A stretch of DNA of 64,000 bases from Candidatus Iainarchaeum sp. (GTDB lineage: Archaea; Iainarchaeota; Iainarchaeia; Iainarchaeales; UBA10219). Every line of letters starts with the position of its first letter. Within the stretch, counting starts at the first letter, position 1. Positions 1-64,000 of the stretch are shown piece after piece. The translations under genes were made by a program, and so were the position numbers. Where the stretch lies: NCBI GenBank assembly GCA_018304425.1, contig JAGVWE010000002.1, positions 372,001 through 436,000 on the forward strand, in the 5' to 3' direction. The notes beneath the pieces were generated by a model. The model made no database searches, was not told the origin of the DNA, and worked only from the letters and a program-made list of their open reading frames with translations.

Positions 1-166
1 GATAGGAGAGGTAATTCGCCACCTTCTCGGCCTTGGCAATGGCGGACTTGAACGGGAAGCCGAGGACCAAGGTCTTCAACTGGGCGCGCGCCGTGTAAAG
101 CGCGGCGCCAAGCCCGGCCGGGCCCGCACCAATGATGAGGACTTCAAACGATTGGGGTTCGGACAT
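1..166 (-). CDS. trxB: Thioredoxin reductase-like FAD/NAD(P) oxidoreductase, N-terminal part (truncated by window edge)
   Basis: Minus-strand translation MSEPQSFEVLIIGAGPAGLGAALYTARAQLKTLVLG: GxGxxG FAD-binding motif; followed by a glutaredoxin-like gene. Confidence 0.75.
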   Translation of the reverse strand, partial: MSEPQSFEVLIIGAGPAGLGAALYTARAQLKTLVLGFPFKSAIAKAEKVANYLSY

Positions 167-172
167 CAAAAA

Positions 173-406
173 TCACGGGATTTTAAGCACGCGCTTGAGG
201 TTGGCCTCGCTGTAGCCGACCAACACCCTTCCATCCACGTCAATGACCGGGACGCCGCTTTGCCCGGACTTCTCGACCAGCTCCTCGGCGGCCTTCTCAT
301 CGGTTGAAACGTCTTTAACCGTGTAGGGAATGCCCTTTGAGTCCAGGAAGGCCTTGGCGTCGGCACAATAATGACAGGCCGGCGTGGAATAGATGGTTAT
401 CTTCAC
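173..406 (-). CDS. Glutaredoxin-like protein (CxxC: CHYC)
   Basis: MKITIYSTPACHYCADAKAFLDSKGI...GQSGVPVIDVDGRVLVGY, typical small Grx/NrdH-like fold motifs. Confidence 0.85.
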   Translation of the reverse strand: MKITIYSTPACHYCADAKAFLDSKGIPYTVKDVSTDEKAAEELVEKSGQSGVPVIDVDGRVLVGYSEANLKRVLKIP

Positions 407-480
407 AACAAGACAGAGAAGAAAAAGTTATTTAATGGTTGGCCCAGCATGCATGCATGCACCGGAAAATCCCGGCCACC

Positions 481-1971
481 ATGGCCACGCAGCACCCGGA
501 CAACGCGAACGCGCCCTACTGGAAGAAGGGCTCGGCTTTCATCAATTCCGCGGACGAATTGAGGGAATGCTACCTGAACTTCGACGATTTGGGCTGCCAG
601 GAATACATGTGGGACTGGGAAGGCAAGTACGTGGATGAGGGCATCGTCGACAAGCTGTTGAAGGAATACTACGACTTTTTTCGCAGGAAACCACTGGGCA
701 AGGAACGGTTCTTGACCCTGCGCATCCCCCGCATGGACGATAGACGCAACTACCCGCGGATTGCGAGGGCATTCATGACCCTGATGACGGCCGAAGACCT
801 GGCAGCCGAACTCGGCATGAAACACATGCCGGTCTTCGAAATCATTCTGCCATTCACCCGGGAGGCGCGCACCCTCGTGAAACTGCAGAAAAAGTTCGCG
901 CTGGCCACCAAGTTCAAGAAACAAGTGTTTACTTCCAGCAAAGCCCCCGGAGGGGACATCCAGACCATCCCCCTCATAGAAGACGTCAACAACCTAGTAG
1001 GTTCGCGGAAAATCCTGGAACAATACGTGCGCCTGCACAAGAAGGCATTTGGGCGAAAACCCGCGCACATTCGGCCGTTCATCGCCCGCTCGGACCCCGC
1101 CTTGAACGCGGGAATGATTCCCGCCACGATAGCGGCCAAGGCCGCTCTAAGCCAGTACCGGGGCTTTGCAGCGGAAAGCGGCGTGGGCATATACCCCATC
1201 ATCGGCACGGGCAGCAACCCCTTCCGCGGCAACCTCCGCCCCAACAACCTGGGAAGGTTCATGAAAGAATATGCTGGCGTGCGCACCGTGACCGTGCAGT
1301 CGGCCTTCCGCTACGACTACCCCCGCGGCATGGTGCGGAACGCGGTCAAGAAACTGAATGAAGGACTCCGAAAGGGAAAGGCCATGGCGTTCGACAAGCA
1401 AGACGTGAAGAACGTGCGCGAACTCAACCAGGTTTTTGCGCGGCACTACTTTGAGACCGTGCTCCAGATCGCGCCCGACATCAACGCGGTTTCCAGGTTC
1501 GTGCCACCCAGACGGGAACGCCTCACCCACACGGAGCGATTCGGTTATGGGCGGAAAATCGGCCGGCACCTGATGCCCCGGGTCATCCCATTTTGCGCGG
1601 CCCTGTATAGCCTGGGCGTGCCCCCGGAACTGATTGGAACCGGGCGGGGGCTGCTGGAAGCCGAGAAACGGGGGCTCCTGGACTGGCTCGAAGAAAAATA
1701 CCTGTTCCTGGCCCAGGACTTGCGGGAAGCCGGCAGCTACTTGAACCGCGAGAACCTCGAAAGCCTGGCTGGAAGGGGAAGGGGCTGGCGGAAAATCATC
1801 GAAGACGTGGAAGGCATTGAAGGCACGCTTGCCTTGAACCTGGGGCCAGCCAAGACCGAGCACTTCCTGCATAGGAACCTGACCGGCAACATCCTCCTCA
1901 AGTGGGGCGCTGGAAAACCCCTCACCGAAGAAATCGAGGAAACGGCCAGGATTAGACAGGTGCTTGGATAG
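481..1971 (+). CDS. ppcA: Phosphoenolpyruvate carboxylase, archaeal type
   Basis: MATQHPDNANAPYWKKGSAF start and full-length similarity to archaeal PEPC (about 500 aa); ORF track start 439, start at 481 preferred. Confidence 0.9.
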   Translation: MATQHPDNANAPYWKKGSAFINSADELRECYLNFDDLGCQEYMWDWEGKYVDEGIVDKLLKEYYDFFRRKPLGKERFLTLRIPRMDDRRNYPRIARAFMTLMTAEDLAAELGMKHMPVFEIILPFTREARTLVKLQKKFALATKFKKQVFTSSKAPGGDIQTIPLIEDVNNLVGSRKILEQYVRLHKKAFGRKPAHIRPFIARSDPALNAGMIPATIAAKAALSQYRGFAAESGVGIYPIIGTGSNPFRGNLRPNNLGRFMKEYAGVRTVTVQSAFRYDYPRGMVRNAVKKLNEGLRKGKAMAFDKQDVKNVRELNQVFARHYFETVLQIAPDINAVSRFVPPRRERLTHTERFGYGRKIGRHLMPRVIPFCAALYSLGVPPELIGTGRGLLEAEKRGLLDWLEEKYLFLAQDLREAGSYLNRENLESLAGRGRGWRKIIEDVEGIEGTLALNLGPAKTEHFLHRNLTGNILLKWGAGKPLTEEIEETARIRQVLG

Positions 1972-2084
1972 CCTGCCGGAACCCTGCTCGTCAATCGCCG
2001 TTTTCCTGGTTGACGACCAACGAAGGCTTTTAATAGGATTGGCGTTGCTTGTTATCGGCCCAGTGGGCCTGAGGTGGTGAGCCA

Positions 2085-4040
2085 ATGGCTGGACAGAGTC
2101 TAACCTACAAGATTCTCCGAGCACATTTGGTCGAGGGCGAACTGATTTCCGGCAAGGAAATCGGCGTCAAGATCGACCACACCCTGACCCAAGATGCAAC
2201 CGGCACCATGGCCTACCTCCAGTTCGAGGCCCTCCAAATCCCACGCGTCCAAACCCGCGTATCGGTTTCCTACGTTGACCACAACATGCTGCAAACCGGG
2301 TTCGAGAACGCGGACGACCACCGGTTTTTGCAAAGCGTGGCGGCCAAATACGGCATCCTCTACTCGAGACCTGGTAACGGCATCTGCCACCAGGTGCACT
2401 TGGAACGCTTTTCGGAGCCTGGCTGCACCCTGTTGGGCAGCGACTCCCACACGCCCACGAGCGGCGGCATGGGCATGGTTGCCATAGGCGCGGGCGGCCT
2501 GGACGTCGCCGTAGCCATGGGGGGCGGGGCTTTCTACTTCAAGATGCCGAAAGTGCTGGGCGTGAAACTGACCGGGAAGCTGCCGCCCTGGGTCACGGCC
2601 AAGGACGTGATACTCGAAATGCTGCGCCGGCTGACCGTGAAAGGCGGCGTGGACAAAATTATCGAGTACCACGGCCCGGGCGTAAAGAGTTTGACGGTAA
2701 CGGAAAGGGCCACCATCTCCAACATGGGCGCGGAGCTGGGCGCCACCACCAGCCTGTTCCCCAGCGACGAGAACACCAAACAATACCTAACCGCGCAGGG
2801 GCGCGCCAAGAGCTGGAAGAAATGGGAGGCGGACAAGGACGCGAAATACGATGAGGCAATAGAAATTGACCTGGGCCAGCTGGAGCCCCTGATTGCCAGG
2901 CCCCAGAGCCCGGACAACGTCGTACCCGTGAAGGCGGAGGCCGGAAAGAAGGTCGCGCAGGTCTGCGTGGGCAGCTGCACCAACTCGAGCTACAAGGACC
3001 TCATGGTCGTTGCGAAGATGTTGAAGGGAAAGAAGGTGCATCCGGACGTCTCCATGACCATAACCCCGGGAAGCCGGCAGGTATTCGAAGAGATTTCGCG
3101 CAGCGGCGCATTGACTGACCTGATTGCGGCCGGCGCCAGAATCATTGAGTCGGCCTGCGGCCCCTGCATTGGCATGGGCCAGGCCCCTCCAACCGGTGGC
3201 ATCAGCGTGCGCAGCTTCAACCGCAACTTTGCCGGCCGGAGCGGCACGCAGAACGACCTGGTTTACTTGGCGAGCCCGGAAACGGCTGCCGCATGCGCCC
3301 TCAAGGGAGTCATCGCCGACCCCCGCGAACTCGGCAAGTGCCCGAAGATAGCGGTTCCAACGAAGTTCGTCATCGACGACTCCGGCATCATCAAACCCCC
3401 CAAGGACGCGAAATCCGTGGAAATCGTGCGGGGCCCCAACATCAAGCCCCTGCCGATTGCACCCGCTGTGGAAGATCGCCTGGAAGCAGAAGTCCTGATC
3501 AAAGCCGGCGAAAACGTTACCACAGACCACATCCTGCCGGCGGGCGCAAAGATTTTGCCGCTGCGAAGCAACGTGCCTGCCATCTCCGAATTCGTGTTCT
3601 GCAACGTGGACAAGGACTTCGTCAAGCGCGCCAAGGAAAAAGGCAAGGGCCTTATCGTGGGCGGGGAAAATTATGGCCAAGGCTCTTCCAGGGAGCATGC
3701 CGCCTTGGCACCCATGTACTTGGGCGTACGGGCCGTGATTGCGAAAAATTTTGCCCGCATCCACAAGGCCAACCTCATCAATTTCGGCATAACCCCCCTG
3801 GAGTTCGAGAACGCCAAGGACTACCAGGAAGTAACGCAGGGGGATGTCCTCGAAGTCGATGGCCTCAAACAAGCCATCCTTTCCGGTAAGACCGGCATCA
3901 CGGCCAGGAACAAGTCAAAGAACAGGGAACTCAACCTGAAAATCGACTTGACGCAGAGGCTCCGGAAAATCGTGGCCGCTGGCGGACTGCTCAATTACAC
4001 GAGAAACCAGACGGTGACGGCGAAGGCCACGGTGAGGTGA
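2085..4040 (+). CDS. acn: Aconitate hydratase
   Basis: 651 aa; [41 protein letters not shown] and [11 protein letters not shown] motifs. Confidence 0.95.
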
Positions 4041-4044
4041 GGAC

Positions 4045-5292
4045 ATGGGATTGTTCAAAATCTATCCGGAACCGAAAGAAGGCCAAAAAATCGAGATGAA
4101 GAAGGGCAAGCTGTGGGTTCCAGACAAACCGATCATCCCCGTCATCTATGGGGATGGATCTGGGCCGGACTGCTCCAAGAACGGGATTACGGTCCTAGAC
4201 GCAGCGGTCAAGAAGGCTTACGGCGGCAGGAAGAAGATTGTCTGGTTCCCAGTGGAAGCCGGCCAGGAAGCCTTCAACAAGCGCGGGGAATGGATGCCTA
4301 CCGACACCACCACCGCCATCAAACACTACTTGGTCTCCATCAAGGGCCCCCTGGAGACTCCGGTGGGCGGGGGCCACCGAAGCCTGAACGTGGCGTTGCG
4401 CCAGGAATGCGACCTGTACTGCTGCGTGCGGCCCGTGCAATGGTTTGAAGGCGTGCCTAACCCAGTCAAGGAACCGGAGAAGCTGGACGTGGTCGTCTTC
4501 CGGGAGAACACCGAGGACGTGTACGCGGGCATCGAGTGGAAACAGGGAACCCCGGAAGCCCAGAAAATGATTGCATTCCTTGCCACCCAGATGGGGAAGA
4601 AGGTGCGCGCTGATTCCGGCATTGGCGTCAAGCCCATGAGCGCAACCGGCAGCAAGCGCCTGATTCGAGCGGCCATAAAATACGCCATCGCCAACAAGCG
4701 GAGAAGCGTTACGATGATGCACAAGGGAAACATCATGAAATTCACGGAGGGTGCCTTCAGGGAATGGGGTTATGAGGTCGCGAAGGAATTCGGCGACCAG
4801 GTGGTTACGGAACAGGAAATCGCGGAAAAGTTCGGCGGCCAGAAACCAGAAGGAAAAGTCCTAGTCAACGACCGCATCGCTGACAGCATGTTCCAGCAAA
4901 TCCTGCTCAGGCCCGGCGAATACGATGTTATCGCGACGCCCAACCTCAATGGAGACTACATCTCGGACGCAGCCGCCGCCCAAGTGGGCGGACTGGGAAT
5001 CGCGCCGGGCGGCAACATCAATTACGACACGGGCTTGGCTGTTTTTGAGGCCACGCATGGCACCGCACCCAAGTACGCGGGCCAGGACAAGGTCAACCCA
5101 GGCAGCTTCATCCTGTCCGGTGTAATGATGCTGGAATACCTGGGCTGGAAGGAAGCCGCAGCCCTGGTGAACCGCGGCTTTGCGGGGGCCATTAAAGCCA
5201 AGCGTGTCACCTACGACTTTGCCCGCCAGATGGAAGGCGCGGAAGAAGTCAAGTCCTCCGAGTTCGCACAGGAAATCATCAAGCACATGTGA
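4045..5292 (+). CDS. icd: Isocitrate dehydrogenase (NADP-type)
   Basis: 415 aa; [45 protein letters not shown] motifs. Confidence 0.95.
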
Positions 5293-5297
5293 ACCCC

Positions 5298-6515
5298 ATG
5301 AAGCTCTACGAATTCGAAGGCAAGCAGTTGCTAAAGGCCTGCGGGGTCCCGGTGCCTGAGGGACGAGTTGTTTGCAGGGCTGAAGAAATTGGGGAAATAA
5401 CTGAACCAACCATAGTCAAAGCCCAGGCCCTGTCAGGCAAGCGCGGCAAGGCCGGGCTCATCAGCCTCTGCCGGGACCAGGCGGAAACGGAAGCAGCGGC
5501 AAGGAAAGTGTCCGGGGCGGTGCACAACGGGGAAAAAATCGAAAAAGTCCTGCTTGAACAAGCCCTGCAGATAAAGGAAGAACATTATGCGTGCATAACG
5601 TATGACACGCTGACGCGGGGCCCCCTGCTTATCTTCTGCGCGCAGGGCGGCATGGACATCGAGGAAGTGAAGGAGCAGGCCCCGAAAAAAGTGGTCACGC
5701 AGCCCATTGACCTGAATTATGGATTGCAGGGCTGGCAGGCACGACAGGCACTCAGCAAGGCAGGGATTTCGGGCCTGAAAATGATCAAGCTCGCGGAATT
5801 CATCACGCGGATGTGGAACTGCTTCCAACGATACGATTGCCGGACGGTGGAAGTGAACCCACTGGTGGAAACCGAGGGCGAGGACTTGTTCGCCTGCGAC
5901 GCCAAAGTCGTCCTGGACGACGATGCGCTCTACCGGCATCCGGAGCTTGACTTTCCGCCCCGCAGCCCCGGACGCCAGCAGACCCAAAAAGAACTGCAAG
6001 CCAAGGAAATCGACAAGAACGACCACCGGGGCAGCGTGGGCAGCACGTACATCGACCTCCCGGGAGACATTGGGATCCTGGCTTCCGGAGGCGGGGCCAG
6101 CATCGTCATCATGGATGCGCTCCTGGAAGCCGGGGGCAAGCCAGCCAACTTTACGGAGTACTCGGGAAACCCACCCGGCGAAAAAGTCGAAAAACTGACC
6201 AAAATCGTGCTGGACAAACCAGGCCTGAATGGGTGCTGGGTCGTGGGCGGAACGGCGAACTTCACGGACATCTACGTCACGCTAATAGACGGGTTCCTCA
6301 AGGGCTTGCGGGAAATCAAGCCCAAGCCAGACTACCCCATAGTCATACGGCGAGGAGGGCCACGGGATGAAGAGGCATTTAAGGCCCTGCGGGAAGCGGC
6401 AGCCAGGGAAGGCTGGGACTTCCACATCTATGGGCGGGATACCTCCATGACGTCCACCGCGAAAACCTTGATGGACCTGGTTGCAGCCTACAAGAAAAAG
6501 AAGGGGTCGAAGTAG
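5298..6515 (+). CDS. ATP-grasp acyl-CoA synthetase subunit: ATP-citrate lyase / citryl-CoA synthetase beta-like (SucC-related)
   Basis: N-term MKLYEFEGKQLLKACGVPVPEG (SucC/ACL ATP-grasp); C-term ASGGGASIVIMDALLEAGGKPANFTEYSGNPPGEK...GGTANFTDIYVTLIDG...VIRRGGPRDEE resembles ACL more than SucC. Confidence 0.8.
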   Translation: MKLYEFEGKQLLKACGVPVPEGRVVCRAEEIGEITEPTIVKAQALSGKRGKAGLISLCRDQAETEAAARKVSGAVHNGEKIEKVLLEQALQIKEEHYACITYDTLTRGPLLIFCAQGGMDIEEVKEQAPKKVVTQPIDLNYGLQGWQARQALSKAGISGLKMIKLAEFITRMWNCFQRYDCRTVEVNPLVETEGEDLFACDAKVVLDDDALYRHPELDFPPRSPGRQQTQKELQAKEIDKNDHRGSVGSTYIDLPGDIGILASGGGASIVIMDALLEAGGKPANFTEYSGNPPGEKVEKLTKIVLDKPGLNGCWVVGGTANFTDIYVTLIDGFLKGLREIKPKPDYPIVIRRGGPRDEEAFKALREAAAREGWDFHIYGRDTSMTSTAKTLMDLVAAYKKKKGSK

Positions 6516-7409
6516 ATGGCGATACTCGTGACGCAAAAGACCGTGGCCTGCGTGCAAGGGATTACGGGCAAGGAGGGAAGCAAGGCCGCCAGACAGATGC
6601 AGGCATATGGCACCAAGGTCGTGGCAGGCGTAACTCCAGGCAAGGGCGGGGAAAGCGTGGAAGGCATCCCGGTGTATGACACCATCGAACAAGCCAAACA
6701 AGCGCACCCTGAAATCAATGCCACCAGTATTTACGTCCCCCCTACGGGGGTGAAGGATGCGGCCTTCGAGGCCCTGGCCCATGGGGTTTCCCTGGTTCAC
6801 ATCTTCAGCGAAAAGGTTCCCATCATGGACGCGACGGCGCTCTATCACTTTGCACGCCTCAAGGGCGCACGCGTGGTCGGCCCCAGCTCCATCGGCATCC
6901 TGAGCCCAGGCCATGGAAAGATGGGAAGCATTGGGGGCAGCAACCCTGCGGAGACCTTCCAAAAAGGGGAGGTCGGGGTCATCTCGAAGTCGGGGGGGAT
7001 GGTACGGGAACTATCCTGGCTCTTGATGAAGGCCGGGCTTGGCAATACGACGGCCATTGGCATGGGTGGAGACGTGATTGCGGCCAGTACCTACACGGAC
7101 TACCTGGAACTGTTTGAAGCGGATCCGGAAACCAAGGCGGTTGTGCTCTTCGGGGAGCATGGAGGCACGTATGAACAGCAGGCGGCCCAGATGCTGAAAC
7201 AAAAGAAGTTCACCAAACCCCTCATCGCGTTGATTGCGGGAAAGTTCGCTGGCACGCTACCCGGCTCGGTGCAGTTGGGCCATGCGGGCGCGATCATTGA
7301 GGGTAAGTGGGGCACCACGGAAAGCAAAATAGAGGAACTCCGGAAGGCGGGGGCTCACATCGCGAAAATCCCGGATGACATACCTGATTTGGTTAAAAAG
7401 TTTGCTTAG
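6516..7409 (+). CDS. CoA-binding acyl-CoA synthetase subunit: ATP-citrate lyase / citryl-CoA synthetase alpha-like (SucD-related)
   Basis: 297 aa; GITGKEGS, VGVISKSGGMVRELSW, GMGGDVIAASTYTDYLELFEADPETKAVVLFGE, phosphohistidine region QLGHAGAIIEGKWGT. Confidence 0.8.
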   Translation: MAILVTQKTVACVQGITGKEGSKAARQMQAYGTKVVAGVTPGKGGESVEGIPVYDTIEQAKQAHPEINATSIYVPPTGVKDAAFEALAHGVSLVHIFSEKVPIMDATALYHFARLKGARVVGPSSIGILSPGHGKMGSIGGSNPAETFQKGEVGVISKSGGMVRELSWLLMKAGLGNTTAIGMGGDVIAASTYTDYLELFEADPETKAVVLFGEHGGTYEQQAAQMLKQKKFTKPLIALIAGKFAGTLPGSVQLGHAGAIIEGKWGTTESKIEELRKAGAHIAKIPDDIPDLVKKFA

Positions 7410-7415
7410 CGAGAG

Positions 7416-8195
7416 ATGGATATGGAAGCAGGCGAAAAGAAGTGGAAAACCGCCATTACGGGCCACGTAAACGGCGAGCCCTACGTGCGTGGCTACAACC
7501 TGCTGGAAATGGTGGAAAAACTGCGTTTCACGAAAGCCATTTACTTGGTGCTCAAGGGAGAGTTGCCCAAGGAAAACGAGGAAAAAATGTTGAACGCCAT
7601 GCTCGTCAGCTGCATTGACCATGGCCTTGGACCCCCTAGTGTCACCGCGGCAAGGGTGGTGCTGTCCGGTGGAAACCCGTTGAATGCAGGGGTTGCCGCC
7701 GGGGTGCTTACCTTGGGAGACAGCCACGGAGGCGCGATTGAAAATTGCGCGAAGGCACTGCAGACTGCCGTTAAGAAAGGAAAACCAGTAACGGATTTGT
7801 CGAGGGAAATAGTCGAAAAAGCACGATTTAGCCGGGAGCGCATCCCGGGCTTCGGACATCGCATCTACATAACCGACCCGCGAACTGAAATCCTGCTCAA
7901 AAAAGCCAAGGAACTCGGTTACTACGGCAAGCACACGGAGTTGGCCGTGCAAATCGAGAAAGACCTGGAGAAAGCACTGGGCAAGAAACAGTGCCTGAAT
8001 GTCGATGGCTGCATTGCAGCCATCATCTCGGAAATGGGCTTCGATTACCGCTTGGGTAAGGGGTTCTTCATCATCGGCCGCGTGCCCGGTCTGGTGGCAC
8101 ACGCCTTCGAGGAAATGACGCGCGAAAAACCATTTAGAAGACTCGAAGAAGAAGAGATGGCCTACGACGGGCCGGCACCCAGAAAACTTCCTTGA
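7416..8195 (+). CDS. Citryl-CoA lyase / short citrate-synthase-like protein
   Basis: 259 aa; LGDSHGGAIENC, IPGFGHRIYITDPR, CLNVDGCIAAIISEMGF, GRVPGLVAHAFEE, as in the C-terminal CCL domain of ATP-citrate lyase. Confidence 0.85.
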   Translation: MDMEAGEKKWKTAITGHVNGEPYVRGYNLLEMVEKLRFTKAIYLVLKGELPKENEEKMLNAMLVSCIDHGLGPPSVTAARVVLSGGNPLNAGVAAGVLTLGDSHGGAIENCAKALQTAVKKGKPVTDLSREIVEKARFSRERIPGFGHRIYITDPRTEILLKKAKELGYYGKHTELAVQIEKDLEKALGKKQCLNVDGCIAAIISEMGFDYRLGKGFFIIGRVPGLVAHAFEEMTREKPFRRLEEEEMAYDGPAPRKLP

Positions 8196-8199
8196 GCCA

Positions 8200-9411
8200 T
8201 TAACCCCAGACCGGGACGTTGAACTTCTTCACGGCCTTGACCACTGCTTTGGCCACGACGCTGGCTACGCCTTTTTCAAGCGAGTAGGGAACGATGCGGT
8301 CTGCCGTTGGCTTTTTCACGCAGCCGGCGAGGGCCATGGAAGCGGCTTCCCGCATTTCCATGGTTACTTTCATGGCATGCGAGTCCAGCGCGCCCCTGAA
8401 CAGGCCCGGAAAAGCGAGCACGTTATTGACTTGGTTGGGGTAATCGCTTCGCCCCGTGGCAATGACGGCGGCCCCTCCCTTCTTGGCTTCCCCTGGCAGG
8501 ATTTCCGGCGCTGGATTCGCCATAGCAAAGACAATGGCCTTCCGGGCCATGGACGCAATGTGCTTGTGGTTTAGGAGATTGGCTACGCTGACCCCGATGA
8601 AGACATCCGCGTCCACCAAGGCCTCTTCCAGGGTCTGCGCGTTGGAATGGTTATTGGTGTAGGCGAGCGCGGCCTGCTTGTAGGGGTTCAAGTCGGTGCG
8701 GCCACGGTGCACGGCCCCCTTGCTGTCGCAAAGAATAACCTCCTTGACCGGGGGTAGGATGGCCTCGGTTTGGCCGATGTTCAACAAGACCCGGGCAATG
8801 TCCAAGCCGGCGGCGCCTGCGCCTGAGATGGCGACCTTGAGCTCGCCCATGTCCTTCTTCACGACTTTGAGCGCATTGATGAGCGCGGCGTAAACGACGG
8901 TTGAAGTGCCATGCTGGTCGTCGTGCATGACCGGGATGCCCAGGTCCTGCAATTGGGTCTCGACCTCAAAGCAACGGGGCGCGGAAATATCTTCCAGGTT
9001 GATGCCGCCAAAAACCGGTGAGATAAGCCTGATTGTTTCGACCAGCTTGGCCGGGTCCTGCGAATCGATGCACACGGGAAAGGCATCGATGCCGGCGAAT
9101 TCCTTGAATAAGATGGCCTTGCCCTCCATAACCGGTAGGGCGGCTTTTGCCCCAATATTGCCCAGGCCAAGCACGGCTGAGCCATCGGAGATCACGGCCA
9201 CGCAGTTGCCCTTAATAGTGTAATCGTAGAGCCGCTGGGGGTTCTTCTGGATTTCCAGGCATGGCTGCGCGACGCCCGGCGTGTAGGCCAGGGAGAGGTC
9301 GCGCTTGGACTTCAGCTTGACCTTTGACTGAATGGAAAGCTTGCCACGCAAGCGCCGGTGGAACTTTAGGGAGGCCTGGTAAACATCCACGGTTTCACCG
9401 CACGCCTTCAC
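8200..9411 (-). CDS. Malic enzyme (NAD(P)-malate dehydrogenase, decarboxylating)
   Basis: 403 aa; RDLSLAYTPGVAQPCLEI, PVMHDDQHGTSTVVYAALINALK, ISGAGAAGLDIAR, FAMANPAPEI. Confidence 0.93.
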   Translation of the reverse strand: MKACGETVDVYQASLKFHRRLRGKLSIQSKVKLKSKRDLSLAYTPGVAQPCLEIQKNPQRLYDYTIKGNCVAVISDGSAVLGLGNIGAKAALPVMEGKAILFKEFAGIDAFPVCIDSQDPAKLVETIRLISPVFGGINLEDISAPRCFEVETQLQDLGIPVMHDDQHGTSTVVYAALINALKVVKKDMGELKVAISGAGAAGLDIARVLLNIGQTEAILPPVKEVILCDSKGAVHRGRTDLNPYKQAALAYTNNHSNAQTLEEALVDADVFIGVSVANLLNHKHIASMARKAIVFAMANPAPEILPGEAKKGGAAVIATGRSDYPNQVNNVLAFPGLFRGALDSHAMKVTMEMREAASMALAGCVKKPTADRIVPYSLEKGVASVVAKAVVKAVKKFNVPVWG

Positions 9412-9638
9412 ATGCCCAACGCTTTCTTGAGCGCTTCCTTGTCAAAACCAATGATGATCTTTCCGTTCACGTCAATGACCGGAACGCCGTTCTGCCCAGA
9501 CTTTTCAATCATTTCCTTGGCTGCCCTCGAATCGGCGGCCACATTGATGTCCGAAAAAGCGACCTTGCTGGCTTTCAAGAAATCCTTCGCCAAGTGGCAA
9601 TAAGGGCATGTGGGCGTAGAATAAACGGTTACCTTCAT
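9408..9638 (-). CDS. Glutaredoxin-like protein (CPYC), paralogue of 173..406
   Basis: MKVTVYSTPTCPYCHLAKDFLKASKVAFSDINV...GQNGVPVIDVNGKIIIGFD. Confidence 0.88.
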   Translation of the reverse strand: MKVTVYSTPTCPYCHLAKDFLKASKVAFSDINVAADSRAAKEMIEKSGQNGVPVIDVNGKIIIGFDKEALKKALGM

Positions 9639-9767
9639 GGTGTTCCCTCCTGTTAGCTAACCCAATAGAATAGGGGGGAAAACATTAAATAAAAGAGGCC
9701 CCCCGTCCATTGAATAACCAAGACAACAAAGCTTAAATTATGGTTTTACCACGCTTTTCTTGATTTT

Positions 9768-10403
9768 ATGCGCGGCTCTGCCTGGGGGTGTCTACTGGTT
9801 TTATTGGTTTTTATCACGGGCTGCGTGGTGGAAATAAACGAAGCCACCCAACCACAAGCCCCTGCAGGCGATGAAAAAAGCGTGGAACCCAAAATTGTGC
9901 AACCAGTGGACCCTACCCCAAAACGGCCCTGGAACCCGAGAAAAACCCCGCCGCCAGCCGCAGTCCCGGAACCAGCACCAACCAACGTTGAAACCGGGAA
10001 ACCGCCTGCTGCCGAGCCCCCACCGGAAGAAACCCCGGCGCCCGCCCCCGTGGAAGAAGAACCCAGTGTGGAACCGGCCGCCGAAGAAGGCAAGCCCAAA
10101 CTACGCCCAAAAGAAATAACGCTTTACATGGCTGCCTGGTCCTATAACCCGAAAGAGATAACCGTGGTCCAAGGCGATTTGGTGCGGCTGAACCTGAAAT
10201 CGAACAGCAACGGTTACGGGGATGGCATCGGCTTCAAGGTGGAGGGGCTACCGGTTACGGCCCTGGTCAAGAAAGGTGAAACCAAGACCGTGGAGTTCGT
10301 GGCAGAAAGTGCGGGCACGTTTGTATTCACTTGTGGGACCCCCTGTGGACCCGGGCACATAGCGGACATGATGGGAAAAATCATCGTCATTGGCGGGAAC
10401 TAA
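9768..10403 (+). CDS. Predicted lipoprotein with Pro-rich linker and cupredoxin (CuA-like) domain
   Basis: Signal/lipobox LLVLLVFITGCVV, PAP-rich linker, C-terminal FVFTCGTPCGPGHIADMMGKIIV (C-x3-C-x3-H-x3-M). Confidence 0.75.
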   Translation: MRGSAWGCLLVLLVFITGCVVEINEATQPQAPAGDEKSVEPKIVQPVDPTPKRPWNPRKTPPPAAVPEPAPTNVETGKPPAAEPPPEETPAPAPVEEEPSVEPAAEEGKPKLRPKEITLYMAAWSYNPKEITVVQGDLVRLNLKSNSNGYGDGIGFKVEGLPVTALVKKGETKTVEFVAESAGTFVFTCGTPCGPGHIADMMGKIIVIGGN

Positions 10404-11798
10404 ATGCCTGGAACCGCTTCACTCGAACCCTTTTTCTCGCCCCAAAGCGTGGCAGTCATCGGCGCTTCAAGGACCCCGGGCAAAATCGGGTATGCGGTGT
10501 CGGAAAACCTCATAAAGGCCGGTTTCAAGGGAAAACTGTTCCTGGTCAACCCCCAGGCAGAAGAAATCCTTGGCCGCCCCTGCGTGAAAAGCGTTTCCCA
10601 ACTCAATGGAATCGACCTGGGAATTGTATGCGTGCCCGCTGAACTCGTGCCAGGCATCGTCGCCGAATGCGGGAAAAAACGGTTTAAAGCGCTGGTAATC
10701 ATCAGCTCCGGGTTCGACGAAATAGGGAACCAGGAATTGACCGAAAAACTCAGGCGAGCCCTGCGCCCCTTCCCAACCATGCGCGTCATTGGCCCCAATT
10801 GCCTGGGCATCATGAACATGAAAAACCGTGTGGACAGCCTCTTCCTCCCCGAATACCGGCTGAAGCGGCCGAAACCCGGCGGCATTTCATTCATTTCCCA
10901 GAGCGGGGCCGTTGGCTCGGCCATCCTGGACTGGGCCTCCATGATGGACTATGGGGTGGGGAAATTCATTTCCTATGGAAACGCCTTGGACATCGATGAA
11001 ACGGATTTGCTTACTTACTTGGTGAATGACCCGGAGACCAAGGTCATTGTCCTTTACTTGGAAGGCGTGAAATCTGGGCGAAAATTCTTTGAAGCCGCAA
11101 AAAAGCTGGCTTGGAAGAAGCCGGTCATTGTGCTCAAAGGAGGCATAACGGCCGAAGGTGGAAAGGCGGCCGGAAGCCATACTGGGAGCCTGGCTGGCAG
11201 CGCCCAAGTGTATGCCGCTGCATTCAAGCAAACTGGCATGATTCCAGCAGGCTGCCTCCAAGACTTGTTTGACTATGCCCGGACTTTCATCCATGCACCG
11301 GAAGCCAGGGGAAAACGGGTGCAAATCATAACCGATGGTGGGGGCTACGGCGTGGTGGCTGCGGACGCGGTTGCCTTAAATGGGTTGCAACTCGCCAACA
11401 TGCAGGAAAGCGCTCTGGCCGCCATGCGAAAGCAGATGCCAAGCTACGTGGTGCTCAAAAACCCCCTAGACCTCACGGGGGGAACTAGCAATGAATGGTA
11501 TGGCCTGGCATTGGGTGCGGCGCTAACCGACAAAAACGTGGACCTGATTGCCTTGATCATTCTCTTCCAAGTGCCTAACCTTACATCGGATGTCGTGCAA
11601 GTCATCTCAAACCTGAACGCACGCAAAACCAAGCCCTTGACCGTCATCTCCGTTGGCGGCGAATTCTCGGAAGTCCACAAAAGGGCCATGGAACACGACG
11701 GCATCGTCACCTTCTCCTACCCCGAGAATGCCATCCGCTCGCTCAAGGCGTTGGCCGACTTCTACGAATTCCAGCGAAAAAAGAAAAGAAAGCCTTGA
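10404..11798 (+). CDS. acdA: Acetyl-CoA synthetase (ADP-forming) alpha subunit-like
   Basis: 464 aa; FFSPQSVAVIGASRTPGKIGYAV, GPNCLGIMN, FISQSGAVGSAILDWA, KGGITAEGGKAAGSHTGSLAGS. Confidence 0.88.
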   Translation: MPGTASLEPFFSPQSVAVIGASRTPGKIGYAVSENLIKAGFKGKLFLVNPQAEEILGRPCVKSVSQLNGIDLGIVCVPAELVPGIVAECGKKRFKALVIISSGFDEIGNQELTEKLRRALRPFPTMRVIGPNCLGIMNMKNRVDSLFLPEYRLKRPKPGGISFISQSGAVGSAILDWASMMDYGVGKFISYGNALDIDETDLLTYLVNDPETKVIVLYLEGVKSGRKFFEAAKKLAWKKPVIVLKGGITAEGGKAAGSHTGSLAGSAQVYAAAFKQTGMIPAGCLQDLFDYARTFIHAPEARGKRVQIITDGGGYGVVAADAVALNGLQLANMQESALAAMRKQMPSYVVLKNPLDLTGGTSNEWYGLALGAALTDKNVDLIALIILFQVPNLTSDVVQVISNLNARKTKPLTVISVGGEFSEVHKRAMEHDGIVTFSYPENAIRSLKALADFYEFQRKKKRKP

Positions 11799-12476
11799 CT
11801 ATTGAGCGGACTCGATGGCGGCTTTGAAGTCGTCATAGGTTCGGTCTGAAAGCATCCGGCCGTTGACGAAGAACGTGGGCGTGCCCTGGATGCCAAGTGA
11901 GGAACCATCCGCCAAGTCCTTCTTGATTTCGTCCAGGTGCTTGGAAGAGTCAAGGCAGGCATCGAACTGGGTTGAGACTAGGCCCAGGTCAGCGGCGTAC
12001 TTTTTGAGATTCTCGTCCGAAAAGGCCGGCTGCCGCTCAAACAACACGTCATGATACGCCCAGAACTTGCCCTGCTCATTGGCGCAATTGGCGGCCAAAG
12101 CCGCCTTACAGGCAAATGGGTGGAGCTGCCGCTGCAAGGCCGGATTGCAACCCATGTCCAGCGGAAAGTCACGATAGACCAACCGCACCCGGTCCTTGAA
12201 ATCAGCCAACACCTTTTTCACGGTGGGCTCGGCGGCCTTGCAAGCCGGGCACTGGAAGTCAGAAAATTCAACGATGACGGCTTTGGCCTCCTTAGGGCCG
12301 ATGAACGGGTCATCGTCTTCCAGGTTCGCGGTGACCAACGGTGGCACGGGCTTGCTGAAAAAATTGAAGTATAAGACCACCAACAAGAGCAGGACCAAGG
12401 CACCAATGAAGTAATTCGTGTAATCCGTCTTTTCCTTTACCGCCTTCGCCGATTTCATCTTCTTCAACCGCGTCAT
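11799..12476 (-). CDS. Membrane-anchored DsbA-like thioredoxin-fold protein
   Basis: N-terminal TM YFIGALVLLLLVVLYFNFF; VEFSDFQCPACKAAEPTVKK (CPAC); GTPTFFVNGRML. Confidence 0.85.
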   Translation of the reverse strand: MTRLKKMKSAKAVKEKTDYTNYFIGALVLLLLVVLYFNFFSKPVPPLVTANLEDDDPFIGPKEAKAVIVEFSDFQCPACKAAEPTVKKVLADFKDRVRLVYRDFPLDMGCNPALQRQLHPFACKAALAANCANEQGKFWAYHDVLFERQPAFSDENLKKYAADLGLVSTQFDACLDSSKHLDEIKKDLADGSSLGIQGTPTFFVNGRMLSDRTYDDFKAAIESAQ

Positions 12477-12507
12477 TGCAATGACCTTCCTACGTCACAT
12501 TTAAAAT

Positions 12508-13206
12508 TCAAGCATGCAAGCCCTTGCACAATTCCGCCAAAGCCCTAGCAGGGGAAGCCGCCCGAACAACGCCTGAAGCAACGAAAACGCCCGAAGTACC
12601 CAGTTCAAGGGCTTTCTCGACGTCTGCCCCTGACTTGATGCCCGCCCCGGTAATGACGCATATAGCCGGATTTACGGATTTAACAGCTGAAACCGTGGAA
12701 GCGATGACTTCCGGCTTGGCCGTTGAAACCGAAACATTTCCACCAATGAGTTCAGGCGGTTCCACCGCGACAAAGTCCGGTGAAAAGGCCGCTACCTCTC
12801 GCGCCCTAGCCGTAGTCTCGGCACAAACCATGACCAGGAGGCCGGCCGCATGCGCACGGGCAATGGCTGCCTGAATAAAGTCGTTGGAACGCTTGTTTTC
12901 CGCGTGATTGAGGATGGTGCCCTTGGCGCCAGCCTGCCTGACCCCTTCAGGCAGGATGTGACCGGTGCAGGCACCAAAAGAAACGGGGTCCAGGTGCTGG
13001 GCAAACACAGGCAAGGAAACGGCGCGCGAAACCGGGAAAAGGTCTGGGGCCTGCACTACCAAGGCAATGGTGGTTTTTGTTTTCCTGGCCACCTTCTCCG
13101 CCAACCTGGCCAGGGCCAATGCCTGCTTACCAGTGGCCTCGGCATAGGCCTTGAAGTTTAGGAAAAGAACCGGTGTTCCCAGCCTTGCACGCTTCGGGGG
13201 CCCCAT
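12508..13206 (-). CDS. tpiA: Triosephosphate isomerase, archaeal type
   Basis: PVLFLNFKAYAEATG, LNHAENKR, VMVCAETT, VAVEPPELIG, ITGAGIKSGADVEKALELGTSGVFVASG. Confidence 0.92.
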   Translation of the reverse strand: MGPPKRARLGTPVLFLNFKAYAEATGKQALALARLAEKVARKTKTTIALVVQAPDLFPVSRAVSLPVFAQHLDPVSFGACTGHILPEGVRQAGAKGTILNHAENKRSNDFIQAAIARAHAAGLLVMVCAETTARAREVAAFSPDFVAVEPPELIGGNVSVSTAKPEVIASTVSAVKSVNPAICVITGAGIKSGADVEKALELGTSGVFVASGVVRAASPARALAELCKGLHA

Positions 13207-13257
13207 ACAAGCGTTACTGCACCATATGCCTTAAATACCCTCGGCGGCAACGGTTTT

Positions 13258-15147
13258 ATGGGCATGGCTCCGCCTAAAACAATTTTAGCTGGGTTAAAGG
13301 AACGAGTAAAGGCCTATCAATCGGACGCTGATTTCAGGCTAATAGAGCGAGCCGTGGACCTGGCAAGCGAAGCGCTCAAGGAAAGAGCGAGCGAAAAACT
13401 TGCCCCCTCGGTGGATGTCGCCGGGCTGCTTGCCGACCTTCGCCTCGGCGAAAAAACCCTTGCCGCGGAACTGGTGCAGCCCTGCCTACTGGAAGGCACC
13501 CTAGACCGGAAACGCATCGAAGCCGAACTTGGCAGGGAAGCCGCTGACCTCGCGTGGGAACTGGCAAAAACAAACGTTGCCCTCGCGGAAGGCAACCCGG
13601 AAAAAACGGGGCGGTTACTGCTCGCCCTAACCCATGATTTCCGGCTTGTTCTGATGGCCTTGACCGAGCGCAGGGTGCTCCTTGAACGCACGCTGCGCGC
13701 AAAAGCCGATGCCCGAGACCTGGCCTCGGAAGTCCTTGAAAACTATGCCCCCTTGGCGGAAAAGCTTGGGGTGTATTCCCTGCGATGTGCGCTCGAAGAC
13801 ATGGCATTCAAGGCGCTGCATCCAGAGCAATACCTGGAACTGGAGTCCAGGCTCCGGCAAAGCGAAAAAAGCCGGGAACGGGAATTAGAGACCGCCATAG
13901 AAACCCTGTCCGCAGAGCTGGCGCGGACAAAAATTGAGGCCAGGGTCGAAAGCCGGTTCAAGCACTTGTATGGAACGTACTCGAAGATGAAACGAAAAGG
14001 CATCCCCCTCGAACAAGTGTATGACCTCAATGCGGTGCGGGTGATAACCCACTCGCTGGAAGCCTGTTACACCGTGCTCGGCATCGTGCACGCCCTGTGG
14101 AAGCCCATCCCCGACCAGTTCGATGACTACATCGCGAAACCCAAGCAGAACTATTACCAATCACTGCACACGGCAGTTCTAAGCGGGAAGGGTATGCCCT
14201 TTGAGGTCCAGATCCGCACGGAAGAAATGCACAATTTCGCCGAATACGGGGTTGCTGCCCACTGGCGGTACAAGGGAGCCAAAGAAGCCAAACACCACGA
14301 CCAGAAGCTTGAATTGATTCGGCAAGTCATTCACTGGGCGGCGAAAGCGGATGGTAGCACTCCAACCGAAGGAATGAAAGTGCAGTTGTTCGGGAACCAG
14401 ATAAACGTTTTCACCCCAAAAGGAGACACCATTTCGCTGTGCAGGGGCGCAACCGCGTTGGACTTCGCCTACGCCATCCACTCAGACCTTGGCAACAAGG
14501 CCTACCAGGTTAAAATCAACGGGAAACTGGCTTCCCTCGAACACGAGTTGTCCGCTGGCGACACCGTTGAAATACTTACATCAGCCAAACAAACCCCCAA
14601 ACGCGCCTGGCTTGCGATGGCCAAAACCGAGAAAGCCAGGAAAAAAATCATGCAAGCCATCCACCTGCAAAAAGGGGCTGCGCCGCCCAGTCCCATCCAG
14701 GGAAAGGGAATGGCTATCAAGATAACAGGCAAGCAAAAAAACGTGAAACTGGCTGGATGCTGCAAGCCATTACCCAGCGACCGCGTCGTTGGTTACCGGA
14801 CAACGAAACGGAAACTCATCGTGCATTCCGTGACCTGCCAGGAGTTAGCCAAACAAAAAGAGTTGGGCCGGTTAGTGAATGTGGATTGGGGAAAGCGTGT
14901 CGGTGGCAAATACTCGCTTGAATTGAAGGTGTTTGCCGCTGACCGCCCTAGTCTGCTTGTCGACCTGCTGAATGTAATCTCCGGCGAAAAGGCAAACGTC
15001 AAGGCGGCCAACACGAAAACCTCTTCAAAGGGAACCGCGCTGTCAGTTTTTGTCATGGAACACACGGATATGGCGCGCCTTGAAAAAATAGTGGAAGGCC
15101 TAAAAAGGATCCGCGGCGTAAAAGAAGTCACGCTGGTCGGCTCCTAA
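13258..15147 (+). CDS. Long RelA/SpoT homologue (degenerate HD, synthetase, TGS, C-terminal ACT-like domain)
   Basis: RFKHLYGTYSKMKRKGI...YDLNAVRVI...DYIAKPKQNYYQSLHTAV...EVQIRTEEMHNFAEYGVAAHW; TGS NVFTPKGDTISLCRGATALDFAYAIHSDLG; CCKPLPSDRVVGYRT. Confidence 0.92.
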   Translation: MGMAPPKTILAGLKERVKAYQSDADFRLIERAVDLASEALKERASEKLAPSVDVAGLLADLRLGEKTLAAELVQPCLLEGTLDRKRIEAELGREAADLAWELAKTNVALAEGNPEKTGRLLLALTHDFRLVLMALTERRVLLERTLRAKADARDLASEVLENYAPLAEKLGVYSLRCALEDMAFKALHPEQYLELESRLRQSEKSRERELETAIETLSAELARTKIEARVESRFKHLYGTYSKMKRKGIPLEQVYDLNAVRVITHSLEACYTVLGIVHALWKPIPDQFDDYIAKPKQNYYQSLHTAVLSGKGMPFEVQIRTEEMHNFAEYGVAAHWRYKGAKEAKHHDQKLELIRQVIHWAAKADGSTPTEGMKVQLFGNQINVFTPKGDTISLCRGATALDFAYAIHSDLGNKAYQVKINGKLASLEHELSAGDTVEILTSAKQTPKRAWLAMAKTEKARKKIMQAIHLQKGAAPPSPIQGKGMAIKITGKQKNVKLAGCCKPLPSDRVVGYRTTKRKLIVHSVTCQELAKQKELGRLVNVDWGKRVGGKYSLELKVFAADRPSLLVDLLNVISGEKANVKAANTKTSSKGTALSVFVMEHTDMARLEKIVEGLKRIRGVKEVTLVGS

Positions 15148-15194
15148 TGGGTTGTTTTTAAATAGTGGTTTGACTTACATACTGTGGTGAAGCC

Positions 15195-15923
15195 ATGCAA
15201 CGAATGCCTACAGGGATTCCTGGCTTGGATGAGTTGATGGAAGGCGGGCTGCCCCTAGGCAGAATAATCGCCGTTTTGGGCAACAGCGGCTCCGGTAGAA
15301 GCATTTTGGGCCTCCAGTGCCTCCACACCGGCGCCAAGAAGTTCTCGGAGCCCGGCCTTTATGTAACGCTTGGCGCACCTGCCGCGCAGGTCCGGCAAGA
15401 GGCACTGCGTTTCGGATGGAATTTGCGAAAGCTGGAAGAGCAAAACATGTTGCAGTTCCTTGATGGAAGCAAGACCAAGCAGGGGCTACCCGGCGAAGAA
15501 GATTTTTCCCTGCAGCCCCTGGGCTTTGACTTGGACCGGCTTCTCCTTGAAATCATGCGGACCGCCAAACGAATCGGTGCAAAACGGTTAGTTTTTGACT
15601 CCCTGCCTACGCTTGGCTTCAACTACGAACGACCGCTGGAAGTGAACCAGGCACTGTTTAAACTGGTGGAAGCCTGCCGGCGCCTGGGGGTTACAACCCT
15701 CCTAATAGGCGATAATAGCCTGGAATCTGGCAAGGGACATGAACAGGCGGTTGCGGAAACCCTGGCCGATGGCATCATAGTATTGAATCGTGGTGGCCCT
15801 GGCCAAAAGCGAACCCTCCACATCCGGAAGATGCGAGCCACGCATCACGCGGATTCACTACACACCTTGGAAATAACCGAAAATGGTGTGGCCGTGGGCC
15901 CGGCATTGAGCCCCCTGGGCTGA
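15195..15923 (+). CDS. KaiC/RadA-like RecA-fold protein with variant Walker A
   Basis: MPTGIPGLDELMEGGLPLGRIIAVLGNSGSGRSILGLQCL, Walker B RLVFDSLP; Walker A Lys replaced by Arg. Confidence 0.8.
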   Translation: MQRMPTGIPGLDELMEGGLPLGRIIAVLGNSGSGRSILGLQCLHTGAKKFSEPGLYVTLGAPAAQVRQEALRFGWNLRKLEEQNMLQFLDGSKTKQGLPGEEDFSLQPLGFDLDRLLLEIMRTAKRIGAKRLVFDSLPTLGFNYERPLEVNQALFKLVEACRRLGVTTLLIGDNSLESGKGHEQAVAETLADGIIVLNRGGPGQKRTLHIRKMRATHHADSLHTLEITENGVAVGPALSPLG

Positions 15924-15928
15924 ACTGC

Positions 15929-16987
15929 TCAAAGCTTCCTTTCAATCAAATAGTCGGCGAACGCCCGCAGTGTTTCCTTGGCAGGCGAGGCGGGAAGCGA
16001 TTTTTCCACCTTTGCCCAGCTCGATTTAACCAAGGCCGAAGCCCGCTTGGCCGCATACTCGAACGCACCGGACGCGGCAATCAGTCGAATGGCTTCACGA
16101 ATGGAGGCGGGGGATTTTCTCTTTGCCTGAATGATGGTCAGCAGTCGGCGGCGCGCAACGGGAGGAGAATGCTTTACAGCGTGAATGAACACCAGGCTGC
16201 GCTTTCCTTCCACGATGTCTTCTCCGCGGTCCTTCCCCCATCCAGTAGAAGGCCGGAGATTGAGGACATCATCCTGTATCTGGAATGCGACACCCGCCGT
16301 GGCGGCAAAGCGGCCGAGCACCTTCACTTGCTTGGCTGTGCCACCCCCGAGGATGGCGCCAAGTTTTGCCGCCATGCAGGCAAGGGCCCCGGTCTTGTAC
16401 TCGCACATTTGCAGGTAATCGGCTTCGCTGACGTCCTTCTTTTTCCCGTTGTGCCAGTAGATGTCCATGGCCTGGCCAAAGGACAGCTTAAGCATCTGCT
16501 CGCAGTAAACGTCGTACACCGAGGACTTGACCTTTACATTAAGGCCTGAGCTGCCATGGAATAGGGGGTACAACGGCAAATAGTACAAGGTGTTCCCGGC
16601 ATTAAGGGCCAGGTCCAAGCCGAACTTCACGTGAACGGCCGGTTTGCCGCGCCGCTTGACCGAGCCATCTTCCACGTCGTCCACGATAAGCGTTCCGTTG
16701 TGGACGAGTTCCGGAATGGCCGCGAACTTCAAGGCCTTTTTCCGGCTGCCACCCACGGCCTCACAGCACAACACCAACAAGGCTGGCCTCCAGCGCTTTC
16801 CCCCCCTGTCCAGCAAATCCCAGGCCGGCCTTGAAACCGCTTGGGTCACCGTTTCAGCATCGAAGGCCAACTCGGGGCGCCCCAAGGCCTTGACCACCCA
16901 GGAACGGGACAGCCTGCGGGGAAGGATACGCTCCAGCTCGCGGTTGATTACTGGGGCCTGTCGCTTCAGGAAACGCTCGATGTCCAT
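15929..16987 (-). CDS. Polyprenyl (geranylgeranyl) diphosphate synthase
   Basis: GGKRWRPALLVL, first Asp-rich motif DDVEDGSVKRRGKPAVH, second QIQDDVLNL. Confidence 0.9.
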   Translation of the reverse strand: MDIERFLKRQAPVINRELERILPRRLSRSWVVKALGRPELAFDAETVTQAVSRPAWDLLDRGGKRWRPALLVLCCEAVGGSRKKALKFAAIPELVHNGTLIVDDVEDGSVKRRGKPAVHVKFGLDLALNAGNTLYYLPLYPLFHGSSGLNVKVKSSVYDVYCEQMLKLSFGQAMDIYWHNGKKKDVSEADYLQMCEYKTGALACMAAKLGAILGGGTAKQVKVLGRFAATAGVAFQIQDDVLNLRPSTGWGKDRGEDIVEGKRSLVFIHAVKHSPPVARRRLLTIIQAKRKSPASIREAIRLIAASGAFEYAAKRASALVKSSWAKVEKSLPASPAKETLRAFADYLIERKL

Positions 16988-16991
16988 GGAA

Positions 16992-18458
16992 TCACTTGAG
17001 TGGTTTCATTTGGGGAAAGAAAATAATTTCCCGAATTGTTTTCGCGCCGGTCAACAACATGCAGAGGCGATCTATTCCAATTCCCAGGCCTGCGGCCGGC
17101 GGCATTCCGTAACGCATGGCGGCCACGAAATCCATGTCGATGGGGTGGTTCTCCCCTTTGGCAACGCCCTGGTCTGCCTGTTCCAAGAAAATCTTTTCCT
17201 GGTGCACGGGGTCGTTCAACTCTGAGTACGCGTTGGCGACTTCCCACCCGTTAATGAAGGGCTCAAACCGCTCGATGAGGTCCGGGTTGCCCCTTTTTTC
17301 CTTGCATAGCGGCGTGGTTTCCTTTGGGTGATCAATGATGAAAACCGGCTGGACCAGCTTCTCCTCCACCGTCTTGGAAAAGAGTTCGGCAATGGCGAGC
17401 CCCCGCTTGAATGGCATGACTTCCGCCTGGTGCTCTGCCAGCAGCCGCTTGAGGTCGGCATCGGAAAGTCTTTCGACATCCAAGCCCGCAAACCGTTTAA
17501 GGGCATCATATAGGGCGATACGGGGCCATGGAGCCTTCAGGTCGATTTCCTTCCCCTCAAAGGAAATCTTGGTGGTACCATTCACTTCCAGCGCGGCAGA
17601 CTCGAAGAGCTTTTCGGTCAATTCCATTAAATCATTGTAATCCCAGTAGGCGGCATAGCATTCCATCATCGTGAACTCAGGGTTGTGAGTCTTGTCCACA
17701 TCCTCGTTTCGGAAGTTTTTGCAGATCGTATAAACCTTGTCATAGCCGCCCATCAGCAGGCGCTTGAGGTAAAGCTCTGGCGAGATGGAAAGGAAGAAAT
17801 CCGATTTCCATGCGTGGGATTTCGTGATGAACGGCCGTGCATTGGCTCCTCCGTAAACCGATTGAAGGGTCGGTATTTCCACTTCCATGAAACCATAGGA
17901 CTCCAGGAACCGGCGGACGAAAGAAACGATTTTAGAGCGCTTGACGAATAGCTCGCGCACTTCAGGGTTCATGATCAAGTCCAGGTGGCGCTTGCGGTGC
18001 CGCTCCTCGATGTCCTGGAGGCCGGACCATTTCTCCGGCAGCGGCTCGATGGACTTAGCTAACACCTCAACATTTTCAAGGAAAACTGACAACTCGCCCT
18101 TGGCCGTGCGATGCACCCTGCCAGTCGCGCCCACAAAGTCGCCAACATCCACGAGGCCCAACAAGTCAATAACTTGTGCTGGCGTCTTATCCGCGGTGGC
18201 CATTAGTTGGACTCTTGCGCTGTGATCCCGAATATCCAGGAAGAACAACTTTCCGAAGCCCCTCTTGGCCATGACCCTGCCGCAAATTTTTACGCGCTGG
18301 CCCAGCATTTCGCCAGGCTGGACCCCCTCGAACTTCTGGTGGAATTCCTGGTTGGTGTGGGTGCGCTCAAATTTATAGGGGTATGGGTTGATGGCTTTGG
18401 TGCGCAAGGCCCCCAGGTGGTCCAGCTTGCTTTTTACCAAATCGCTTTCACGACCCAT
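16992..18458 (-). CDS. lysS: Lysyl-tRNA synthetase, class II
   Basis: 488 aa; HRKRHLDLIMNPEVRELF, FRNEDVDKTHNPEFTMMECYAAYWDYNDLM, GLGIGIDRLCMLLTGAKTIREIIFFPQMKP. Confidence 0.95.
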   Translation of the reverse strand: MGRESDLVKSKLDHLGALRTKAINPYPYKFERTHTNQEFHQKFEGVQPGEMLGQRVKICGRVMAKRGFGKLFFLDIRDHSARVQLMATADKTPAQVIDLLGLVDVGDFVGATGRVHRTAKGELSVFLENVEVLAKSIEPLPEKWSGLQDIEERHRKRHLDLIMNPEVRELFVKRSKIVSFVRRFLESYGFMEVEIPTLQSVYGGANARPFITKSHAWKSDFFLSISPELYLKRLLMGGYDKVYTICKNFRNEDVDKTHNPEFTMMECYAAYWDYNDLMELTEKLFESAALEVNGTTKISFEGKEIDLKAPWPRIALYDALKRFAGLDVERLSDADLKRLLAEHQAEVMPFKRGLAIAELFSKTVEEKLVQPVFIIDHPKETTPLCKEKRGNPDLIERFEPFINGWEVANAYSELNDPVHQEKIFLEQADQGVAKGENHPIDMDFVAAMRYGMPPAAGLGIGIDRLCMLLTGAKTIREIIFFPQMKPLK

Positions 18459-18608
18459 GCTAGTACTGCCTCAACCACATAAAATGCAGGGGAAGCCTTA
18501 AATAGGTTGAGAACAACGGATTGGACTGGGGGGACGAATTTCCAACCAAACCAAATAGCCTAAAAAAGTGGCCAAAAGGGCAATTAATTCACTTTTTGTG
18601 CTGCATCC

Positions 18609-19127
18609 TTACTTTTTGGCCGCTTTTCCGGCATGACTCGCCGCCAATGCTACATACTCACAGGCATTGGCCCTCAGGCCCCGGATCTCGGCTTTGGACA
18701 GCTTGCGCTTGACTTTGGCTGGTACGCCCATGACCAGCGACCCTGTCGGGATACGCATGCCCTCGGTTACCACCGCACCAGCCGCCACGAGGCAATTCCG
18801 GCCGATGCGGGCCCGATTCAAGACGATGGAGCCCATGCCGATAATACAATTGGAACCAATCACGCAACCGTGCACGATGGCGCCATGGCCAATGGAAACG
18901 CCGTCCCCGATTTTAATCGGTGCCTTCCTTGACACGTGTAGTGACGCGTTGTCCTGGATGTTGGTCTTGGCTCCAATGTTAATCTTGTTGAGGTCCGCCC
19001 TGATTACGGCGTGCAACCACACGCTTGAATCTGCTCCGATGGAAACCCGGCCAACCACGGCCGCCAGCGGGTGAACGAACGCGCGCCGAGCCAGCCTCGG
19101 AAAAACGGATCCGAATGGAAACAACAT
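18609..19127 (-). CDS. Gamma-carbonic anhydrase-like hexapeptide-repeat protein
   Basis: Left-handed beta-helix: VVGRVSIGADSSVWLHAVIRADLNKINIGAKTNIQDNASLH...IGHGAIVHGCVIGSNCIIGMGSIVLN. Confidence 0.88.
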   Translation of the reverse strand: MLFPFGSVFPRLARRAFVHPLAAVVGRVSIGADSSVWLHAVIRADLNKINIGAKTNIQDNASLHVSRKAPIKIGDGVSIGHGAIVHGCVIGSNCIIGMGSIVLNRARIGRNCLVAAGAVVTEGMRIPTGSLVMGVPAKVKRKLSKAEIRGLRANACEYVALAASHAGKAAKK

Positions 19128-19131
19128 TGTT

Positions 19132-19983
19132 TCACCTGTACTCAAAAAAACCGGCATGCGTTTTCAGGCCCAGCTTTCCCTGCCTGACCTTCTCGACCAA
19201 GATTTTTGGCGGCTGGAGCGCGCCCTGGCCTGGCTGGCAACCGAGTTGCTGAATGGATTCCAGACAGTGGTCAAGGCCGATAGCATCCGCCAATTCAAAA
19301 ACGCCCTGACGCCCGCCCTGCCGGAACCGTATAACCAAGTCCAGGTCCGTAGGCGAAACAATCCCTTCCTCCACCAAATGGCATGCCTCACACAACGTGA
19401 CCAGAAACAGCCGTTCACTGACCAGTCCTGGCACGTTGTTCACCACGATTGGCGACTTCCCCAAAAAACAGAAAAACTCGCGCAACGATTCCAGGGTCTT
19501 GTCGGAAGTGCGGCTTCCACGGGATAGTTCAACCAACCGGGAAGCATTTACAGGCTTTGGAAAATGGGCGCCCGCAAACCGGGAAGGGTTTGAAATGGAG
19601 CCCGACACGGAACCAAGAGAAAAAATGGCGGAGTTGGTGCAAAAAATCGTTGAAGGCGAACAGACGCTGTCCAGCTCAAGGAAGGCGTTTGCCTTTTTCT
19701 GCAGGTTTTCCGGCAGCACCTCCAAAACAAGGTCTGCCCGGGCCGCCGCATTATAATGAATGGCGGTTGTGATGTGGTCTAATGCCCCCACCCTTTTTTC
19801 GATGGGAATTCCTTCTAGTGTGTACAAGTTCTCCAGGGTGGCGTTTACCCGCTTCATGGCCTCTTGAAGGAGGTCTTCCCGTACATCAATCAAGGTCACG
19901 GAAATGCCTGCAAGGGAAACGAGTGCTGCCAAGGCCACCCCTGTTTCCCCTGCCCCGACGATGGCGATGTTTTTCGGCAACAT
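19132..19983 (-). CDS. 3-hydroxyacyl-CoA dehydrogenase family protein
   Basis: IAIVGAGETGVALAALVSLAGISVTLIDV, FCTNSAIFSLGSV, RFAGAHFPKPVNAS, VVNNVPGLVSERLF. Confidence 0.85.
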   Translation of the reverse strand: MLPKNIAIVGAGETGVALAALVSLAGISVTLIDVREDLLQEAMKRVNATLENLYTLEGIPIEKRVGALDHITTAIHYNAAARADLVLEVLPENLQKKANAFLELDSVCSPSTIFCTNSAIFSLGSVSGSISNPSRFAGAHFPKPVNASRLVELSRGSRTSDKTLESLREFFCFLGKSPIVVNNVPGLVSERLFLVTLCEACHLVEEGIVSPTDLDLVIRFRQGGRQGVFELADAIGLDHCLESIQQLGCQPGQGALQPPKILVEKVRQGKLGLKTHAGFFEYR

Positions 19984-19994
19984 GTTTCCACGAA

Positions 19995-20068
19995 TGGGGC
20001 TGGCGTGATTTGAACACGCGACACACCGGTCTTCAGCCGATTGCTCTCCCAGGCTGAGCTACAGCCCC
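19995..20068 (-). tRNA. tRNA-Phe (GAA)
   Basis: GGGGCTG TA GCTC AGCCTGGGA GAGC A ATCGG CTGAAGA CCGGT GTGTC GCGTG TTCAAAT CACGC CAGCCCC A; cloverleaf folds by hand. Confidence 0.9.
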
Positions 20069-20082
20069 GATTTTCTCGGGCT

Positions 20083-20103
20083 GTGCCATGCAACGCATGG
20101 CAC
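20083..20103. repeat. Perfect 9-bp inverted repeat GTGCCATGC-AAC-GCATGGCAC between tRNA genes
   Basis: Read directly from sequence; one of three consecutive hairpins between tRNA-Phe and tRNA-Lys(CTT). Confidence 0.85.
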
Positions 20104-20111
20104 GTTTTCCC

Positions 20112-20132
20112 AGGGCTTTTGTAAAAAGCCCT
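20112..20132. repeat. Perfect 9-bp inverted repeat AGGGCTTTT-GTA-AAAAGCCCT between tRNA genes
   Basis: Read directly from sequence. Confidence 0.85.
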
Positions 20133-20134
20133 AG

Positions 20135-20208
20135 CGAGCCCAGAGGGATTTGAACCCTCGACACCCTGGTTAAGAGCCAGGTGCTCTACCAAGCTGAGCT
20201 ATGGGCCC
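20135..20208 (-). tRNA. tRNA-Lys (CTT)
   Basis: GGGCCCATAGCTCAGCTTGGTAGAGCACCTGGCTCTTAACCAGGGTGTCGAGGGTTCAAATCCCTCTGGGCTCG; anticodon loop CTCTTAA. Confidence 0.92.
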
Positions 20209-20233
20209 GAATGACTTCCTTTCCGGACGCGAG

Positions 20234-20307
20234 CGAGCCCGCGGGGATTTGAACCCCGGACACCTTGGTTAAAAGCCAAGTGCTCTGCCAGGCTGAGCTA
20301 CGGGCCC
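20234..20307 (-). tRNA. tRNA-Lys (TTT)
   Basis: GGGCCCGTAGCTCAGCCTGGCAGAGCACTTGGCTTTTAACCAAGGTGTCCGGGGTTCAAATCCCCGCGGGCTCG; anticodon loop CTTTTAA. Confidence 0.92.
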
Positions 20308-20416
20308 CTTGAGGCCAAGGCCGCCTCTAAAAGGCTGAAAACCCCTTGTGTTGGCCAAAAAAGGAATCAAACGAATTATGCCTGAAAGGGGTTTAAAATG
20401 CTTGTGCTGCCGGGCT

Positions 20417-21709
20417 TTAAAGTGGTTTAGCGGGTTTTATCTCCGTTAACCCCCCCATATAGGCTTGGAGTGGTTTGGGAATTTGAATCCGGCCCTTTTC
20501 ATCCGTGAAGTTCTCGACGATTGCCCGCAGCGCACGGGAGGTTGCGATGGCCGTGCTGTTAAGGGTGTGGACATAGGCTTTGTCCAGAGACCCCTTCTTC
20601 CGAAACTTGATATTGGAGCGCACGGCCTGGTAGGACGTGCAATTGGAGCAGGAAATGGCTTCCTTATAGGCTTGCTCCCTTGGCATCCACGCCTCTAAGT
20701 CATATTTCTTGGCGGCAACCGCTCCGATGTCACCCGTGCAAATGAGCACAACCCGGTAAGGCAACCCTAGTTTTTGGAACAGCGCCTCTGCATTTGCTAG
20801 CAATTCAGCATGGATTTTGGGTGAATCCTCCGGCCGGCAAAAAACGAATTGCTCCACTTTATTGAATTGGTGGACGCGAAACAAACCCCGGGTGTCCACG
20901 CCATGCGCACCGATTTCCTTGCGAAAGCACGGGCTCAGGCCAGCCAACTTAATGGGTAACTTGTCCTCTTCTAGGATTTCATCACGAAACATGGAGCAAA
21001 TCGCGTGCTCCGACGTGGCAATCAAGAAGAGGTCGTGACCTTCCACCTTATACATGACGCGTTCAAAGTCCACTAAATCGGTTACCCCCTCATAGGCGGC
21101 ACGCGATATCATGTATGGTGGCTGGACAACCGTGAACCCCTTTTTTGCCAAGAAGTCAAGCGCAAACCGGGCCAGGGCTTGTTCAAGCAAGGCCAACTCG
21201 CCTAAAAGGAAGTAGAACCCTGCACCTGAAATCTTGGTGCCGCGAGTAAAGTCAGCTAACCCTGCTTCCTGCAGGAACTCGCCATGGGGCTTTAAGGTGC
21301 CTGTGGACTTGCTGGGTTTCCCCCAGGTTTTTACGACTTCATTGTCCGTTGAATCACGACCAAAAGGCACGGTTGGATCCAACAGGTTGGGTAGATGCAT
21401 CGAGTAACGATGGCTCTGCTGTTGGTGCTCCGCGGCTGCTTTCTCTAGCTCCTGAACCCTGCCGGGGATTGCCTTGGCTTCTGCAAGCGCCTGGCTTGCA
21501 TCCGTTCCAGCCCGCTTCAGGGAGTCGATTTCCTTGGATATTTCGTTACGGCGCTTCCGCAAGTCGTCGATTTCCCGCTTAAGCCGGCGCCATTCCTCGT
21601 CATGATGAATGAGCGCACTAAACGAGCGCTTCAATTTTTCGTCTCGGCGCCGTACTAGGTTCTCTGCGACCTCGCCCTGGTGTTCTCTAACCCAGTGGAT
21701 ATCAAGCAT
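20417..21709 (-). CDS. serS: Seryl-tRNA synthetase
   Basis: MLDIHWVREHQGEVAENLVRRRDEK coiled-coil N-term; SPCFRKEIGAHGVDTRGLFRVHQFNKVEQFVF; NSTAIATSRALRAIVENF. Confidence 0.95.
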   Translation of the reverse strand: MLDIHWVREHQGEVAENLVRRRDEKLKRSFSALIHHDEEWRRLKREIDDLRKRRNEISKEIDSLKRAGTDASQALAEAKAIPGRVQELEKAAAEHQQQSHRYSMHLPNLLDPTVPFGRDSTDNEVVKTWGKPSKSTGTLKPHGEFLQEAGLADFTRGTKISGAGFYFLLGELALLEQALARFALDFLAKKGFTVVQPPYMISRAAYEGVTDLVDFERVMYKVEGHDLFLIATSEHAICSMFRDEILEEDKLPIKLAGLSPCFRKEIGAHGVDTRGLFRVHQFNKVEQFVFCRPEDSPKIHAELLANAEALFQKLGLPYRVVLICTGDIGAVAAKKYDLEAWMPREQAYKEAISCSNCTSYQAVRSNIKFRKKGSLDKAYVHTLNSTAIATSRALRAIVENFTDEKGRIQIPKPLQAYMGGLTEIKPAKPL

Positions 21710-21757
21710 AACAACTAATAACTATACAGGGGTTATTAAAATATTCTGGGAAAGCGT

Positions 21758-22297
21758 ATGCCGCCTAAAGACGTTATTGTGCTCCGTTACGGGCATCGCC
21801 CTTACCGAGACCAGCGGGTAACCACGCATTGTTGCTTGGTGGCCAGGGCCTTTGGGGCCAGCAAAATCCTTGTTGAAGGAGAAACGGACCCGGTTCTGCT
21901 GGAAACGGTTAAATCGGTCAATGCGACCTGGGGCCAAGGCATTGAAGTGGGTTTCTGTCCTGCCTGGAAGCCCGTTTTGCGTGGACTAAAAATGGAGGGA
22001 TATGCCATTGTTCACTTGACCATGTATGGGCTGGAACTCGAAAAAACCATGCCGAAAATCCGGAACGCCCGCAGGGTGTGTGTAGTAATAGGCTCACAGA
22101 AAGTGGAACGGGGCGTGTATGAGCTCGCGGATTGGAACCTGGCAGTTGGATCAACGCCCCATAGTGAGATTGCCGCCCTCGCGGTTTTCCTGCATGAATT
22201 GTTCAAAGGAAGGGAGCTCAGAACCGGTTTTGCGGGCGCGCGCCTTGCGATCCAGCCGAATGCATGCGGTAAACAAGTGGTCAGGGCAGACCGATAA
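21758..22297 (+). CDS. tRNA (cytidine(56)-2'-O)-methyltransferase
   Basis: SPOUT-like archaeal Trm56: LRYGHRPYRDQRVTTH, VVIGSQKVERGVYELADWNLAVGSTPHSEIAALAVFL. Confidence 0.88.
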   Translation: MPPKDVIVLRYGHRPYRDQRVTTHCCLVARAFGASKILVEGETDPVLLETVKSVNATWGQGIEVGFCPAWKPVLRGLKMEGYAIVHLTMYGLELEKTMPKIRNARRVCVVIGSQKVERGVYELADWNLAVGSTPHSEIAALAVFLHELFKGRELRTGFAGARLAIQPNACGKQVVRADR

Positions 22298-22332
22298 ATG
22301 GATTTAAATTACTATTTTTGGTCAGGTATGGT

Positions 22333-22878
22333 ATGGGAATCAAGAAAATATTTAACTTTGCGATAACCCGAGATTTTTTGAAGAAGGTTGGGGGAGACTA
22401 TGCGCCTGAACTGGTCAAAATATGCGAGAACCGGGGTAAACCGATAACGGACGAGGAAATAGGCAAAAAACTGCCCTTGAAAATCACTGAAATCCGCACT
22501 ATTCTTAACCGGCTTCACTTCCGCGGCATTGCCGCCTATCAAAAGACACGGAACACGAATACGGGCTGGTACTCGTATACTTGGGAAATAAGTGCGGGCC
22601 GGGTAGCGGAGTTAATTCTGGACGAACAGGCCCAGGAAATAACCAAACTCGAAAAGAGGTCTGAATTTGAGGAAGGCCACGCCATCTTTAATTGCAAGCG
22701 AAAATGCAGTGACTTCCCATTTGAAGTGGCCGCTGAATATCAGTTCCGTTGCCCTGAATGCGGAGAAACCATGAACCCCGCAGACGCCAAGAAGAGAACC
22801 AAGAACCTGAAACAACACGTGGGGGCATTGAAAGATGAAGTGGCTTTGCTCAAGAAGTACAAAGAACGGTACATTTAA
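22333..22878 (+). CDS. tfe: Transcription factor E alpha subunit
   Basis: Winged helix EEIGKKLPLKITEIRTILNRLHFRGIAAY plus C-terminal zinc ribbon C-x3-C...CPEC and coiled-coil tail. Confidence 0.9.
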   Translation: MGIKKIFNFAITRDFLKKVGGDYAPELVKICENRGKPITDEEIGKKLPLKITEIRTILNRLHFRGIAAYQKTRNTNTGWYSYTWEISAGRVAELILDEQAQEITKLEKRSEFEEGHAIFNCKRKCSDFPFEVAAEYQFRCPECGETMNPADAKKRTKNLKQHVGALKDEVALLKKYKERYI

Positions 22879-23010
22879 CACAAATTATTGGACAAATAAA
22901 ACAAAAAGAAAAAAACACTAAATTATGGGTTTTCGTTGAAATCCTGGTTTTAAATTGCCTCTTTTTCAAAAAACAGGCTTTAAACGCTTCCTTTTGGGCT
23001 AAAACACGAA

Positions 23011-23025
23011 ACGCTTTTATAAATG
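23011..23025 (+). promoter_or_regulatory. Putative TATA box of initiator tRNA gene
   Basis: acgcttttataaatg located about 22-36 nt upstream of tRNA 5' end. Confidence 0.6.
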
Positions 23026-23046
23026 TTTCGAGGAATAAAGTAGAAT

Positions 23047-23121
23047 AGCGGGGTAGGGCAGCCAGGAGTGCCCGTCGGGCTCATAACCCGAAGGTCAAAG
23101 GTTCAAATCCTTTCCCCGCTA
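23047..23121 (+). tRNA. tRNA-Met (CAT), initiator
   Basis: AGCGGGG...TCGGG CTCATAA CCCGA...GGTTCAAATCC...CCCCGCT A; A1:U72 and GGG:CCC anticodon-stem pairs are archaeal initiator hallmarks. Confidence 0.9.
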
Positions 23122-23333
23122 CTAACCGGTTTAACCGTTTACTTTGCTGAGCCCGCGTTTTGCCCCCCCTAACCCCTTTGGGTACTTTTCGTGAAAGCCG
23201 GCCCAAACCACCCTACTTTTTGGCTGCGGACGAGGATCGACAAATGAAAAGCACTCACAAATATGGGGTGTGCCTGGTACTTGCGGCCAACCGACACACT
23301 TTTAGCTAGGGCCAGCCAAACGCCCCCATTTTT

Positions 23334-23388
23334 CACTCACTTTTTAGCCAAACCACCCAAAAACCCAGTAGAATGCACTCACTTTTTA
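23334..23388. repeat. Two direct copies of CACTCACTTTTTA (23334-23346, 23376-23388)
   Basis: 13-nt repeat read directly; start-to-start spacing 42 nt. Confidence 0.7.
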
Positions 23389-23437
23389 ACTCAAAAACAA
23401 GCCAAAATAAGTTTAACCAACAGAAAACCATAACTAA

Positions 23438-23507
23438 GTAATTACCATCAATACAAATAGTAATTACCATCCTTATAGTAAAGATTAAAAGTAATGACGA
23501 TCATTAC
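23438..23507. promoter_or_regulatory. Cluster of palindromic operator-like sites upstream of winged-helix-like ORF
   Basis: GTAATTAC at 23438-23445 and 23460-23467 (both followed by CATC), and GTAATGA-CGA-TCATTAC at 23491-23507, immediately before ATG at 23514. Confidence 0.6.
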
Positions 23508-23513
23508 AGTAGC

Positions 23514-23990
23514 ATGCGTTTAGTTCGCTTTGTGCACTCCTTACTAACCCGACTCGGGCTTCAGCAGCCCGCCACCCCAATAGTAACAGGGAGCGACTCA
23601 ATTTACGCGGGGGAATCCGCCCGTCCTGTAACCGTAAGCGAACAACCCCCCACCATAGTAAATTTGTGGGATTATTTGGCGTTTAAGGAAAACACCCAAG
23701 CCCAACACATTGTTGCTGTTTTAGGTTTTGAAGAATGGATACCAATGGAGGAGCTGTGCCGGCGCATAATCGAAGTGTTTGCGGTTGAATATGAAAACGA
23801 CCGCAGCCTGTATCCTTATGTGAAAACACTAGTGGATGCTGGCCTCCTAGAAACCATTCGCACGGAACGCAAACAAAAATGGCGGAAACGGGCGCTCTTT
23901 TTCAGATTGTTAAAGAAGCGGCAGGACCGAGAGGAAACAGAGACAATCCTACTAGAGGCCAGACCTACACCAGTCAAGGCAATGCCCTAA
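23514..23990 (+). CDS. Hypothetical protein, possible winged-helix domain
   Basis: 158 aa; helical/wing-like pattern AVLGFEEWIPMEELCRRIIEVFAVEYENDRSLYPYVKTLVDAGLLETIRTERKQKWRKRALFFRL. Confidence 0.6.
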   Translation: MRLVRFVHSLLTRLGLQQPATPIVTGSDSIYAGESARPVTVSEQPPTIVNLWDYLAFKENTQAQHIVAVLGFEEWIPMEELCRRIIEVFAVEYENDRSLYPYVKTLVDAGLLETIRTERKQKWRKRALFFRLLKKRQDREETETILLEARPTPVKAMP

Positions 23991-24531
23991 CAGACAGTGC
24001 TGTGATCTTCTGGGCTTGGGGGGTGTGGGCGCACTCTTTAACCCACTCACACGCAGCCAACCGAGCAAACGCGGCACTGGCGCCGGGGGATAACCCCTTG
24101 TAGTTGCCGGTTGGTTCCAGTGTGCTAGCTTGTTCACCCAAGCTTTTAAGCGAGGCCATAACACGGGCAGCCGCCGCATCAAGGGCCTGGGCGGCATCTG
24201 AAACGCTGATGTCCCGCTCATCCGTGTAATAGGCCGCTTTCCAATCCCCCTTCACATGCCATTCGTGGCTGGGGTTTTTGCCGGTTTTGAAAAAATCGAC
24301 CAGTGCAGAGAGGGCGCTTTTGGGGATTAAAACCAGGTTTTTGCCTGGTTTGGTGAAGGGAAATGAGGATAATACTCCTGGGCGGTGGTACCGGTATGTT
24401 TTACCAGATGATTTGGAAACATTCTGGGTGTAACCATAAAGTGCGCGGAAAAGTTTTTGGTAGGTGTATGAAGAGTGCTTGATGTCGCTAGGTAAAATAA
24501 ACTTGTACTGAACCAGGATTGCTTGGACCAC
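23974..24531 (-). CDS. Hypothetical protein
   Basis: 185 aa ORF with low-bias composition in otherwise intergenic DNA; convergent with 23514..23990 (17-bp overlap). Confidence 0.6.
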   Translation of the reverse strand: MVQAILVQYKFILPSDIKHSSYTYQKLFRALYGYTQNVSKSSGKTYRYHRPGVLSSFPFTKPGKNLVLIPKSALSALVDFFKTGKNPSHEWHVKGDWKAAYYTDERDISVSDAAQALDAAAARVMASLKSLGEQASTLEPTGNYKGLSPGASAAFARLAACEWVKECAHTPQAQKITALSVRALP

Positions 24532-24635
24532 GCAGACCCCTCAATTCCACTATTGGTTTTTAATTGGTTGATTGATCGTTTATGTAGTTGAGTTAAACAT
24601 AATTTGGTTTGGGTTTTAGCGTGTGTTTATGGTGG

Positions 24636-24938
24636 TTAGCGGCGGTATCTAAAAGCCGTGCGCTGTTTTGGGGTGGGTTCGATCTCTTCTTCTTCCTCCA
24701 CCCGACCCGTAGAAACAATCAAAATGTCTTTGGCGGCGCGGACGTTCTTGTAGGGGATGCTTTTGTCGGTTATAATGCGTTTGGCTTCTTGTTTGGTTTT
24801 GGCTTTCAATGCCTCCGTAGTAATGGTTTCAATCCGCCCCTTCTCTAAATTAATCACCAAGTCGAAGACCTTTCCCCGGTAATCACCAATATCCGTGTAT
24901 ATATCCATTCCAAACAACCGCGAAAGCCGTACCGTCAT
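24636..24938 (-). CDS. PRC-barrel domain protein
   Basis: MTVRLSRLFGMDIYTDIGDYRGKVFDLVINLEKGRIETI...SIPYKNVRAAKDILIV. Confidence 0.85.
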   Translation of the reverse strand: MTVRLSRLFGMDIYTDIGDYRGKVFDLVINLEKGRIETITTEALKAKTKQEAKRIITDKSIPYKNVRAAKDILIVSTGRVEEEEEIEPTPKQRTAFRYRR

Positions 24939-25072
24939 TTTCCTACCTCCAAAAGCCAATGACAATAATAAACGCTTCCCCCTATTTAAATGTTTTGGTA
25001 TGAAAAGGCAACGCAACCAAGCCCAGACGAACCAAACACGAAACCAACCCCAATAGTGGAAGTAGGGGTAGA

Positions 25073-25924
25073 CTATAGATTGTCCAGGGGGCTTTTAACC
25101 TTCTTGAGCTCATCGGTTGTGACGTGCGTATAAATTTGGGTGGTGCTCAAATTACTATGCCCCAGCAGCTCCTGTATTTTCCGGATGTTTTCCCCCCCCT
25201 CCAACAAATGGGTGGCGTACGAATGCCGTAGGGTGTGGGGTGTGACCCGTTTGGGAATACCAGCTTTTTTAGCCGCCTCCCGGATAATTCGTTCGATCGT
25301 GTCCGTGGAAATGGGGTTTTGGGTGGTTTTCTGGGAGAAAACAAAGGGGCTGGCCACCTTCCGCCGTTTCAACTGTTTCTTCAATTCCTTGATCCAGGCA
25401 GTAGACAGGATAATGATGCGGTCCTTGTTTCCCTTCCCCCCCCACACCCGCGCAATTTTTTCCCGCAAATCAAGGTCATCCAACTTGATTTTGGCCGCTT
25501 CACTGACGCGCACACCGCTTGCATAGAGGAATTCCACGATCAGCCGGTTCCGCCCAAATCGGGTTGCCTTTATGAGGCCGCGCACCTCTTCCATAGTCAG
25601 CACCGACGGCAGTTTTTTGGCTTTTTTGGGTACTTTAATGTCCTCCACAATTTTTTTCTTGAGAAAAGAGTGGAAAAAGAACTTTAACGCCGAATGCACC
25701 AAAGCCAGGGTGGCATTGGCTGCATTCGTGTCCTGCTTTTTTTTAGCCAGAAAGGCAACAACGTCTCCCCGGTCAATGGAGTCCACTGGTTTGTTTGTGT
25801 GCGCCAGAAATTGGCGTGCATATATGCCGTACATCTTCAGTGTTTTGCCCGAGTAACCCGCAACCAGCAGCTCCTGGTTATAGCGTTCCAGTAGTTGTGC
25901 CTGCTCGGCTGGCTCCAAAGGCAT
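25073..25924 (-). CDS. xerA: XerA/XerC-type tyrosine recombinase
   Basis: Catalytic motifs EFLYASGVRVSEAAKIKLDDLD, GGKGNKDRII, TPHTLRHSYATHLLEGGENIRKIQELLGHSNLSTTQIYTHV. Confidence 0.93.
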   Translation of the reverse strand: MPLEPAEQAQLLERYNQELLVAGYSGKTLKMYGIYARQFLAHTNKPVDSIDRGDVVAFLAKKKQDTNAANATLALVHSALKFFFHSFLKKKIVEDIKVPKKAKKLPSVLTMEEVRGLIKATRFGRNRLIVEFLYASGVRVSEAAKIKLDDLDLREKIARVWGGKGNKDRIIILSTAWIKELKKQLKRRKVASPFVFSQKTTQNPISTDTIERIIREAAKKAGIPKRVTPHTLRHSYATHLLEGGENIRKIQELLGHSNLSTTQIYTHVTTDELKKVKSPLDNL

Positions 25925-26004
25925 ACATCCATTACTCAAGCGCACTTAATATAGTTTTGTGGGCACCGGAAAGCCTTAATAAGATTTATTTTCCTAGACT
26001 TGGT

Positions 26005-26214
26005 ATGATCGGCAGGCGAAAAAGCGAGGGCCACCCAATAAAGGAAAAGCCCGAGGATAAGGCCTGGCAGCAGTGGTTTCAGGGCCTATCCATGGAAGAA
26101 CACGACCGGAAGCTGAGGGAACTCGGCCTCGACGAGGAGGACGTGGGCGAATTCAACGAGAAATTTGTGGGCTCCAAGAAACCAGACAAGAAAGCCGTTC
26201 CCCCAGTCCCCTAA
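26005..26214 (+). CDS. Small hypothetical protein (69 aa)
   Basis: MIGRRKSEGHPIKEKPEDKAWQQWFQGLSMEEHDRKLRELGLDEEDVGEFNEKFVG; in-frame within ORF 25795..26214. Confidence 0.6.
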   Translation: MIGRRKSEGHPIKEKPEDKAWQQWFQGLSMEEHDRKLRELGLDEEDVGEFNEKFVGSKKPDKKAVPPVP

Positions 26215-26229
26215 TGTGAGGCTAACCAC

Positions 26230-26532
26230 TTATTCTTGCGAGATTTTAGCGTAATGGAGTAGGTTCTTGGCTTGCCAGTACAAGGTCATGCCAGAAACCC
26301 CCGACAACCAGGCCACGAAATAGTAAATCAGGGCCGTGTTAGGGTTGCCAGCAATGTGCGCCAGCACCCCCTGCACCAAACACCACACGAACAAAGAGGC
26401 AAGCGTGACGCCTAACACAAAAAAGCCAACGGCCCGACCAAACATAATCCAAAAGCCATTCATAAGAATCCCTATAATGCGGTCAACCCTATAAAAAACA
26501 ACCCAAGGTTCTACATAATGAAAGGGGGCCAT
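26230..26532 (-). CDS. Hypothetical small membrane protein
   Basis: 100 aa with about three hydrophobic segments (VGFFVLGVTLASLFVWCLV etc.). Confidence 0.55.
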   Translation of the reverse strand: MAPFHYVEPWVVFYRVDRIIGILMNGFWIMFGRAVGFFVLGVTLASLFVWCLVQGVLAHIAGNPNTALIYYFVAWLSGVSGMTLYWQAKNLLHYAKISQE

Positions 26533-26564
26533 CCTTATTTAGGCTTTTCACCCCCAGATACATC

Positions 26565-27245
26565 ATGCTCCGCGGGATTCTCTTCGACCTTGACAATACG
26601 CTCATCGACTTCATGAAAATGAAGAAAATGGGGTGTGAGGCCGCCATTGCCGCCATGATTGATTCGGGGCTGGAAATGGACAAGCGAAAGGCCTACCGGC
26701 TGCTGTTCAAGCTATACGGGGAACACGGCATCGAACACCAGCACATCTTTCAACTCTTTCTGAAGAAAACCCTGGGTACCGTGGATTACCGGATACTAGC
26801 CAATGCCATAACCGCTTACCGGAAGGTGCAAGTCGGTTTCCAGGAACCCTATCCACGGGTGCGCCCAACCCTGATCGGGCTTCGGGCGCGCGGCCTGCAG
26901 TTGGGCGTTGTAAGTGACGCCCCCAAGCTAAAGGCCTGGCTCCGGTTGGCGGAAATGAATCTCACCCACTTTTTTGACGCGGTCATAACCCTGGGAGACG
27001 CCAAGCAATTGAAGCCCAGCAAAAAGCCCTTCGAGCTGGCCTTGAAGCAATTGGGTTTGCAGCCCTTTGAAGTGCTTTACGTGGGGGACAACCCAGCCAG
27101 GGACATCAAGGGGGCCAAGAAAGTCGGCATGCGTACTGCCCTGGCGGAATACGGCCGGCTTTTTCCCGCAAGAGGGGTCAAACCAGATTTTGTGCTAAAA
27201 CGGGTGGATGGCGTCCTTTCCATCGCGGACCGGCTCACCCGATAA
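26565..27245 (+). CDS. HAD-superfamily hydrolase
   Basis: ILFDLDNTLIDF, GVVSDAPKLKAWLRL, KPSKKPFELALKQLG, LYVGDNPARDIKGAKKVGM. Confidence 0.92.
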   Translation: MLRGILFDLDNTLIDFMKMKKMGCEAAIAAMIDSGLEMDKRKAYRLLFKLYGEHGIEHQHIFQLFLKKTLGTVDYRILANAITAYRKVQVGFQEPYPRVRPTLIGLRARGLQLGVVSDAPKLKAWLRLAEMNLTHFFDAVITLGDAKQLKPSKKPFELALKQLGLQPFEVLYVGDNPARDIKGAKKVGMRTALAEYGRLFPARGVKPDFVLKRVDGVLSIADRLTR

Positions 27246-27316
27246 GGCCAGCCAAGTCAACCAAAGGTTTTTATTTTCCTTTCCAGGTAATTACGTGAAC
27301 ACCCCCTGGTGGAAGG

Positions 27317-27484
27317 ATGCCTATCTTCGCGGGAACCACGGAATTATCCAAAAGGGCACTGCAGCGCGGTTACAAGTGCCTGAATTGCGGGTTTGAACTG
27401 GCGTTCGAAGAAACCGAACCCCGCAACCGATACACCCGGCGGTTCTGTTCCGAGGCCTGTCGGCAAACCTATCTCAAACATTGA
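27317..27484 (+). CDS. Small zinc-ribbon protein (55 aa, absent from the ORF track)
   Basis: MPIFAGTTELSKRALQRGYKCLNCGFELAFEETEPRNRYTRRFCSEACRQTYLKH*; two CxxC-type knuckles, preceded by ggtggaagg. Confidence 0.65.
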   Translation: MPIFAGTTELSKRALQRGYKCLNCGFELAFEETEPRNRYTRRFCSEACRQTYLKH

Positions 27485-27500
27485 ACGCTTGCCAGGCAGG

Positions 27501-28289
27501 ATGCCCATGTCCACCACGAGAAAACACATAGTCAAAGGAATCAAGGAATATTTCAGGCGCAGCGGCAAGACCCGGGCCGTTCTTGGATTGAGCGGCGGAA
27601 TTGACTCGGCCGTGGTTGCAGTTCTATTAGTGCAGGCGCTGGGCAAAAAAAACGTGACCTGCCTCCTGCTCCCAACTCCAAGCAGCAGCGCCGCCAACCT
27701 TGCGGATGCACGTGCCGTTGCCAAGCAATTAGGGGTTCGGCATTTTATCCAACCCATTTATGCGTTCACCAAACCCTTTACCCGGTTGCCCTGGAAGCAA
27801 ACAAAAATAACCACCGCCAATCTGAAAGCAAGGATTCGGGCCACTATCCTCTACCACTATGCCAACACCCGGAACGCCTTGGTAGTCGGAACAGGTAACC
27901 GAACCGAGCTAATGTTAGGCTATTTCACCAAGTACGGAGACGGGGCCGTCGACTTGCTGCCTATTGGCGGGTTGTGGAAACGGGAAGTGCGGGCGCTGGC
28001 CCGAGAGCTCAAGGTCCCAGCACCCATCCTTGAAAAGGCTCCGACCGCTGAGCTCTGGCCGGGGCAAACCGATGAACGGGAACTGGGCTTGTCCTACACC
28101 CAATTGGATGCCATACTCTCCGCCCTATTTGACCGACAAGCAAGCCCAAAACAAGTAATTCAGGAAGGGTTTAGTCGCAGGCAGGTGGAAAAGGTTTTGG
28201 CGCGCGTGAAGGCCAACCAGCACAAGGCCGTGCCACCCCCCATTATTGCCCCAAACGATAGCTATGTTTTTAACCCTACGCAGCAATAA
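27501..28289 (+). CDS. nadE: NAD+ synthetase
   Basis: AVLGLSGGIDSAVVAVLLVQALG (PP-loop), NALVVGTGNRTELMLGYFTKYGDGAVDLLPIGGLWKREVR, PTAELWPGQTDERELG. Confidence 0.93.
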   Translation: MPMSTTRKHIVKGIKEYFRRSGKTRAVLGLSGGIDSAVVAVLLVQALGKKNVTCLLLPTPSSSAANLADARAVAKQLGVRHFIQPIYAFTKPFTRLPWKQTKITTANLKARIRATILYHYANTRNALVVGTGNRTELMLGYFTKYGDGAVDLLPIGGLWKREVRALARELKVPAPILEKAPTAELWPGQTDERELGLSYTQLDAILSALFDRQASPKQVIQEGFSRRQVEKVLARVKANQHKAVPPPIIAPNDSYVFNPTQQ

Positions 28290-28331
28290 TCCGTTAGCCC
28301 TTCAGTTGTTGTCGGGGCGGGGGAGATTTTA

Positions 28332-29174
28332 ATGCAGGAATTCACCAGCGTGGACGAAGCGGACGTAACCAAAGCCATCGTTTCCGAGTATCTGAAGGAA
28401 TTGGAATCCTTAACCGACACGGATGCCGTGGTCGTCGGTTCCGGGCCGGCTGGCTCGGTGTGTGCCAGGAAACTGGCTGAAAAAGGCCACAAAGTGCTTA
28501 TCGTAGAACGAAACATCAAACCCGGGGGCGGCATGTTCCTTGGCGGGATGCTTATGAACAAGTTAGTGGTGGAAGCACCAGCAGACCGGATCTGCCGGGA
28601 AGTGGGCGCCAAGTCCTTGAAGGAATACAAGCCAGGCCTGTTCGTCGGCGACGCCCACGAAATAGCCACCAAACTGATTGCGGCCGCTTTTGACGCGGGT
28701 GCGCACATGCTCAACGCGGTGCAGGTGGAGGATATTATCTACCGCGAGCAAGGCATTTGCGGCGTGGTAATCAACTGGCACATGGTTTCCAGTTACCCCG
28801 ATTGGGTTACTTGCACCGACCCCCTGGCACTGAAAACAAAGGTCGTGATTGACGCGACCGGGCACGCCGCAGAAGTAGCCCGTTTGGCTGGCAAGCGGTT
28901 TGGTTTTGAGGTGAAGGGCCACGAAGGCGCCATGTGGGTGGACGAAGCCGAGAAGGCAACCTATAATGCCACCCAAGAGATTTATCCTGGCCTCATTGTG
29001 TGTGGGATGGCAGCCAATGGGGTTTACATGCTGCCCCGAATGGGCCCCATTTTTGGAGCCATGTTCATGAGTGGCGAGAAAGCCGCCGAACTCGCTCACC
29101 AGCGCATCCTCGAGTTGGGCAGCAACCAGGCAACCCCCTTAAAACCAAGGGAACCGCTCATCCAGCACCGCTGA
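28332..29174 (+). CDS. Thiamine thiazole synthase family (Thi4-like)
   Basis: DAVVVGSGPAGSVCARKLAEKGHKVLIVERNIKPGGGMFLGGMLMNKLVVE...DWVTCTDPLALKTKVVIDATGHAAEV...MAANGVYMLPRMGPIFGAMFMSGEKAAE. Confidence 0.92.
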   Translation: MQEFTSVDEADVTKAIVSEYLKELESLTDTDAVVVGSGPAGSVCARKLAEKGHKVLIVERNIKPGGGMFLGGMLMNKLVVEAPADRICREVGAKSLKEYKPGLFVGDAHEIATKLIAAAFDAGAHMLNAVQVEDIIYREQGICGVVINWHMVSSYPDWVTCTDPLALKTKVVIDATGHAAEVARLAGKRFGFEVKGHEGAMWVDEAEKATYNATQEIYPGLIVCGMAANGVYMLPRMGPIFGAMFMSGEKAAELAHQRILELGSNQATPLKPREPLIQHR

Positions 29175-30273
29175 CATGGCAGCGGTTTGCCTTTCCATTT
29201 TTCCTTGCGCACACAAGCATATGCAGCCGTTTGGCTGCGGTTTTGGGCTTGGGCGCGGAAACCACAGCCCGGATTACGGCAACCAGGGAAGCACCGCTTG
29301 CCACCACCCGGTTTACGTTTGACCCATCAATGCCTCCGACGGCCACAAACGGGATTTTGAGTCTTTTCCGCACCCGGGAAACCAAACCCAATCCCACCGC
29401 TTTAACCCCTGGCTTTGAAGGGGTTTCAAATACCGGTCCCACACTAAGGTAGTCCGCGCCCTCCGCCACGGCTTTTTGCGCCTGCCGTAGGGAATGCGTG
29501 CTTTTCCCGATTATTTTGTCAAACCCCAGCAAGGCCCGGGCAACCGACACCGGCAAATCCCCTTGCCCCAAATGAACACCATCCGCGTCAACGGCTTTCG
29601 CGACATCTGCCCGGTCATTGACCAGGAACAACGCGTTTTTTTTCCGGCATTGGCGCGCCAAAGCCTTGGCCAGAGCCAAGAGTTTTTTTCCCTTTAACCG
29701 CTTATCCCGCAGCTGGATAATTTCCGCGCCCCCGGCCAGCGAAAGTCGGCAGGCCTCCGCATAATCCAAGTCCTTTCGGAACTGCCGGGCATCCAGCACC
29801 ACGTACAAGGAGGCCCGCCCGAATTTCTGCATTCGCTCAAAGCGGAGGAAACCCGCTGCCAGTTTTTCTTCCACTGAATAAACCCTGAAACGGAGCCGCT
29901 TTAGTTGCCGGCCCGTAGGAGCCGAGCGAAGCTTGGCTGCTTCCTCTAGGCACCGCAGGGCCTCTCCAACCCGGTTAAAGTTGGCCTCCAACAATTCGTC
30001 CCACGCGTGCCGGCTTCCCTCACTAACCAAATAACTCTGGGCGCCTACATCCACGGCACTGGCTCGGGCCAGCAACGCCCGCCGCTCGAAACAAACCCGT
30101 GAAGCTACCCGAGTCAGCTGATGTCGTAACTGCTTCAACACCAGCGTAGCCTTTTCCTCTTTAAGCACAAAACGTGCAAAGTCCTCAATGACCCGCAACC
30201 CCTCCCGTGCACGGTTGAGGTTTGCGTCCCAGAAACACAGAAATTCAGGGCCCATATCAAAGCCGTGAAACAA
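29158..30273 (-). CDS. Bifunctional ThiD2-like / thiamine-phosphate synthase (ThiE) fusion
   Basis: N-term FWDANLNRAREGLRVIEDFARF (ThiD2-type domain), C-term ThiE: EIIQLRDKRLKGKKLL, FLVNDRADVAKAVDADGVHLGQGDLP, DYLSVGPVFETPSKP, VAVGGI. Confidence 0.85.
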   Translation of the reverse strand: MFHGFDMGPEFLCFWDANLNRAREGLRVIEDFARFVLKEEKATLVLKQLRHQLTRVASRVCFERRALLARASAVDVGAQSYLVSEGSRHAWDELLEANFNRVGEALRCLEEAAKLRSAPTGRQLKRLRFRVYSVEEKLAAGFLRFERMQKFGRASLYVVLDARQFRKDLDYAEACRLSLAGGAEIIQLRDKRLKGKKLLALAKALARQCRKKNALFLVNDRADVAKAVDADGVHLGQGDLPVSVARALLGFDKIIGKSTHSLRQAQKAVAEGADYLSVGPVFETPSKPGVKAVGLGLVSRVRKRLKIPFVAVGGIDGSNVNRVVASGASLVAVIRAVVSAPKPKTAAKRLHMLVCARKNGKANRCHVSGAG

Positions 30274-30316
30274 AGTTATTTAAAGTTAAGACCGGCAAAT
30301 ATATGGTCGTGGTCTT

Positions 30317-30439
30317 GTGAAATGGGACTCCTTCGTCAAGGTAGTGGAAAGCCTTTCCAGGGATGTAACAGCCAGGGCGCAGGTACCAGCGAATCCGCGC
30401 ATGGCCCAGCTCGCCCTGGTGCAAGGCCCTACGAAGTGA
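30317..30439 (+). CDS. Candidate small protein (40 aa, GTG start)
   Basis: (M)KWDSFVKVVESLSRDVTARAQVPANPRMAQLALVQGPTK*; TATA-like caaatatatgg just upstream. Confidence 0.35.
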   Translation: MKWDSFVKVVESLSRDVTARAQVPANPRMAQLALVQGPTK

Positions 30440-30463
30440 CCTTATCGTGAGCCTGCGAGCCGT

Positions 30464-31267
30464 TCACCGAATAGTGGCCGAATAAATCTCCGCCCCACCC
30501 GCGGTCACCTTCCGGTAAATGCGTTCAACCAGGAAACCGGTTTTCAGAATCTGGGCGCCCGTTGAGTCGACGAACAGGCGTTCATCCTCCCCTTCACGGA
30601 ATTGCCGGCTGGAAACTTGGCTGCCCGCTTCATCCAATAAATCGAGCGTGATGGCAAAGCGTCCATCGCTGGTAGTGTATCCCTCGCCTACCACCAATTT
30701 GAACCGCTTTCCCTCAAAAGAACCACGTCCCTCGAAGGGAAAGTCGCGGGCACGGGCTTGTTGTGCTGTTGCTAGGGCTTCCTGGCGTTGGCGTTCAGCC
30801 GCAAGTGCACTGGCACGGTTTTTTGCTTCGGGTCCCGCAACGGCGTAAACCGTGTAGGTATTGGGCGCGCGTTCCTCGATCCTGGCAGCCAGGGCCCCAT
30901 CAATGTAAACCTTGTGGAGGAGGGACAGCAAAACCTGGGAATCCCGGTAGGGGCCGGTTACCTGCACACCCCCCAAGAAACCAGCCGCATCGGTTTCCCC
31001 TGCAAAGACCAGGGTTTCCGGACAGGGCTGGCCCGTTTCACAACCCGGCTTTTTTTTGACTTCCACGCGCGCCCCCGGCAAGGGCCGGGCCGCTGCATCC
31101 AACACCTCAAAACGCAAAGAAAAGGTCTGTTCAGGGGCAGGCCCCGCGTTTGGGGTCGAGGCTTCCAATGGCAAGGCCGTGTCAGCTGTTGGTTGGAGTG
31201 GTAGTTGGCACCCGGCAAGCAAAACACTGAAAGCAAGCGCCCACCCGACAAGCATCCAGCGAGTCAT
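30464..31267 (-). CDS. Predicted lipoprotein
   Basis: MTRWMLVGWALAFSVLLAGCQLP lipobox, Pro/Thr linker, then FSLRFEVLDAAARPLPGARVEVKKK (Ig/CNA-B-like strand pattern). Confidence 0.75.
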   Translation of the reverse strand: MTRWMLVGWALAFSVLLAGCQLPLQPTADTALPLEASTPNAGPAPEQTFSLRFEVLDAAARPLPGARVEVKKKPGCETGQPCPETLVFAGETDAAGFLGGVQVTGPYRDSQVLLSLLHKVYIDGALAARIEERAPNTYTVYAVAGPEAKNRASALAAERQRQEALATAQQARARDFPFEGRGSFEGKRFKLVVGEGYTTSDGRFAITLDLLDEAGSQVSSRQFREGEDERLFVDSTGAQILKTGFLVERIYRKVTAGGAEIYSATIR

Positions 31268-31713
31268 GGTTTCCGCTCGCCCTTCAAGAAAGAAGTAATC
31301 AGGGTACTTGCCCATTTGCCGAAGGTGAGGACCAGCAAGACAAGGACCGTGGAAGCAAGGGCCGCATACAAGAAACCCGTTCCAACGGCCAAGCCAATCG
31401 CGGCCACCACCCACAAATCAGCCGCCGTGGTGAGGCCGGACACATGGTCGTGGGAACGGAAGATGCTGCCTGCCCCGAGAAAACCGATTCCAAGCACGAC
31501 ATTGGCAGCTATCCTGCCAACATCGGCTTCAAGCGGCAGGGAAAGGGATATGAGGGTGAATAGAGTGGAGCCGAGGCAGACCAGTGCATGGGTTCGCATG
31601 CCCGCCGGCTTCCCATGGAGTTCCCGGTGGAGTCCAATGATTCCTCCCAGGGCCACGGCCAGCAGAAGCCTGAACAACACCACGTCTTCCGGGAAAAAGT
31701 TCATGTAATCCAT
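31264..31713 (-). CDS. MgtC/SapB-family membrane protein
   Basis: LLLAVALGGIIGLHRELHGKPAGMRTHALVCLGSTLFTLIS...VVLGIGFLGAGSIFRSHDHVSGLTTAADLWVVAAIGLAVG. Confidence 0.92.
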   Translation of the reverse strand: MDYMNFFPEDVVLFRLLLAVALGGIIGLHRELHGKPAGMRTHALVCLGSTLFTLISLSLPLEADVGRIAANVVLGIGFLGAGSIFRSHDHVSGLTTAADLWVVAAIGLAVGTGFLYAALASTVLVLLVLTFGKWASTLITSFLKGERKP

Positions 31714-31882
31714 GCACTAAGGTGTTTTTTCTTAATAAATTTTCCTGCTCCCAAAAACGTGGGGTTCGCTTTCTGAAGCCCAAACGCTTTTAATAGGTTT
31801 GCTGTAGGAATATAGCGAGAGAGCCGCTTAAAGTGCCTTAAATTGGCTTATACGAGGCCTTTAGAGATTTTAGGGGAAGCAC

Positions 31883-32926
31883 ATGGACGAGGAAACAGAA
31901 GCCATCATAAAGGACTCCAAGGCAACGGAAGAGGATACCAACGACGAGGCCAACGAGGAAGTGGCTGCAGAGCTTCCGGAAGAGCAGGCGGTTGACCCGG
32001 TGCAGCCGGAAAAACCGGTAGCCAAGCAAACGGGGTCCATTCTGGACTTTGGAAAGGGCAGTAACCTCTTCAACCAGAAAGAATTTTCAGAGGTGCGCGA
32101 AACCCTCCAGCACATTAAAGAATTGCTTGAAATAGAGCGCGAAGCCGAAAGAAAAATGTTGGCTGACCTCACTGACCTCCTTGAACGCGAGCGGGCTGCC
32201 AAAAAGGCCAAGGAGACCCGGCTTCGGACGCACCTTCAGAAAATAAATTCAAAAGTAATGGACATTAGCACGCAGACCGTTGAAAAAGAAGGGCAATTGA
32301 AGAAGGAAATAGACACCTTGCAGATATCCATTCGTGCCATCCAGCAGAATTTGAGCGCCTTTGGCCTGGTCGCCGCCAAGCCAAAAGCAGACCAGCCGCA
32401 GTCAACCGATTCCAGGCCAAGCCTCATCGACAAGAAGGAATTGGAGGGCATCATCAATACGCTTACGGACATCAAGCGGTTGCTGGACGAGGAAAGGGAG
32501 CGGGAAAAGCAGCTTGAAACAGACCTCGACGCAGTTATCGGCCGCCGCGAAGACACCAAACGGAGCAAGGAAGAACGGTTCAAGGAACACGCCCAAGCCA
32601 TTGCCCAGCGGATTGCCAAGATAACCCAGCAAACCGTTGAAAAGGAGGCCAAACTCAAGCGGGAAACCGGGATCCTCCAGACTTCCATCAAACTCATTCG
32701 AGACAAGCTGCCCATGCAAGAAGAGGGTCCAGCCCTACTTCACGAGGCTGAGGAATCCGTTTCCACCCAGGAAGAGGTGCCCCAGCAAAACTTCGAGCCA
32801 CTGCCATCCGAGTCCATGGTTCAGTTTGAGGAAGAAGACAGTGGAGGCGAAAACGCCGGGGACGAGCGGAAAGGCAAGAAGCGGAAGTTTGGCAAGGGCT
32901 TTTACATGTTTGGAAAGGGAAAATAG
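31883..32926 (+). CDS. Coiled-coil protein with two tandem about 90-aa homologous units
   Basis: Unit 1 (32084-32353) FSEVRETLQHIKELLEIERE...TQTVEKEGQLKKEIDTLQISIRAIQQNL; unit 2 (32441-32710) LEGIINTLTDIKRLLDEERE...TQQTVEKEAKLKRETGILQTSIKLIRDKL. Confidence 0.75.
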   Translation: MDEETEAIIKDSKATEEDTNDEANEEVAAELPEEQAVDPVQPEKPVAKQTGSILDFGKGSNLFNQKEFSEVRETLQHIKELLEIEREAERKMLADLTDLLERERAAKKAKETRLRTHLQKINSKVMDISTQTVEKEGQLKKEIDTLQISIRAIQQNLSAFGLVAAKPKADQPQSTDSRPSLIDKKELEGIINTLTDIKRLLDEEREREKQLETDLDAVIGRREDTKRSKEERFKEHAQAIAQRIAKITQQTVEKEAKLKRETGILQTSIKLIRDKLPMQEEGPALLHEAEESVSTQEEVPQQNFEPLPSESMVQFEEEDSGGENAGDERKGKKRKFGKGFYMFGKGK

Positions 32927-32997
32927 CGGCAACACACCCTTTTAAACTCTTTTTTCTTTCTATCTCATCGGATTTCCCGGACAAGCTAGGGGAGAAC

Positions 32998-33369
32998 ATG
33001 CCGCTCGCATCCAAACTGTTCAAGCTATTCTTCTTGGTAGCCGTTATACTCGTCGTAATCGGCCTTGCCCTGCCCACGCTTAAAGAGCAACTCAGCATCC
33101 AAGGCAACTCCGTCGACGTCAAATTACGCGTACCCTTTACCACACAGGCCCTTGAACTGAACAAGGTGCCGGTGGATGCGACCACCCAGCAAGACGCCCT
33201 GTTCGTGGGCAGCGGGTTGCTGGCCATTCTGGTGCTTTGGAAGTTCATCAGCCTGAACCCCCTGCATTTGCTTACCGACATGCGTAAAAAGAAGGAAATT
33301 CATTCAGAACTCAGGAAAATGGACTCAACCCTCGAAGAAATAAAGCGGCTGGGCCAGGGCTTTGATTAA
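32998..33369 (+). CDS. Hypothetical two-TM membrane protein
   Basis: LFKLFFLVAVILVVIGLALPTL and DALFVGSGLLAILVLWKFISL, charged C-terminal tail. Confidence 0.65.
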   Translation: MPLASKLFKLFFLVAVILVVIGLALPTLKEQLSIQGNSVDVKLRVPFTTQALELNKVPVDATTQQDALFVGSGLLAILVLWKFISLNPLHLLTDMRKKKEIHSELRKMDSTLEEIKRLGQGFD

Positions 33370-33414
33370 CGAAAAGCCAAGGGTTTTTAAGGAAAACCAG
33401 CCCATTATACGCCT

Positions 33415-34461
33415 ATGCGGCCAGCCCTTCTCGCCTGCCTGTTATTTCTCCTCCTGCTGAATGGTTGTGCCCAGGAAAAAAAGGATCTCGCGCCGGCCGT
33501 GGTCACGCCAACCCCCCAAACAGCCACGGAAACACCAGTCCCTGCACCAGAAGAGCTTCCTACCCTGCCAGCCGAAGAAGTGCCGGAGATGGAACCAGCC
33601 AAGGATGCATTCGAAGCCGAACTGAGGTACAACACCTCAATTCCCTCCTTCAGCAAGGCAAAAGTTCGCGGCATCATCGACAAGAGTGCGCCAGCCGTGG
33701 TCAAGCAGACCCTATTCGTGGAAGGCCTTCCACGGTTGAGTGGCAGGAACGTATTTGAAACCAGCCACAAAGATGGCGTGGACTTCGATTATTATTCTGC
33801 CTGGTTGGTGGACGAGTCAGGCAAGCATGCACCCACCCACGTTGATGATTTCAATCCATTTTCTTCCGGTGAAACCAAGGAAGAAACCCTGTTCAACCGT
33901 TCAGACCTTCCCCCTGGCAGCCTGTTCGAGAAAGACTACAAGAAAATCATTTTGACGGTGGAAGCCAACCAAAAAGAGGAAATTCCCGCCTCCAGCGGCG
34001 TCATTCTCTATGCGGCTTTCTTCAACCACAAACTGGACCCCGATAACCTCCAATTCAAGTACAATTCCATGTACCCCGACTTTAGTGCGGCAACTGCCCG
34101 CCTGGCCTTTAATCCAGCCCCCGAAGGGTTAGCGGTTAATGGCCAGTTCACCGGCCTGCCGCGGTTGGAGGAAGTGGATGACCCCGTCATTGAAGGAAAC
34201 CCAGCGGGGCTGGACTTTGACTACTACGCCGTTTGGCTGGTGGCTTCGGACGGCAAAAATCAACCCGTGCTGGCCGGCAAATTCAACGCGGAACCCAGCG
34301 GGGCAACGGATTTCTCCGTTTCCCTCAAACCCGTGGCCTTCAAGGGAACGGACTTCAAGTTCTACGACAAAGCCTATATCTCCGTCGAAGTAAATGGGGT
34401 AGTACCCAAGAAACCAGGCAAGTGGGTCATTTACACAGGAGAAATAAAACCAGCTACGTGA
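33415..34461 (+). CDS. Predicted lipoprotein with two tandem homologous domains
   Basis: MRPALLACLLFLLLLNGCAQ lipobox; units ELRYNTSIPSF...LPRLSGRNVFETSHKDGVDFDYYSAWLVDESGK and FKYNSMYPDF...LPRLEEVDDPVIEGNPAGLDFDYYAVWLVASDGK. Confidence 0.75.
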   Translation: MRPALLACLLFLLLLNGCAQEKKDLAPAVVTPTPQTATETPVPAPEELPTLPAEEVPEMEPAKDAFEAELRYNTSIPSFSKAKVRGIIDKSAPAVVKQTLFVEGLPRLSGRNVFETSHKDGVDFDYYSAWLVDESGKHAPTHVDDFNPFSSGETKEETLFNRSDLPPGSLFEKDYKKIILTVEANQKEEIPASSGVILYAAFFNHKLDPDNLQFKYNSMYPDFSAATARLAFNPAPEGLAVNGQFTGLPRLEEVDDPVIEGNPAGLDFDYYAVWLVASDGKNQPVLAGKFNAEPSGATDFSVSLKPVAFKGTDFKFYDKAYISVEVNGVVPKKPGKWVIYTGEIKPAT

Positions 34462-34475
34462 ATGACTTGGCTCGG

Positions 34476-35882
34476 CTAATTACTTCCCTGCTGGCTTGCA
34501 TAGTATTCCGTGAAGTTGCCCCTGCAACTGGCCGCCCCATTCAAGAAGGTTGCTGGGAACAAGGCAAAGAACCGGCTCACTTCCGCTGCACAGGCCGCCC
34601 CCTTTAACACGCTTCCCTGCCTGAGTTTTCCAGGCACTTCAGGTACCCCCGTGTCCAGGGCCTCGCAAGTAGTAATATAACCAACCCTTGGATCCAAGTC
34701 CTTGCCGTTCAATTTCTTGGGCCACACCTCAAACCGGCAATTACCCTTGTCCAAGTCAAGCAAAGTATATGCGAAGACATCCTGCCCCTTGTTGGAAGTA
34801 ACCACGGCGCCGAGCTTGGCGCATTCATTGTATCCAGCACAAAAGCAGTCTGCAGCGGTGTTCGACGCATTGGCATCGGCGTTGAGTGCCCCGCAATTGC
34901 TCCCCTGGGTAAAGTCATGCTCGCATTGCTTGGGTGTTCCTATGCACAGGTCAAGCGTGTAGGCAAGCCCATCATCACAGTTATGGTCCACTAGGCAGAG
35001 GTTTTTCTTAGGGCAGTCATCGTCCGTCGTGAAATCACAGGAAGGAGGGCAGAAGCCATCTGCGTTCTCGCAAGTGCAATCCGTGTCACTGGATTCATCG
35101 CAGCTCTTCAGGCAAACCCCGTCCCCGTTCTTGCACTCGGTTACTAGCAGGTTCTTGCACCGCTTCGGGTGCCCATCGCACTCGTCAATGGTTTCCGGTT
35201 TGCCATCCTTGCAATCCGCGTTTTCAATGCACTGGTCCTGGCAATCGGAGTCAACCGTGGCATCACAGGTCTTCGGGCACACGCCGTCCGCATCCACGCA
35301 GTTTTTGATGGTCTTGTGGCTGCAGTGGAGGGGTTCCCCAACACAGGAATCAATGGTTTCAAGGCTGTCATCGTCGCAGTCAGAATCCGTCTTACAGGTC
35401 TCAGCCTCCGGGGGGAGGTTCTTGCAGTCGCTGTCACTGATGGCATTACAGCCCTGCGGGCACAGGGCATCCCCCGAAATACAGCCGGTAACGGCGCCGT
35501 TAACGCATTTCTTGGGCGAGCCCGTGCATTCGTCCTTGGTTTCGGGTTTGTTGTCGTTGCACTCCGCATTCGACTTGCATTCATCGGCGTCGCAGTCAGT
35601 GTCTCCGCTGCCCCTGCAGATAACAGGGCAGAAGCCATCCGATGAAATGCATTCAACGATCGCTTGGTGCTCGCATTTGCCGTCAAAATTGCAGGTGTCC
35701 TTGGTGGAGGCCTGGTTGTCCTTGCAATCCGTGTCAGTTACGCACTCCGCCTGAGCCGTTACCCCTTCCTTTTCACCGCCTACCAGTTCATCTGCTCGTT
35801 GCTTGGCCGCGTTGTTCTGCTGGCAGCCACTCAAAGCAATCAAGGCAATCAGAATAATAGCAACAAGGTAGGCGGGGCGCAC
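34476..35882 (-). CDS. Predicted Cys/Asp-rich repeat lipoprotein
   Basis: MRPAYLVAIILIALIALSGCQQ lipobox; repeated C-x4-D-C-xD...T-xD-x-C...P-xx-C...DG-x-CP-xx-C...DxDC units over aa 47-320. Confidence 0.75.
   Translation of the reverse strand: MRPAYLVAIILIALIALSGCQQNNAAKQRADELVGGEKEGVTAQAECVTDTDCKDNQASTKDTCNFDGKCEHQAIVECISSDGFCPVICRGSGDTDCDADECKSNAECNDNKPETKDECTGSPKKCVNGAVTGCISGDALCPQGCNAISDSDCKNLPPEAETCKTDSDCDDDSLETIDSCVGEPLHCSHKTIKNCVDADGVCPKTCDATVDSDCQDQCIENADCKDGKPETIDECDGHPKRCKNLLVTECKNGDGVCLKSCDESSDTDCTCENADGFCPPSCDFTTDDDCPKKNLCLVDHNCDDGLAYTLDLCIGTPKQCEHDFTQGSNCGALNADANASNTAADCFCAGYNECAKLGAVVTSNKGQDVFAYTLLDLDKGNCRFEVWPKKLNGKDLDPRVGYITTCEALDTGVPEVPGKLRQGSVLKGAACAAEVSRFFALFPATFLNGAASCRGNFTEYYASQQGSN
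34923..35744 (-). repeat. Tandem Cys-rich repeat region within lipoprotein gene
   Basis: About five to six diverged copies of an about 50-aa Cys/Asp-rich unit. Confidence 0.75.
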
Positions 35883-36093
35883 GCAAAAATAGCCTTAGCA
35901 CCCTCTTTTAAGCATATTCGGCGAAAAACAGGAAAAGCGTGGCGAATGCCACGCACTCGACAAGACCCCAGCTTACTGGCCACCCTTCTTCTTCTTTTTC
36001 ATGGAACTGCTACAACCACAGGAACCACACACGGATTTCACCCCCTACACAATTGTTTTTACTATTTTGTATTTTCAAACAATTTTTAAGGCA

Positions 36094-37086
36094 ATGGCCA
36101 GGCGTTTGTATCTGCAGCGTGCATGGAGCGAGGTGCATATTTTGCAGGTTTTAATGCTTGGCAAATCGGCTCGTGGGGGGATTTATTACTATGCGACTGC
36201 CTTGGAGCAAGCGCTGAGCAGATTGGGCATCCAGGTGTCAAGCGATTGGCCGCGCTTGCCCCAGGCGGACCTTGTTCATTACCATTACGATGCCTTGTTT
36301 CCCCTCAGTCGGTTCAAGCTGCTCGGTTTCCTGGTTTTGGCAAGGATTCTTGGCAAACCGGTTGTTGTTACCGCGCACAATCCGATCGCAAGGGGCACCA
36401 AAAGCCCGTTAAAATACTTGTTTTACTGGATCGCCAACAGGATCATCGTCCACGACGAAATGGAGTGGGAGTTTTCGCCTAAAACGGTTGTAATTCCCTA
36501 CGGCAACAGTTGCTTTTACCTTGATTTTCCAACAAGGCTTTCGAGACAGGAACTGAAAAAAAAGTGGGCAACCGGCAGCAAGTACGTTCTTCTGTGTTAT
36601 GGAACGCTTCGCATAACCAAGAACTACCCCCTTGCCTTGGGCATAGTTAAAGCGCTGCGCGAGTCCGGGATTGATGCGGACTTAGTCATCGCAGGCAACC
36701 CGACCAATGCAAGCCTCAAACAGTGTGGTTTGGAAGACCTGCCACCCTATGCAAGGCTTTTCGCGAAGTATATAGCGGAACCAGAGACCAACGAGTTGTT
36801 CACGCTTGCAGACGCCGTGTTGCTGACGAACTCGGAGCACAACCATTCAGCCGTTCCACACATTGCCTACTGTTTTAGGAAACCCGTTGTTGCGTCCCAG
36901 TGCTTAGCCCACCAGACGAGGTTTTCAGTTGGCTCCATCGACGAATGCGTTTCCATTCTTACCAAAATACTCAAGAGCCCCCCTTCAATGGAGGAAGAGC
37001 ATTCCAGGGAATTAGTGGATTTCAGCTGGGAAAAAATCGCCAGGTCAACCACCGGGCTCTATGCATCTCTTATTGGGAAAAAATAA
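36094..37086 (+). CDS. Glycosyltransferase, group 1 (GT-B) family
   Basis: VLMLGKSARGGIYYYATALEQAL, VVVTAHNPIARG, LLCYGTLRITKNYPLALGIVKAL, ETNELFTLADAVLLTNSEHNHSAVPHIAY. Confidence 0.82.
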   Translation: MARRLYLQRAWSEVHILQVLMLGKSARGGIYYYATALEQALSRLGIQVSSDWPRLPQADLVHYHYDALFPLSRFKLLGFLVLARILGKPVVVTAHNPIARGTKSPLKYLFYWIANRIIVHDEMEWEFSPKTVVIPYGNSCFYLDFPTRLSRQELKKKWATGSKYVLLCYGTLRITKNYPLALGIVKALRESGIDADLVIAGNPTNASLKQCGLEDLPPYARLFAKYIAEPETNELFTLADAVLLTNSEHNHSAVPHIAYCFRKPVVASQCLAHQTRFSVGSIDECVSILTKILKSPPSMEEEHSRELVDFSWEKIARSTTGLYASLIGKK

Positions 37087-37232
37087 ACCCCTTGCCGGAG
37101 GCGTGCTTAGTTGATACCATGGAGGGAGGCAAAGCGATAAGAATATACATAACTTGTAGGTTGAAACAGCTGCACCCCACTTTGCAAAGGCTTCCTTGTA
37201 ATAGGATCCCGCGCTTTTTTGGGTGCTGCCCT

Positions 37233-37826
37233 TTATTGCCAGCTCACCTCAACTTCCTTGACTCCAATTATTATCCGTTCGTCCCGCCGGTAATCCATGG
37301 TTTTGGCCGTGTATTTGAGTTTGTGGTGGTCGCGGCCGAATTCGTAGAGCTTTCGAGTCATCTCGACGTCGTTGATGCAATAGTCAATGACCTGCTGGCG
37401 CTTCCCGGTGCGCCACATGAAAGGCACACTGCGGCTGTCCTCGGTCTTCTCCTCACCCAGGTTGAGTTTGGCCAGATCATTGAGGGCCACGCGCTGGCTG
37501 GTTTTTTTCTCTATTTCGAACAGCATGTCCAGGGTCTTCGTGTTCAGGAGGTTGGCCACCGGCTGCTTGACCGCGCCCTGCAACACGGAGTAGTCAAAGG
37601 AGAACAGGTTGTGTCCCACCACCAAGTCACAGGACTGCAAAAGGTCAAACAGTTCTTTGGCCTGTTCCTTGAGGAAAACCCGGCAAGGCTCTTCGTTCAC
37701 CTTCACGCAGGCACAGGCAATGGATAGCCTTGAGGGGTCCCGGGACCACTTGCTTTCCATGCCCAGGTCCTCGAAGAGTTGCTCGGTCTCCAAGTCGAAA
37801 AAGGCGATTTTGCATTCCCCCACCAT
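37233..37826 (-). CDS. RNase H-like DEDD 3'-5' exonuclease-like protein
   Basis: IAFFDLETEQLFEDLG, LVVGHNLFSFDYSVLQ, CINDVEMTRKLYEFG (DEDDy-like triad, YprB/RNase_H_2 style). Confidence 0.8.
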   Translation of the reverse strand: MVGECKIAFFDLETEQLFEDLGMESKWSRDPSRLSIACACVKVNEEPCRVFLKEQAKELFDLLQSCDLVVGHNLFSFDYSVLQGAVKQPVANLLNTKTLDMLFEIEKKTSQRVALNDLAKLNLGEEKTEDSRSVPFMWRTGKRQQVIDYCINDVEMTRKLYEFGRDHHKLKYTAKTMDYRRDERIIIGVKEVEVSWQ

Positions 37827-37938
37827 GATGGAATTCCCCTGCAAAAGGGATTTAAACCGTGTCCGCACGCTTATGGCGGGTGGCTTAAGGGCGGCGATAG
37901 GTTGGTGCGGCGGTCGACAACTATGGGCCTACCCACAC

Positions 37939-37949
37939 AGCTACATAAC
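37939..37949 (+). repeat. AGCTACATAAC copy 1, upstream of ORFan 38010..38483
   Basis: Identical 11-mer at 39149-39159. Confidence 0.7.
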
Positions 37950-37976
37950 CTGTTCCTATTAGACTCTGATAAGGCA

Positions 37977-37987
37977 AGGTTTATTAG
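37977..37987 (+). promoter_or_regulatory. Putative TATA box (ggtttattag) of ORFan 38010..38483
   Basis: About 23-33 nt upstream of ATG, consistent with leaderless transcript. Confidence 0.5.
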
Positions 37988-38009
37988 TCGGGAAGGCCAC
38001 GATTTTTGC

Positions 38010-38483
38010 ATGGTTTCGAATAGGCGAAGGGTGGGCCGGACCACACGGCGGGGCAGCGTCGCCCCTTCCTCGATAGGCCCTCACCGGTTCACCGCCCGCA
38101 CCTTGCGGCGCCCGGTCGGCGGGAACGAGGCGTTGAAGAACAAGACCTATCGGAAACTTAGCGGGGTTTCCAAGGCAGCCGCGGACCGGTTCTTAACGGC
38201 TACGCGCACGATAGACCGTTCTTTCGCCCTGGTCAATCCCTTGTACCCGGGTATCAACCGCGCCTGGTGCAGGGCAATCGCCTATTCGACCGTAGCCAAC
38301 TTGCTCGTCTCCCTGGTCCGTAGCCCCAAGGACCTGACCTTGATGACTCCACTGGTGTTCGAGATGCCGAACGGCAGACACGTCGGGGTCAGGCTGACCG
38401 TTTCCGGGCGGCTTCCGGCCCCGGAGTTCGACGTGCAAATCGGGGAAGTCGGACCGGACCAGCCGGGCGGGGTGCACGCCTGA
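38010..38483 (+). CDS. ORFan protein A, Arg-rich N-terminus; distant paralogue of 38566..39120
   Basis: 157 aa; C-term MPNGRHVGVRLTVSGRLPAPEFDVQI matches the neighbour's LPNRRRLAVRLEAKGRFQAPVLKVHL. Confidence 0.6.
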   Translation: MVSNRRRVGRTTRRGSVAPSSIGPHRFTARTLRRPVGGNEALKNKTYRKLSGVSKAAADRFLTATRTIDRSFALVNPLYPGINRAWCRAIAYSTVANLLVSLVRSPKDLTLMTPLVFEMPNGRHVGVRLTVSGRLPAPEFDVQIGEVGPDQPGGVHA

Positions 38484-38565
38484 CAACAAGACACACGAAA
38501 TTCAAAGAGATTTTTTCCTTCGGTGAGCCGTCACTCTTATTAAGCTAGGGCGCATTAATTCTGAT

Positions 38566-39120
38566 ATGCGCTTACCTGCGCCTGGCGGAAGACCCAACCG
38601 ACGCCCGGGCGCCCCCGGACCGAAAAGGCCCGGGGTCAGGCGCCCCGGACGCGCGTCGATTAGGGAGGCCGCCGCCTTGTTCAAAAGGCAGCGCGCGGGC
38701 AGGCCGCGGGCCAGGCCGCCCTTCAAGCAGGCATTAGAACCTAAACCACCCAAGGCCGTCGAGGTGAAACGCCGGCGGGAAGAAGAATTGCGCAAGGTTT
38801 CCAGGCACTTGCCGCCCAACTTTCGGCGGTTTTGCGGCTTGATCAACTCGGCCGCGCGTGAGCATTGCCCTGATTTGGACGGCACTACACGTGCGCGCAT
38901 TTATGTTGGCGCATCCAATCTCCTGGTCGCCCAATACCAAATAAACGACGGGAAAACGCATTACGACGATTACACTTACTCGCTCCCGAACCGGCGGCGA
39001 TTAGCCGTCCGGCTGGAGGCCAAGGGACGCTTTCAGGCGCCCGTGCTCAAAGTCCACTTGGTCGTGACCGGGGAAGGTGGAGCACAAGGCGGAGGCGGCA
39101 GCCACCTCGCGCCGATTTAA
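38566..39120 (+). CDS. ORFan protein B, Arg/Pro-rich N-terminus; distant paralogue of 38010..38483
   Basis: 184 aa; RKVSRHLPPNFRRF...NLLVAQYQ...LPNRRRLAVRLEAKGRFQAPVLKVHLVV; TATA-like cttattaagc about 25 nt upstream. Confidence 0.65.
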   Translation: MRLPAPGGRPNRRPGAPGPKRPGVRRPGRASIREAAALFKRQRAGRPRARPPFKQALEPKPPKAVEVKRRREEELRKVSRHLPPNFRRFCGLINSAAREHCPDLDGTTRARIYVGASNLLVAQYQINDGKTHYDDYTYSLPNRRRLAVRLEAKGRFQAPVLKVHLVVTGEGGAQGGGGSHLAPI

Positions 39121-39148
39121 TCCAACGCGTGTAAAAAAAGGCCATAGA

Positions 39149-39159
39149 AGCTACATAAC
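39149..39159 (+). repeat. AGCTACATAAC copy 2, downstream of ORFan 38566..39120
   Basis: Identical to 37939-37949. Confidence 0.7.
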
Positions 39160-39462
39160 TAAATCCGGCTTGCCTTCGTTCCCCGCCCCAAGCCAGTCCT
39201 CACCACCCTACGCCAAGTCAGGATCGCCCAATTTTTCGCGCGAACGCCGTAAACCCCTGCGACGACCCCCATAGTTCCACTAAAGCCATTCCAGGCGGAA
39301 TAAGGCACCCAGAACTAATCAGCGTATTGCCGGATAAGATAGATTATCCTGCACAGTTGCGAAGGAAATATCGTAAAAACGAAAAAATAAAAGTGGGTTG
39401 GAGATGGCACCAGGGAGCAGAGTGGCTTGGGTGGGGGAGGGGTAAAGCCACCTCCAGATAAG

Positions 39463-39470
39463 TTATGTAG
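39463..39470 (-). repeat. CTACATAA motif, inverted (TTATGTAG)
   Basis: agataagttatgtagaaa; reverse complement CTACATAACTTATCT closely matches CTACATAATTTATCT at 39874-39888. Confidence 0.65.
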
Positions 39471-39659
39471 AAAATTAGGTTGTTTTGGTTGCCTTGCTTG
39501 CTTGGCAGCCGGTTCGTATGGGTGGGAGCGGGTCCCAACGCGGGAAATCAATCAAGGCGCGACACAGCCAGACCGTTTATCCGGGATTTTCCGAGTTAGT
39601 TCCTTCCAATGAGTATCAAGGGTTTGGCAACCCAAAAACGGGCGAGTCCATGCGAACCA

Positions 39660-39709
39660 ACCGGTTTTGAGCTAGCATCCAAAGCGATTTTTCGCCCAAA
39701 AACCGGTTT
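39660..39709. repeat. Inverted repeat AACCGGTTTT ... AAAACCGGTT (30-nt loop)
   Basis: Arms 39660-39669 and 39700-39709, in noncoding DNA. Confidence 0.7.
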
Positions 39710-39857
39710 AGGCCCTGTAAGCTTGCATGCACGGTGGCATTTTGGCTGGGCCTGTTAGGACCCAGCTCGGCCCCAACAAGAAGGCATTTAGGATAGTTTG
39801 GGTGACAGAGTGGGACTGCAGAGGCAGCAGCAGGAATCATGCTCGGCCACCACCCAG

Positions 39858-39882
39858 ATTATGTAGTCACTAACTACATAAT
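39858..39882. repeat. Perfect inverted repeat ATTATGTAGT-CACTA-ACTACATAAT
   Basis: 10-bp arms, 5-nt spacer; each arm contains the CTACATAA motif. Confidence 0.85.
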
Positions 39883-40737
39883 TTATCTTTGTGGGCCTTG
39901 CTTCACCACCGCCAAAATCTGTTTTGCCCGCTCCCTTATGGTGTGCTTTTCAAGCACGAGCTTTTGCCCTGCTTTGGCAAGGGCTTCCCGTTCTTCGGCG
40001 TGGCGGAGATAGTAATAGGCGAGGTCCCGCATTTCCTTAAGCGTGTGGTATTCCCGGTAGTGTTTGCCTTCCTGGACTGCGTCCATGGTGCGGGTTTCAG
40101 GAATCGGGTTGCTCAGTAGGAACGCACCCGACCCCAGTACCTCGAACACCCGCAGGTTGAGTTCGTTGGCTATGCTGTAATTGAGGCCGATTTTCGTGGT
40201 CGAGTAGATTTTCCCCATTTCATTCAAATAAGCTTTTCCGATAAAGGCGTTTTTGAAATTTCTGGTGGCAAACCTCCTGAACAGGCGGCGTTGTTCCGAG
40301 TTTTGACCGACAAAGGCGACGTCCAACGTCCGTTCGAGACCCCGCTCGTAGATGGTGGCTTCGTCTGCGGCCAGGGGCAGCAAGTGGATGTCCGCCGCTT
40401 TTTTTGGAAGGTCTTCCCGCATTTTTTTAACACCTGCCACATGGGGAACAAATACAAAATCATGGTTTTTTGCCACGGCTAATTCGTTTGAGTAGTTGAT
40501 GTGGGTGTCAATGGCCCAGTAAGCGCGTGGGCCCTGGGGCAGCGGGAGCTGGTGGTAGTGCCGGGAGGAATGCACTTCGAGGTAGAGGTCGAAGTCATCC
40601 TGGCTGGGGGTGCGAGCCCATTCAAGGTCAATGGAGTCAAAGGCTTCCACTCTGTGGCCCAGTCTTTCCAGGGAACGGTGCAGCACGCCCCCCGTGCAGT
40701 AAGGCCTGTGGGTTGCGTAGAACAAGGCAATTTTCAT
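39883..40737 (-). CDS. CgeB-like glycosyltransferase family protein
   Basis: IALFYATHRPYCTGGVLHRSLERLGHRVEAFD, DLYLEVHSSRHY, AYWAIDTHINY, VAFVGQNSEQRRLF, IGLNYSIANELNLRVFEVLGSGAFLLS. Confidence 0.8.
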   Translation of the reverse strand: MKIALFYATHRPYCTGGVLHRSLERLGHRVEAFDSIDLEWARTPSQDDFDLYLEVHSSRHYHQLPLPQGPRAYWAIDTHINYSNELAVAKNHDFVFVPHVAGVKKMREDLPKKAADIHLLPLAADEATIYERGLERTLDVAFVGQNSEQRRLFRRFATRNFKNAFIGKAYLNEMGKIYSTTKIGLNYSIANELNLRVFEVLGSGAFLLSNPIPETRTMDAVQEGKHYREYHTLKEMRDLAYYYLRHAEEREALAKAGQKLVLEKHTIRERAKQILAVVKQGPQR

Positions 40738-41507
40738 GGTTTGATTCGCCCCCATTCTTGTTCAAGGTTGCGCCTGAAATCCGGGTATTTCTTCGCGAGG
40801 ATTTGGTCATTTCGTTTTTCCTGGGCCGTTATTTCTTCGCGGTTTTGGTCATGGTTTTGGTGTGCAATGTAGGTGAAGGGGTTGAGCCAGAAAAGCCGCT
40901 TCCCGGCTTCTTCCATGCGGGTGCGGAGGTCATTGTCGAGCCGCCCCCAGCCAGTGAATTCTTCGTTGAATCCCCGCAGCAATTCAAAATTGTGTTTGCT
41001 GCTGGCCTGGCAGTCCCCCGCCCACCAGTGCGAGCGTTGCACGGTGGAAGCGAACCGCGTAAGGGAATCCATTTTTTCCACCAAACGCGTGCCCTGGGCT
41101 TCCACGGTTTGCTGGTCGAAGTCATAGCGTAGACACAGGGCCAGGCGATCCGGGAACACGGCGAACAACGCATCCAAAGCCAGCAGGAAGTGTTTTTCAA
41201 ATAGGATGTCGGCATTGGTGGATATCACGAATTCGCCTTTTGCTTGCCGGATGCCGATGTTCTTGGCACGTGCCTCGTTGAAGGGCCCGTTTTCATGGGT
41301 GTACAAATAGCAGACGCCAGGCACGCGTTCCTTGACCCAGGCTTCCAACCCATCGTGGCCGCCATAATCAACCACGATTATTTCATACTGGTTTTTGGGG
41401 AATTGTTGTTGGCGCAGGCTCAACAAGGCGTTATGTAGCCGTATTCCTTTTCGATTCCTTACTGGCACTACAAAAGAGTATTTCACGCAGGTTCCCCGCG
41501 TCCCCAT
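40734..41507 (-). CDS. Glycosyltransferase family 2 protein
   Basis: YSFVVPVRNRKGIRLHNALLSLRQQQFPKNQYEIIVVDYGG, NEARAKNIGIRQAKGEFVISTNADI, GFNEEFTGWGRLDNDLRTRM; start uncertain (ORF opens at 41609). Confidence 0.85.
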   Translation of the reverse strand: MGTRGTCVKYSFVVPVRNRKGIRLHNALLSLRQQQFPKNQYEIIVVDYGGHDGLEAWVKERVPGVCYLYTHENGPFNEARAKNIGIRQAKGEFVISTNADILFEKHFLLALDALFAVFPDRLALCLRYDFDQQTVEAQGTRLVEKMDSLTRFASTVQRSHWWAGDCQASSKHNFELLRGFNEEFTGWGRLDNDLRTRMEEAGKRLFWLNPFTYIAHQNHDQNREEITAQEKRNDQILAKKYPDFRRNLEQEWGRIKP

Positions 41508-41643
41508 CCCCTTTTCCCATTGGAGGGCCAGCCATACCAGCAGCACATCCATTACGGGGTTGCCACTAAAGTAGCCCAATACGCCCATAACTAAGCCTTT
41601 AAGGCCCATACCCTAATAAAGGTGAAGGGTGCAGGGTAAGTAT

Positions 41644-43077
41644 ATGGGGGCTTGTTTACGGGTTTTCCTCGGGAACCCGCCCTGGAGTAAGCCAGGTCGT
41701 TTGGGGGTACGCGCGGGTAGCCGCTGGCCTTTCACCATGGTTGTGAAGGCAGGGGAACGGCTTCCCTTTTATGTGCCCTTTCCTTTTTACCTGGCCTATG
41801 CTGCAGCCGTGCTTGAACGCGAGGGCCACCAGGTCTTACTCGTGGACGCAATTGCGGAAGGAATCACTGAGGAGGAGTTCCTTGCACGGGCTGCCGACTT
41901 CCGTCCGGACGCAATTATACTTGAGACTTCCACGCCAACCATTGCAGTTGATTTGGCCAGTGCCAAATCCCTCAAGCAGCGCACCAATGCCCGCATAATC
42001 TTGTGCGGGCCACATGTCACGGTGGAAGGTGCTCGCATCCTTCGCGAGAACAAATTCGTTGATTTTGCCGCGGTCGGGGAGTATGAGTTTGTGGTTCGTG
42101 ACCTGGTTACTGCACTGGCGTCTGGTGCGGATGCTTCCACCCTGAAGGGCGTCCTGCTCCGAAAAGAGGGGGTAGTGGTCGACACGGGCCGTGCCGAACC
42201 CGTCGACATCAACCAGTTGCCTTGGCCGGCCCGCCATTTCCTGCCCATGCTGAATTATCGCGATGGAAACGCCGGCTTGCCTCAGCCGAGCCTGCAGTTG
42301 CATGCCAGCCGTGGGTGTCCCTTTCGGTGTGATTTCTGCCTGTGGCCTCAAGTCATGTATAATGGTGGCAAGTACCGGGTGCGTGACCCGAAAGACGTGG
42401 TGGACGAAATCGAGTTTTGTCTCAAGACCTGGGGTTTCCAGTCGTTTTACTTTGACGATGACACCTTTGACATCGGCAGGGACCGCATTGTTCGTCTTTG
42501 CGACGAGATCAAGGCCCGCAACATCCGCGTGCCCTGGGAAGCCATGTGCCGGGCCGACACCTGTGACTACGCCATGCTGAAAGCCATGAAGGATGCGGGT
42601 TTGTACTGTCTTAAATTCGGCGTCGAATCCGGTAACCAGGAGACCCTGAAACGCATCCGAAAAAACCTGGACTTGGGCAAGGTCCGGCAGACCATGCGGG
42701 AATGCAGGGAATTGGGCATCAAGACACATTTGACGTTCACCTTTGGCTTGACCGGCGAAACCATCGAGGACGTCAAGAAAACGATTGATTTTGCCATCGA
42801 ACTGGATCCCGACAGCGTGCAGTTTTCCTTGACCACACCGTTCCCGGGAACCGATTTTTATAAGAATCTTGATGCGCGGGGCCTCATCATTTCAACGGAC
42901 TGGAGCAAGTATGATGGAAACGCCACCGCCGTGTTTCGCGCTGAGAATCTTTCCCCCAAGCAGTTGGAGAATGCATTGGCTGAGGCCAAGCGAAGGTGGC
43001 AGGCACATAAGCGGTTCAGGCACCGCATCCACCAAGTGAAGGGGATCCTGCGGCTCCTTGTTCCGCCGACCCAGTGA
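41644..43077 (+). CDS. B12-binding-domain radical SAM protein (HpnJ/BchE-like)
   Basis: N-term cobalamin-like domain DAIILETSTPTIAVDLASAKSLKQRTNARIILCGPHVTVEG; SRGCPFRCDFCLWPQVMYNGGKYRVRDP (CxxxCxxC). Confidence 0.88.
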   Translation: MGACLRVFLGNPPWSKPGRLGVRAGSRWPFTMVVKAGERLPFYVPFPFYLAYAAAVLEREGHQVLLVDAIAEGITEEEFLARAADFRPDAIILETSTPTIAVDLASAKSLKQRTNARIILCGPHVTVEGARILRENKFVDFAAVGEYEFVVRDLVTALASGADASTLKGVLLRKEGVVVDTGRAEPVDINQLPWPARHFLPMLNYRDGNAGLPQPSLQLHASRGCPFRCDFCLWPQVMYNGGKYRVRDPKDVVDEIEFCLKTWGFQSFYFDDDTFDIGRDRIVRLCDEIKARNIRVPWEAMCRADTCDYAMLKAMKDAGLYCLKFGVESGNQETLKRIRKNLDLGKVRQTMRECRELGIKTHLTFTFGLTGETIEDVKKTIDFAIELDPDSVQFSLTTPFPGTDFYKNLDARGLIISTDWSKYDGNATAVFRAENLSPKQLENALAEAKRRWQAHKRFRHRIHQVKGILRLLVPPTQ

Positions 43078-43107
43078 GGCAACCAAAGCTTTATATGGTT
43101 TGTTTGG

Positions 43108-44157
43108 ATGGATATATTCATGAGCCTTGAACAAAGGATTGCCCGGAAGTCCAAGGAATGGGGCCTGAAACAGATCAGCACCATGGTCATTGACAACTGC
43201 AATGCCAAGTGCCTGCAGTGCTTTGTCTGGAAACGGGAGCCTAGGCCGCGTTTCAGCCCCGAGGAGATGGACCAGTTTCTGTCCCATTCCGACATCAGCA
43301 AGCTCACCAGTTTCTCGATTTCCGGGGGCGAACCCACTTTGCGCAATGACTTGCGGGACATCCTGCTGGCGATTCGCCAGCACTATTCAGGTCATATGGT
43401 GGTCCAAAGCAATTGTTTCATGAAGCCGCGCCTGATCAAGGCAGTCAAGAACATTGAGAACCTGACTGTTTGCTGTTCCATTGATGGAGTTGGGGAAATG
43501 CATTCTACTTTGCGGGGTATGCCGGGTGGTTATGAGATGGTCATCGACACCATGGAGTCCTTGAAGCAGGAAGGCATCGATTTCCTGGTGTCTTTCACGG
43601 TGCAGTCCCGGAACCAGCACCAGATTTTTGACGTCTTCGATATCGCCAAGCGTTTCGACGTGCCGTTTTGGACGCGGCCTGCTGGGACCGGGCACTTGTT
43701 CAATAAGTATGACCAAGACCAGCTGGATTCCAAGAAACTCATTGCCGATCTAGAGAAGATAAAGGAGATCAACCCGGTCTGGATTTCAGCTGACATCGAC
43801 TACCTTAAGCAGGGGCATCTGCCGTTTCCCTGCACAGCCGGCTATAACTCGGTGCTTATCGCCCCCAACTTCGACGTTTTTCCCTGTTCGCATTGCTCCG
43901 AAACCTGGTTGTTGGGCAACATTCGGGACGTGAACTATAACCTCAATGCGTTGTTGACCCCGAAGTTCAGCGCCAATTGCCGCAAATGCATCAACGAAAT
44001 CGCACACCCATTCATCGCGCAGGAGAAATATGGCTTCATGGAAAGCGAGTTGCCCAAGCTGATGGCGAAACCGCCAGGCTATTTCTTGAAGGGCCTCATC
44101 CACCCGGTAAAGGCGGCTGCAAGGGTTAAAAAGCTTGTTGAGGCCATTAGCAGTTAA
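43108..44157 (+). CDS. Radical SAM protein with SPASM-like C-terminus
   Basis: VIDNCNAKCLQCFVWKREPRPRFS (CxxxCxxC), FSISGGEPTLRNDL; C-terminal Cys cluster CTAGYNSVLIAPNFDVFPCSHCSE...CRKCI. Confidence 0.88.
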   Translation: MDIFMSLEQRIARKSKEWGLKQISTMVIDNCNAKCLQCFVWKREPRPRFSPEEMDQFLSHSDISKLTSFSISGGEPTLRNDLRDILLAIRQHYSGHMVVQSNCFMKPRLIKAVKNIENLTVCCSIDGVGEMHSTLRGMPGGYEMVIDTMESLKQEGIDFLVSFTVQSRNQHQIFDVFDIAKRFDVPFWTRPAGTGHLFNKYDQDQLDSKKLIADLEKIKEINPVWISADIDYLKQGHLPFPCTAGYNSVLIAPNFDVFPCSHCSETWLLGNIRDVNYNLNALLTPKFSANCRKCINEIAHPFIAQEKYGFMESELPKLMAKPPGYFLKGLIHPVKAAARVKKLVEAISS

Positions 44158-44957
44158 TGTTGTCCGTCGTCGTATCGACCTTCAACCGGCAGAGCGTGTA
44201 TGCTACCCTCAGCGCACTCAAGCAACTTCAGGTGCCCGTTGAAATAATCGTGGTTGACGATGGCAGCCAGGTCCCGGTTCAGGCCGGGGGCGTGCGCTTG
44301 TACCGGAACGCTGAGAACAAGGGCTTGTCCCATTGCAGGAACAAGGGCCTGGAACTGGCGTCCAACGACTTTGTCGCTTTCATCGATGATGATGCCTTGC
44401 CTGCGCTGGCCTGGTCCCAGCAGCTGGAGCAGTCGCTGCTGGCGGGTGCTGACATCGTTGGGGGCCAAATCGCACCAGAGTGGGTAGTGCGTGCGCCTTG
44501 GTGGTTTTGCAGCCTCAACGAGTGCCTGGTGGGCGTGAACCCGACTACGCGGATTATCCTGGGTTGTAATTTCGCGGTCCGACGGTCTTTCCTGCGTTTG
44601 CATGGGCTGATTTTTAATGAGTCTTTGGGGCGGAAGGGCCAGGACTTGATTGCCGGGGAGGAAAGCGAGTTGTTTTTTAGGGCCCGGGAAAGGGGGGCGA
44701 AAATCGTTTTTAATGCCGGTGCCTTGGTACTGCACATCCTGGGCCCAGAGCGTGCGGTCTTGTCCTATCTGGTGCGCAGGGTCTTTGCCGAAGGCCGTAC
44801 GGAGGGAATCCGCCGCCGTTTTGGGCAACATTTTGGCTATTTCTTGAACAGCCTTCGCCGGGCTTTCCACCACCGTCGTTTCAGAGAAGTGGGGATAGGC
44901 TTCTTGGAATTGCCTCTTTATCTTGCCGGCGGTCTCTGGGGTAAACTCGTGGGCTGA
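44157..44957 (+). CDS. Glycosyltransferase family 2 protein
   Basis: MLSVVVSTFNRQSVYATLSALKQLQVPVEIIVVDDGSQ, GLSHCRNKGLELASNDFVAFIDDDALP; TAATG overlap with preceding gene. Confidence 0.88.
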   Translation: MLSVVVSTFNRQSVYATLSALKQLQVPVEIIVVDDGSQVPVQAGGVRLYRNAENKGLSHCRNKGLELASNDFVAFIDDDALPALAWSQQLEQSLLAGADIVGGQIAPEWVVRAPWWFCSLNECLVGVNPTTRIILGCNFAVRRSFLRLHGLIFNESLGRKGQDLIAGEESELFFRARERGAKIVFNAGALVLHILGPERAVLSYLVRRVFAEGRTEGIRRRFGQHFGYFLNSLRRAFHHRRFREVGIGFLELPLYLAGGLWGKLVG

Positions 44958-45403
44958 ATGACTGCATTCTCTTTAAGGGTTTCCAGCACCACATAGCTTT
45001 CGGTTCGAAGCGTGGCCTTGAGGCTTTTAACCCCTTTTTTTTCGTCGAAGACGAACTTGCCTAATTCGGCGTTGTCTTGGAGCCTTACCTTGGCAATCAA
45101 ATCGTGGGGGCCGGTAACCACAAACATTTCCTCTACTACTCCAAGCATGGCTAGGTGTTTGGCTACTTCTTTCTGGCTGTGCCCCGTGGTAACGATGTTG
45201 ACAAATACGGTCACGGGCCGGCCCAGTTTTGCGGCATCTACTACGGCCTTGTACCCGACGATTACGCCGGCCGTTTCAAGTTTTTTGATGCGATGGTAAA
45301 CGGTGGATCTTGGCAGGCGCAGCTCCCTAGCCAATTCATGGATTTTCCTGGCCGAATCCGTCTGCAGGGCCTCCAAAATCAATGAATCGATTTTGTCCAG
45401 CAT
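44918..45403 (-). CDS. Lrp/AsnC-family transcriptional regulator
   Basis: MLDKIDSLILEALQTDSARKIHELARELRLPRSTVYHRIKKLETAGVIVGYKAVVD...VVTGPHDLIAKVRL. Confidence 0.92.
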   Translation of the reverse strand: MLDKIDSLILEALQTDSARKIHELARELRLPRSTVYHRIKKLETAGVIVGYKAVVDAAKLGRPVTVFVNIVTTGHSQKEVAKHLAMLGVVEEMFVVTGPHDLIAKVRLQDNAELGKFVFDEKKGVKSLKATLRTESYVVLETLKENAVIQPTSLPQRPPAR

Positions 45404-45538
45404 ATGCCATTTAGCTTGGCATTATTTTTTAACTATTGTGTTTATATGAAAAATTGGTTCTTTTTATTGGTTTTTATCGATTTTTTTACAAGAAAGCCAC
45501 CCAACCATTAATATAGTTCCAGCCAACCTGTATAGGTA

Positions 45539-45655
45539 ATGGGTAGCCAAAAGCAGCGCGGTGGGACCGCTTCGTGTGGGGCGAGCAGGCGGAAAAGGAA
45601 GAAGGGGGCCAGAGCCAAAAACGATTATGGCAACCCGTGTTGGCTTATGGCCTAG
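45539..45655 (+). CDS. Candidate small basic protein (38 aa)
   Basis: MGSQKQRGGTASCGASRRKRKKGARAKNDYGNPCWLMA*; TATA-like attaatatag about 25 nt upstream. Confidence 0.35.
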   Translation: MGSQKQRGGTASCGASRRKRKKGARAKNDYGNPCWLMA

Positions 45656-45662
45656 TGCGTAA

Positions 45663-45776
45663 TCAGTCCATGCGAGCAACAAGGCCCTTGGCTTTCAGTT
45701 TCTCGGCAATGGTTCGCTTGACGGAAAAGATTTTGCCCGTGGTCAGTTCGACACGAACCTTGTTCTCAAGTCCCAT
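45663..45776 (-). CDS. Candidate small protein (37 aa), convergent to 45539..45655
   Basis: MGLENKVRVELTTGKIFSVKRTIAEKLKAKGLVARMD*; upstream gcgagggtgattt and TATA-like ggcttaaatacc. Confidence 0.45.
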   Translation of the reverse strand: MGLENKVRVELTTGKIFSVKRTIAEKLKAKGLVARMD

Positions 45777-45925
45777 GATACAAATCACCCTCGCTTGGTT
45801 GCTTTAGGCGTTGCCTTATTCAACACCTATTTGTAGGTCTTATACTGAAGCGATAGGGGGTATTTAAGCCTAGCAGTATTCGGAATCCTAACCCAACCCA
45901 AACCCGTTTTTATGTATAAATAGTG

Positions 45926-46288
45926 TTAGTCCTTTACTGTAAGTGGGATCCGTTTGGTCGATTCGTTGGCCACGTAGCTCCAGTCATTGAAGTGTTCCGT
46001 GACGCGAATCATGATTTCTTGTTCGCCTGGCTGGGTCATTTGCTTGGGGTACACATCAAAGTACCACGCCAACTCTTGCCCCGGCTTAAACGACTCTATT
46101 TTTTTCATGGCGTTTGCCACGATGCCCGATTTGTCCAGGGCCAGTTGTCTGCCAGCTGAAAGCAGGAAGGTGACTTTTTTGGCGGTCTGCCCGGTGTTTC
46201 TCAATTCAACGAACAGCTGCACAGGCCGCCGCTCCTTGAGGCTCATGCGGAACGGGTTAAAATGGGAGTTAATGCTGATGTCGCCCAT
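45926..46288 (-). CDS. Hypothetical protein, single Ig-like/CARDB-like beta domain
   Basis: 121 aa; RRPVQLFVELRNTGQTAKKVTFLLSAG...PGEQEIMIRVTEHF. Confidence 0.65.
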   Translation of the reverse strand: MGDISINSHFNPFRMSLKERRPVQLFVELRNTGQTAKKVTFLLSAGRQLALDKSGIVANAMKKIESFKPGQELAWYFDVYPKQMTQPGEQEIMIRVTEHFNDWSYVANESTKRIPLTVKD

Positions 46289-46430
46289 GATTAATACTCT
46301 CTCCATAAAGGCTTTAAAAAGGTATTTTTGCGCGCGCTTTTTGCGGGTTGCAAACCATTAAATACTGCTTTGGAAATACTCTATTGGAAAGGAAAAAATC
46401 TTTTTCCTTCCCAGCCGAAGGTATCAGCCT

Positions 46431-46904
46431 ATGACTGCCAAAATCCCGGAAGCCGAGCTGGTTCGGAGGACCTATACCTTGCGGGTGATGGACTTGCCGC
46501 CCAGCGTTTCCCTCACCAAGCGCAGCCTGTTGCGCTGGTTTGCCCTGGCTTTTGGCATCATTTCCGAGCAGGAGTCCCGGTCCACCATTTTTGATGTGCT
46601 GGATTCCCTGTTCTATCACCAGTTCACCAAAAAAACCGACCCCACCTCCGCTGACCTGCAGGCTTACTTGAAATCGAAGGGGCGAAAGGTTTCCGACAAG
46701 CTCCTCCTCTACCACTTGAAGCGGCTCCAGGACAGTGGTCTGGTTCAGCGACGGAAAGGCAAGTACCTGTTTTGTTCAGACGCTTATTCTGATAAGTCCA
46801 ACCTGGCGGCCGGCTTCAAGTCATCGGTTGCAAGCGCGGTCAATAAATCACTGGAAGACATTCAAAGCGTGCTTGGCAAACTGGCCGATGGTTACCGCCG
46901 CTAA
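46431..46904 (+). CDS. Winged-helix-like hypothetical protein
   Basis: SADLQAYLKSKGRKVSDKLLLYHLKRLQDSGLVQRRKGKYLFC; 157 aa. Confidence 0.65.
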   Translation: MTAKIPEAELVRRTYTLRVMDLPPSVSLTKRSLLRWFALAFGIISEQESRSTIFDVLDSLFYHQFTKKTDPTSADLQAYLKSKGRKVSDKLLLYHLKRLQDSGLVQRRKGKYLFCSDAYSDKSNLAAGFKSSVASAVNKSLEDIQSVLGKLADGYRR

Positions 46905-47587
46905 GCCGTCTTCAAGGCGTGCAAGCATTCCTCCACGCTTTCATGCACGCGCCAATTCTTCTGCAGGGCCAAGTTCCGTAACACGCTGTTGGGGTGCAGG
47001 CACACCGGGGTTTCCACCAATTCAAACATGGGGGCATCGTGTTCCGTGTCCCCAAACGCATAGCTGCCTGCTTTTTCCAGGCCCCGTTCCTTTACCAGCT
47101 TTTCCAGCAACTCCTTTTTGGCGGCATCTGGCCTCAAATCCGTTTTAAGCCTTCCCGTGTAAATGCCTTCCACCACTTCCAGCTCGGTTCCAATGATTTT
47201 CTGCGTCCCCAGCCGTTTTTGGCAGGCGGTTAGGGCTTCTACCAGCGCGCGGGACAAGGCAACCGTGTAATAGCCGCGGGCATTAAACCATTGAACCAGT
47301 TCCGGGGCCCGGTCTCTCCACCCAGTAAACTCCTCGAAAACGGTTTCAGCGGCCTGCAACACGTCTGCCTGTTTCTTGCCTTTAAAGCCAAAACACCATT
47401 GCCGTACCACCTGTTCTCCGCGTTCCTGCCAGGTTGCCTCCCGGCGCTTGTAGCGGTCGACGATGGCCAGGACGCTGTCAAAGTTTTCAGCGGGGAAAAG
47501 GCCGCGTTCAGTGAGGGCTTCCACAAGCTTGAGGCTCAGCGTTTCCCTGGCCAGCGTTCCATCCACATCGAATACCGCAAATTTCAC
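46901..47587 (-). CDS. HAD-superfamily phosphatase (SerB-like)
   Basis: VKFAVFDVDGTLARETLSLKLVEAL, TVALSRALVEALTACQKRLG, SYAFGDTEHDAPMFELVETPVCLHP; GTG start likely. Confidence 0.85.
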   Translation of the reverse strand: MKFAVFDVDGTLARETLSLKLVEALTERGLFPAENFDSVLAIVDRYKRREATWQERGEQVVRQWCFGFKGKKQADVLQAAETVFEEFTGWRDRAPELVQWFNARGYYTVALSRALVEALTACQKRLGTQKIIGTELEVVEGIYTGRLKTDLRPDAAKKELLEKLVKERGLEKAGSYAFGDTEHDAPMFELVETPVCLHPNSVLRNLALQKNWRVHESVEECLHALKTA

Positions 47588-47603
47588 GTGCTTTCCTCCG
47601 CCA

Positions 47604-48656
47604 TCAAGAATACTTCGTCTTTCGCTGGTCCAGCCACTCCCGAAGCCGGCCCGAATAAACAATGAATTTCTTTTGCTTAAGTGACTTCACGTCTTTGGCC
47701 CCGACCAAGAACATCCCGATGCGTATTTCTTCCACCAACCGGGAAAGCAGTTTCTTGACCCCTTCCCGCCCGCCTTCCGATTGGGCCTTGATGACTGGCT
47801 GCGCCAATTCTCCCAGGCTTGCGCCCATGGCAAGGGCCTTGACTACATCCAGCCCACTGCGGATGCCACCCGAAGCAATCAAGGGGCCTTTCCAGGCCTG
47901 GCGTGCCTCTAGTAAGGCGGCCGCGGTTGGCACGCCAAAGTCCCAGAAAGTCTGCCCGACTTCCTTTTTGCCCCGCAAAGAGTCAACGCCAATCCAAGAT
48001 GTTCCCCCCGCACCGGCCACGTCAACTGCCTTGATTTTCGTGTGCGCCAGTCGTTGAACGGCTTCACGCGCCAGGCCATGGCCCACTTCCTTCACGTACA
48101 CGGGCACCTGCAACCGGCGGGCAAGCAGGTCAATGGTCTTCAAGCAGCCCTTAAAGTCAGGCATTCCCTCAGGCTGCACGGCTTCTTGGCCGGGGTTCAA
48201 GTGAATGGCCAGGGCATTTGCGCCGACGTCTTCCAGCATCTTTTCAATCACATCTAGGGCATACTGCCGTGCCTGCGTGGCCCCCAGGTTTCCCGCCAAG
48301 AAAATCGTTGGCGCGACATCCCGCACATAATAGGTTTCCGTCAGGGCCGGGGCTTCCACCATTCGCCGCTGGGAGCCAAGCCCCATGCCAAGCCCGAGTT
48401 CCTCACAGGCCGCGGCAATGTCCTTGTTTATCTGCTTGGCAATGGCCGTTCCCCCCGTCATACCTGACACCATCAGGGGGGCGGCGAATTCATGGCCCAA
48501 GAACGTTGTCCGGGAATCCACTTCGCTCAACTTCATTTCGGGCAAGGCGTCATACACCAAGTCAATGTCTTCAAAACCCGTGTGCTTGTCCTTGAACTGC
48601 ACATCCTGCGTCGTGCAAATCCGGATGTGCTCCACTTTTCTATCCCTTTCCGCCAT
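47604..48656 (-). CDS. fni: Isopentenyl-diphosphate delta-isomerase, type 2 (FMN)
   Basis: VEHIRICTTQDVQFKDKHTGFEDIDLVY, PLMVSGMTGGTAIAKQINKDIAAACEELGLGMGLGSQR, VKEVGHGLAREAVQRL, ASGGIRSGLDVVKALAMGA. Confidence 0.93.
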   Translation of the reverse strand: MAERDRKVEHIRICTTQDVQFKDKHTGFEDIDLVYDALPEMKLSEVDSRTTFLGHEFAAPLMVSGMTGGTAIAKQINKDIAAACEELGLGMGLGSQRRMVEAPALTETYYVRDVAPTIFLAGNLGATQARQYALDVIEKMLEDVGANALAIHLNPGQEAVQPEGMPDFKGCLKTIDLLARRLQVPVYVKEVGHGLAREAVQRLAHTKIKAVDVAGAGGTSWIGVDSLRGKKEVGQTFWDFGVPTAAALLEARQAWKGPLIASGGIRSGLDVVKALAMGASLGELAQPVIKAQSEGGREGVKKLLSRLVEEIRIGMFLVGAKDVKSLKQKKFIVYSGRLREWLDQRKTKYS

Positions 48657-48695
48657 GTCAATCTTACTCCCTTATAGTCATTCAACCATTTAAAC

Positions 48696-49799
48696 CTACT
48701 CGATGCCTTGCCCGGCCAGGTGAAGGTCCAGCACCTGCAGGCCGGCTTTCCTCCATGCCGTGTGAATGCATTCCGCCGTGCGCTCATCAAAGCAGAGGGC
48801 TATTCCGGAATCCCCTCCTCCTGCCCCAGACCATTTGCCGGCCGCCCAACAGCCCTCCGCGGCCTCGGCCAGGACCCGTAAACCTCGGGTTTCCAGTTCC
48901 ATTCCCGCCCCTTTTTGAAGGCCCAATAAGGCCGCCCGATTTTCTTTCACCGCGTTTAGCGCCCCGACCGGGTCTTCCGCATCCAATGCCTTAATCAGCT
49001 TTTCAGTCGCCGCCTGCAAGGCGGCCATACAGGTGGCATAGGCTTTCCCGTCCAGGGCCTTCCAGTCCCTTACTTTCCGGATCAGCGCCGGAGTCGAAGC
49101 GCTTTGGCCGGTAAACGCGCCCAACAACCGGAACCCCTTGGGTGGCAGTAGCCAGCGTTGGGTGAACCCCGGCCATTTTTGTTCCACCAATTCACGCACA
49201 TCCTTTCCTGAAACCAGTTCTTTATCCAGCCAGGCCCCCTCAAACCGTGTGTACACCATCAACCGGCCATACGTCGAACACGCGATGTCAAAAGCGGAAC
49301 CCACTTTTCCTTGCGCGAGATAATGCGCTAGGCAACCCAGTTTGAACACGATTTCCTTTGCGTACTCGTCCATCAGGTTATAATCGTGCAGTTTCAGCAC
49401 GCCACCAATAATAGCCACCACAGCCGCGGCGCTGCTCCCGAACCCGACTTTTTTTCCCGCTATTCGGGTTTCCTCTGACTTAGTTTCTACTTCCATGCCT
49501 TCCGGCGTTTTTCCACAGGCCACCAAGTACTGCAACACGGCCTCCAACGCTTTTTCCGCGAACCTGAGCTTGCCCCCTTCCTCGGGCGACAACGGTTTTT
49601 TCCACTTCAGGGTTTTCCCATCGAATCCGGCTTCCACCCAGTCCAGGCCCAAGCTCTTGGACTTGAACCGTAAGCCCTTCCACGGCCGCACCCAGCACTC
49701 CACGTACTTGTCCACGGCTGCGGCCACACAGGGCGCGCCCTCTAACACGGAGTACTCGCCGCTCACCATGAGCTTACCCGGTGCTTTCACGTGAACCAT
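48696..49799 (-). CDS. Phosphomevalonate kinase (bacterial GHMP type)
   Basis: VKAPGKLMVSGEYSVLEGAPCVAAAVDKYV, KVGFGSSAAAVVAIIGG, FDIACSTYGRLMVYTRF, KWSGAGGGDSGIALCFD. Confidence 0.88.
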   Translation of the reverse strand: MVHVKAPGKLMVSGEYSVLEGAPCVAAAVDKYVECWVRPWKGLRFKSKSLGLDWVEAGFDGKTLKWKKPLSPEEGGKLRFAEKALEAVLQYLVACGKTPEGMEVETKSEETRIAGKKVGFGSSAAAVVAIIGGVLKLHDYNLMDEYAKEIVFKLGCLAHYLAQGKVGSAFDIACSTYGRLMVYTRFEGAWLDKELVSGKDVRELVEQKWPGFTQRWLLPPKGFRLLGAFTGQSASTPALIRKVRDWKALDGKAYATCMAALQAATEKLIKALDAEDPVGALNAVKENRAALLGLQKGAGMELETRGLRVLAEAAEGCWAAGKWSGAGGGDSGIALCFDERTAECIHTAWRKAGLQVLDLHLAGQGIE

Positions 49800-49807
49800 G
49801 GCATCCC

Positions 49808-50809
49808 CTAAAACAAGTGCTTGAATGAAAGCCGTGCGCCCTGGCCCGGTTTGCACACAATGGCTTTTTTCACGCCCTTTAGGCCCTCCAGTTTTCGGGC
49901 CAGCCGGCGTGCATCTTTGGCCCTGCAAAGGACCTTGACGTTAGGGCCTCCATCAATCGTAAACCAGCATCGTTCACCGCTTGCCCGCCAATCCACTACT
50001 GAACGTATGACTTCCATCGTTGCTGGCTGCCAGTAGAGGACGCGTGGCGTGGTGGTCATCATGGTGGCATGCATCTTCAGGCAATTCACTTCCGCGATCT
50101 CTCCCACCTGAGTAAGGTTCCGCTGCCGGATTCCTTTTCGAATGGCTTTCAAGTCCGGGTCAATCGTTTCCAGCCAGGTCTTGTACAGGGGTGAGGTCTT
50201 CACGGTTTCCCGCATGCCGGCCCGCGAGCTAATCTTCTTTTTCGTTGATGTCACAATCGTGGTCACCAGCCGGAAGTCCTTCCAATGGGTTTCATCCGCT
50301 AGCTGCACGGCACAGGAGTCGCTTCCATCCCGCTGGTGACCCTTCACCCATTCCACGAAACCGCCGTACACGCTTCGGCTCGCACTCCCCGAACCCAGCC
50401 GTGAAAGAATGGACAGGTTTCGTGCATCCAAGCCCATGCCAGCCGCCGCGCTGGCCGCGAGGCTCAACGCACAAAAACCGGATGCACTGCTCGCCAGGCC
50501 AGCCGCGGTCGGAAAATTGTTTTTCGACTCCACGCGTGCCTTCCCCTTGATTCCAGCTAGCTTCCGCACCAAGTCCAAGTGCCGGACCACCCGCGTCCTT
50601 TCCTCCCCCAGCAATTCCCGTCCATCCAGCTGTATCCGGTCAGCCCGGCGCTTTCCACCAAACTCCACGGTAGTCGTGGTATACAAGTCATCCAGGGTCA
50701 CGGAAATGCTCGAATTGGCTGGCAAAAGCAGCCGCTCATCCCGCTTGCCCCAGTACTTGACCAAGGCAATGTTGCTGTTGGCGATGGCCGTGGCCTTCAA
50801 GGCAGTCAC
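49808..50809 (-). CDS. mvaD: Diphosphomevalonate decarboxylase
   Basis: AIANSNIALVKYWGKRDERLLLPANSSISVTLD, NNFPTAAGLASSASGFCALSLA, GSGSASRSVYGGFVEW. Confidence 0.93.
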   Translation of the reverse strand: MTALKATAIANSNIALVKYWGKRDERLLLPANSSISVTLDDLYTTTTVEFGGKRRADRIQLDGRELLGEERTRVVRHLDLVRKLAGIKGKARVESKNNFPTAAGLASSASGFCALSLAASAAAGMGLDARNLSILSRLGSGSASRSVYGGFVEWVKGHQRDGSDSCAVQLADETHWKDFRLVTTIVTSTKKKISSRAGMRETVKTSPLYKTWLETIDPDLKAIRKGIRQRNLTQVGEIAEVNCLKMHATMMTTTPRVLYWQPATMEVIRSVVDWRASGERCWFTIDGGPNVKVLCRAKDARRLARKLEGLKGVKKAIVCKPGQGARLSFKHLF

Positions 50810-50812
50810 CAG

Positions 50813-51718
50813 TCACTCCCCAATCCGTACCTTCAGGGTGGGCCAGCCCAGCTTTTCAATGGCTTTGGCCACTTCCGCTTGCTTGCCGGGGCACAAGGCA
50901 ATCACACTGCCGCCGCCCCCCGCACCTGTCAGTTTTGCGCCCAGGGCCCCGGCCTTCAGGGCGGCCGAGCACATGGCATCGAGTTCCCGGGTTGAAACGC
51001 CGATTTCTTTGAGTAGCTCGTGGTTCTGGTTCAGGAGGGCACCGATTTTTTTTTCTTCTCCCTTTAGCAGGGCTTCCCGTGCCTCATCCACCAGTTTGCC
51101 TGCGTCTTCAAAGATTCGCGCAAACTTTTCCGGGTTCTTTTCCTTGCGCGTCCGCACGGCTTCCACGAGTTCCTTGGTCGTGCCCTTCCTTGGACAGGTT
51201 CCAATCACGACTTCCAGGGGCTTCCGCGCTTTCAGCCGTTCTATCTGGTTGGCGCCGCCTTCCAGGTTTTTCTTGAACCACACCAGGCCACCGTAGGTCG
51301 CCACCGTGTTGTCGATGCCGGAGGGCGTGCCGTGCGCGATTTTCTCGCCTTCATAGGCTATTCGGCACACGTCATCGTTGCCCAGGTTTTTTCCGACTAT
51401 CTGTGCTAGTGCCCGCGTGGCCGCCACGCAGAAGGCCGCGCTGCTGCCCATGCCGGAGCCAATCTGCAGTTCCGTGCTTACCTCGAGTTCCACGCCTTCA
51501 TTGATGCCGAGCTTGTTGGCCAGCACGGCCGCCATCTTTTCCAGGAACTCCGGGTTGTGTCGCTTGTCTGCAGCCTCCACTTTTATGCGGGTTCCCTTGG
51601 CTTTCCTGGCTGAAACTGTGGTTTGGTCGGACACGCTGCCAGCAATGGCCGGAATTCCGTACACTACAAAGTGTTCTCCGAACAAAATCGTTTTACCACA
51701 GGCCTTGGCCATTTCCAT
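50813..51718 (-). CDS. mvk: Mevalonate kinase
   Basis: ACGKTILFGEHFVVYGIPAIAGSVS, ELQIGSGMGSSAAFCVA, GTPSGIDNTVATYGGLVWF, GAKLTGAGGGGSVIAL. Confidence 0.93.
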   Translation of the reverse strand: MEMAKACGKTILFGEHFVVYGIPAIAGSVSDQTTVSARKAKGTRIKVEAADKRHNPEFLEKMAAVLANKLGINEGVELEVSTELQIGSGMGSSAAFCVAATRALAQIVGKNLGNDDVCRIAYEGEKIAHGTPSGIDNTVATYGGLVWFKKNLEGGANQIERLKARKPLEVVIGTCPRKGTTKELVEAVRTRKEKNPEKFARIFEDAGKLVDEAREALLKGEEKKIGALLNQNHELLKEIGVSTRELDAMCSAALKAGALGAKLTGAGGGGSVIALCPGKQAEVAKAIEKLGWPTLKVRIGE

Positions 51719-51723
51719 TCCTC

Positions 51724-52416
51724 CTACCAATAAGCGTTCAAAGCCGTTAAAATGCTTTCCTCGCCTGCAATCACCCAATTCTTTCGTTCTGCCAGTTCCC
51801 GTAATTCCTTGTCCGGGTCAAAGGCAATGGCTTTGCCGCAGGCTGCTAGGAAGCCTGCGTCGTGCAGCGTGTCGCCTACGCCTATGCAATCCCCCAACCG
51901 CATATTATGTAGCCTTGCATAGGTTTTCACGGCTTGTGCTTTTCCTTCCACCGATAGAACGCCTTCATCGAACCCGGAAATTCGCCCGTCTTCCACGCGT
52001 TCCCGGGTGCCAATCACTTCTTGCACGCCGGCTTTTTCGCCGATTGCTTCGACCAGGAAACTCAGCGAACCCGTGACCACCACGAGGTCATAACCCTTGT
52101 CCCGTGCCTCGCGCACCAGGCTGGGCACGAACTCATACACATTGTCCTCCGCATAAAATTCCTGGGCAAACGCTTCCGCAGCCTTTCGGGCTGCCGTCAT
52201 ATCCAAGCCCACAAACCCTTGAATGGCCCGCTTGAAGCACTCCAAGGAATCCAGGTAGGTCAGCTTTCCTTCCTTCATGCGGATAGTCGTTTCCCGGATG
52301 TACTCCGCGTGCCGTTTTTCAATCAACCCCCGCTCCGCGCAGTACTGCATGAAGCCATGCGATGAATACACTTTCGTCAGTGTCTTGTCCCAGTCGCTGA
52401 ACACGGCTTTGCGCAC
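51724..52416 (-). CDS. HAD-superfamily phosphatase (HAD-IB like)
   Basis: KAVFSDWDKTLTKVYSSHGFMQYC, LVVVTGSLSFLVEAIGEK, DCIGVGDTLHDAGFLAACGKAIAFDP; likely GTG start. Confidence 0.85.
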   Translation of the reverse strand: MRKAVFSDWDKTLTKVYSSHGFMQYCAERGLIEKRHAEYIRETTIRMKEGKLTYLDSLECFKRAIQGFVGLDMTAARKAAEAFAQEFYAEDNVYEFVPSLVREARDKGYDLVVVTGSLSFLVEAIGEKAGVQEVIGTRERVEDGRISGFDEGVLSVEGKAQAVKTYARLHNMRLGDCIGVGDTLHDAGFLAACGKAIAFDPDKELRELAERKNWVIAGEESILTALNAYW

Positions 52417-52429
52417 TTCATCGCCTTGC

Positions 52430-52828
52430 CTAAAACACCGGCCGGAACTTCGTTCCATAATGCAGGACACCGGTTTCCCCGGATGCGTAGAACTTCCGGA
52501 AAACGGCTTCCACTCTTTGGCCAATCTTCAAGTCGCCAGCGTTTGCGTCGCAAATCTGGGCTCCGACCTTCGGGCCTTCATCGAGTTTCACGATGCCAAT
52601 TACATAGGGGGTCTTCGATTCAAAGACTTCGGGCGCGGCTTTCACTTCCGTGAACGTCAACAGCCGGCCCTTGCCGGAAAACTGCTGGGCCGCAAATTCC
52701 TTGCCGCCACACGGGCACTGTTCCTTGGCCGGGTAATAGGTTTCCCCACAGGCCTTGCAGGCGTTTCCAATCAGCCTATACCGGTCCGTGTACTTCCTCC
52801 ACCGGATGACCGCGCTTTCCTCGAACAT
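52430..52828 (-). CDS. DUF35/OB-fold Zn-ribbon acyl-CoA-associated protein
   Basis: CKACGETYYPAKEQCPCGGKEF ribbon, OB-fold GKGRLLTFTEVKAAPEVFESKTPYVIGIVKLDEG; adjacent to thiolase and HMG-CoA synthase. Confidence 0.88.
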   Translation of the reverse strand: MFEESAVIRWRKYTDRYRLIGNACKACGETYYPAKEQCPCGGKEFAAQQFSGKGRLLTFTEVKAAPEVFESKTPYVIGIVKLDEGPKVGAQICDANAGDLKIGQRVEAVFRKFYASGETGVLHYGTKFRPVF

Positions 52829-54004
52829 CTAGGGCAACCCCCTTTTGAACACGTTCACTACAACCGTTGCCCCGCTGCCGCCCACGTTGTGCGTGACGCC
52901 TATCTCGGCTCCCTTGACCTGGCGCTTGCCGGCCTTGCCCTGCAACTGCTGGACGACTTCCACAACCTGCTTGACCCCAGTGGCTCCCACCGGATGTCCG
53001 CAGGCCTTCAAGCCCCCCGAGGTGTTGACCGGTGTTTTCCCGTCAAAGTACGTCTGCCCCTGCTCAACCAAGCGGCCGGCCTTGCCGTTCCCGCACAAGC
53101 CCAGGTCCTCCATGGCCATGATTTCCGCAATCGTAAAGCAGTCATGCACTTCAACCAAGTCCAGGTCCTTTACCGTTATCTTGGCTTGGGCAAAGGCCTG
53201 GGTCTTTGCCAAGCGCGTGGCCTTGACGTGATGGAGCTCGCTCCGTTCCGCCAACGCCAGGGTATCCGATGCCTGCCCGCTGCCGGCAACGTACACGGGG
53301 GCTTCGCAATACTGTTTGGCGGTTTCCGCGTTGCACAGCACCACGGAGGCCGCGCCGTCCGTAATCGGCGAGCAGTCAAGCAGCGTCAGGGGCTCCGCCA
53401 CCATCATGCTCTTGTAAACGTCGTCCAGGGTTATTTCCTTCCGGTACTGGGCAATCGGGTTCCTCGCACCGTGGAAGTGGTTTTTTACGGCCACCGCGGC
53501 CAGCTGCTTTCGGCTCAACCCGAACTTGTTCATGTAGGCCTTTGCCATCAACGCGTAAAGCCCTGGGAAGGTGAACCCCTGGAACCCCTCCCATTCCTCG
53601 TCTCCCGCGCCCATCAAGCCCGTGGTAACGTGCTCCGTGGATACGTCGGTCATCTTTTCGACTCCGTTCACCAGCACCATGTCAGCCCTCCCGGATTCAA
53701 TGGCCATCAGGCCCTGCCGGAAGGCCAGGCTGCCAGACGCGCACGCGCCTTCCACGCGCGTGCTGGCCACATTCAGGTTGAGGATGCTGCTCGCCATGCC
53801 CCCCAGGTGCTCTTGTCCGGCAAATTCCCCCCCGCACATGTTGCCCGTGAAAATCATGTCCACCTTTTCCGGGTTGATGCGTGCATCGGCCAGGGCCTGC
53901 AGTTCCGCTTCGGCTAACAACTGCCGTAAACCCTTTTCCCACACCTCTCCAAACCGCGTGATGCCAACGCCAATCACGGCCACTTTTCGTTCAACCATAA
54001 GCAT
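52829..54004 (-). CDS. Thiolase-superfamily acetyl-CoA acetyltransferase (archaeal type)
   Basis: VAVIGVGITRFGE, VEGACASGSLAFRQG, EVHDCFTIAEIMAMEDLGL, NTSGGLKACGHPVGATGVKQVVEVVQQL, GGSGATVVVNVF. Confidence 0.93.
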   Translation of the reverse strand: MLMVERKVAVIGVGITRFGEVWEKGLRQLLAEAELQALADARINPEKVDMIFTGNMCGGEFAGQEHLGGMASSILNLNVASTRVEGACASGSLAFRQGLMAIESGRADMVLVNGVEKMTDVSTEHVTTGLMGAGDEEWEGFQGFTFPGLYALMAKAYMNKFGLSRKQLAAVAVKNHFHGARNPIAQYRKEITLDDVYKSMMVAEPLTLLDCSPITDGAASVVLCNAETAKQYCEAPVYVAGSGQASDTLALAERSELHHVKATRLAKTQAFAQAKITVKDLDLVEVHDCFTIAEIMAMEDLGLCGNGKAGRLVEQGQTYFDGKTPVNTSGGLKACGHPVGATGVKQVVEVVQQLQGKAGKRQVKGAEIGVTHNVGGSGATVVVNVFKRGLP

Positions 54005-54007
54005 CCC

Positions 54008-55051
54008 TTAGTGAATTTCCTCCATGTGCTTCGAGTACTGCGCGTACTCCAGGTAGGTCTTGCGTTTCATGTAGTCTTCGGTGCGCCGTGCCAGCCCCCT
54101 CCGTTCCTCGATCAAGGGCTTTACTTCCAGCACGAAGGCGTCGCTTCCGCTGCCGGAACCATAGGACACCACCAAAATCCGTGCCCCTGGCCTGGCCTTG
54201 TCCAGCACCTTCGTGAGGCCCAGCGGGCTGCACCCCGAGTAGGTGTTTCCAATGGCGGTCACGAGCAGCCCGTCCTTGTACTGTTCGGGCTTGAACCCGA
54301 GCTTGGCCGCGGCCGCGATCGGGAATTTCGCGTTCGGCATGTGGAACACCGCGTAGTCAAAGTCCGTTGGTTGTAAGTGGGTCTTGTCCAGCATGGCCTT
54401 GGTTGCCTGGAGGACATGCTTGAAGTAAGCCGGTTCCCCGGTGAAGCGGCCCGCATGCCTGGGGTGGGGGGACAGCCCGCGCCGCCAAAAGTCCGGCGTG
54501 TCACTGGTGAAGGAGCAGGTGTCCTTAATTTCCGCCAGCCACTCGCTTTCCTGGCTTCCCACAATAAAAGCCGCGCCGCCCGCCGCGGCACTGTACTCCA
54601 ATGCGTCGCCTGGAGCCGCCTGGGAGGTGTCCGCTCCAATGGCCAGGCCATATTTTATCATGCCACTCTGCACCAACCCCATGCACATCTGGAGGGCGGC
54701 GGTTCCCGCCTTGCACGCGAACTCGGTGTCAGCCGCCGTGTAATGGTTTCCGGCACCAATGGCTTCGCCCACGATTCCAGCCGTTGGCTTCACGGCATAG
54801 GGATGCGATTCCGAGCCCACGTAAATGGCTCCAAGGTCTTTGGGGTTGATCAGCGCGCGCGCCAGGGCGTTCCTTGCCGCCTCAACGGCAATCGTGGCCG
54901 TGTCTTCGTCCTTGCCTGGCACGCTTTTTTCCTGGATGCCCAAGCCGTCCACGATTCGCCGCGTGTCCGCGCCCCACACCCGGGCAATGGTTTCCGCCTT
55001 GATGCGGTACTTCGGGATATACGCCCCATACCCAACGATTCCGGCAGTCAT
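54008..55051 (-). CDS. Hydroxymethylglutaryl-CoA synthase (archaeal type)
   Basis: [79 protein letters not shown]. Confidence 0.93.
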
Positions 55052-56337
55052 GAAAATGCCTCAACCAATTGTTTGGCGCGGTCAACGGTTATATTCTTTT
55101 CCTTTACCATGGCGTCAGCCACTCGGTCAATCAACTTGTTTGCCGCGCCGCCCAGTACCGCGATATTCTTGGCATGCAGCTTCATGTGGCCGCGCTGGAT
55201 GCCTTCCGTGGCCAGGGCCCGGATGGCGGCAAAGTTCTGGGCCAACCCGACCGAGGCCATGACCTCGCCGAGCTCGTGCGCGGTTTTCACGCCCAAGAGC
55301 TTGACGTTTATTTTCGCGATGGGATGGGTTTTCGTTGCGCCTCCCACCAAACCTACTGCCAGGGGTAACTCGATTTTTCCTTTTAAGTGGCCTTCCCGTG
55401 TTTTCTCGTAGCTGGTGAGGGTGGTGTACTTCCGGTTGTAAGCGGCATACGAGTGGGCTCCGGCTTCCACGGCGCGGAAGTCGTTGCCCGTGGCAACCGT
55501 TACCGCGTCGATGCCGTTCATGATGCCCTTGTTGTGCGTGGTTCCCCGGAACGGGTCCGCGGCGGCAAACGCCCAGGCATCCAGGACGGCTTCCACGACT
55601 TCCGCTCCTTTCAATCCCAGTTCCTTGACGCTTTCCGCCAGCACCTCTTTTGTCCACACGGCTTCCGCCCGGAACAACCTGAAAATCGCCAGATTGGAGA
55701 TGATGCGCAGCCTGACCTTTCCGCCTGTCAGTTCTTCAATTTTTGGCGCTATCCCCTCTGCCATCGTGTTAATCGAGTTCGCGCCCATGGCGTCGCGCAC
55801 GTCCACAATCAGGTGCACGATCAATTGCTTGCCGCGCACGGTGTCAATCACGCGTGCTTCCAGGTCCATGGCTCCGCCGCCGAACTGCTTCAAGCCGGGA
55901 AACACCTGGTTCGCATCGTTCACCAGTTCTTCTTTCTGGTCTTCCACGGCTTTCTTGGCCTTTGCCAGGTCCTTGACCTGCACGACCTGGATTTGGGCGA
56001 TCATCAGCGGCCCAGTAGAGCTGGCCGTGAAACCCCCGCTTGCGCGTGCCAGCTTGGCCGCGTAACTGGCCGCGGCCACGACGCTGGGTTCTTCCAGGGC
56101 CATGGGCACCAAATAATCCCTGCCGTTTACCTGGAAGTTAGTGGCCAAGCCCAGGGGCAGGGGCATGACGCCGTACACGTTTTCAATCATCTTGTCCGCC
56201 AGGGAAAACGCAAGGCAACCGGTTTGCTTGAGCAAGGCCGTTTCTTCTGGGGAGAGGCCGGCAACCGCGGCTATTTCTTCGAGCCGCTCGTCTTGGCTTT
56301 TCTTGTAGAACCCCTGCAATGCGGAACTCTTTGCCAT
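55048..56337 (-). CDS. Hydroxymethylglutaryl-CoA reductase, class II-like
   Basis: [96 protein letters not shown]. Confidence 0.92.
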
Positions 56338-56489
56338 AACGCCACCATCCCCTATGCTTGCAAAGTTAAATAGAAACCGGCTGGTAAACTACCTTTGCCC
56401 GCGCAACCTATTTAAAGCTTGCGTTGATTGTCCCCCAAAAAAACGGTGATTGTCTAACCTTGTCGTTTCGGGTCAAAGCCGTAGACAGC

Positions 56490-57488
56490 TTATGCCAGCG
56501 AGTAAAGCGTTTTCCGTGCATCGGCGGCGTGCGTGGCCTGTAGTACCAGGCCGTGGCCGATGAGGCCGTCTAGGGCGCGTCGCACGGTCCGGCCCGGTAA
56601 ACCTGTTTCCTGGATGAGTTCTTTTTGCGTGAGCTCGCCGCGGACTTCGAGGAGTTTGACGAGGAATTTCGCGCTGGGGCTCAGGTCCCTGGCTTCGGCA
56701 GGGTGTGCCTTTCGTTCTTCGAAGCGTTTGGCGAAGTAAATGGGTTTGCCCTTCAGGATGGTCAGGTCGTTGTCCACCGCGGTTCGCCGCTGGCCGTCCG
56801 CGATGAGTTCGCAGCCCCACAATTCGTGGAAGTTCTTGAGCTCGATTTTTGCGTGGTCTTCAACCACTAGGGGCCGCCGCGCGCGGTCCATGGAATTCAT
56901 GGAAACGATTTCAAGGGCTTTCGTCGTGGGCAGGATGTGGGGGCCCCAGGCCGACAACGCGTGGCCGGTGCTTCCCGTGGGCGTGGCCACCAGTACCCCG
57001 TCACTGGCCTCGTTCCACACCCGTTTTCCGTTCACGTACAAGTCGAATTCCATGTAGTGCCCGGGTTGTTTGGGCACCAGCAGGTATTCGTTCAGGGCCA
57101 GGGGCACGTTTCGGGGGGAGAGGGCTTGCAGCCGGGTTCGTTCTTCGACCCTGAACTTTCCTTGGAGGATGTCCGGGGAGTCCTTGTCGAAGTCGCGGAA
57201 GTTCCAGTCCATGAGGTAGCCTTTCTCGCCGCAGTTCACACCCAGCAAAGGGGATTTGTTCTTCGTGTGCCGGGCCGCGTACAGCATGGTTCCGTCTCCC
57301 CCGAACACAAGCGTCAAATCAACCTGGAATTCGTCGATGTCCACGGCCTTCTTGACCAGCGAAAAGCTGCGGTCCACCATGCAGGTCAGGCCGGCTTTTT
57401 CGAGGAGCCGGAGGGCGTGCAGGGCCCTTTTTTTGGCCAAATTGTTGGCGTAGTTGCCCACAATGCCAACGGCGTGTGGAACCGGCAT
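56490..57488 (-). CDS. NAD kinase-like protein fused to a C-terminal winged helix
   Basis: LVFGGDGTMLYAARH, NEYLLVPKQPGHYMEF, SDGVLVATPTGSTGHALSAWGP; tail SAKFLVKLLEVRGELTQKELIQETGLPGRTVRRALDGLIGHGLVLQ. Confidence 0.88.
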   Translation of the reverse strand: MPVPHAVGIVGNYANNLAKKRALHALRLLEKAGLTCMVDRSFSLVKKAVDIDEFQVDLTLVFGGDGTMLYAARHTKNKSPLLGVNCGEKGYLMDWNFRDFDKDSPDILQGKFRVEERTRLQALSPRNVPLALNEYLLVPKQPGHYMEFDLYVNGKRVWNEASDGVLVATPTGSTGHALSAWGPHILPTTKALEIVSMNSMDRARRPLVVEDHAKIELKNFHELWGCELIADGQRRTAVDNDLTILKGKPIYFAKRFEERKAHPAEARDLSPSAKFLVKLLEVRGELTQKELIQETGLPGRTVRRALDGLIGHGLVLQATHAADARKTLYSLA

Positions 57489-57667
57489 AGAGACTATGGG
57501 GGGCCCGAAGAATAAAAACCCATCAGATTAGCGGCCATTTTTGCTGGCTTACATGCTTTTAAGGGGTTTTAGGTAGTTTCCTGCCGCCTTTTTTTGAGTG
57601 GTTTTTTCGTCGATTAATTAAGAATTTAAACGTTTGCGGGGTTTGTTTGCTTGGGGGGTTGCTCGGC

Positions 57668-60355
57668 ATGAAACGTTTTGCTTTCGCTTTTGAGGAGATG
57701 CGTGCTTCGCCTGAAACCGTTTTCTTGTTGGGAAACAAGGGCGCGCAACTCGCCGAGATGACCTCGATTGGTTTGCCGGTTCCCTTCGGTTTCACGATTT
57801 CCACGGATGCCTGCCGAGAGTTCTTCGCTGCCAAGGGCCAGTGGCCGAGCGGCTTGAAGGAGCAGGTGCGGGAAAAAATTGCCAGCCTGGAGAAAAAGGC
57901 CGGCAAGCAGTTTGGTTCCCGGGAAAACCCCCTGCTGGTTTCCGTGCGGTCAGGCTCTTATGTCTCCATGCCTGGCATGATGGACACGGTCTTGAACCTG
58001 GGTTTGAACGATGAAACCGTGCGGGGCCTGGCTACCCAGACCGGGAACGAGCGCATGGCTTTCGACTCTTATCGTAGGTTCATCCACATGTTTGCCGACG
58101 TGGTCATGGGCGTAAAACACGAACTGTTCGAGGAAGCCATCGCCGAACTCAAGCACAGCGTGAACGCGAAGTCGGACACCGACCTCTCCACTGGGCAGCT
58201 CCAGCAGCTCGTGGACCGGTATAAGGCCATCGTTACAGAATTCGCGGGGCAGTCTTTTCCGTCCGATGCCTGGGCGCAGCTGGAAATGGCGGTTTCCGCG
58301 GTCTTCCGCTCATGGTACAATGAGCGCGCCATCAAGTACCGGGAAATCAACAACCTGCGCCATGACGCGGGCACGGGTGTTACCGTGCAGTCCATGGTGT
58401 TCGGCAACATGGGAAACGACTCGGCCACCGGCGTTTGTTTCACGCGCAACCCGTCCACCGGGGCCAAGGAATTTTTCGGGGAGTTCCTCATCAATGCCCA
58501 GGGCGAAGATGTTGTTGCTGGCATCCGCACCCCCCAGCCCATCCAGGAGTTGGAGAAGTTCATTCCCTCTGCTTACCTGGAGCTGGTGCGCATTCAGGCC
58601 CTCCTGGAAACGCATTACAAGGATTTGCAGGACATCGAGTTCACGGTCGAGCACGGCAAGTTGTTCATGTTGCAGACCCGGGCAGGCAAGCGCACGGCGC
58701 AGGCCGCGGTCAGGGTCGCAGTGGACATGGTCAACGAGCGGCTCATTTCCCGGGAGGAAGCATTGTTGCTGGTAAAGGCCGAGCAGTTGGACAAGCTCTT
58801 GCACAAGCAACTGGATCCCGAGGCCAAGAAGAAGGCGCTGGTCATTGCCCGTGGCCTGCCGGCAAGCCCGGGCGCGGCGGTTGGCCAGGTCGTGTTTTCG
58901 GCGAGGAAGGTGGCGGAGCTCTTCAAGAAGGACAAGAATGCCCAGCTCATCTTGGTTCGGACGGAGACCAGCCCCGAGGACATTGAGGGCATGCACCTCG
59001 CGAAGGGCATCCTTACCGCGCGCGGGGGCCTCACTAGTCATGCCGCGGTCGTTGCGCGGGGCATGGGCAAGTGTTGCGTGGCGGGTTCCAACGACATCAT
59101 GGTCGAGGAAAAGAACAAGAAGTTCAAGGCCGGGGACTTGAACATCATGGAGTTGGAATGGGTTTCCCTGGATGGTTCGGCAGGCGAGGTTTACCTGGGC
59201 CAGTTGCCGGTTTCCGACCCCACGTTTTCCAAGGACTTCGAGATCCTCATGTCGTGGGCTGACAAGGTGCGTCGCCTGAAAGTCAGGGCCAACGCCGATA
59301 CCCCGGTTGACGCGCGGAAGGCGCGGGAGTTCGGTGCGCAGGGCATCGGCTTGTGCCGGACCGAGCACATGTTTTTTGAGAAGGGCCGCATTAAGGCGGT
59401 CAGGGAAATGATTGTGGCTCCTGACAAGGAGGGCCGGCTGAAGGCCCTGGCCAAGCTCCTGCCCTTCCAGAAAGGCGATTTCAAGGCCTTGTTCAAGGAG
59501 ATGAACGGCCTGCCCGTGGTTATTCGCCTCCTGGACCCGCCCCTGCATGAGTTCCTGCCGAAGAGCAAGAAGCAGTTGCTGGATCTGGCCGAAGAAATGG
59601 ATGTGCCCTACAAGAAGCTCCGCCGTGTCGTGAAGGGCTTGCACGAATGCAACCCCATGCTTGGGCATAGGGGCTGTAGGCTGGGATTGACGTACCCTGA
59701 AATAAACGAGATGCAGTGCAGGGCCGTTTTTGAAGCGGCTTTGGAGTGTGAGGCAGAAGGCTTTAGGCCCTTGCCTGAAATTGAGGTTCCATTGGTTGGT
59801 TTCGCGAATGAGTTGGTGGAAACCCGGAAAGTCATTGAACGCATTGCGCGGGAAACCGGGGTTGAAGGCAAAGTCCATTACAAGATTGGCACCATGATCG
59901 AGTTGCCGCGCGCCTGCGTGACCGCGGACGAGATCGCGCCCCACGCCGACTTCTTTTCCTTTGGCACCAATGATTTGACGCAGACCACCCTGGGTTTTTC
60001 GAGGGATGACGTCGGCAAATTCGTGCCCATTTTCCTGCAGCAGGGCATCCTGTCCAAGGACCCATTCCAGGTCATTGACCGGGAGGGAGTCGGAAAGCTC
60101 ATGCACACCTGCATCGAGAAGGGCCGTTCAGTCAAGCCTAGCCTCGAGGTTGGCATCTGTGGCGAGCACGGGGGGGAGGCGGAATCCGTGATGTTCTGCC
60201 ATGAACTGGGCTTGGATTACGTTTCTTGTTCGCCGTTCCGGATTCCCATCGCCCGCCTTGCCGCGGCGCAGGCCGTCATTCTCGAGGCCAAAGCCATTGA
60301 CGGAATAGGCGTCGTTAAACCCGTGGCCTCCCTGTCCCCCGTTGCCGAGCCCTGA
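57668..60355 (+). CDS. ppdK: Pyruvate, phosphate dikinase
   Basis: LLGNKGAQLAEMTSIGLPVPFGFTIS, NMGNDSATGVCFTRNPSTGAKEFFGEFL, LTARGGLTSHAAVVARGMGKCCV, GLCRTEHMFF, MLGHRGCRLGLTYPEI, FGTNDLTQTTLGFSRDD. Confidence 0.96.
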   Translation: MKRFAFAFEEMRASPETVFLLGNKGAQLAEMTSIGLPVPFGFTISTDACREFFAAKGQWPSGLKEQVREKIASLEKKAGKQFGSRENPLLVSVRSGSYVSMPGMMDTVLNLGLNDETVRGLATQTGNERMAFDSYRRFIHMFADVVMGVKHELFEEAIAELKHSVNAKSDTDLSTGQLQQLVDRYKAIVTEFAGQSFPSDAWAQLEMAVSAVFRSWYNERAIKYREINNLRHDAGTGVTVQSMVFGNMGNDSATGVCFTRNPSTGAKEFFGEFLINAQGEDVVAGIRTPQPIQELEKFIPSAYLELVRIQALLETHYKDLQDIEFTVEHGKLFMLQTRAGKRTAQAAVRVAVDMVNERLISREEALLLVKAEQLDKLLHKQLDPEAKKKALVIARGLPASPGAAVGQVVFSARKVAELFKKDKNAQLILVRTETSPEDIEGMHLAKGILTARGGLTSHAAVVARGMGKCCVAGSNDIMVEEKNKKFKAGDLNIMELEWVSLDGSAGEVYLGQLPVSDPTFSKDFEILMSWADKVRRLKVRANADTPVDARKAREFGAQGIGLCRTEHMFFEKGRIKAVREMIVAPDKEGRLKALAKLLPFQKGDFKALFKEMNGLPVVIRLLDPPLHEFLPKSKKQLLDLAEEMDVPYKKLRRVVKGLHECNPMLGHRGCRLGLTYPEINEMQCRAVFEAALECEAEGFRPLPEIEVPLVGFANELVETRKVIERIARETGVEGKVHYKIGTMIELPRACVTADEIAPHADFFSFGTNDLTQTTLGFSRDDVGKFVPIFLQQGILSKDPFQVIDREGVGKLMHTCIEKGRSVKPSLEVGICGEHGGEAESVMFCHELGLDYVSCSPFRIPIARLAAAQAVILEAKAIDGIGVVKPVASLSPVAEP

Positions 60356-60443
60356 AAAAGTGAGCCGGGCGCAGTCTTTTATAGGATGTATTTCCTACAT
60401 AGATGGGGTTTCGTTGGGTTTCTTGGACCGCTTTTTTGGCCGG

Positions 60444-61724
60444 ATGGAACCGGTTCCGGACACTACTGCCATTTTGTTGCTCCCCGAATTCCTGGATTTC
60501 CTGGACAAGCGGGAGGCGGTCGAGTTCTCCGCATTGATGAAGCGGGTCTCGCCCAGGCTCAACGAGATTCAAACCGTTCAGGAAGAGTTGTCCAGGCAAT
60601 TGGATGATTTCAGGAAAAGGAACCTGGAACTTGAGGAAGGCCACACGCGGCTGCGCAAAATAGTGGAGAGTTCCAAGCGCGGCTTTCTTTTGGCCATGGA
60701 CACCGTGCTTGCGAAGACAAAGGTCCCAGATCTCGAAAATTTTGAGGCCGTGAAGGCCTTTGCCGCCGACTCGCTGGCGCTTCTTGAACGGGAAGTGGTT
60801 TCCTTTGGCAAGAACATCGTGTACACAGGCCTGGTCATGCGGCGCGAGTTGAAGGATTTCGGCAAGGCCCTTCAGGAATTCCAGTCCCTCCTGGTTGACC
60901 TCAACGGTTTGGTTGCCAAGTCAGCCCTCAACCAGGTCAGCCGGTGCCGGGCCGGGCTGAAAGACCTGCAAGCGTTGCTGGCCGAGCGCGGGAGCCTGAC
61001 CGAGAAGGCGGCCGCACTCGAAGCCCAATTAGCGGAACTACGGCAAAAAACGGATGACACTTCCCAAGAGCTTTCTCTGCTTAGGGCAAGCCCCGAGCTG
61101 GTGGAATGGGAGAAATTGGTCGGGCAGCGCGATGAACTCCTGGCCAGGCAAAGGGACTTGAAGAACCGGTTGGTGGGCTTGCTGGCCTTTGTCGACAAGC
61201 AACTCCGGCGGTTCTTGAAGCGGGTCCAGGCTGGGCATTACGGCTTGGACCCACGGCAGGCAAAGATCTTGGGCCTTTACCTGGAAAACCCCTTTGACGC
61301 CATCCGCGAGGACCCGGAGGCCAGGGAACTCAAGCGCCTGCTTTTGCAACTTAGGCCGCTGCTGGAAGCCGAGGACATCGGCGTAAAAGACGACCGAGAA
61401 CGTGAGCGAAAGCTTGCCACCTTGAACGAGCTAATTGCCCACGACTTTTTCACGGAAATCTTCTCGAAATTCAACGCCTTGGAAGCGGAGCTTTTCGCGC
61501 TCGGCCAACGACTTTCCGGCATGAAACTCGGCGACCAAATCATTGCCCGCGAGAAATGGCTGCATGGCCTTGAAGGCCTCAAGGCAAGTGCTGCTGAGGA
61601 GCTTTCCATGGTGCGTGCGCGCCTCACCGAAAATGAGGAACAGGTCATGCAGTGCAAGGGGCAAATAGAGACGCTGGTGCTTGCCGCCCTGCGCAGCCGC
61701 GTCATCCTCAAAGTGGACTTATAA
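60444..61724 (+). CDS. Large coiled-coil protein
   Basis: about 427 aa, heptad-rich throughout; ORF opens at 60342 but upstream part overlaps ppdK; TTG at 60414 also possible. Confidence 0.7.
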   Translation: MEPVPDTTAILLLPEFLDFLDKREAVEFSALMKRVSPRLNEIQTVQEELSRQLDDFRKRNLELEEGHTRLRKIVESSKRGFLLAMDTVLAKTKVPDLENFEAVKAFAADSLALLEREVVSFGKNIVYTGLVMRRELKDFGKALQEFQSLLVDLNGLVAKSALNQVSRCRAGLKDLQALLAERGSLTEKAAALEAQLAELRQKTDDTSQELSLLRASPELVEWEKLVGQRDELLARQRDLKNRLVGLLAFVDKQLRRFLKRVQAGHYGLDPRQAKILGLYLENPFDAIREDPEARELKRLLLQLRPLLEAEDIGVKDDRERERKLATLNELIAHDFFTEIFSKFNALEAELFALGQRLSGMKLGDQIIAREKWLHGLEGLKASAAEELSMVRARLTENEEQVMQCKGQIETLVLAALRSRVILKVDL

Positions 61725-61743
61725 GCCAAGGTATAAGCCAAGG
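61720..61743 (+). repeat. Perfect 12-bp tandem duplication TATAAGCCAAGG x2 across stop codon
   Basis: 61720-61731 and 61732-61743; TAA stop lies in copy 1. Confidence 0.8.
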
Positions 61744-61756
61744 CCCTGGCCTGGCC

Positions 61757-62455
61757 TTACACCTGTTCAAAGAGGTCCTTGTTCGAAGCCACCAGGATAC
61801 CGTTCGGTGTGATTTCAATGGGGTGCAGCCTTTCCGCTATCTTCGTGTTCCGCATCTTGAGGATGGCCGTGCTCCGGACAAACCGGTCGTCTACCTTGGT
61901 GTGGTACAGCAGGATAACCCCGTCCGCGACATATTCTTCGAGGCCGTACAAGCTGGACTCCTTGTTGAGGCTGATTTCGTTCGTGATGACACTCGTTGCC
62001 CCAATCCGCTTCAGCATCTTGCCCAGGCCCAAGATGCGTTTCCTTGCATCCAATTCCCGTTCAAAGTAGAGCCTGAAAATGACTCCCGGGTCAATGACCA
62101 CGCGTTTGGCGTCGATTCGCGCTACGGTGTCCTCGATGGCGTCGCGCAGCTTGTCAAAATCGTACAATTCGATGGTGTTCACTTCGATCTTGTGGTCCTG
62201 GATGAGTTTCCGGAAGTCCCAGCCAAAGACCGAGCCCGTGTTCAGGATTTCTTCCTTGGTCTCCTCCAATGAGATGTATACGCCTGGCTCATTGAAATCA
62301 ACTACCCCGTTGTGGAGGAATTGGAGGCAAAAGATGGTCTTCCCGCTGCCTGGATCGCCGCTTAACACGATGAGGCTCCCCTTCGGGATGCCGCCATTGC
62401 AGAGCGCGTCAAATCCCGGAATGCCTGTTTGCGTCCGCTCGACCTCGACTTTCAT
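61757..62455 (-). CDS. KaiC/RAD55-like RecA-fold ATPase
   Basis: TGIPGFDALCNGGIPKGSLIVLSGDPGSGKTIFCLQFLHNG, GVYISLEETKEEI, RVVIDPGVI; canonical Walker A and catalytic Glu pair. Confidence 0.88.
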   Translation of the reverse strand: MKVEVERTQTGIPGFDALCNGGIPKGSLIVLSGDPGSGKTIFCLQFLHNGVVDFNEPGVYISLEETKEEILNTGSVFGWDFRKLIQDHKIEVNTIELYDFDKLRDAIEDTVARIDAKRVVIDPGVIFRLYFERELDARKRILGLGKMLKRIGATSVITNEISLNKESSLYGLEEYVADGVILLYHTKVDDRFVRSTAILKMRNTKIAERLHPIEITPNGILVASNKDLFEQV

Positions 62456-62480
62456 GGAAACACATGAAACATTATTGTTT

Positions 62481-62492
62481 CCCTATATAAAG
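62481..62492 (+). promoter_or_regulatory. Putative TATA box (ccctatataaag) of sugar transferase gene
   Basis: About 25-36 nt upstream of ATG at 62517. Confidence 0.6.
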
Positions 62493-62516
62493 GTTTCTGG
62501 TAACCATTTGCTTGAA

Positions 62517-63149
62517 ATGCGGGCTGCCGGTTATTTCGAGGTAAAACGGTTAATGGACTTCCTTTTTTCCGCGTGTAGCCTCGTGGTTTTGCTCCCCTTG
62601 TTCGCCTTGATTGCCGTGGTCTTGTTCTTGGACAGCCCGGGCCCGGTCTTTTACCGCCAGGAACGCGTGACCCAGAAGGGCAAGCCCTTCCAGATATGGA
62701 AGTTCCGCTCCATGGTGCCTGGCGCGCGCGACCTCCAGTTCAGCCGAGGCATCCAGGCAGAAGCCCTAGTGACCCGCTTTGGGCGCTTGCTGCGCCGCAC
62801 CCACTTCGACGAGTTCCCGCAACTCATCAATGTCCTGCTCGGGGATATGAGCCTGGTCGGACCGAGGCCGCTCATGACCAAATGGGTTGGGGAACGCGCG
62901 CAGGCCAACCCCATGGCCTTGCAGCGGTTCAAGGTCAAGGCAGGCATGGCAGGCCTTGAACGGCTCTTCTTCCTGCTTCAAGACGATGCCCCCGCCCTGG
63001 CCCGCTTTTTCCCGGGCCTGGCGTCCTTCATTGGTTCCACTGACCTGGGCTACCTTGACAGCTATTACGTGAACCACGTTTCACCTGCATTGGACCTCAA
63101 AATCTTTGCCCTCACCTTTTACATGTCTTTGAAGCGCTTTTTCGGTTAA
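62517..63149 (+). CDS. Bacterial-type sugar transferase (undecaprenyl-P sugar phosphotransferase-like)
   Basis: N-term [80 protein letters not shown]. Confidence 0.92.
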
Positions 63150-63184
63150 CCCCTTGAAGGGAGTTGGGGCAGGGAGAGGCCAGC

Positions 63185-63865
63185 CTATTTTCTTGCGGTG
63201 ACCAGGTAATTGACGCAGAAGGACTGTTGCCTGGGTTGGTCCAGCAGCAACCCGAGGACATTCGGCAACACGTAGAACGGGGCCTTGAAAAGATGCCAAA
63301 GCGTTTGGGAGAGGAAGCCAGGCCGCGGAATCCATTTGACGTAGATGTTGAACCACTGGATGAGCGAGGCAAGGGTTCCCACCTGGTTTTCGATGCGCAT
63401 GGTTCCATAGTCTTTGAAGAGTTCCCTGAAACCGTCCGGCGTGAACCGCCAGTTGTCCTCTGGTTCATTGTGAATGCGCCAGTTGCCGTGGGTGGTAAGG
63501 AAAACCATGCCACCTTTTTTCAGCACCCGGTGCATTTCCTTGACCACTTCAAACGGTTGCCGGACATGTTCGAGGACCTGCGTGCAAAGGATCACATCCA
63601 TGGATTGGTCCTTGAGGGGCAGTTGTTCCCCATAACCAAGCACGTCAATGCCGGTTGACTTCACGATGTCCAACCGCACCATTTGCCCGGCTTTCCCCTG
63701 GAATAGGTGCAAGTATTCCGGGTTCTGCGAGCCCAGGTCCAGCAAGGTTAGGCCGTGCCTGAACCTGAGTTCGCGTTCCACCGCCCGCCCAAGGCTTTTT
63801 CTGAGCCCGTTCAGTATGAGGAATTCGTACCGGAACAGGTGGCAGGGCTTTTGCTTGGGCGTCAT
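63185..63865 (-). CDS. Class I SAM-dependent methyltransferase
   Basis: LTLLDLGSQNPEYLHLFQGKAGQMVRLDI, MDVILCTQVLEHVRQPFEVVKEMHRVLKKGGMVFLTTHG. Confidence 0.88.
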   Translation of the reverse strand: MTPKQKPCHLFRYEFLILNGLRKSLGRAVERELRFRHGLTLLDLGSQNPEYLHLFQGKAGQMVRLDIVKSTGIDVLGYGEQLPLKDQSMDVILCTQVLEHVRQPFEVVKEMHRVLKKGGMVFLTTHGNWRIHNEPEDNWRFTPDGFRELFKDYGTMRIENQVGTLASLIQWFNIYVKWIPRPGFLSQTLWHLFKAPFYVLPNVLGLLLDQPRQQSFCVNYLVTARK

Positions 63866-64000
63866 CGGCCCAGCACCTCCTCATAGACGTTCTCGATTGC
63901 TATTGTGGTTTTTTGGATGTCCAACCGTTTTTCGGCCGCCTTGCGCGCGTTTTTCCCGATGGCGCGTCGTAAGTCTTCGTTCGCCAGCAATTCTTCGAGG
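63862..64000 (-). CDS. Glycosyltransferase C-terminus (partial, runs off window)
   Basis: EELLANEDLRRAIGKNARKAAEKRLDIQKTTIAIENVYEEVLGR*; typical GT4 C-terminal tail; ATGA overlap with downstream methyltransferase. Confidence 0.6.
   Translation of the reverse strand, partial: LEELLANEDLRRAIGKNARKAAEKRLDIQKTTIAIENVYEEVLGR

Follow-up and report, generated by a model that had tools for sequence, protein, structure and literature searches.

The RSH1 locus and its conservation

The window, by which we mean the whole 64,000-nt stretch of DNA analysed (G000:C1:372001-436000), lies on a 502 kb contig of a 1.48 Mb archaeal genome in 7 contigs that is 92.6% complete and 1.3% contaminated. At 13258..15147 (+) it holds an intact open reading frame, beginning with ATG, for a 629-aa long RelA/SpoT homologue (RSH) that we call RSH1 and predict to be synthetase-only; a second in-frame ATG, at 13264, suits a leaderless archaeal start just as well. 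The order of its domains (HD, synthetase, TGS, ACT) is that of the long RSH superfamily, the closest solved structures are long RelA/Rel chains, and the protein scores 480.6 bits against the TIGR00691 spoT_relA model, slightly below the cut-off of 499.2. Pfam models locate a synthetase domain at aa 232-342 (RelA_SpoT, 3.5e-40; 13951..14283, +), a TGS domain at aa 382-441 (1.9e-20; 14401..14580, +) and an ACT (RRM) domain at aa 550-625 (ACT_4, 1.1e-12; 14905..15132, +). The HD_4 match at aa 34-172 (13357..13773, +), which marks the pseudo-hydrolase domain, is weak (3e-12). A shortened helical region precedes a zinc-finger region with conserved CC/R/H/C (~aa 496-532; 14743..14853, +). A preliminary description of the locus had proposed TGS and C-terminal regulatory domains, and TGS, zinc finger and ACT were all matched. 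It had also placed a TATA-like box about 25 nt before the ATG, which held: the box, CTTAAATA at 13230..13237 (+), begins 28 nt before the ATG at 13258, and boxes of this kind lie no more than 45 nt upstream of 6 of the 57 window genes, against ~0.3 expected (0.0056 per gene). Structure prediction for RSH1 from a 3-row alignment gave a mean pLDDT of 51, too poor to use.

Two conserved neighbours adjoin RSH1: a divergent gene for triosephosphate isomerase (TPI; 12508..13206, -) and, downstream on the same strand, a gene for a KaiC-type ATPase (15195..15923, +). A polyprenyl synthase gene also belongs to the neighbourhood in the window. The KaiC-type ATPase is not known to have any functional link to RSH1. 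Further along, the lysyl-tRNA synthetase encoded at 16992-18458 (-) is a class II enzyme of bacterial type (lysS_bact, 559 bits), and its gene lies near two tRNA-Lys genes. The 16S gene of the host genome scores 1327 bits over the full archaeal SSU model; since the same model also matches bacteria, we regard this as supportive and not as proof.

RSH matches, sorted into classes by motif and length, were found in 72 of 93 genomes, a share similar to the 69% published for Diapherotrites (PMC8407392); the likeness merely hints at our inferred placement of the order in Diapherotrites/Iainarchaeota. RSH1 is present in 66 of the 81 genomes of the order, partial copies counted. TPI is upstream and divergent in 31 of the 70 loci whose upstream flank spans 500 nt or more. 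Downstream, 38 of the 75 loci with a flank of 300 nt or more have the KaiC-type ATPase on the same strand; loci from other archaeal lineages, eight in all, are counted in both denominators. The gene order TPI-RSH1-KaiC is common to many families, and is missing from f10 and some others. This order-wide orthology and conserved synteny show that RSH1 has been inherited vertically at least since most of the families last shared an ancestor. They also effectively exclude bacterial contamination, which the preliminary description had named as an outcome that would refute it.

Some other RSH-related sequences turned up in the survey. One RSH1 copy (L093, G076:C102) is broken by in-frame stops, and may be a pseudogene or an assembly error. 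A family of 361-372 aa with a RelA_SpoT domain, which may be a mobile small synthetase, occurs sporadically both in the order and in other archaea (L106, L100, L070 and similar loci). Two genomes without RSH1 encode stand-alone HD_4 proteins of ~200 aa with HDxxED, resembling small alarmone hydrolases (L203 in G080, L204 in G092).

Active sites of RSH1 and of a second long RSH

We scored synthetase and hydrolase positions in columns placed by motif, with residue labels in Streptococcus Rel numbering. In alignment with SpoT and RelA of E. coli, the window RSH1 matches at all 14 scored synthetase positions, the last scored His lying inside the synthetase stretch given above, and at none of the 8 hydrolase positions. 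LLHDVIEDT of E. coli SpoT aligns with LVQPCLLEG, and LADRTHNMRT with LTERRVLLER. Hence the preliminary claims of a complete synthetase core and of a degenerate HD region, reading LVQPCLLEG for LLHD-x-x-EDT, both held; all the synthetase motifs it quoted are present and its HD quotations are accurate. Across 60 full-length RSH1 sequences, the synthetase site scores 11-14 of 14 and the hydrolase site 0-5 of 8. R241, K243, K251, D264, R268, Y308, H312, E323 and Q325 are kept in all 60, K297 and R327 in 57, and H344 in 51. Individual hydrolase residues persist in 4-38 of the 60, HDxxED is found in none of them, and no shared replacement has taken its place. The pseudo-hydrolase domain itself is retained in every full-length copy. 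Misalignment of the HD motif was ruled out by aligning many orthologues, and the second outcome named in advance as a refutation, an alignment restoring the HD/ED residues, was met neither in the window RSH1 nor in its 59 full-length orthologues. We conclude that the synthetase site of RSH1 is complete and that its hydrolase site is dead though the domain is kept. The window RSH1 can probably make (p)ppGpp and not destroy it, which supports the earlier proposal of a synthetase-only RelA-like enzyme; this activity is inferred, with no activity, product or expression data behind it.

Thirty-six genomes of the order encode a second long RSH, RSH2, which lies outside the window. Among the 81 genomes, 36 have both proteins, 30 have RSH1 only, none has RSH2 only and 15 have neither (Fisher p 6e-5, uncorrected for shared ancestry). 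All 35 full-length RSH2 proteins have 8 of 8 hydrolase positions and a synthetase site reduced to 4-8 of 14; this combination of an intact hydrolase and a broken synthetase is the hydrolase-only, SpoT[Hs]-like pattern. R268, E323 and Q325 are lost in 35/35, the catalytic E323 being replaced by Lys in 33, by Arg in one and by Asp in one. D264 (35/35), K251 (34/35) and Y308 (32/35) are still present, which suggests a regulatory pseudo-synthetase that has been kept, in preference to decay; the uniform change of Glu to Lys likewise looks selected, although both inferences rest on the residue pattern. No full-length long RSH with both sites intact was found in the order; by their residues, the long RSHs L191, L192, L194 and L196, from archaeal lineages outside this phylum, are bifunctional. 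In genomes with both proteins, synthesis and hydrolysis would thus be divided between RSH1 and RSH2, activities that we infer from sequence alone.

Of 35 RSH2 loci, 27 have argS (arginyl-tRNA synthetase, identified by PF00750 and DALR) as a neighbour on the same strand, strictly upstream in 26 of them; the spacing, frequently +4 to -6 nt, is operon-like. In eight loci from families f6 and f9, argS and RSH2 are followed by a convergent leuS. In four RSH1-only genomes, namely the window genome (G000), G042 (one contig, 99% complete), G064 (97%) and G032, argS directly faces leuS. No RSH2 remnant was found at the argS-leuS junction of any of the four; searched at the protein level, the four genomes yielded only RSH1, plus a short synthetase in the window genome. 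RSH2 is therefore cleanly absent from its usual place in these genomes; loss is the simplest reading of the empty junctions, no formal reconstruction having been made. The short synthetase (G000:C4:148478-148795; L002 1279-1854; L130) is 191 aa long from its first ATG and has 14 of 14 synthetase residues and no hydrolase domain. HD_4 and HD_3 searches detected no other RSH-type hydrolase domain in the window genome, where one partial match to a generic HD model (27 bits) is unassigned. The window genome is thus an unusual case, with two predicted synthetases and no known hydrolase, although a non-RSH hydrolase is not excluded. The preliminary description had argued that another hydrolase would be needed, and for this genome, with no second RSH-type hydrolase domain and an empty junction, that held. 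It had not foreseen the order-wide degeneration of the hydrolase site, the predicted hydrolase-only partner in more than half of the RSH1 relatives, or the second, small synthetase.

Phylogeny and ribosome-sensing parts

The RSH phylogeny for which the preliminary description had called places RSH1 among archaeal sequences. In a careful tree (46 sequences, 438 columns), 14 bacterial sequences from five phyla stand apart from all archaeal ones with support of 95/97. The RSH2 clade is firmly supported (100/100) and groups with archaeal sequences, not with proteobacterial SpoT; the RSH1 clade is weak in the same tree (47/89). A quick tree had split RSH1 into two unrelated lineages, an arrangement that we rejected: with 84 sequences, keeping RSH1 in one group improved the tree by 33 log units (AU p 0.906). 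Since RelA of the E. coli type falls among the bacterial sequences, RSH1 lost its hydrolase residues convergently. The tree does not decide between duplication of a single archaeal gene and separate acquisitions as the origin of RSH1 and RSH2. The bacterial sample is small, and because the protein-pattern scan for bacterial references returned only two Oxalobacter genes, it comes chiefly from plasmid-collection records; an unsampled donor phylum is therefore still possible.

The two paralogues also differ in the parts with which E. coli RelA senses the ribosome and tRNA. In that enzyme, H432E in the TGS domain blocks activation by uncharged tRNA, and changes of C612/C613 or R629 in the zinc finger impair the action of starved ribosomes (PMC7058999). 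The equivalent of H432, which lies within the RSH1 TGS domain, is present in 60/60 RSH1 and 3/35 RSH2 proteins. The zinc-finger residues C612, C613, H634 and C638 occur in all 60 RSH1 proteins and R629 in 59, whereas the three cysteines occur in none of the 35 RSH2 proteins and the histidine aligns in one. Median lengths of the segment from TGS to ACT are 31 aa for RSH2, 99 aa for RSH1 and 193 aa for the bacterial proteins. We therefore predict a ribosome-coupled synthetase in RSH1 and a ribosome-uncoupled hydrolase in RSH2, although binding to the archaeal ribosome and activation by it are inferred from residues only. The helical region of RSH1 is about half the bacterial length and its alpha6-alpha7 loop has 12 aa, against 22-31 in the beta/gamma RelA proteins sampled, so control may differ from that of bacterial RelA.

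A putative split stringent system, its rivals and its relatives

We propose that RSH1 is a native archaeal, synthetase-only, RelA-like long RSH, probably triggered by the ribosome, and one half of a split stringent system. We consider this reading likely (probability about 0.8), its activity and ribosome coupling being inferred. During amino-acid starvation, RSH1 would join uncharged tRNA at the ribosomal A site, where it would make (p)ppGpp. Its pseudo-hydrolase domain may act as a regulatory part, by analogy with E. coli RelA, where the retained domain is regulatory (PMC8012599). RSH2, encoded behind argS in most carrier genomes, would hydrolyse the product off the ribosome. The inferred signalling role of the pair is the stringent response. 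In the window genome, which has no RSH2, turnover must depend on some other enzyme or on dilution. A bolder reading, towards which we lean without much confidence, is that the order has a stringent response of its own, in which two long RSHs are each fully monofunctional, RSH1, encoded next to a KaiC-type ATPase, as the ribosome-coupled synthetase and RSH2, expressed with argS, as the hydrolase uncoupled from the ribosome; that the split is independent of proteobacterial RelA/SpoT; and that some members, including the window genome, lack the hydrolase.

The alternative that survives best, though we think it unlikely, is that RSH1 is an active synthetase whose control does not involve the ribosome, with ACT-domain ligands or the adjacent KaiC-type ATPase, for instance, as regulators. 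In its favour are the adjacency of that ATPase in 38 loci and the shortened helical region; against it, the TGS His and the zinc-finger residues are invariant in RSH1 and lost in its paralogue RSH2. It is much less plausible that RSH1 makes another 3'-pyrophosphorylated nucleotide such as (p)ppApp, or serves as a toxin-like synthetase, and not in starvation signalling. The defence model PDC-S33, for a small synthetase, does match the RSH1 synthetase domain weakly (46.6 bits), and certain RSH enzymes produce pppApp (PMC6491832), but RSH1 shows the complete architecture of a long RSH, is inherited vertically with its synteny fixed, and is accompanied in many relatives by a partner hydrolase. Less probable still is a hydrolase that works through a rearranged site: the domain is kept in all full-length copies and a few of them retain up to 5 of 8 positions, but HDxxED is absent from 60/60 without a common replacement. 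Bacterial contamination or recent transfer, which the chiefly bacterial distribution of RSH enzymes and a predicted bacterial origin of DPANN RSH genes (PMC8407392) might suggest, is all but ruled out by orthology and synteny in many families and by the separation of the bacterial sequences at 95/97; an ancestor could still have acquired the gene by ancient transfer.

If our preferred reading of a ribosome-triggered synthetase with a separate hydrolase is right, what the order provides is a clade-wide system, passed on vertically, whose enzymes can be tested. There is also a natural contrast, in which the same fold retains its tRNA-reading parts as a synthetase and loses them as a hydrolase, and its genomes with a synthetase but without a hydrolase test the rule that the one requires the other.

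RelA/SpoT genes in DPANN archaea, including 69% of Diapherotrites, are already in print (PMC8407392), a point absent from the preliminary description. They are very probably the same genes as ours, described at the level of annotation; active sites, the paralogue split, co-occurrence and synteny are not treated in the relevant passages of that paper, and in the openly licensed literature searched we found no report of an archaeal RSH split, of the argS linkage or of the KaiC neighbour. Bifunctional Rel[HS] enzymes, including the archaeal L191, L192, L194 and L196, share the domain order and synthetase site of RSH1, but their hydrolase is intact where that of RSH1 is dead. E. coli RelA (RelA[hS], of beta/gamma-proteobacteria) shares with RSH1 a complete synthetase, a dead but kept hydrolase domain, TGS, zinc finger and ACT; its acidic/Asp-Asp motif is EFDD, that of RSH1 QFDD. 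Unlike RelA[hS], RSH1 falls outside the RelA clade, has a helical region of about half the length and lacks an extended alpha6-alpha7 (H) loop. As a pair, RSH1 and RSH2 resemble RelA and SpoT[Hs] of the Moraxellaceae (Acinetobacter), a synthetase-only enzyme with a hydrolase-only partner that has kept a pseudo-synthetase (PMC9974481; PMC12742793). RSH2 differs from Acinetobacter SpoT[Hs] in also lacking the zinc finger, in keeping D264, K251 and Y308 and in its position behind argS, and the split has arisen in a separate lineage. The order may thus present a second, apparently independent instance of full division between synthetase and hydrolase.
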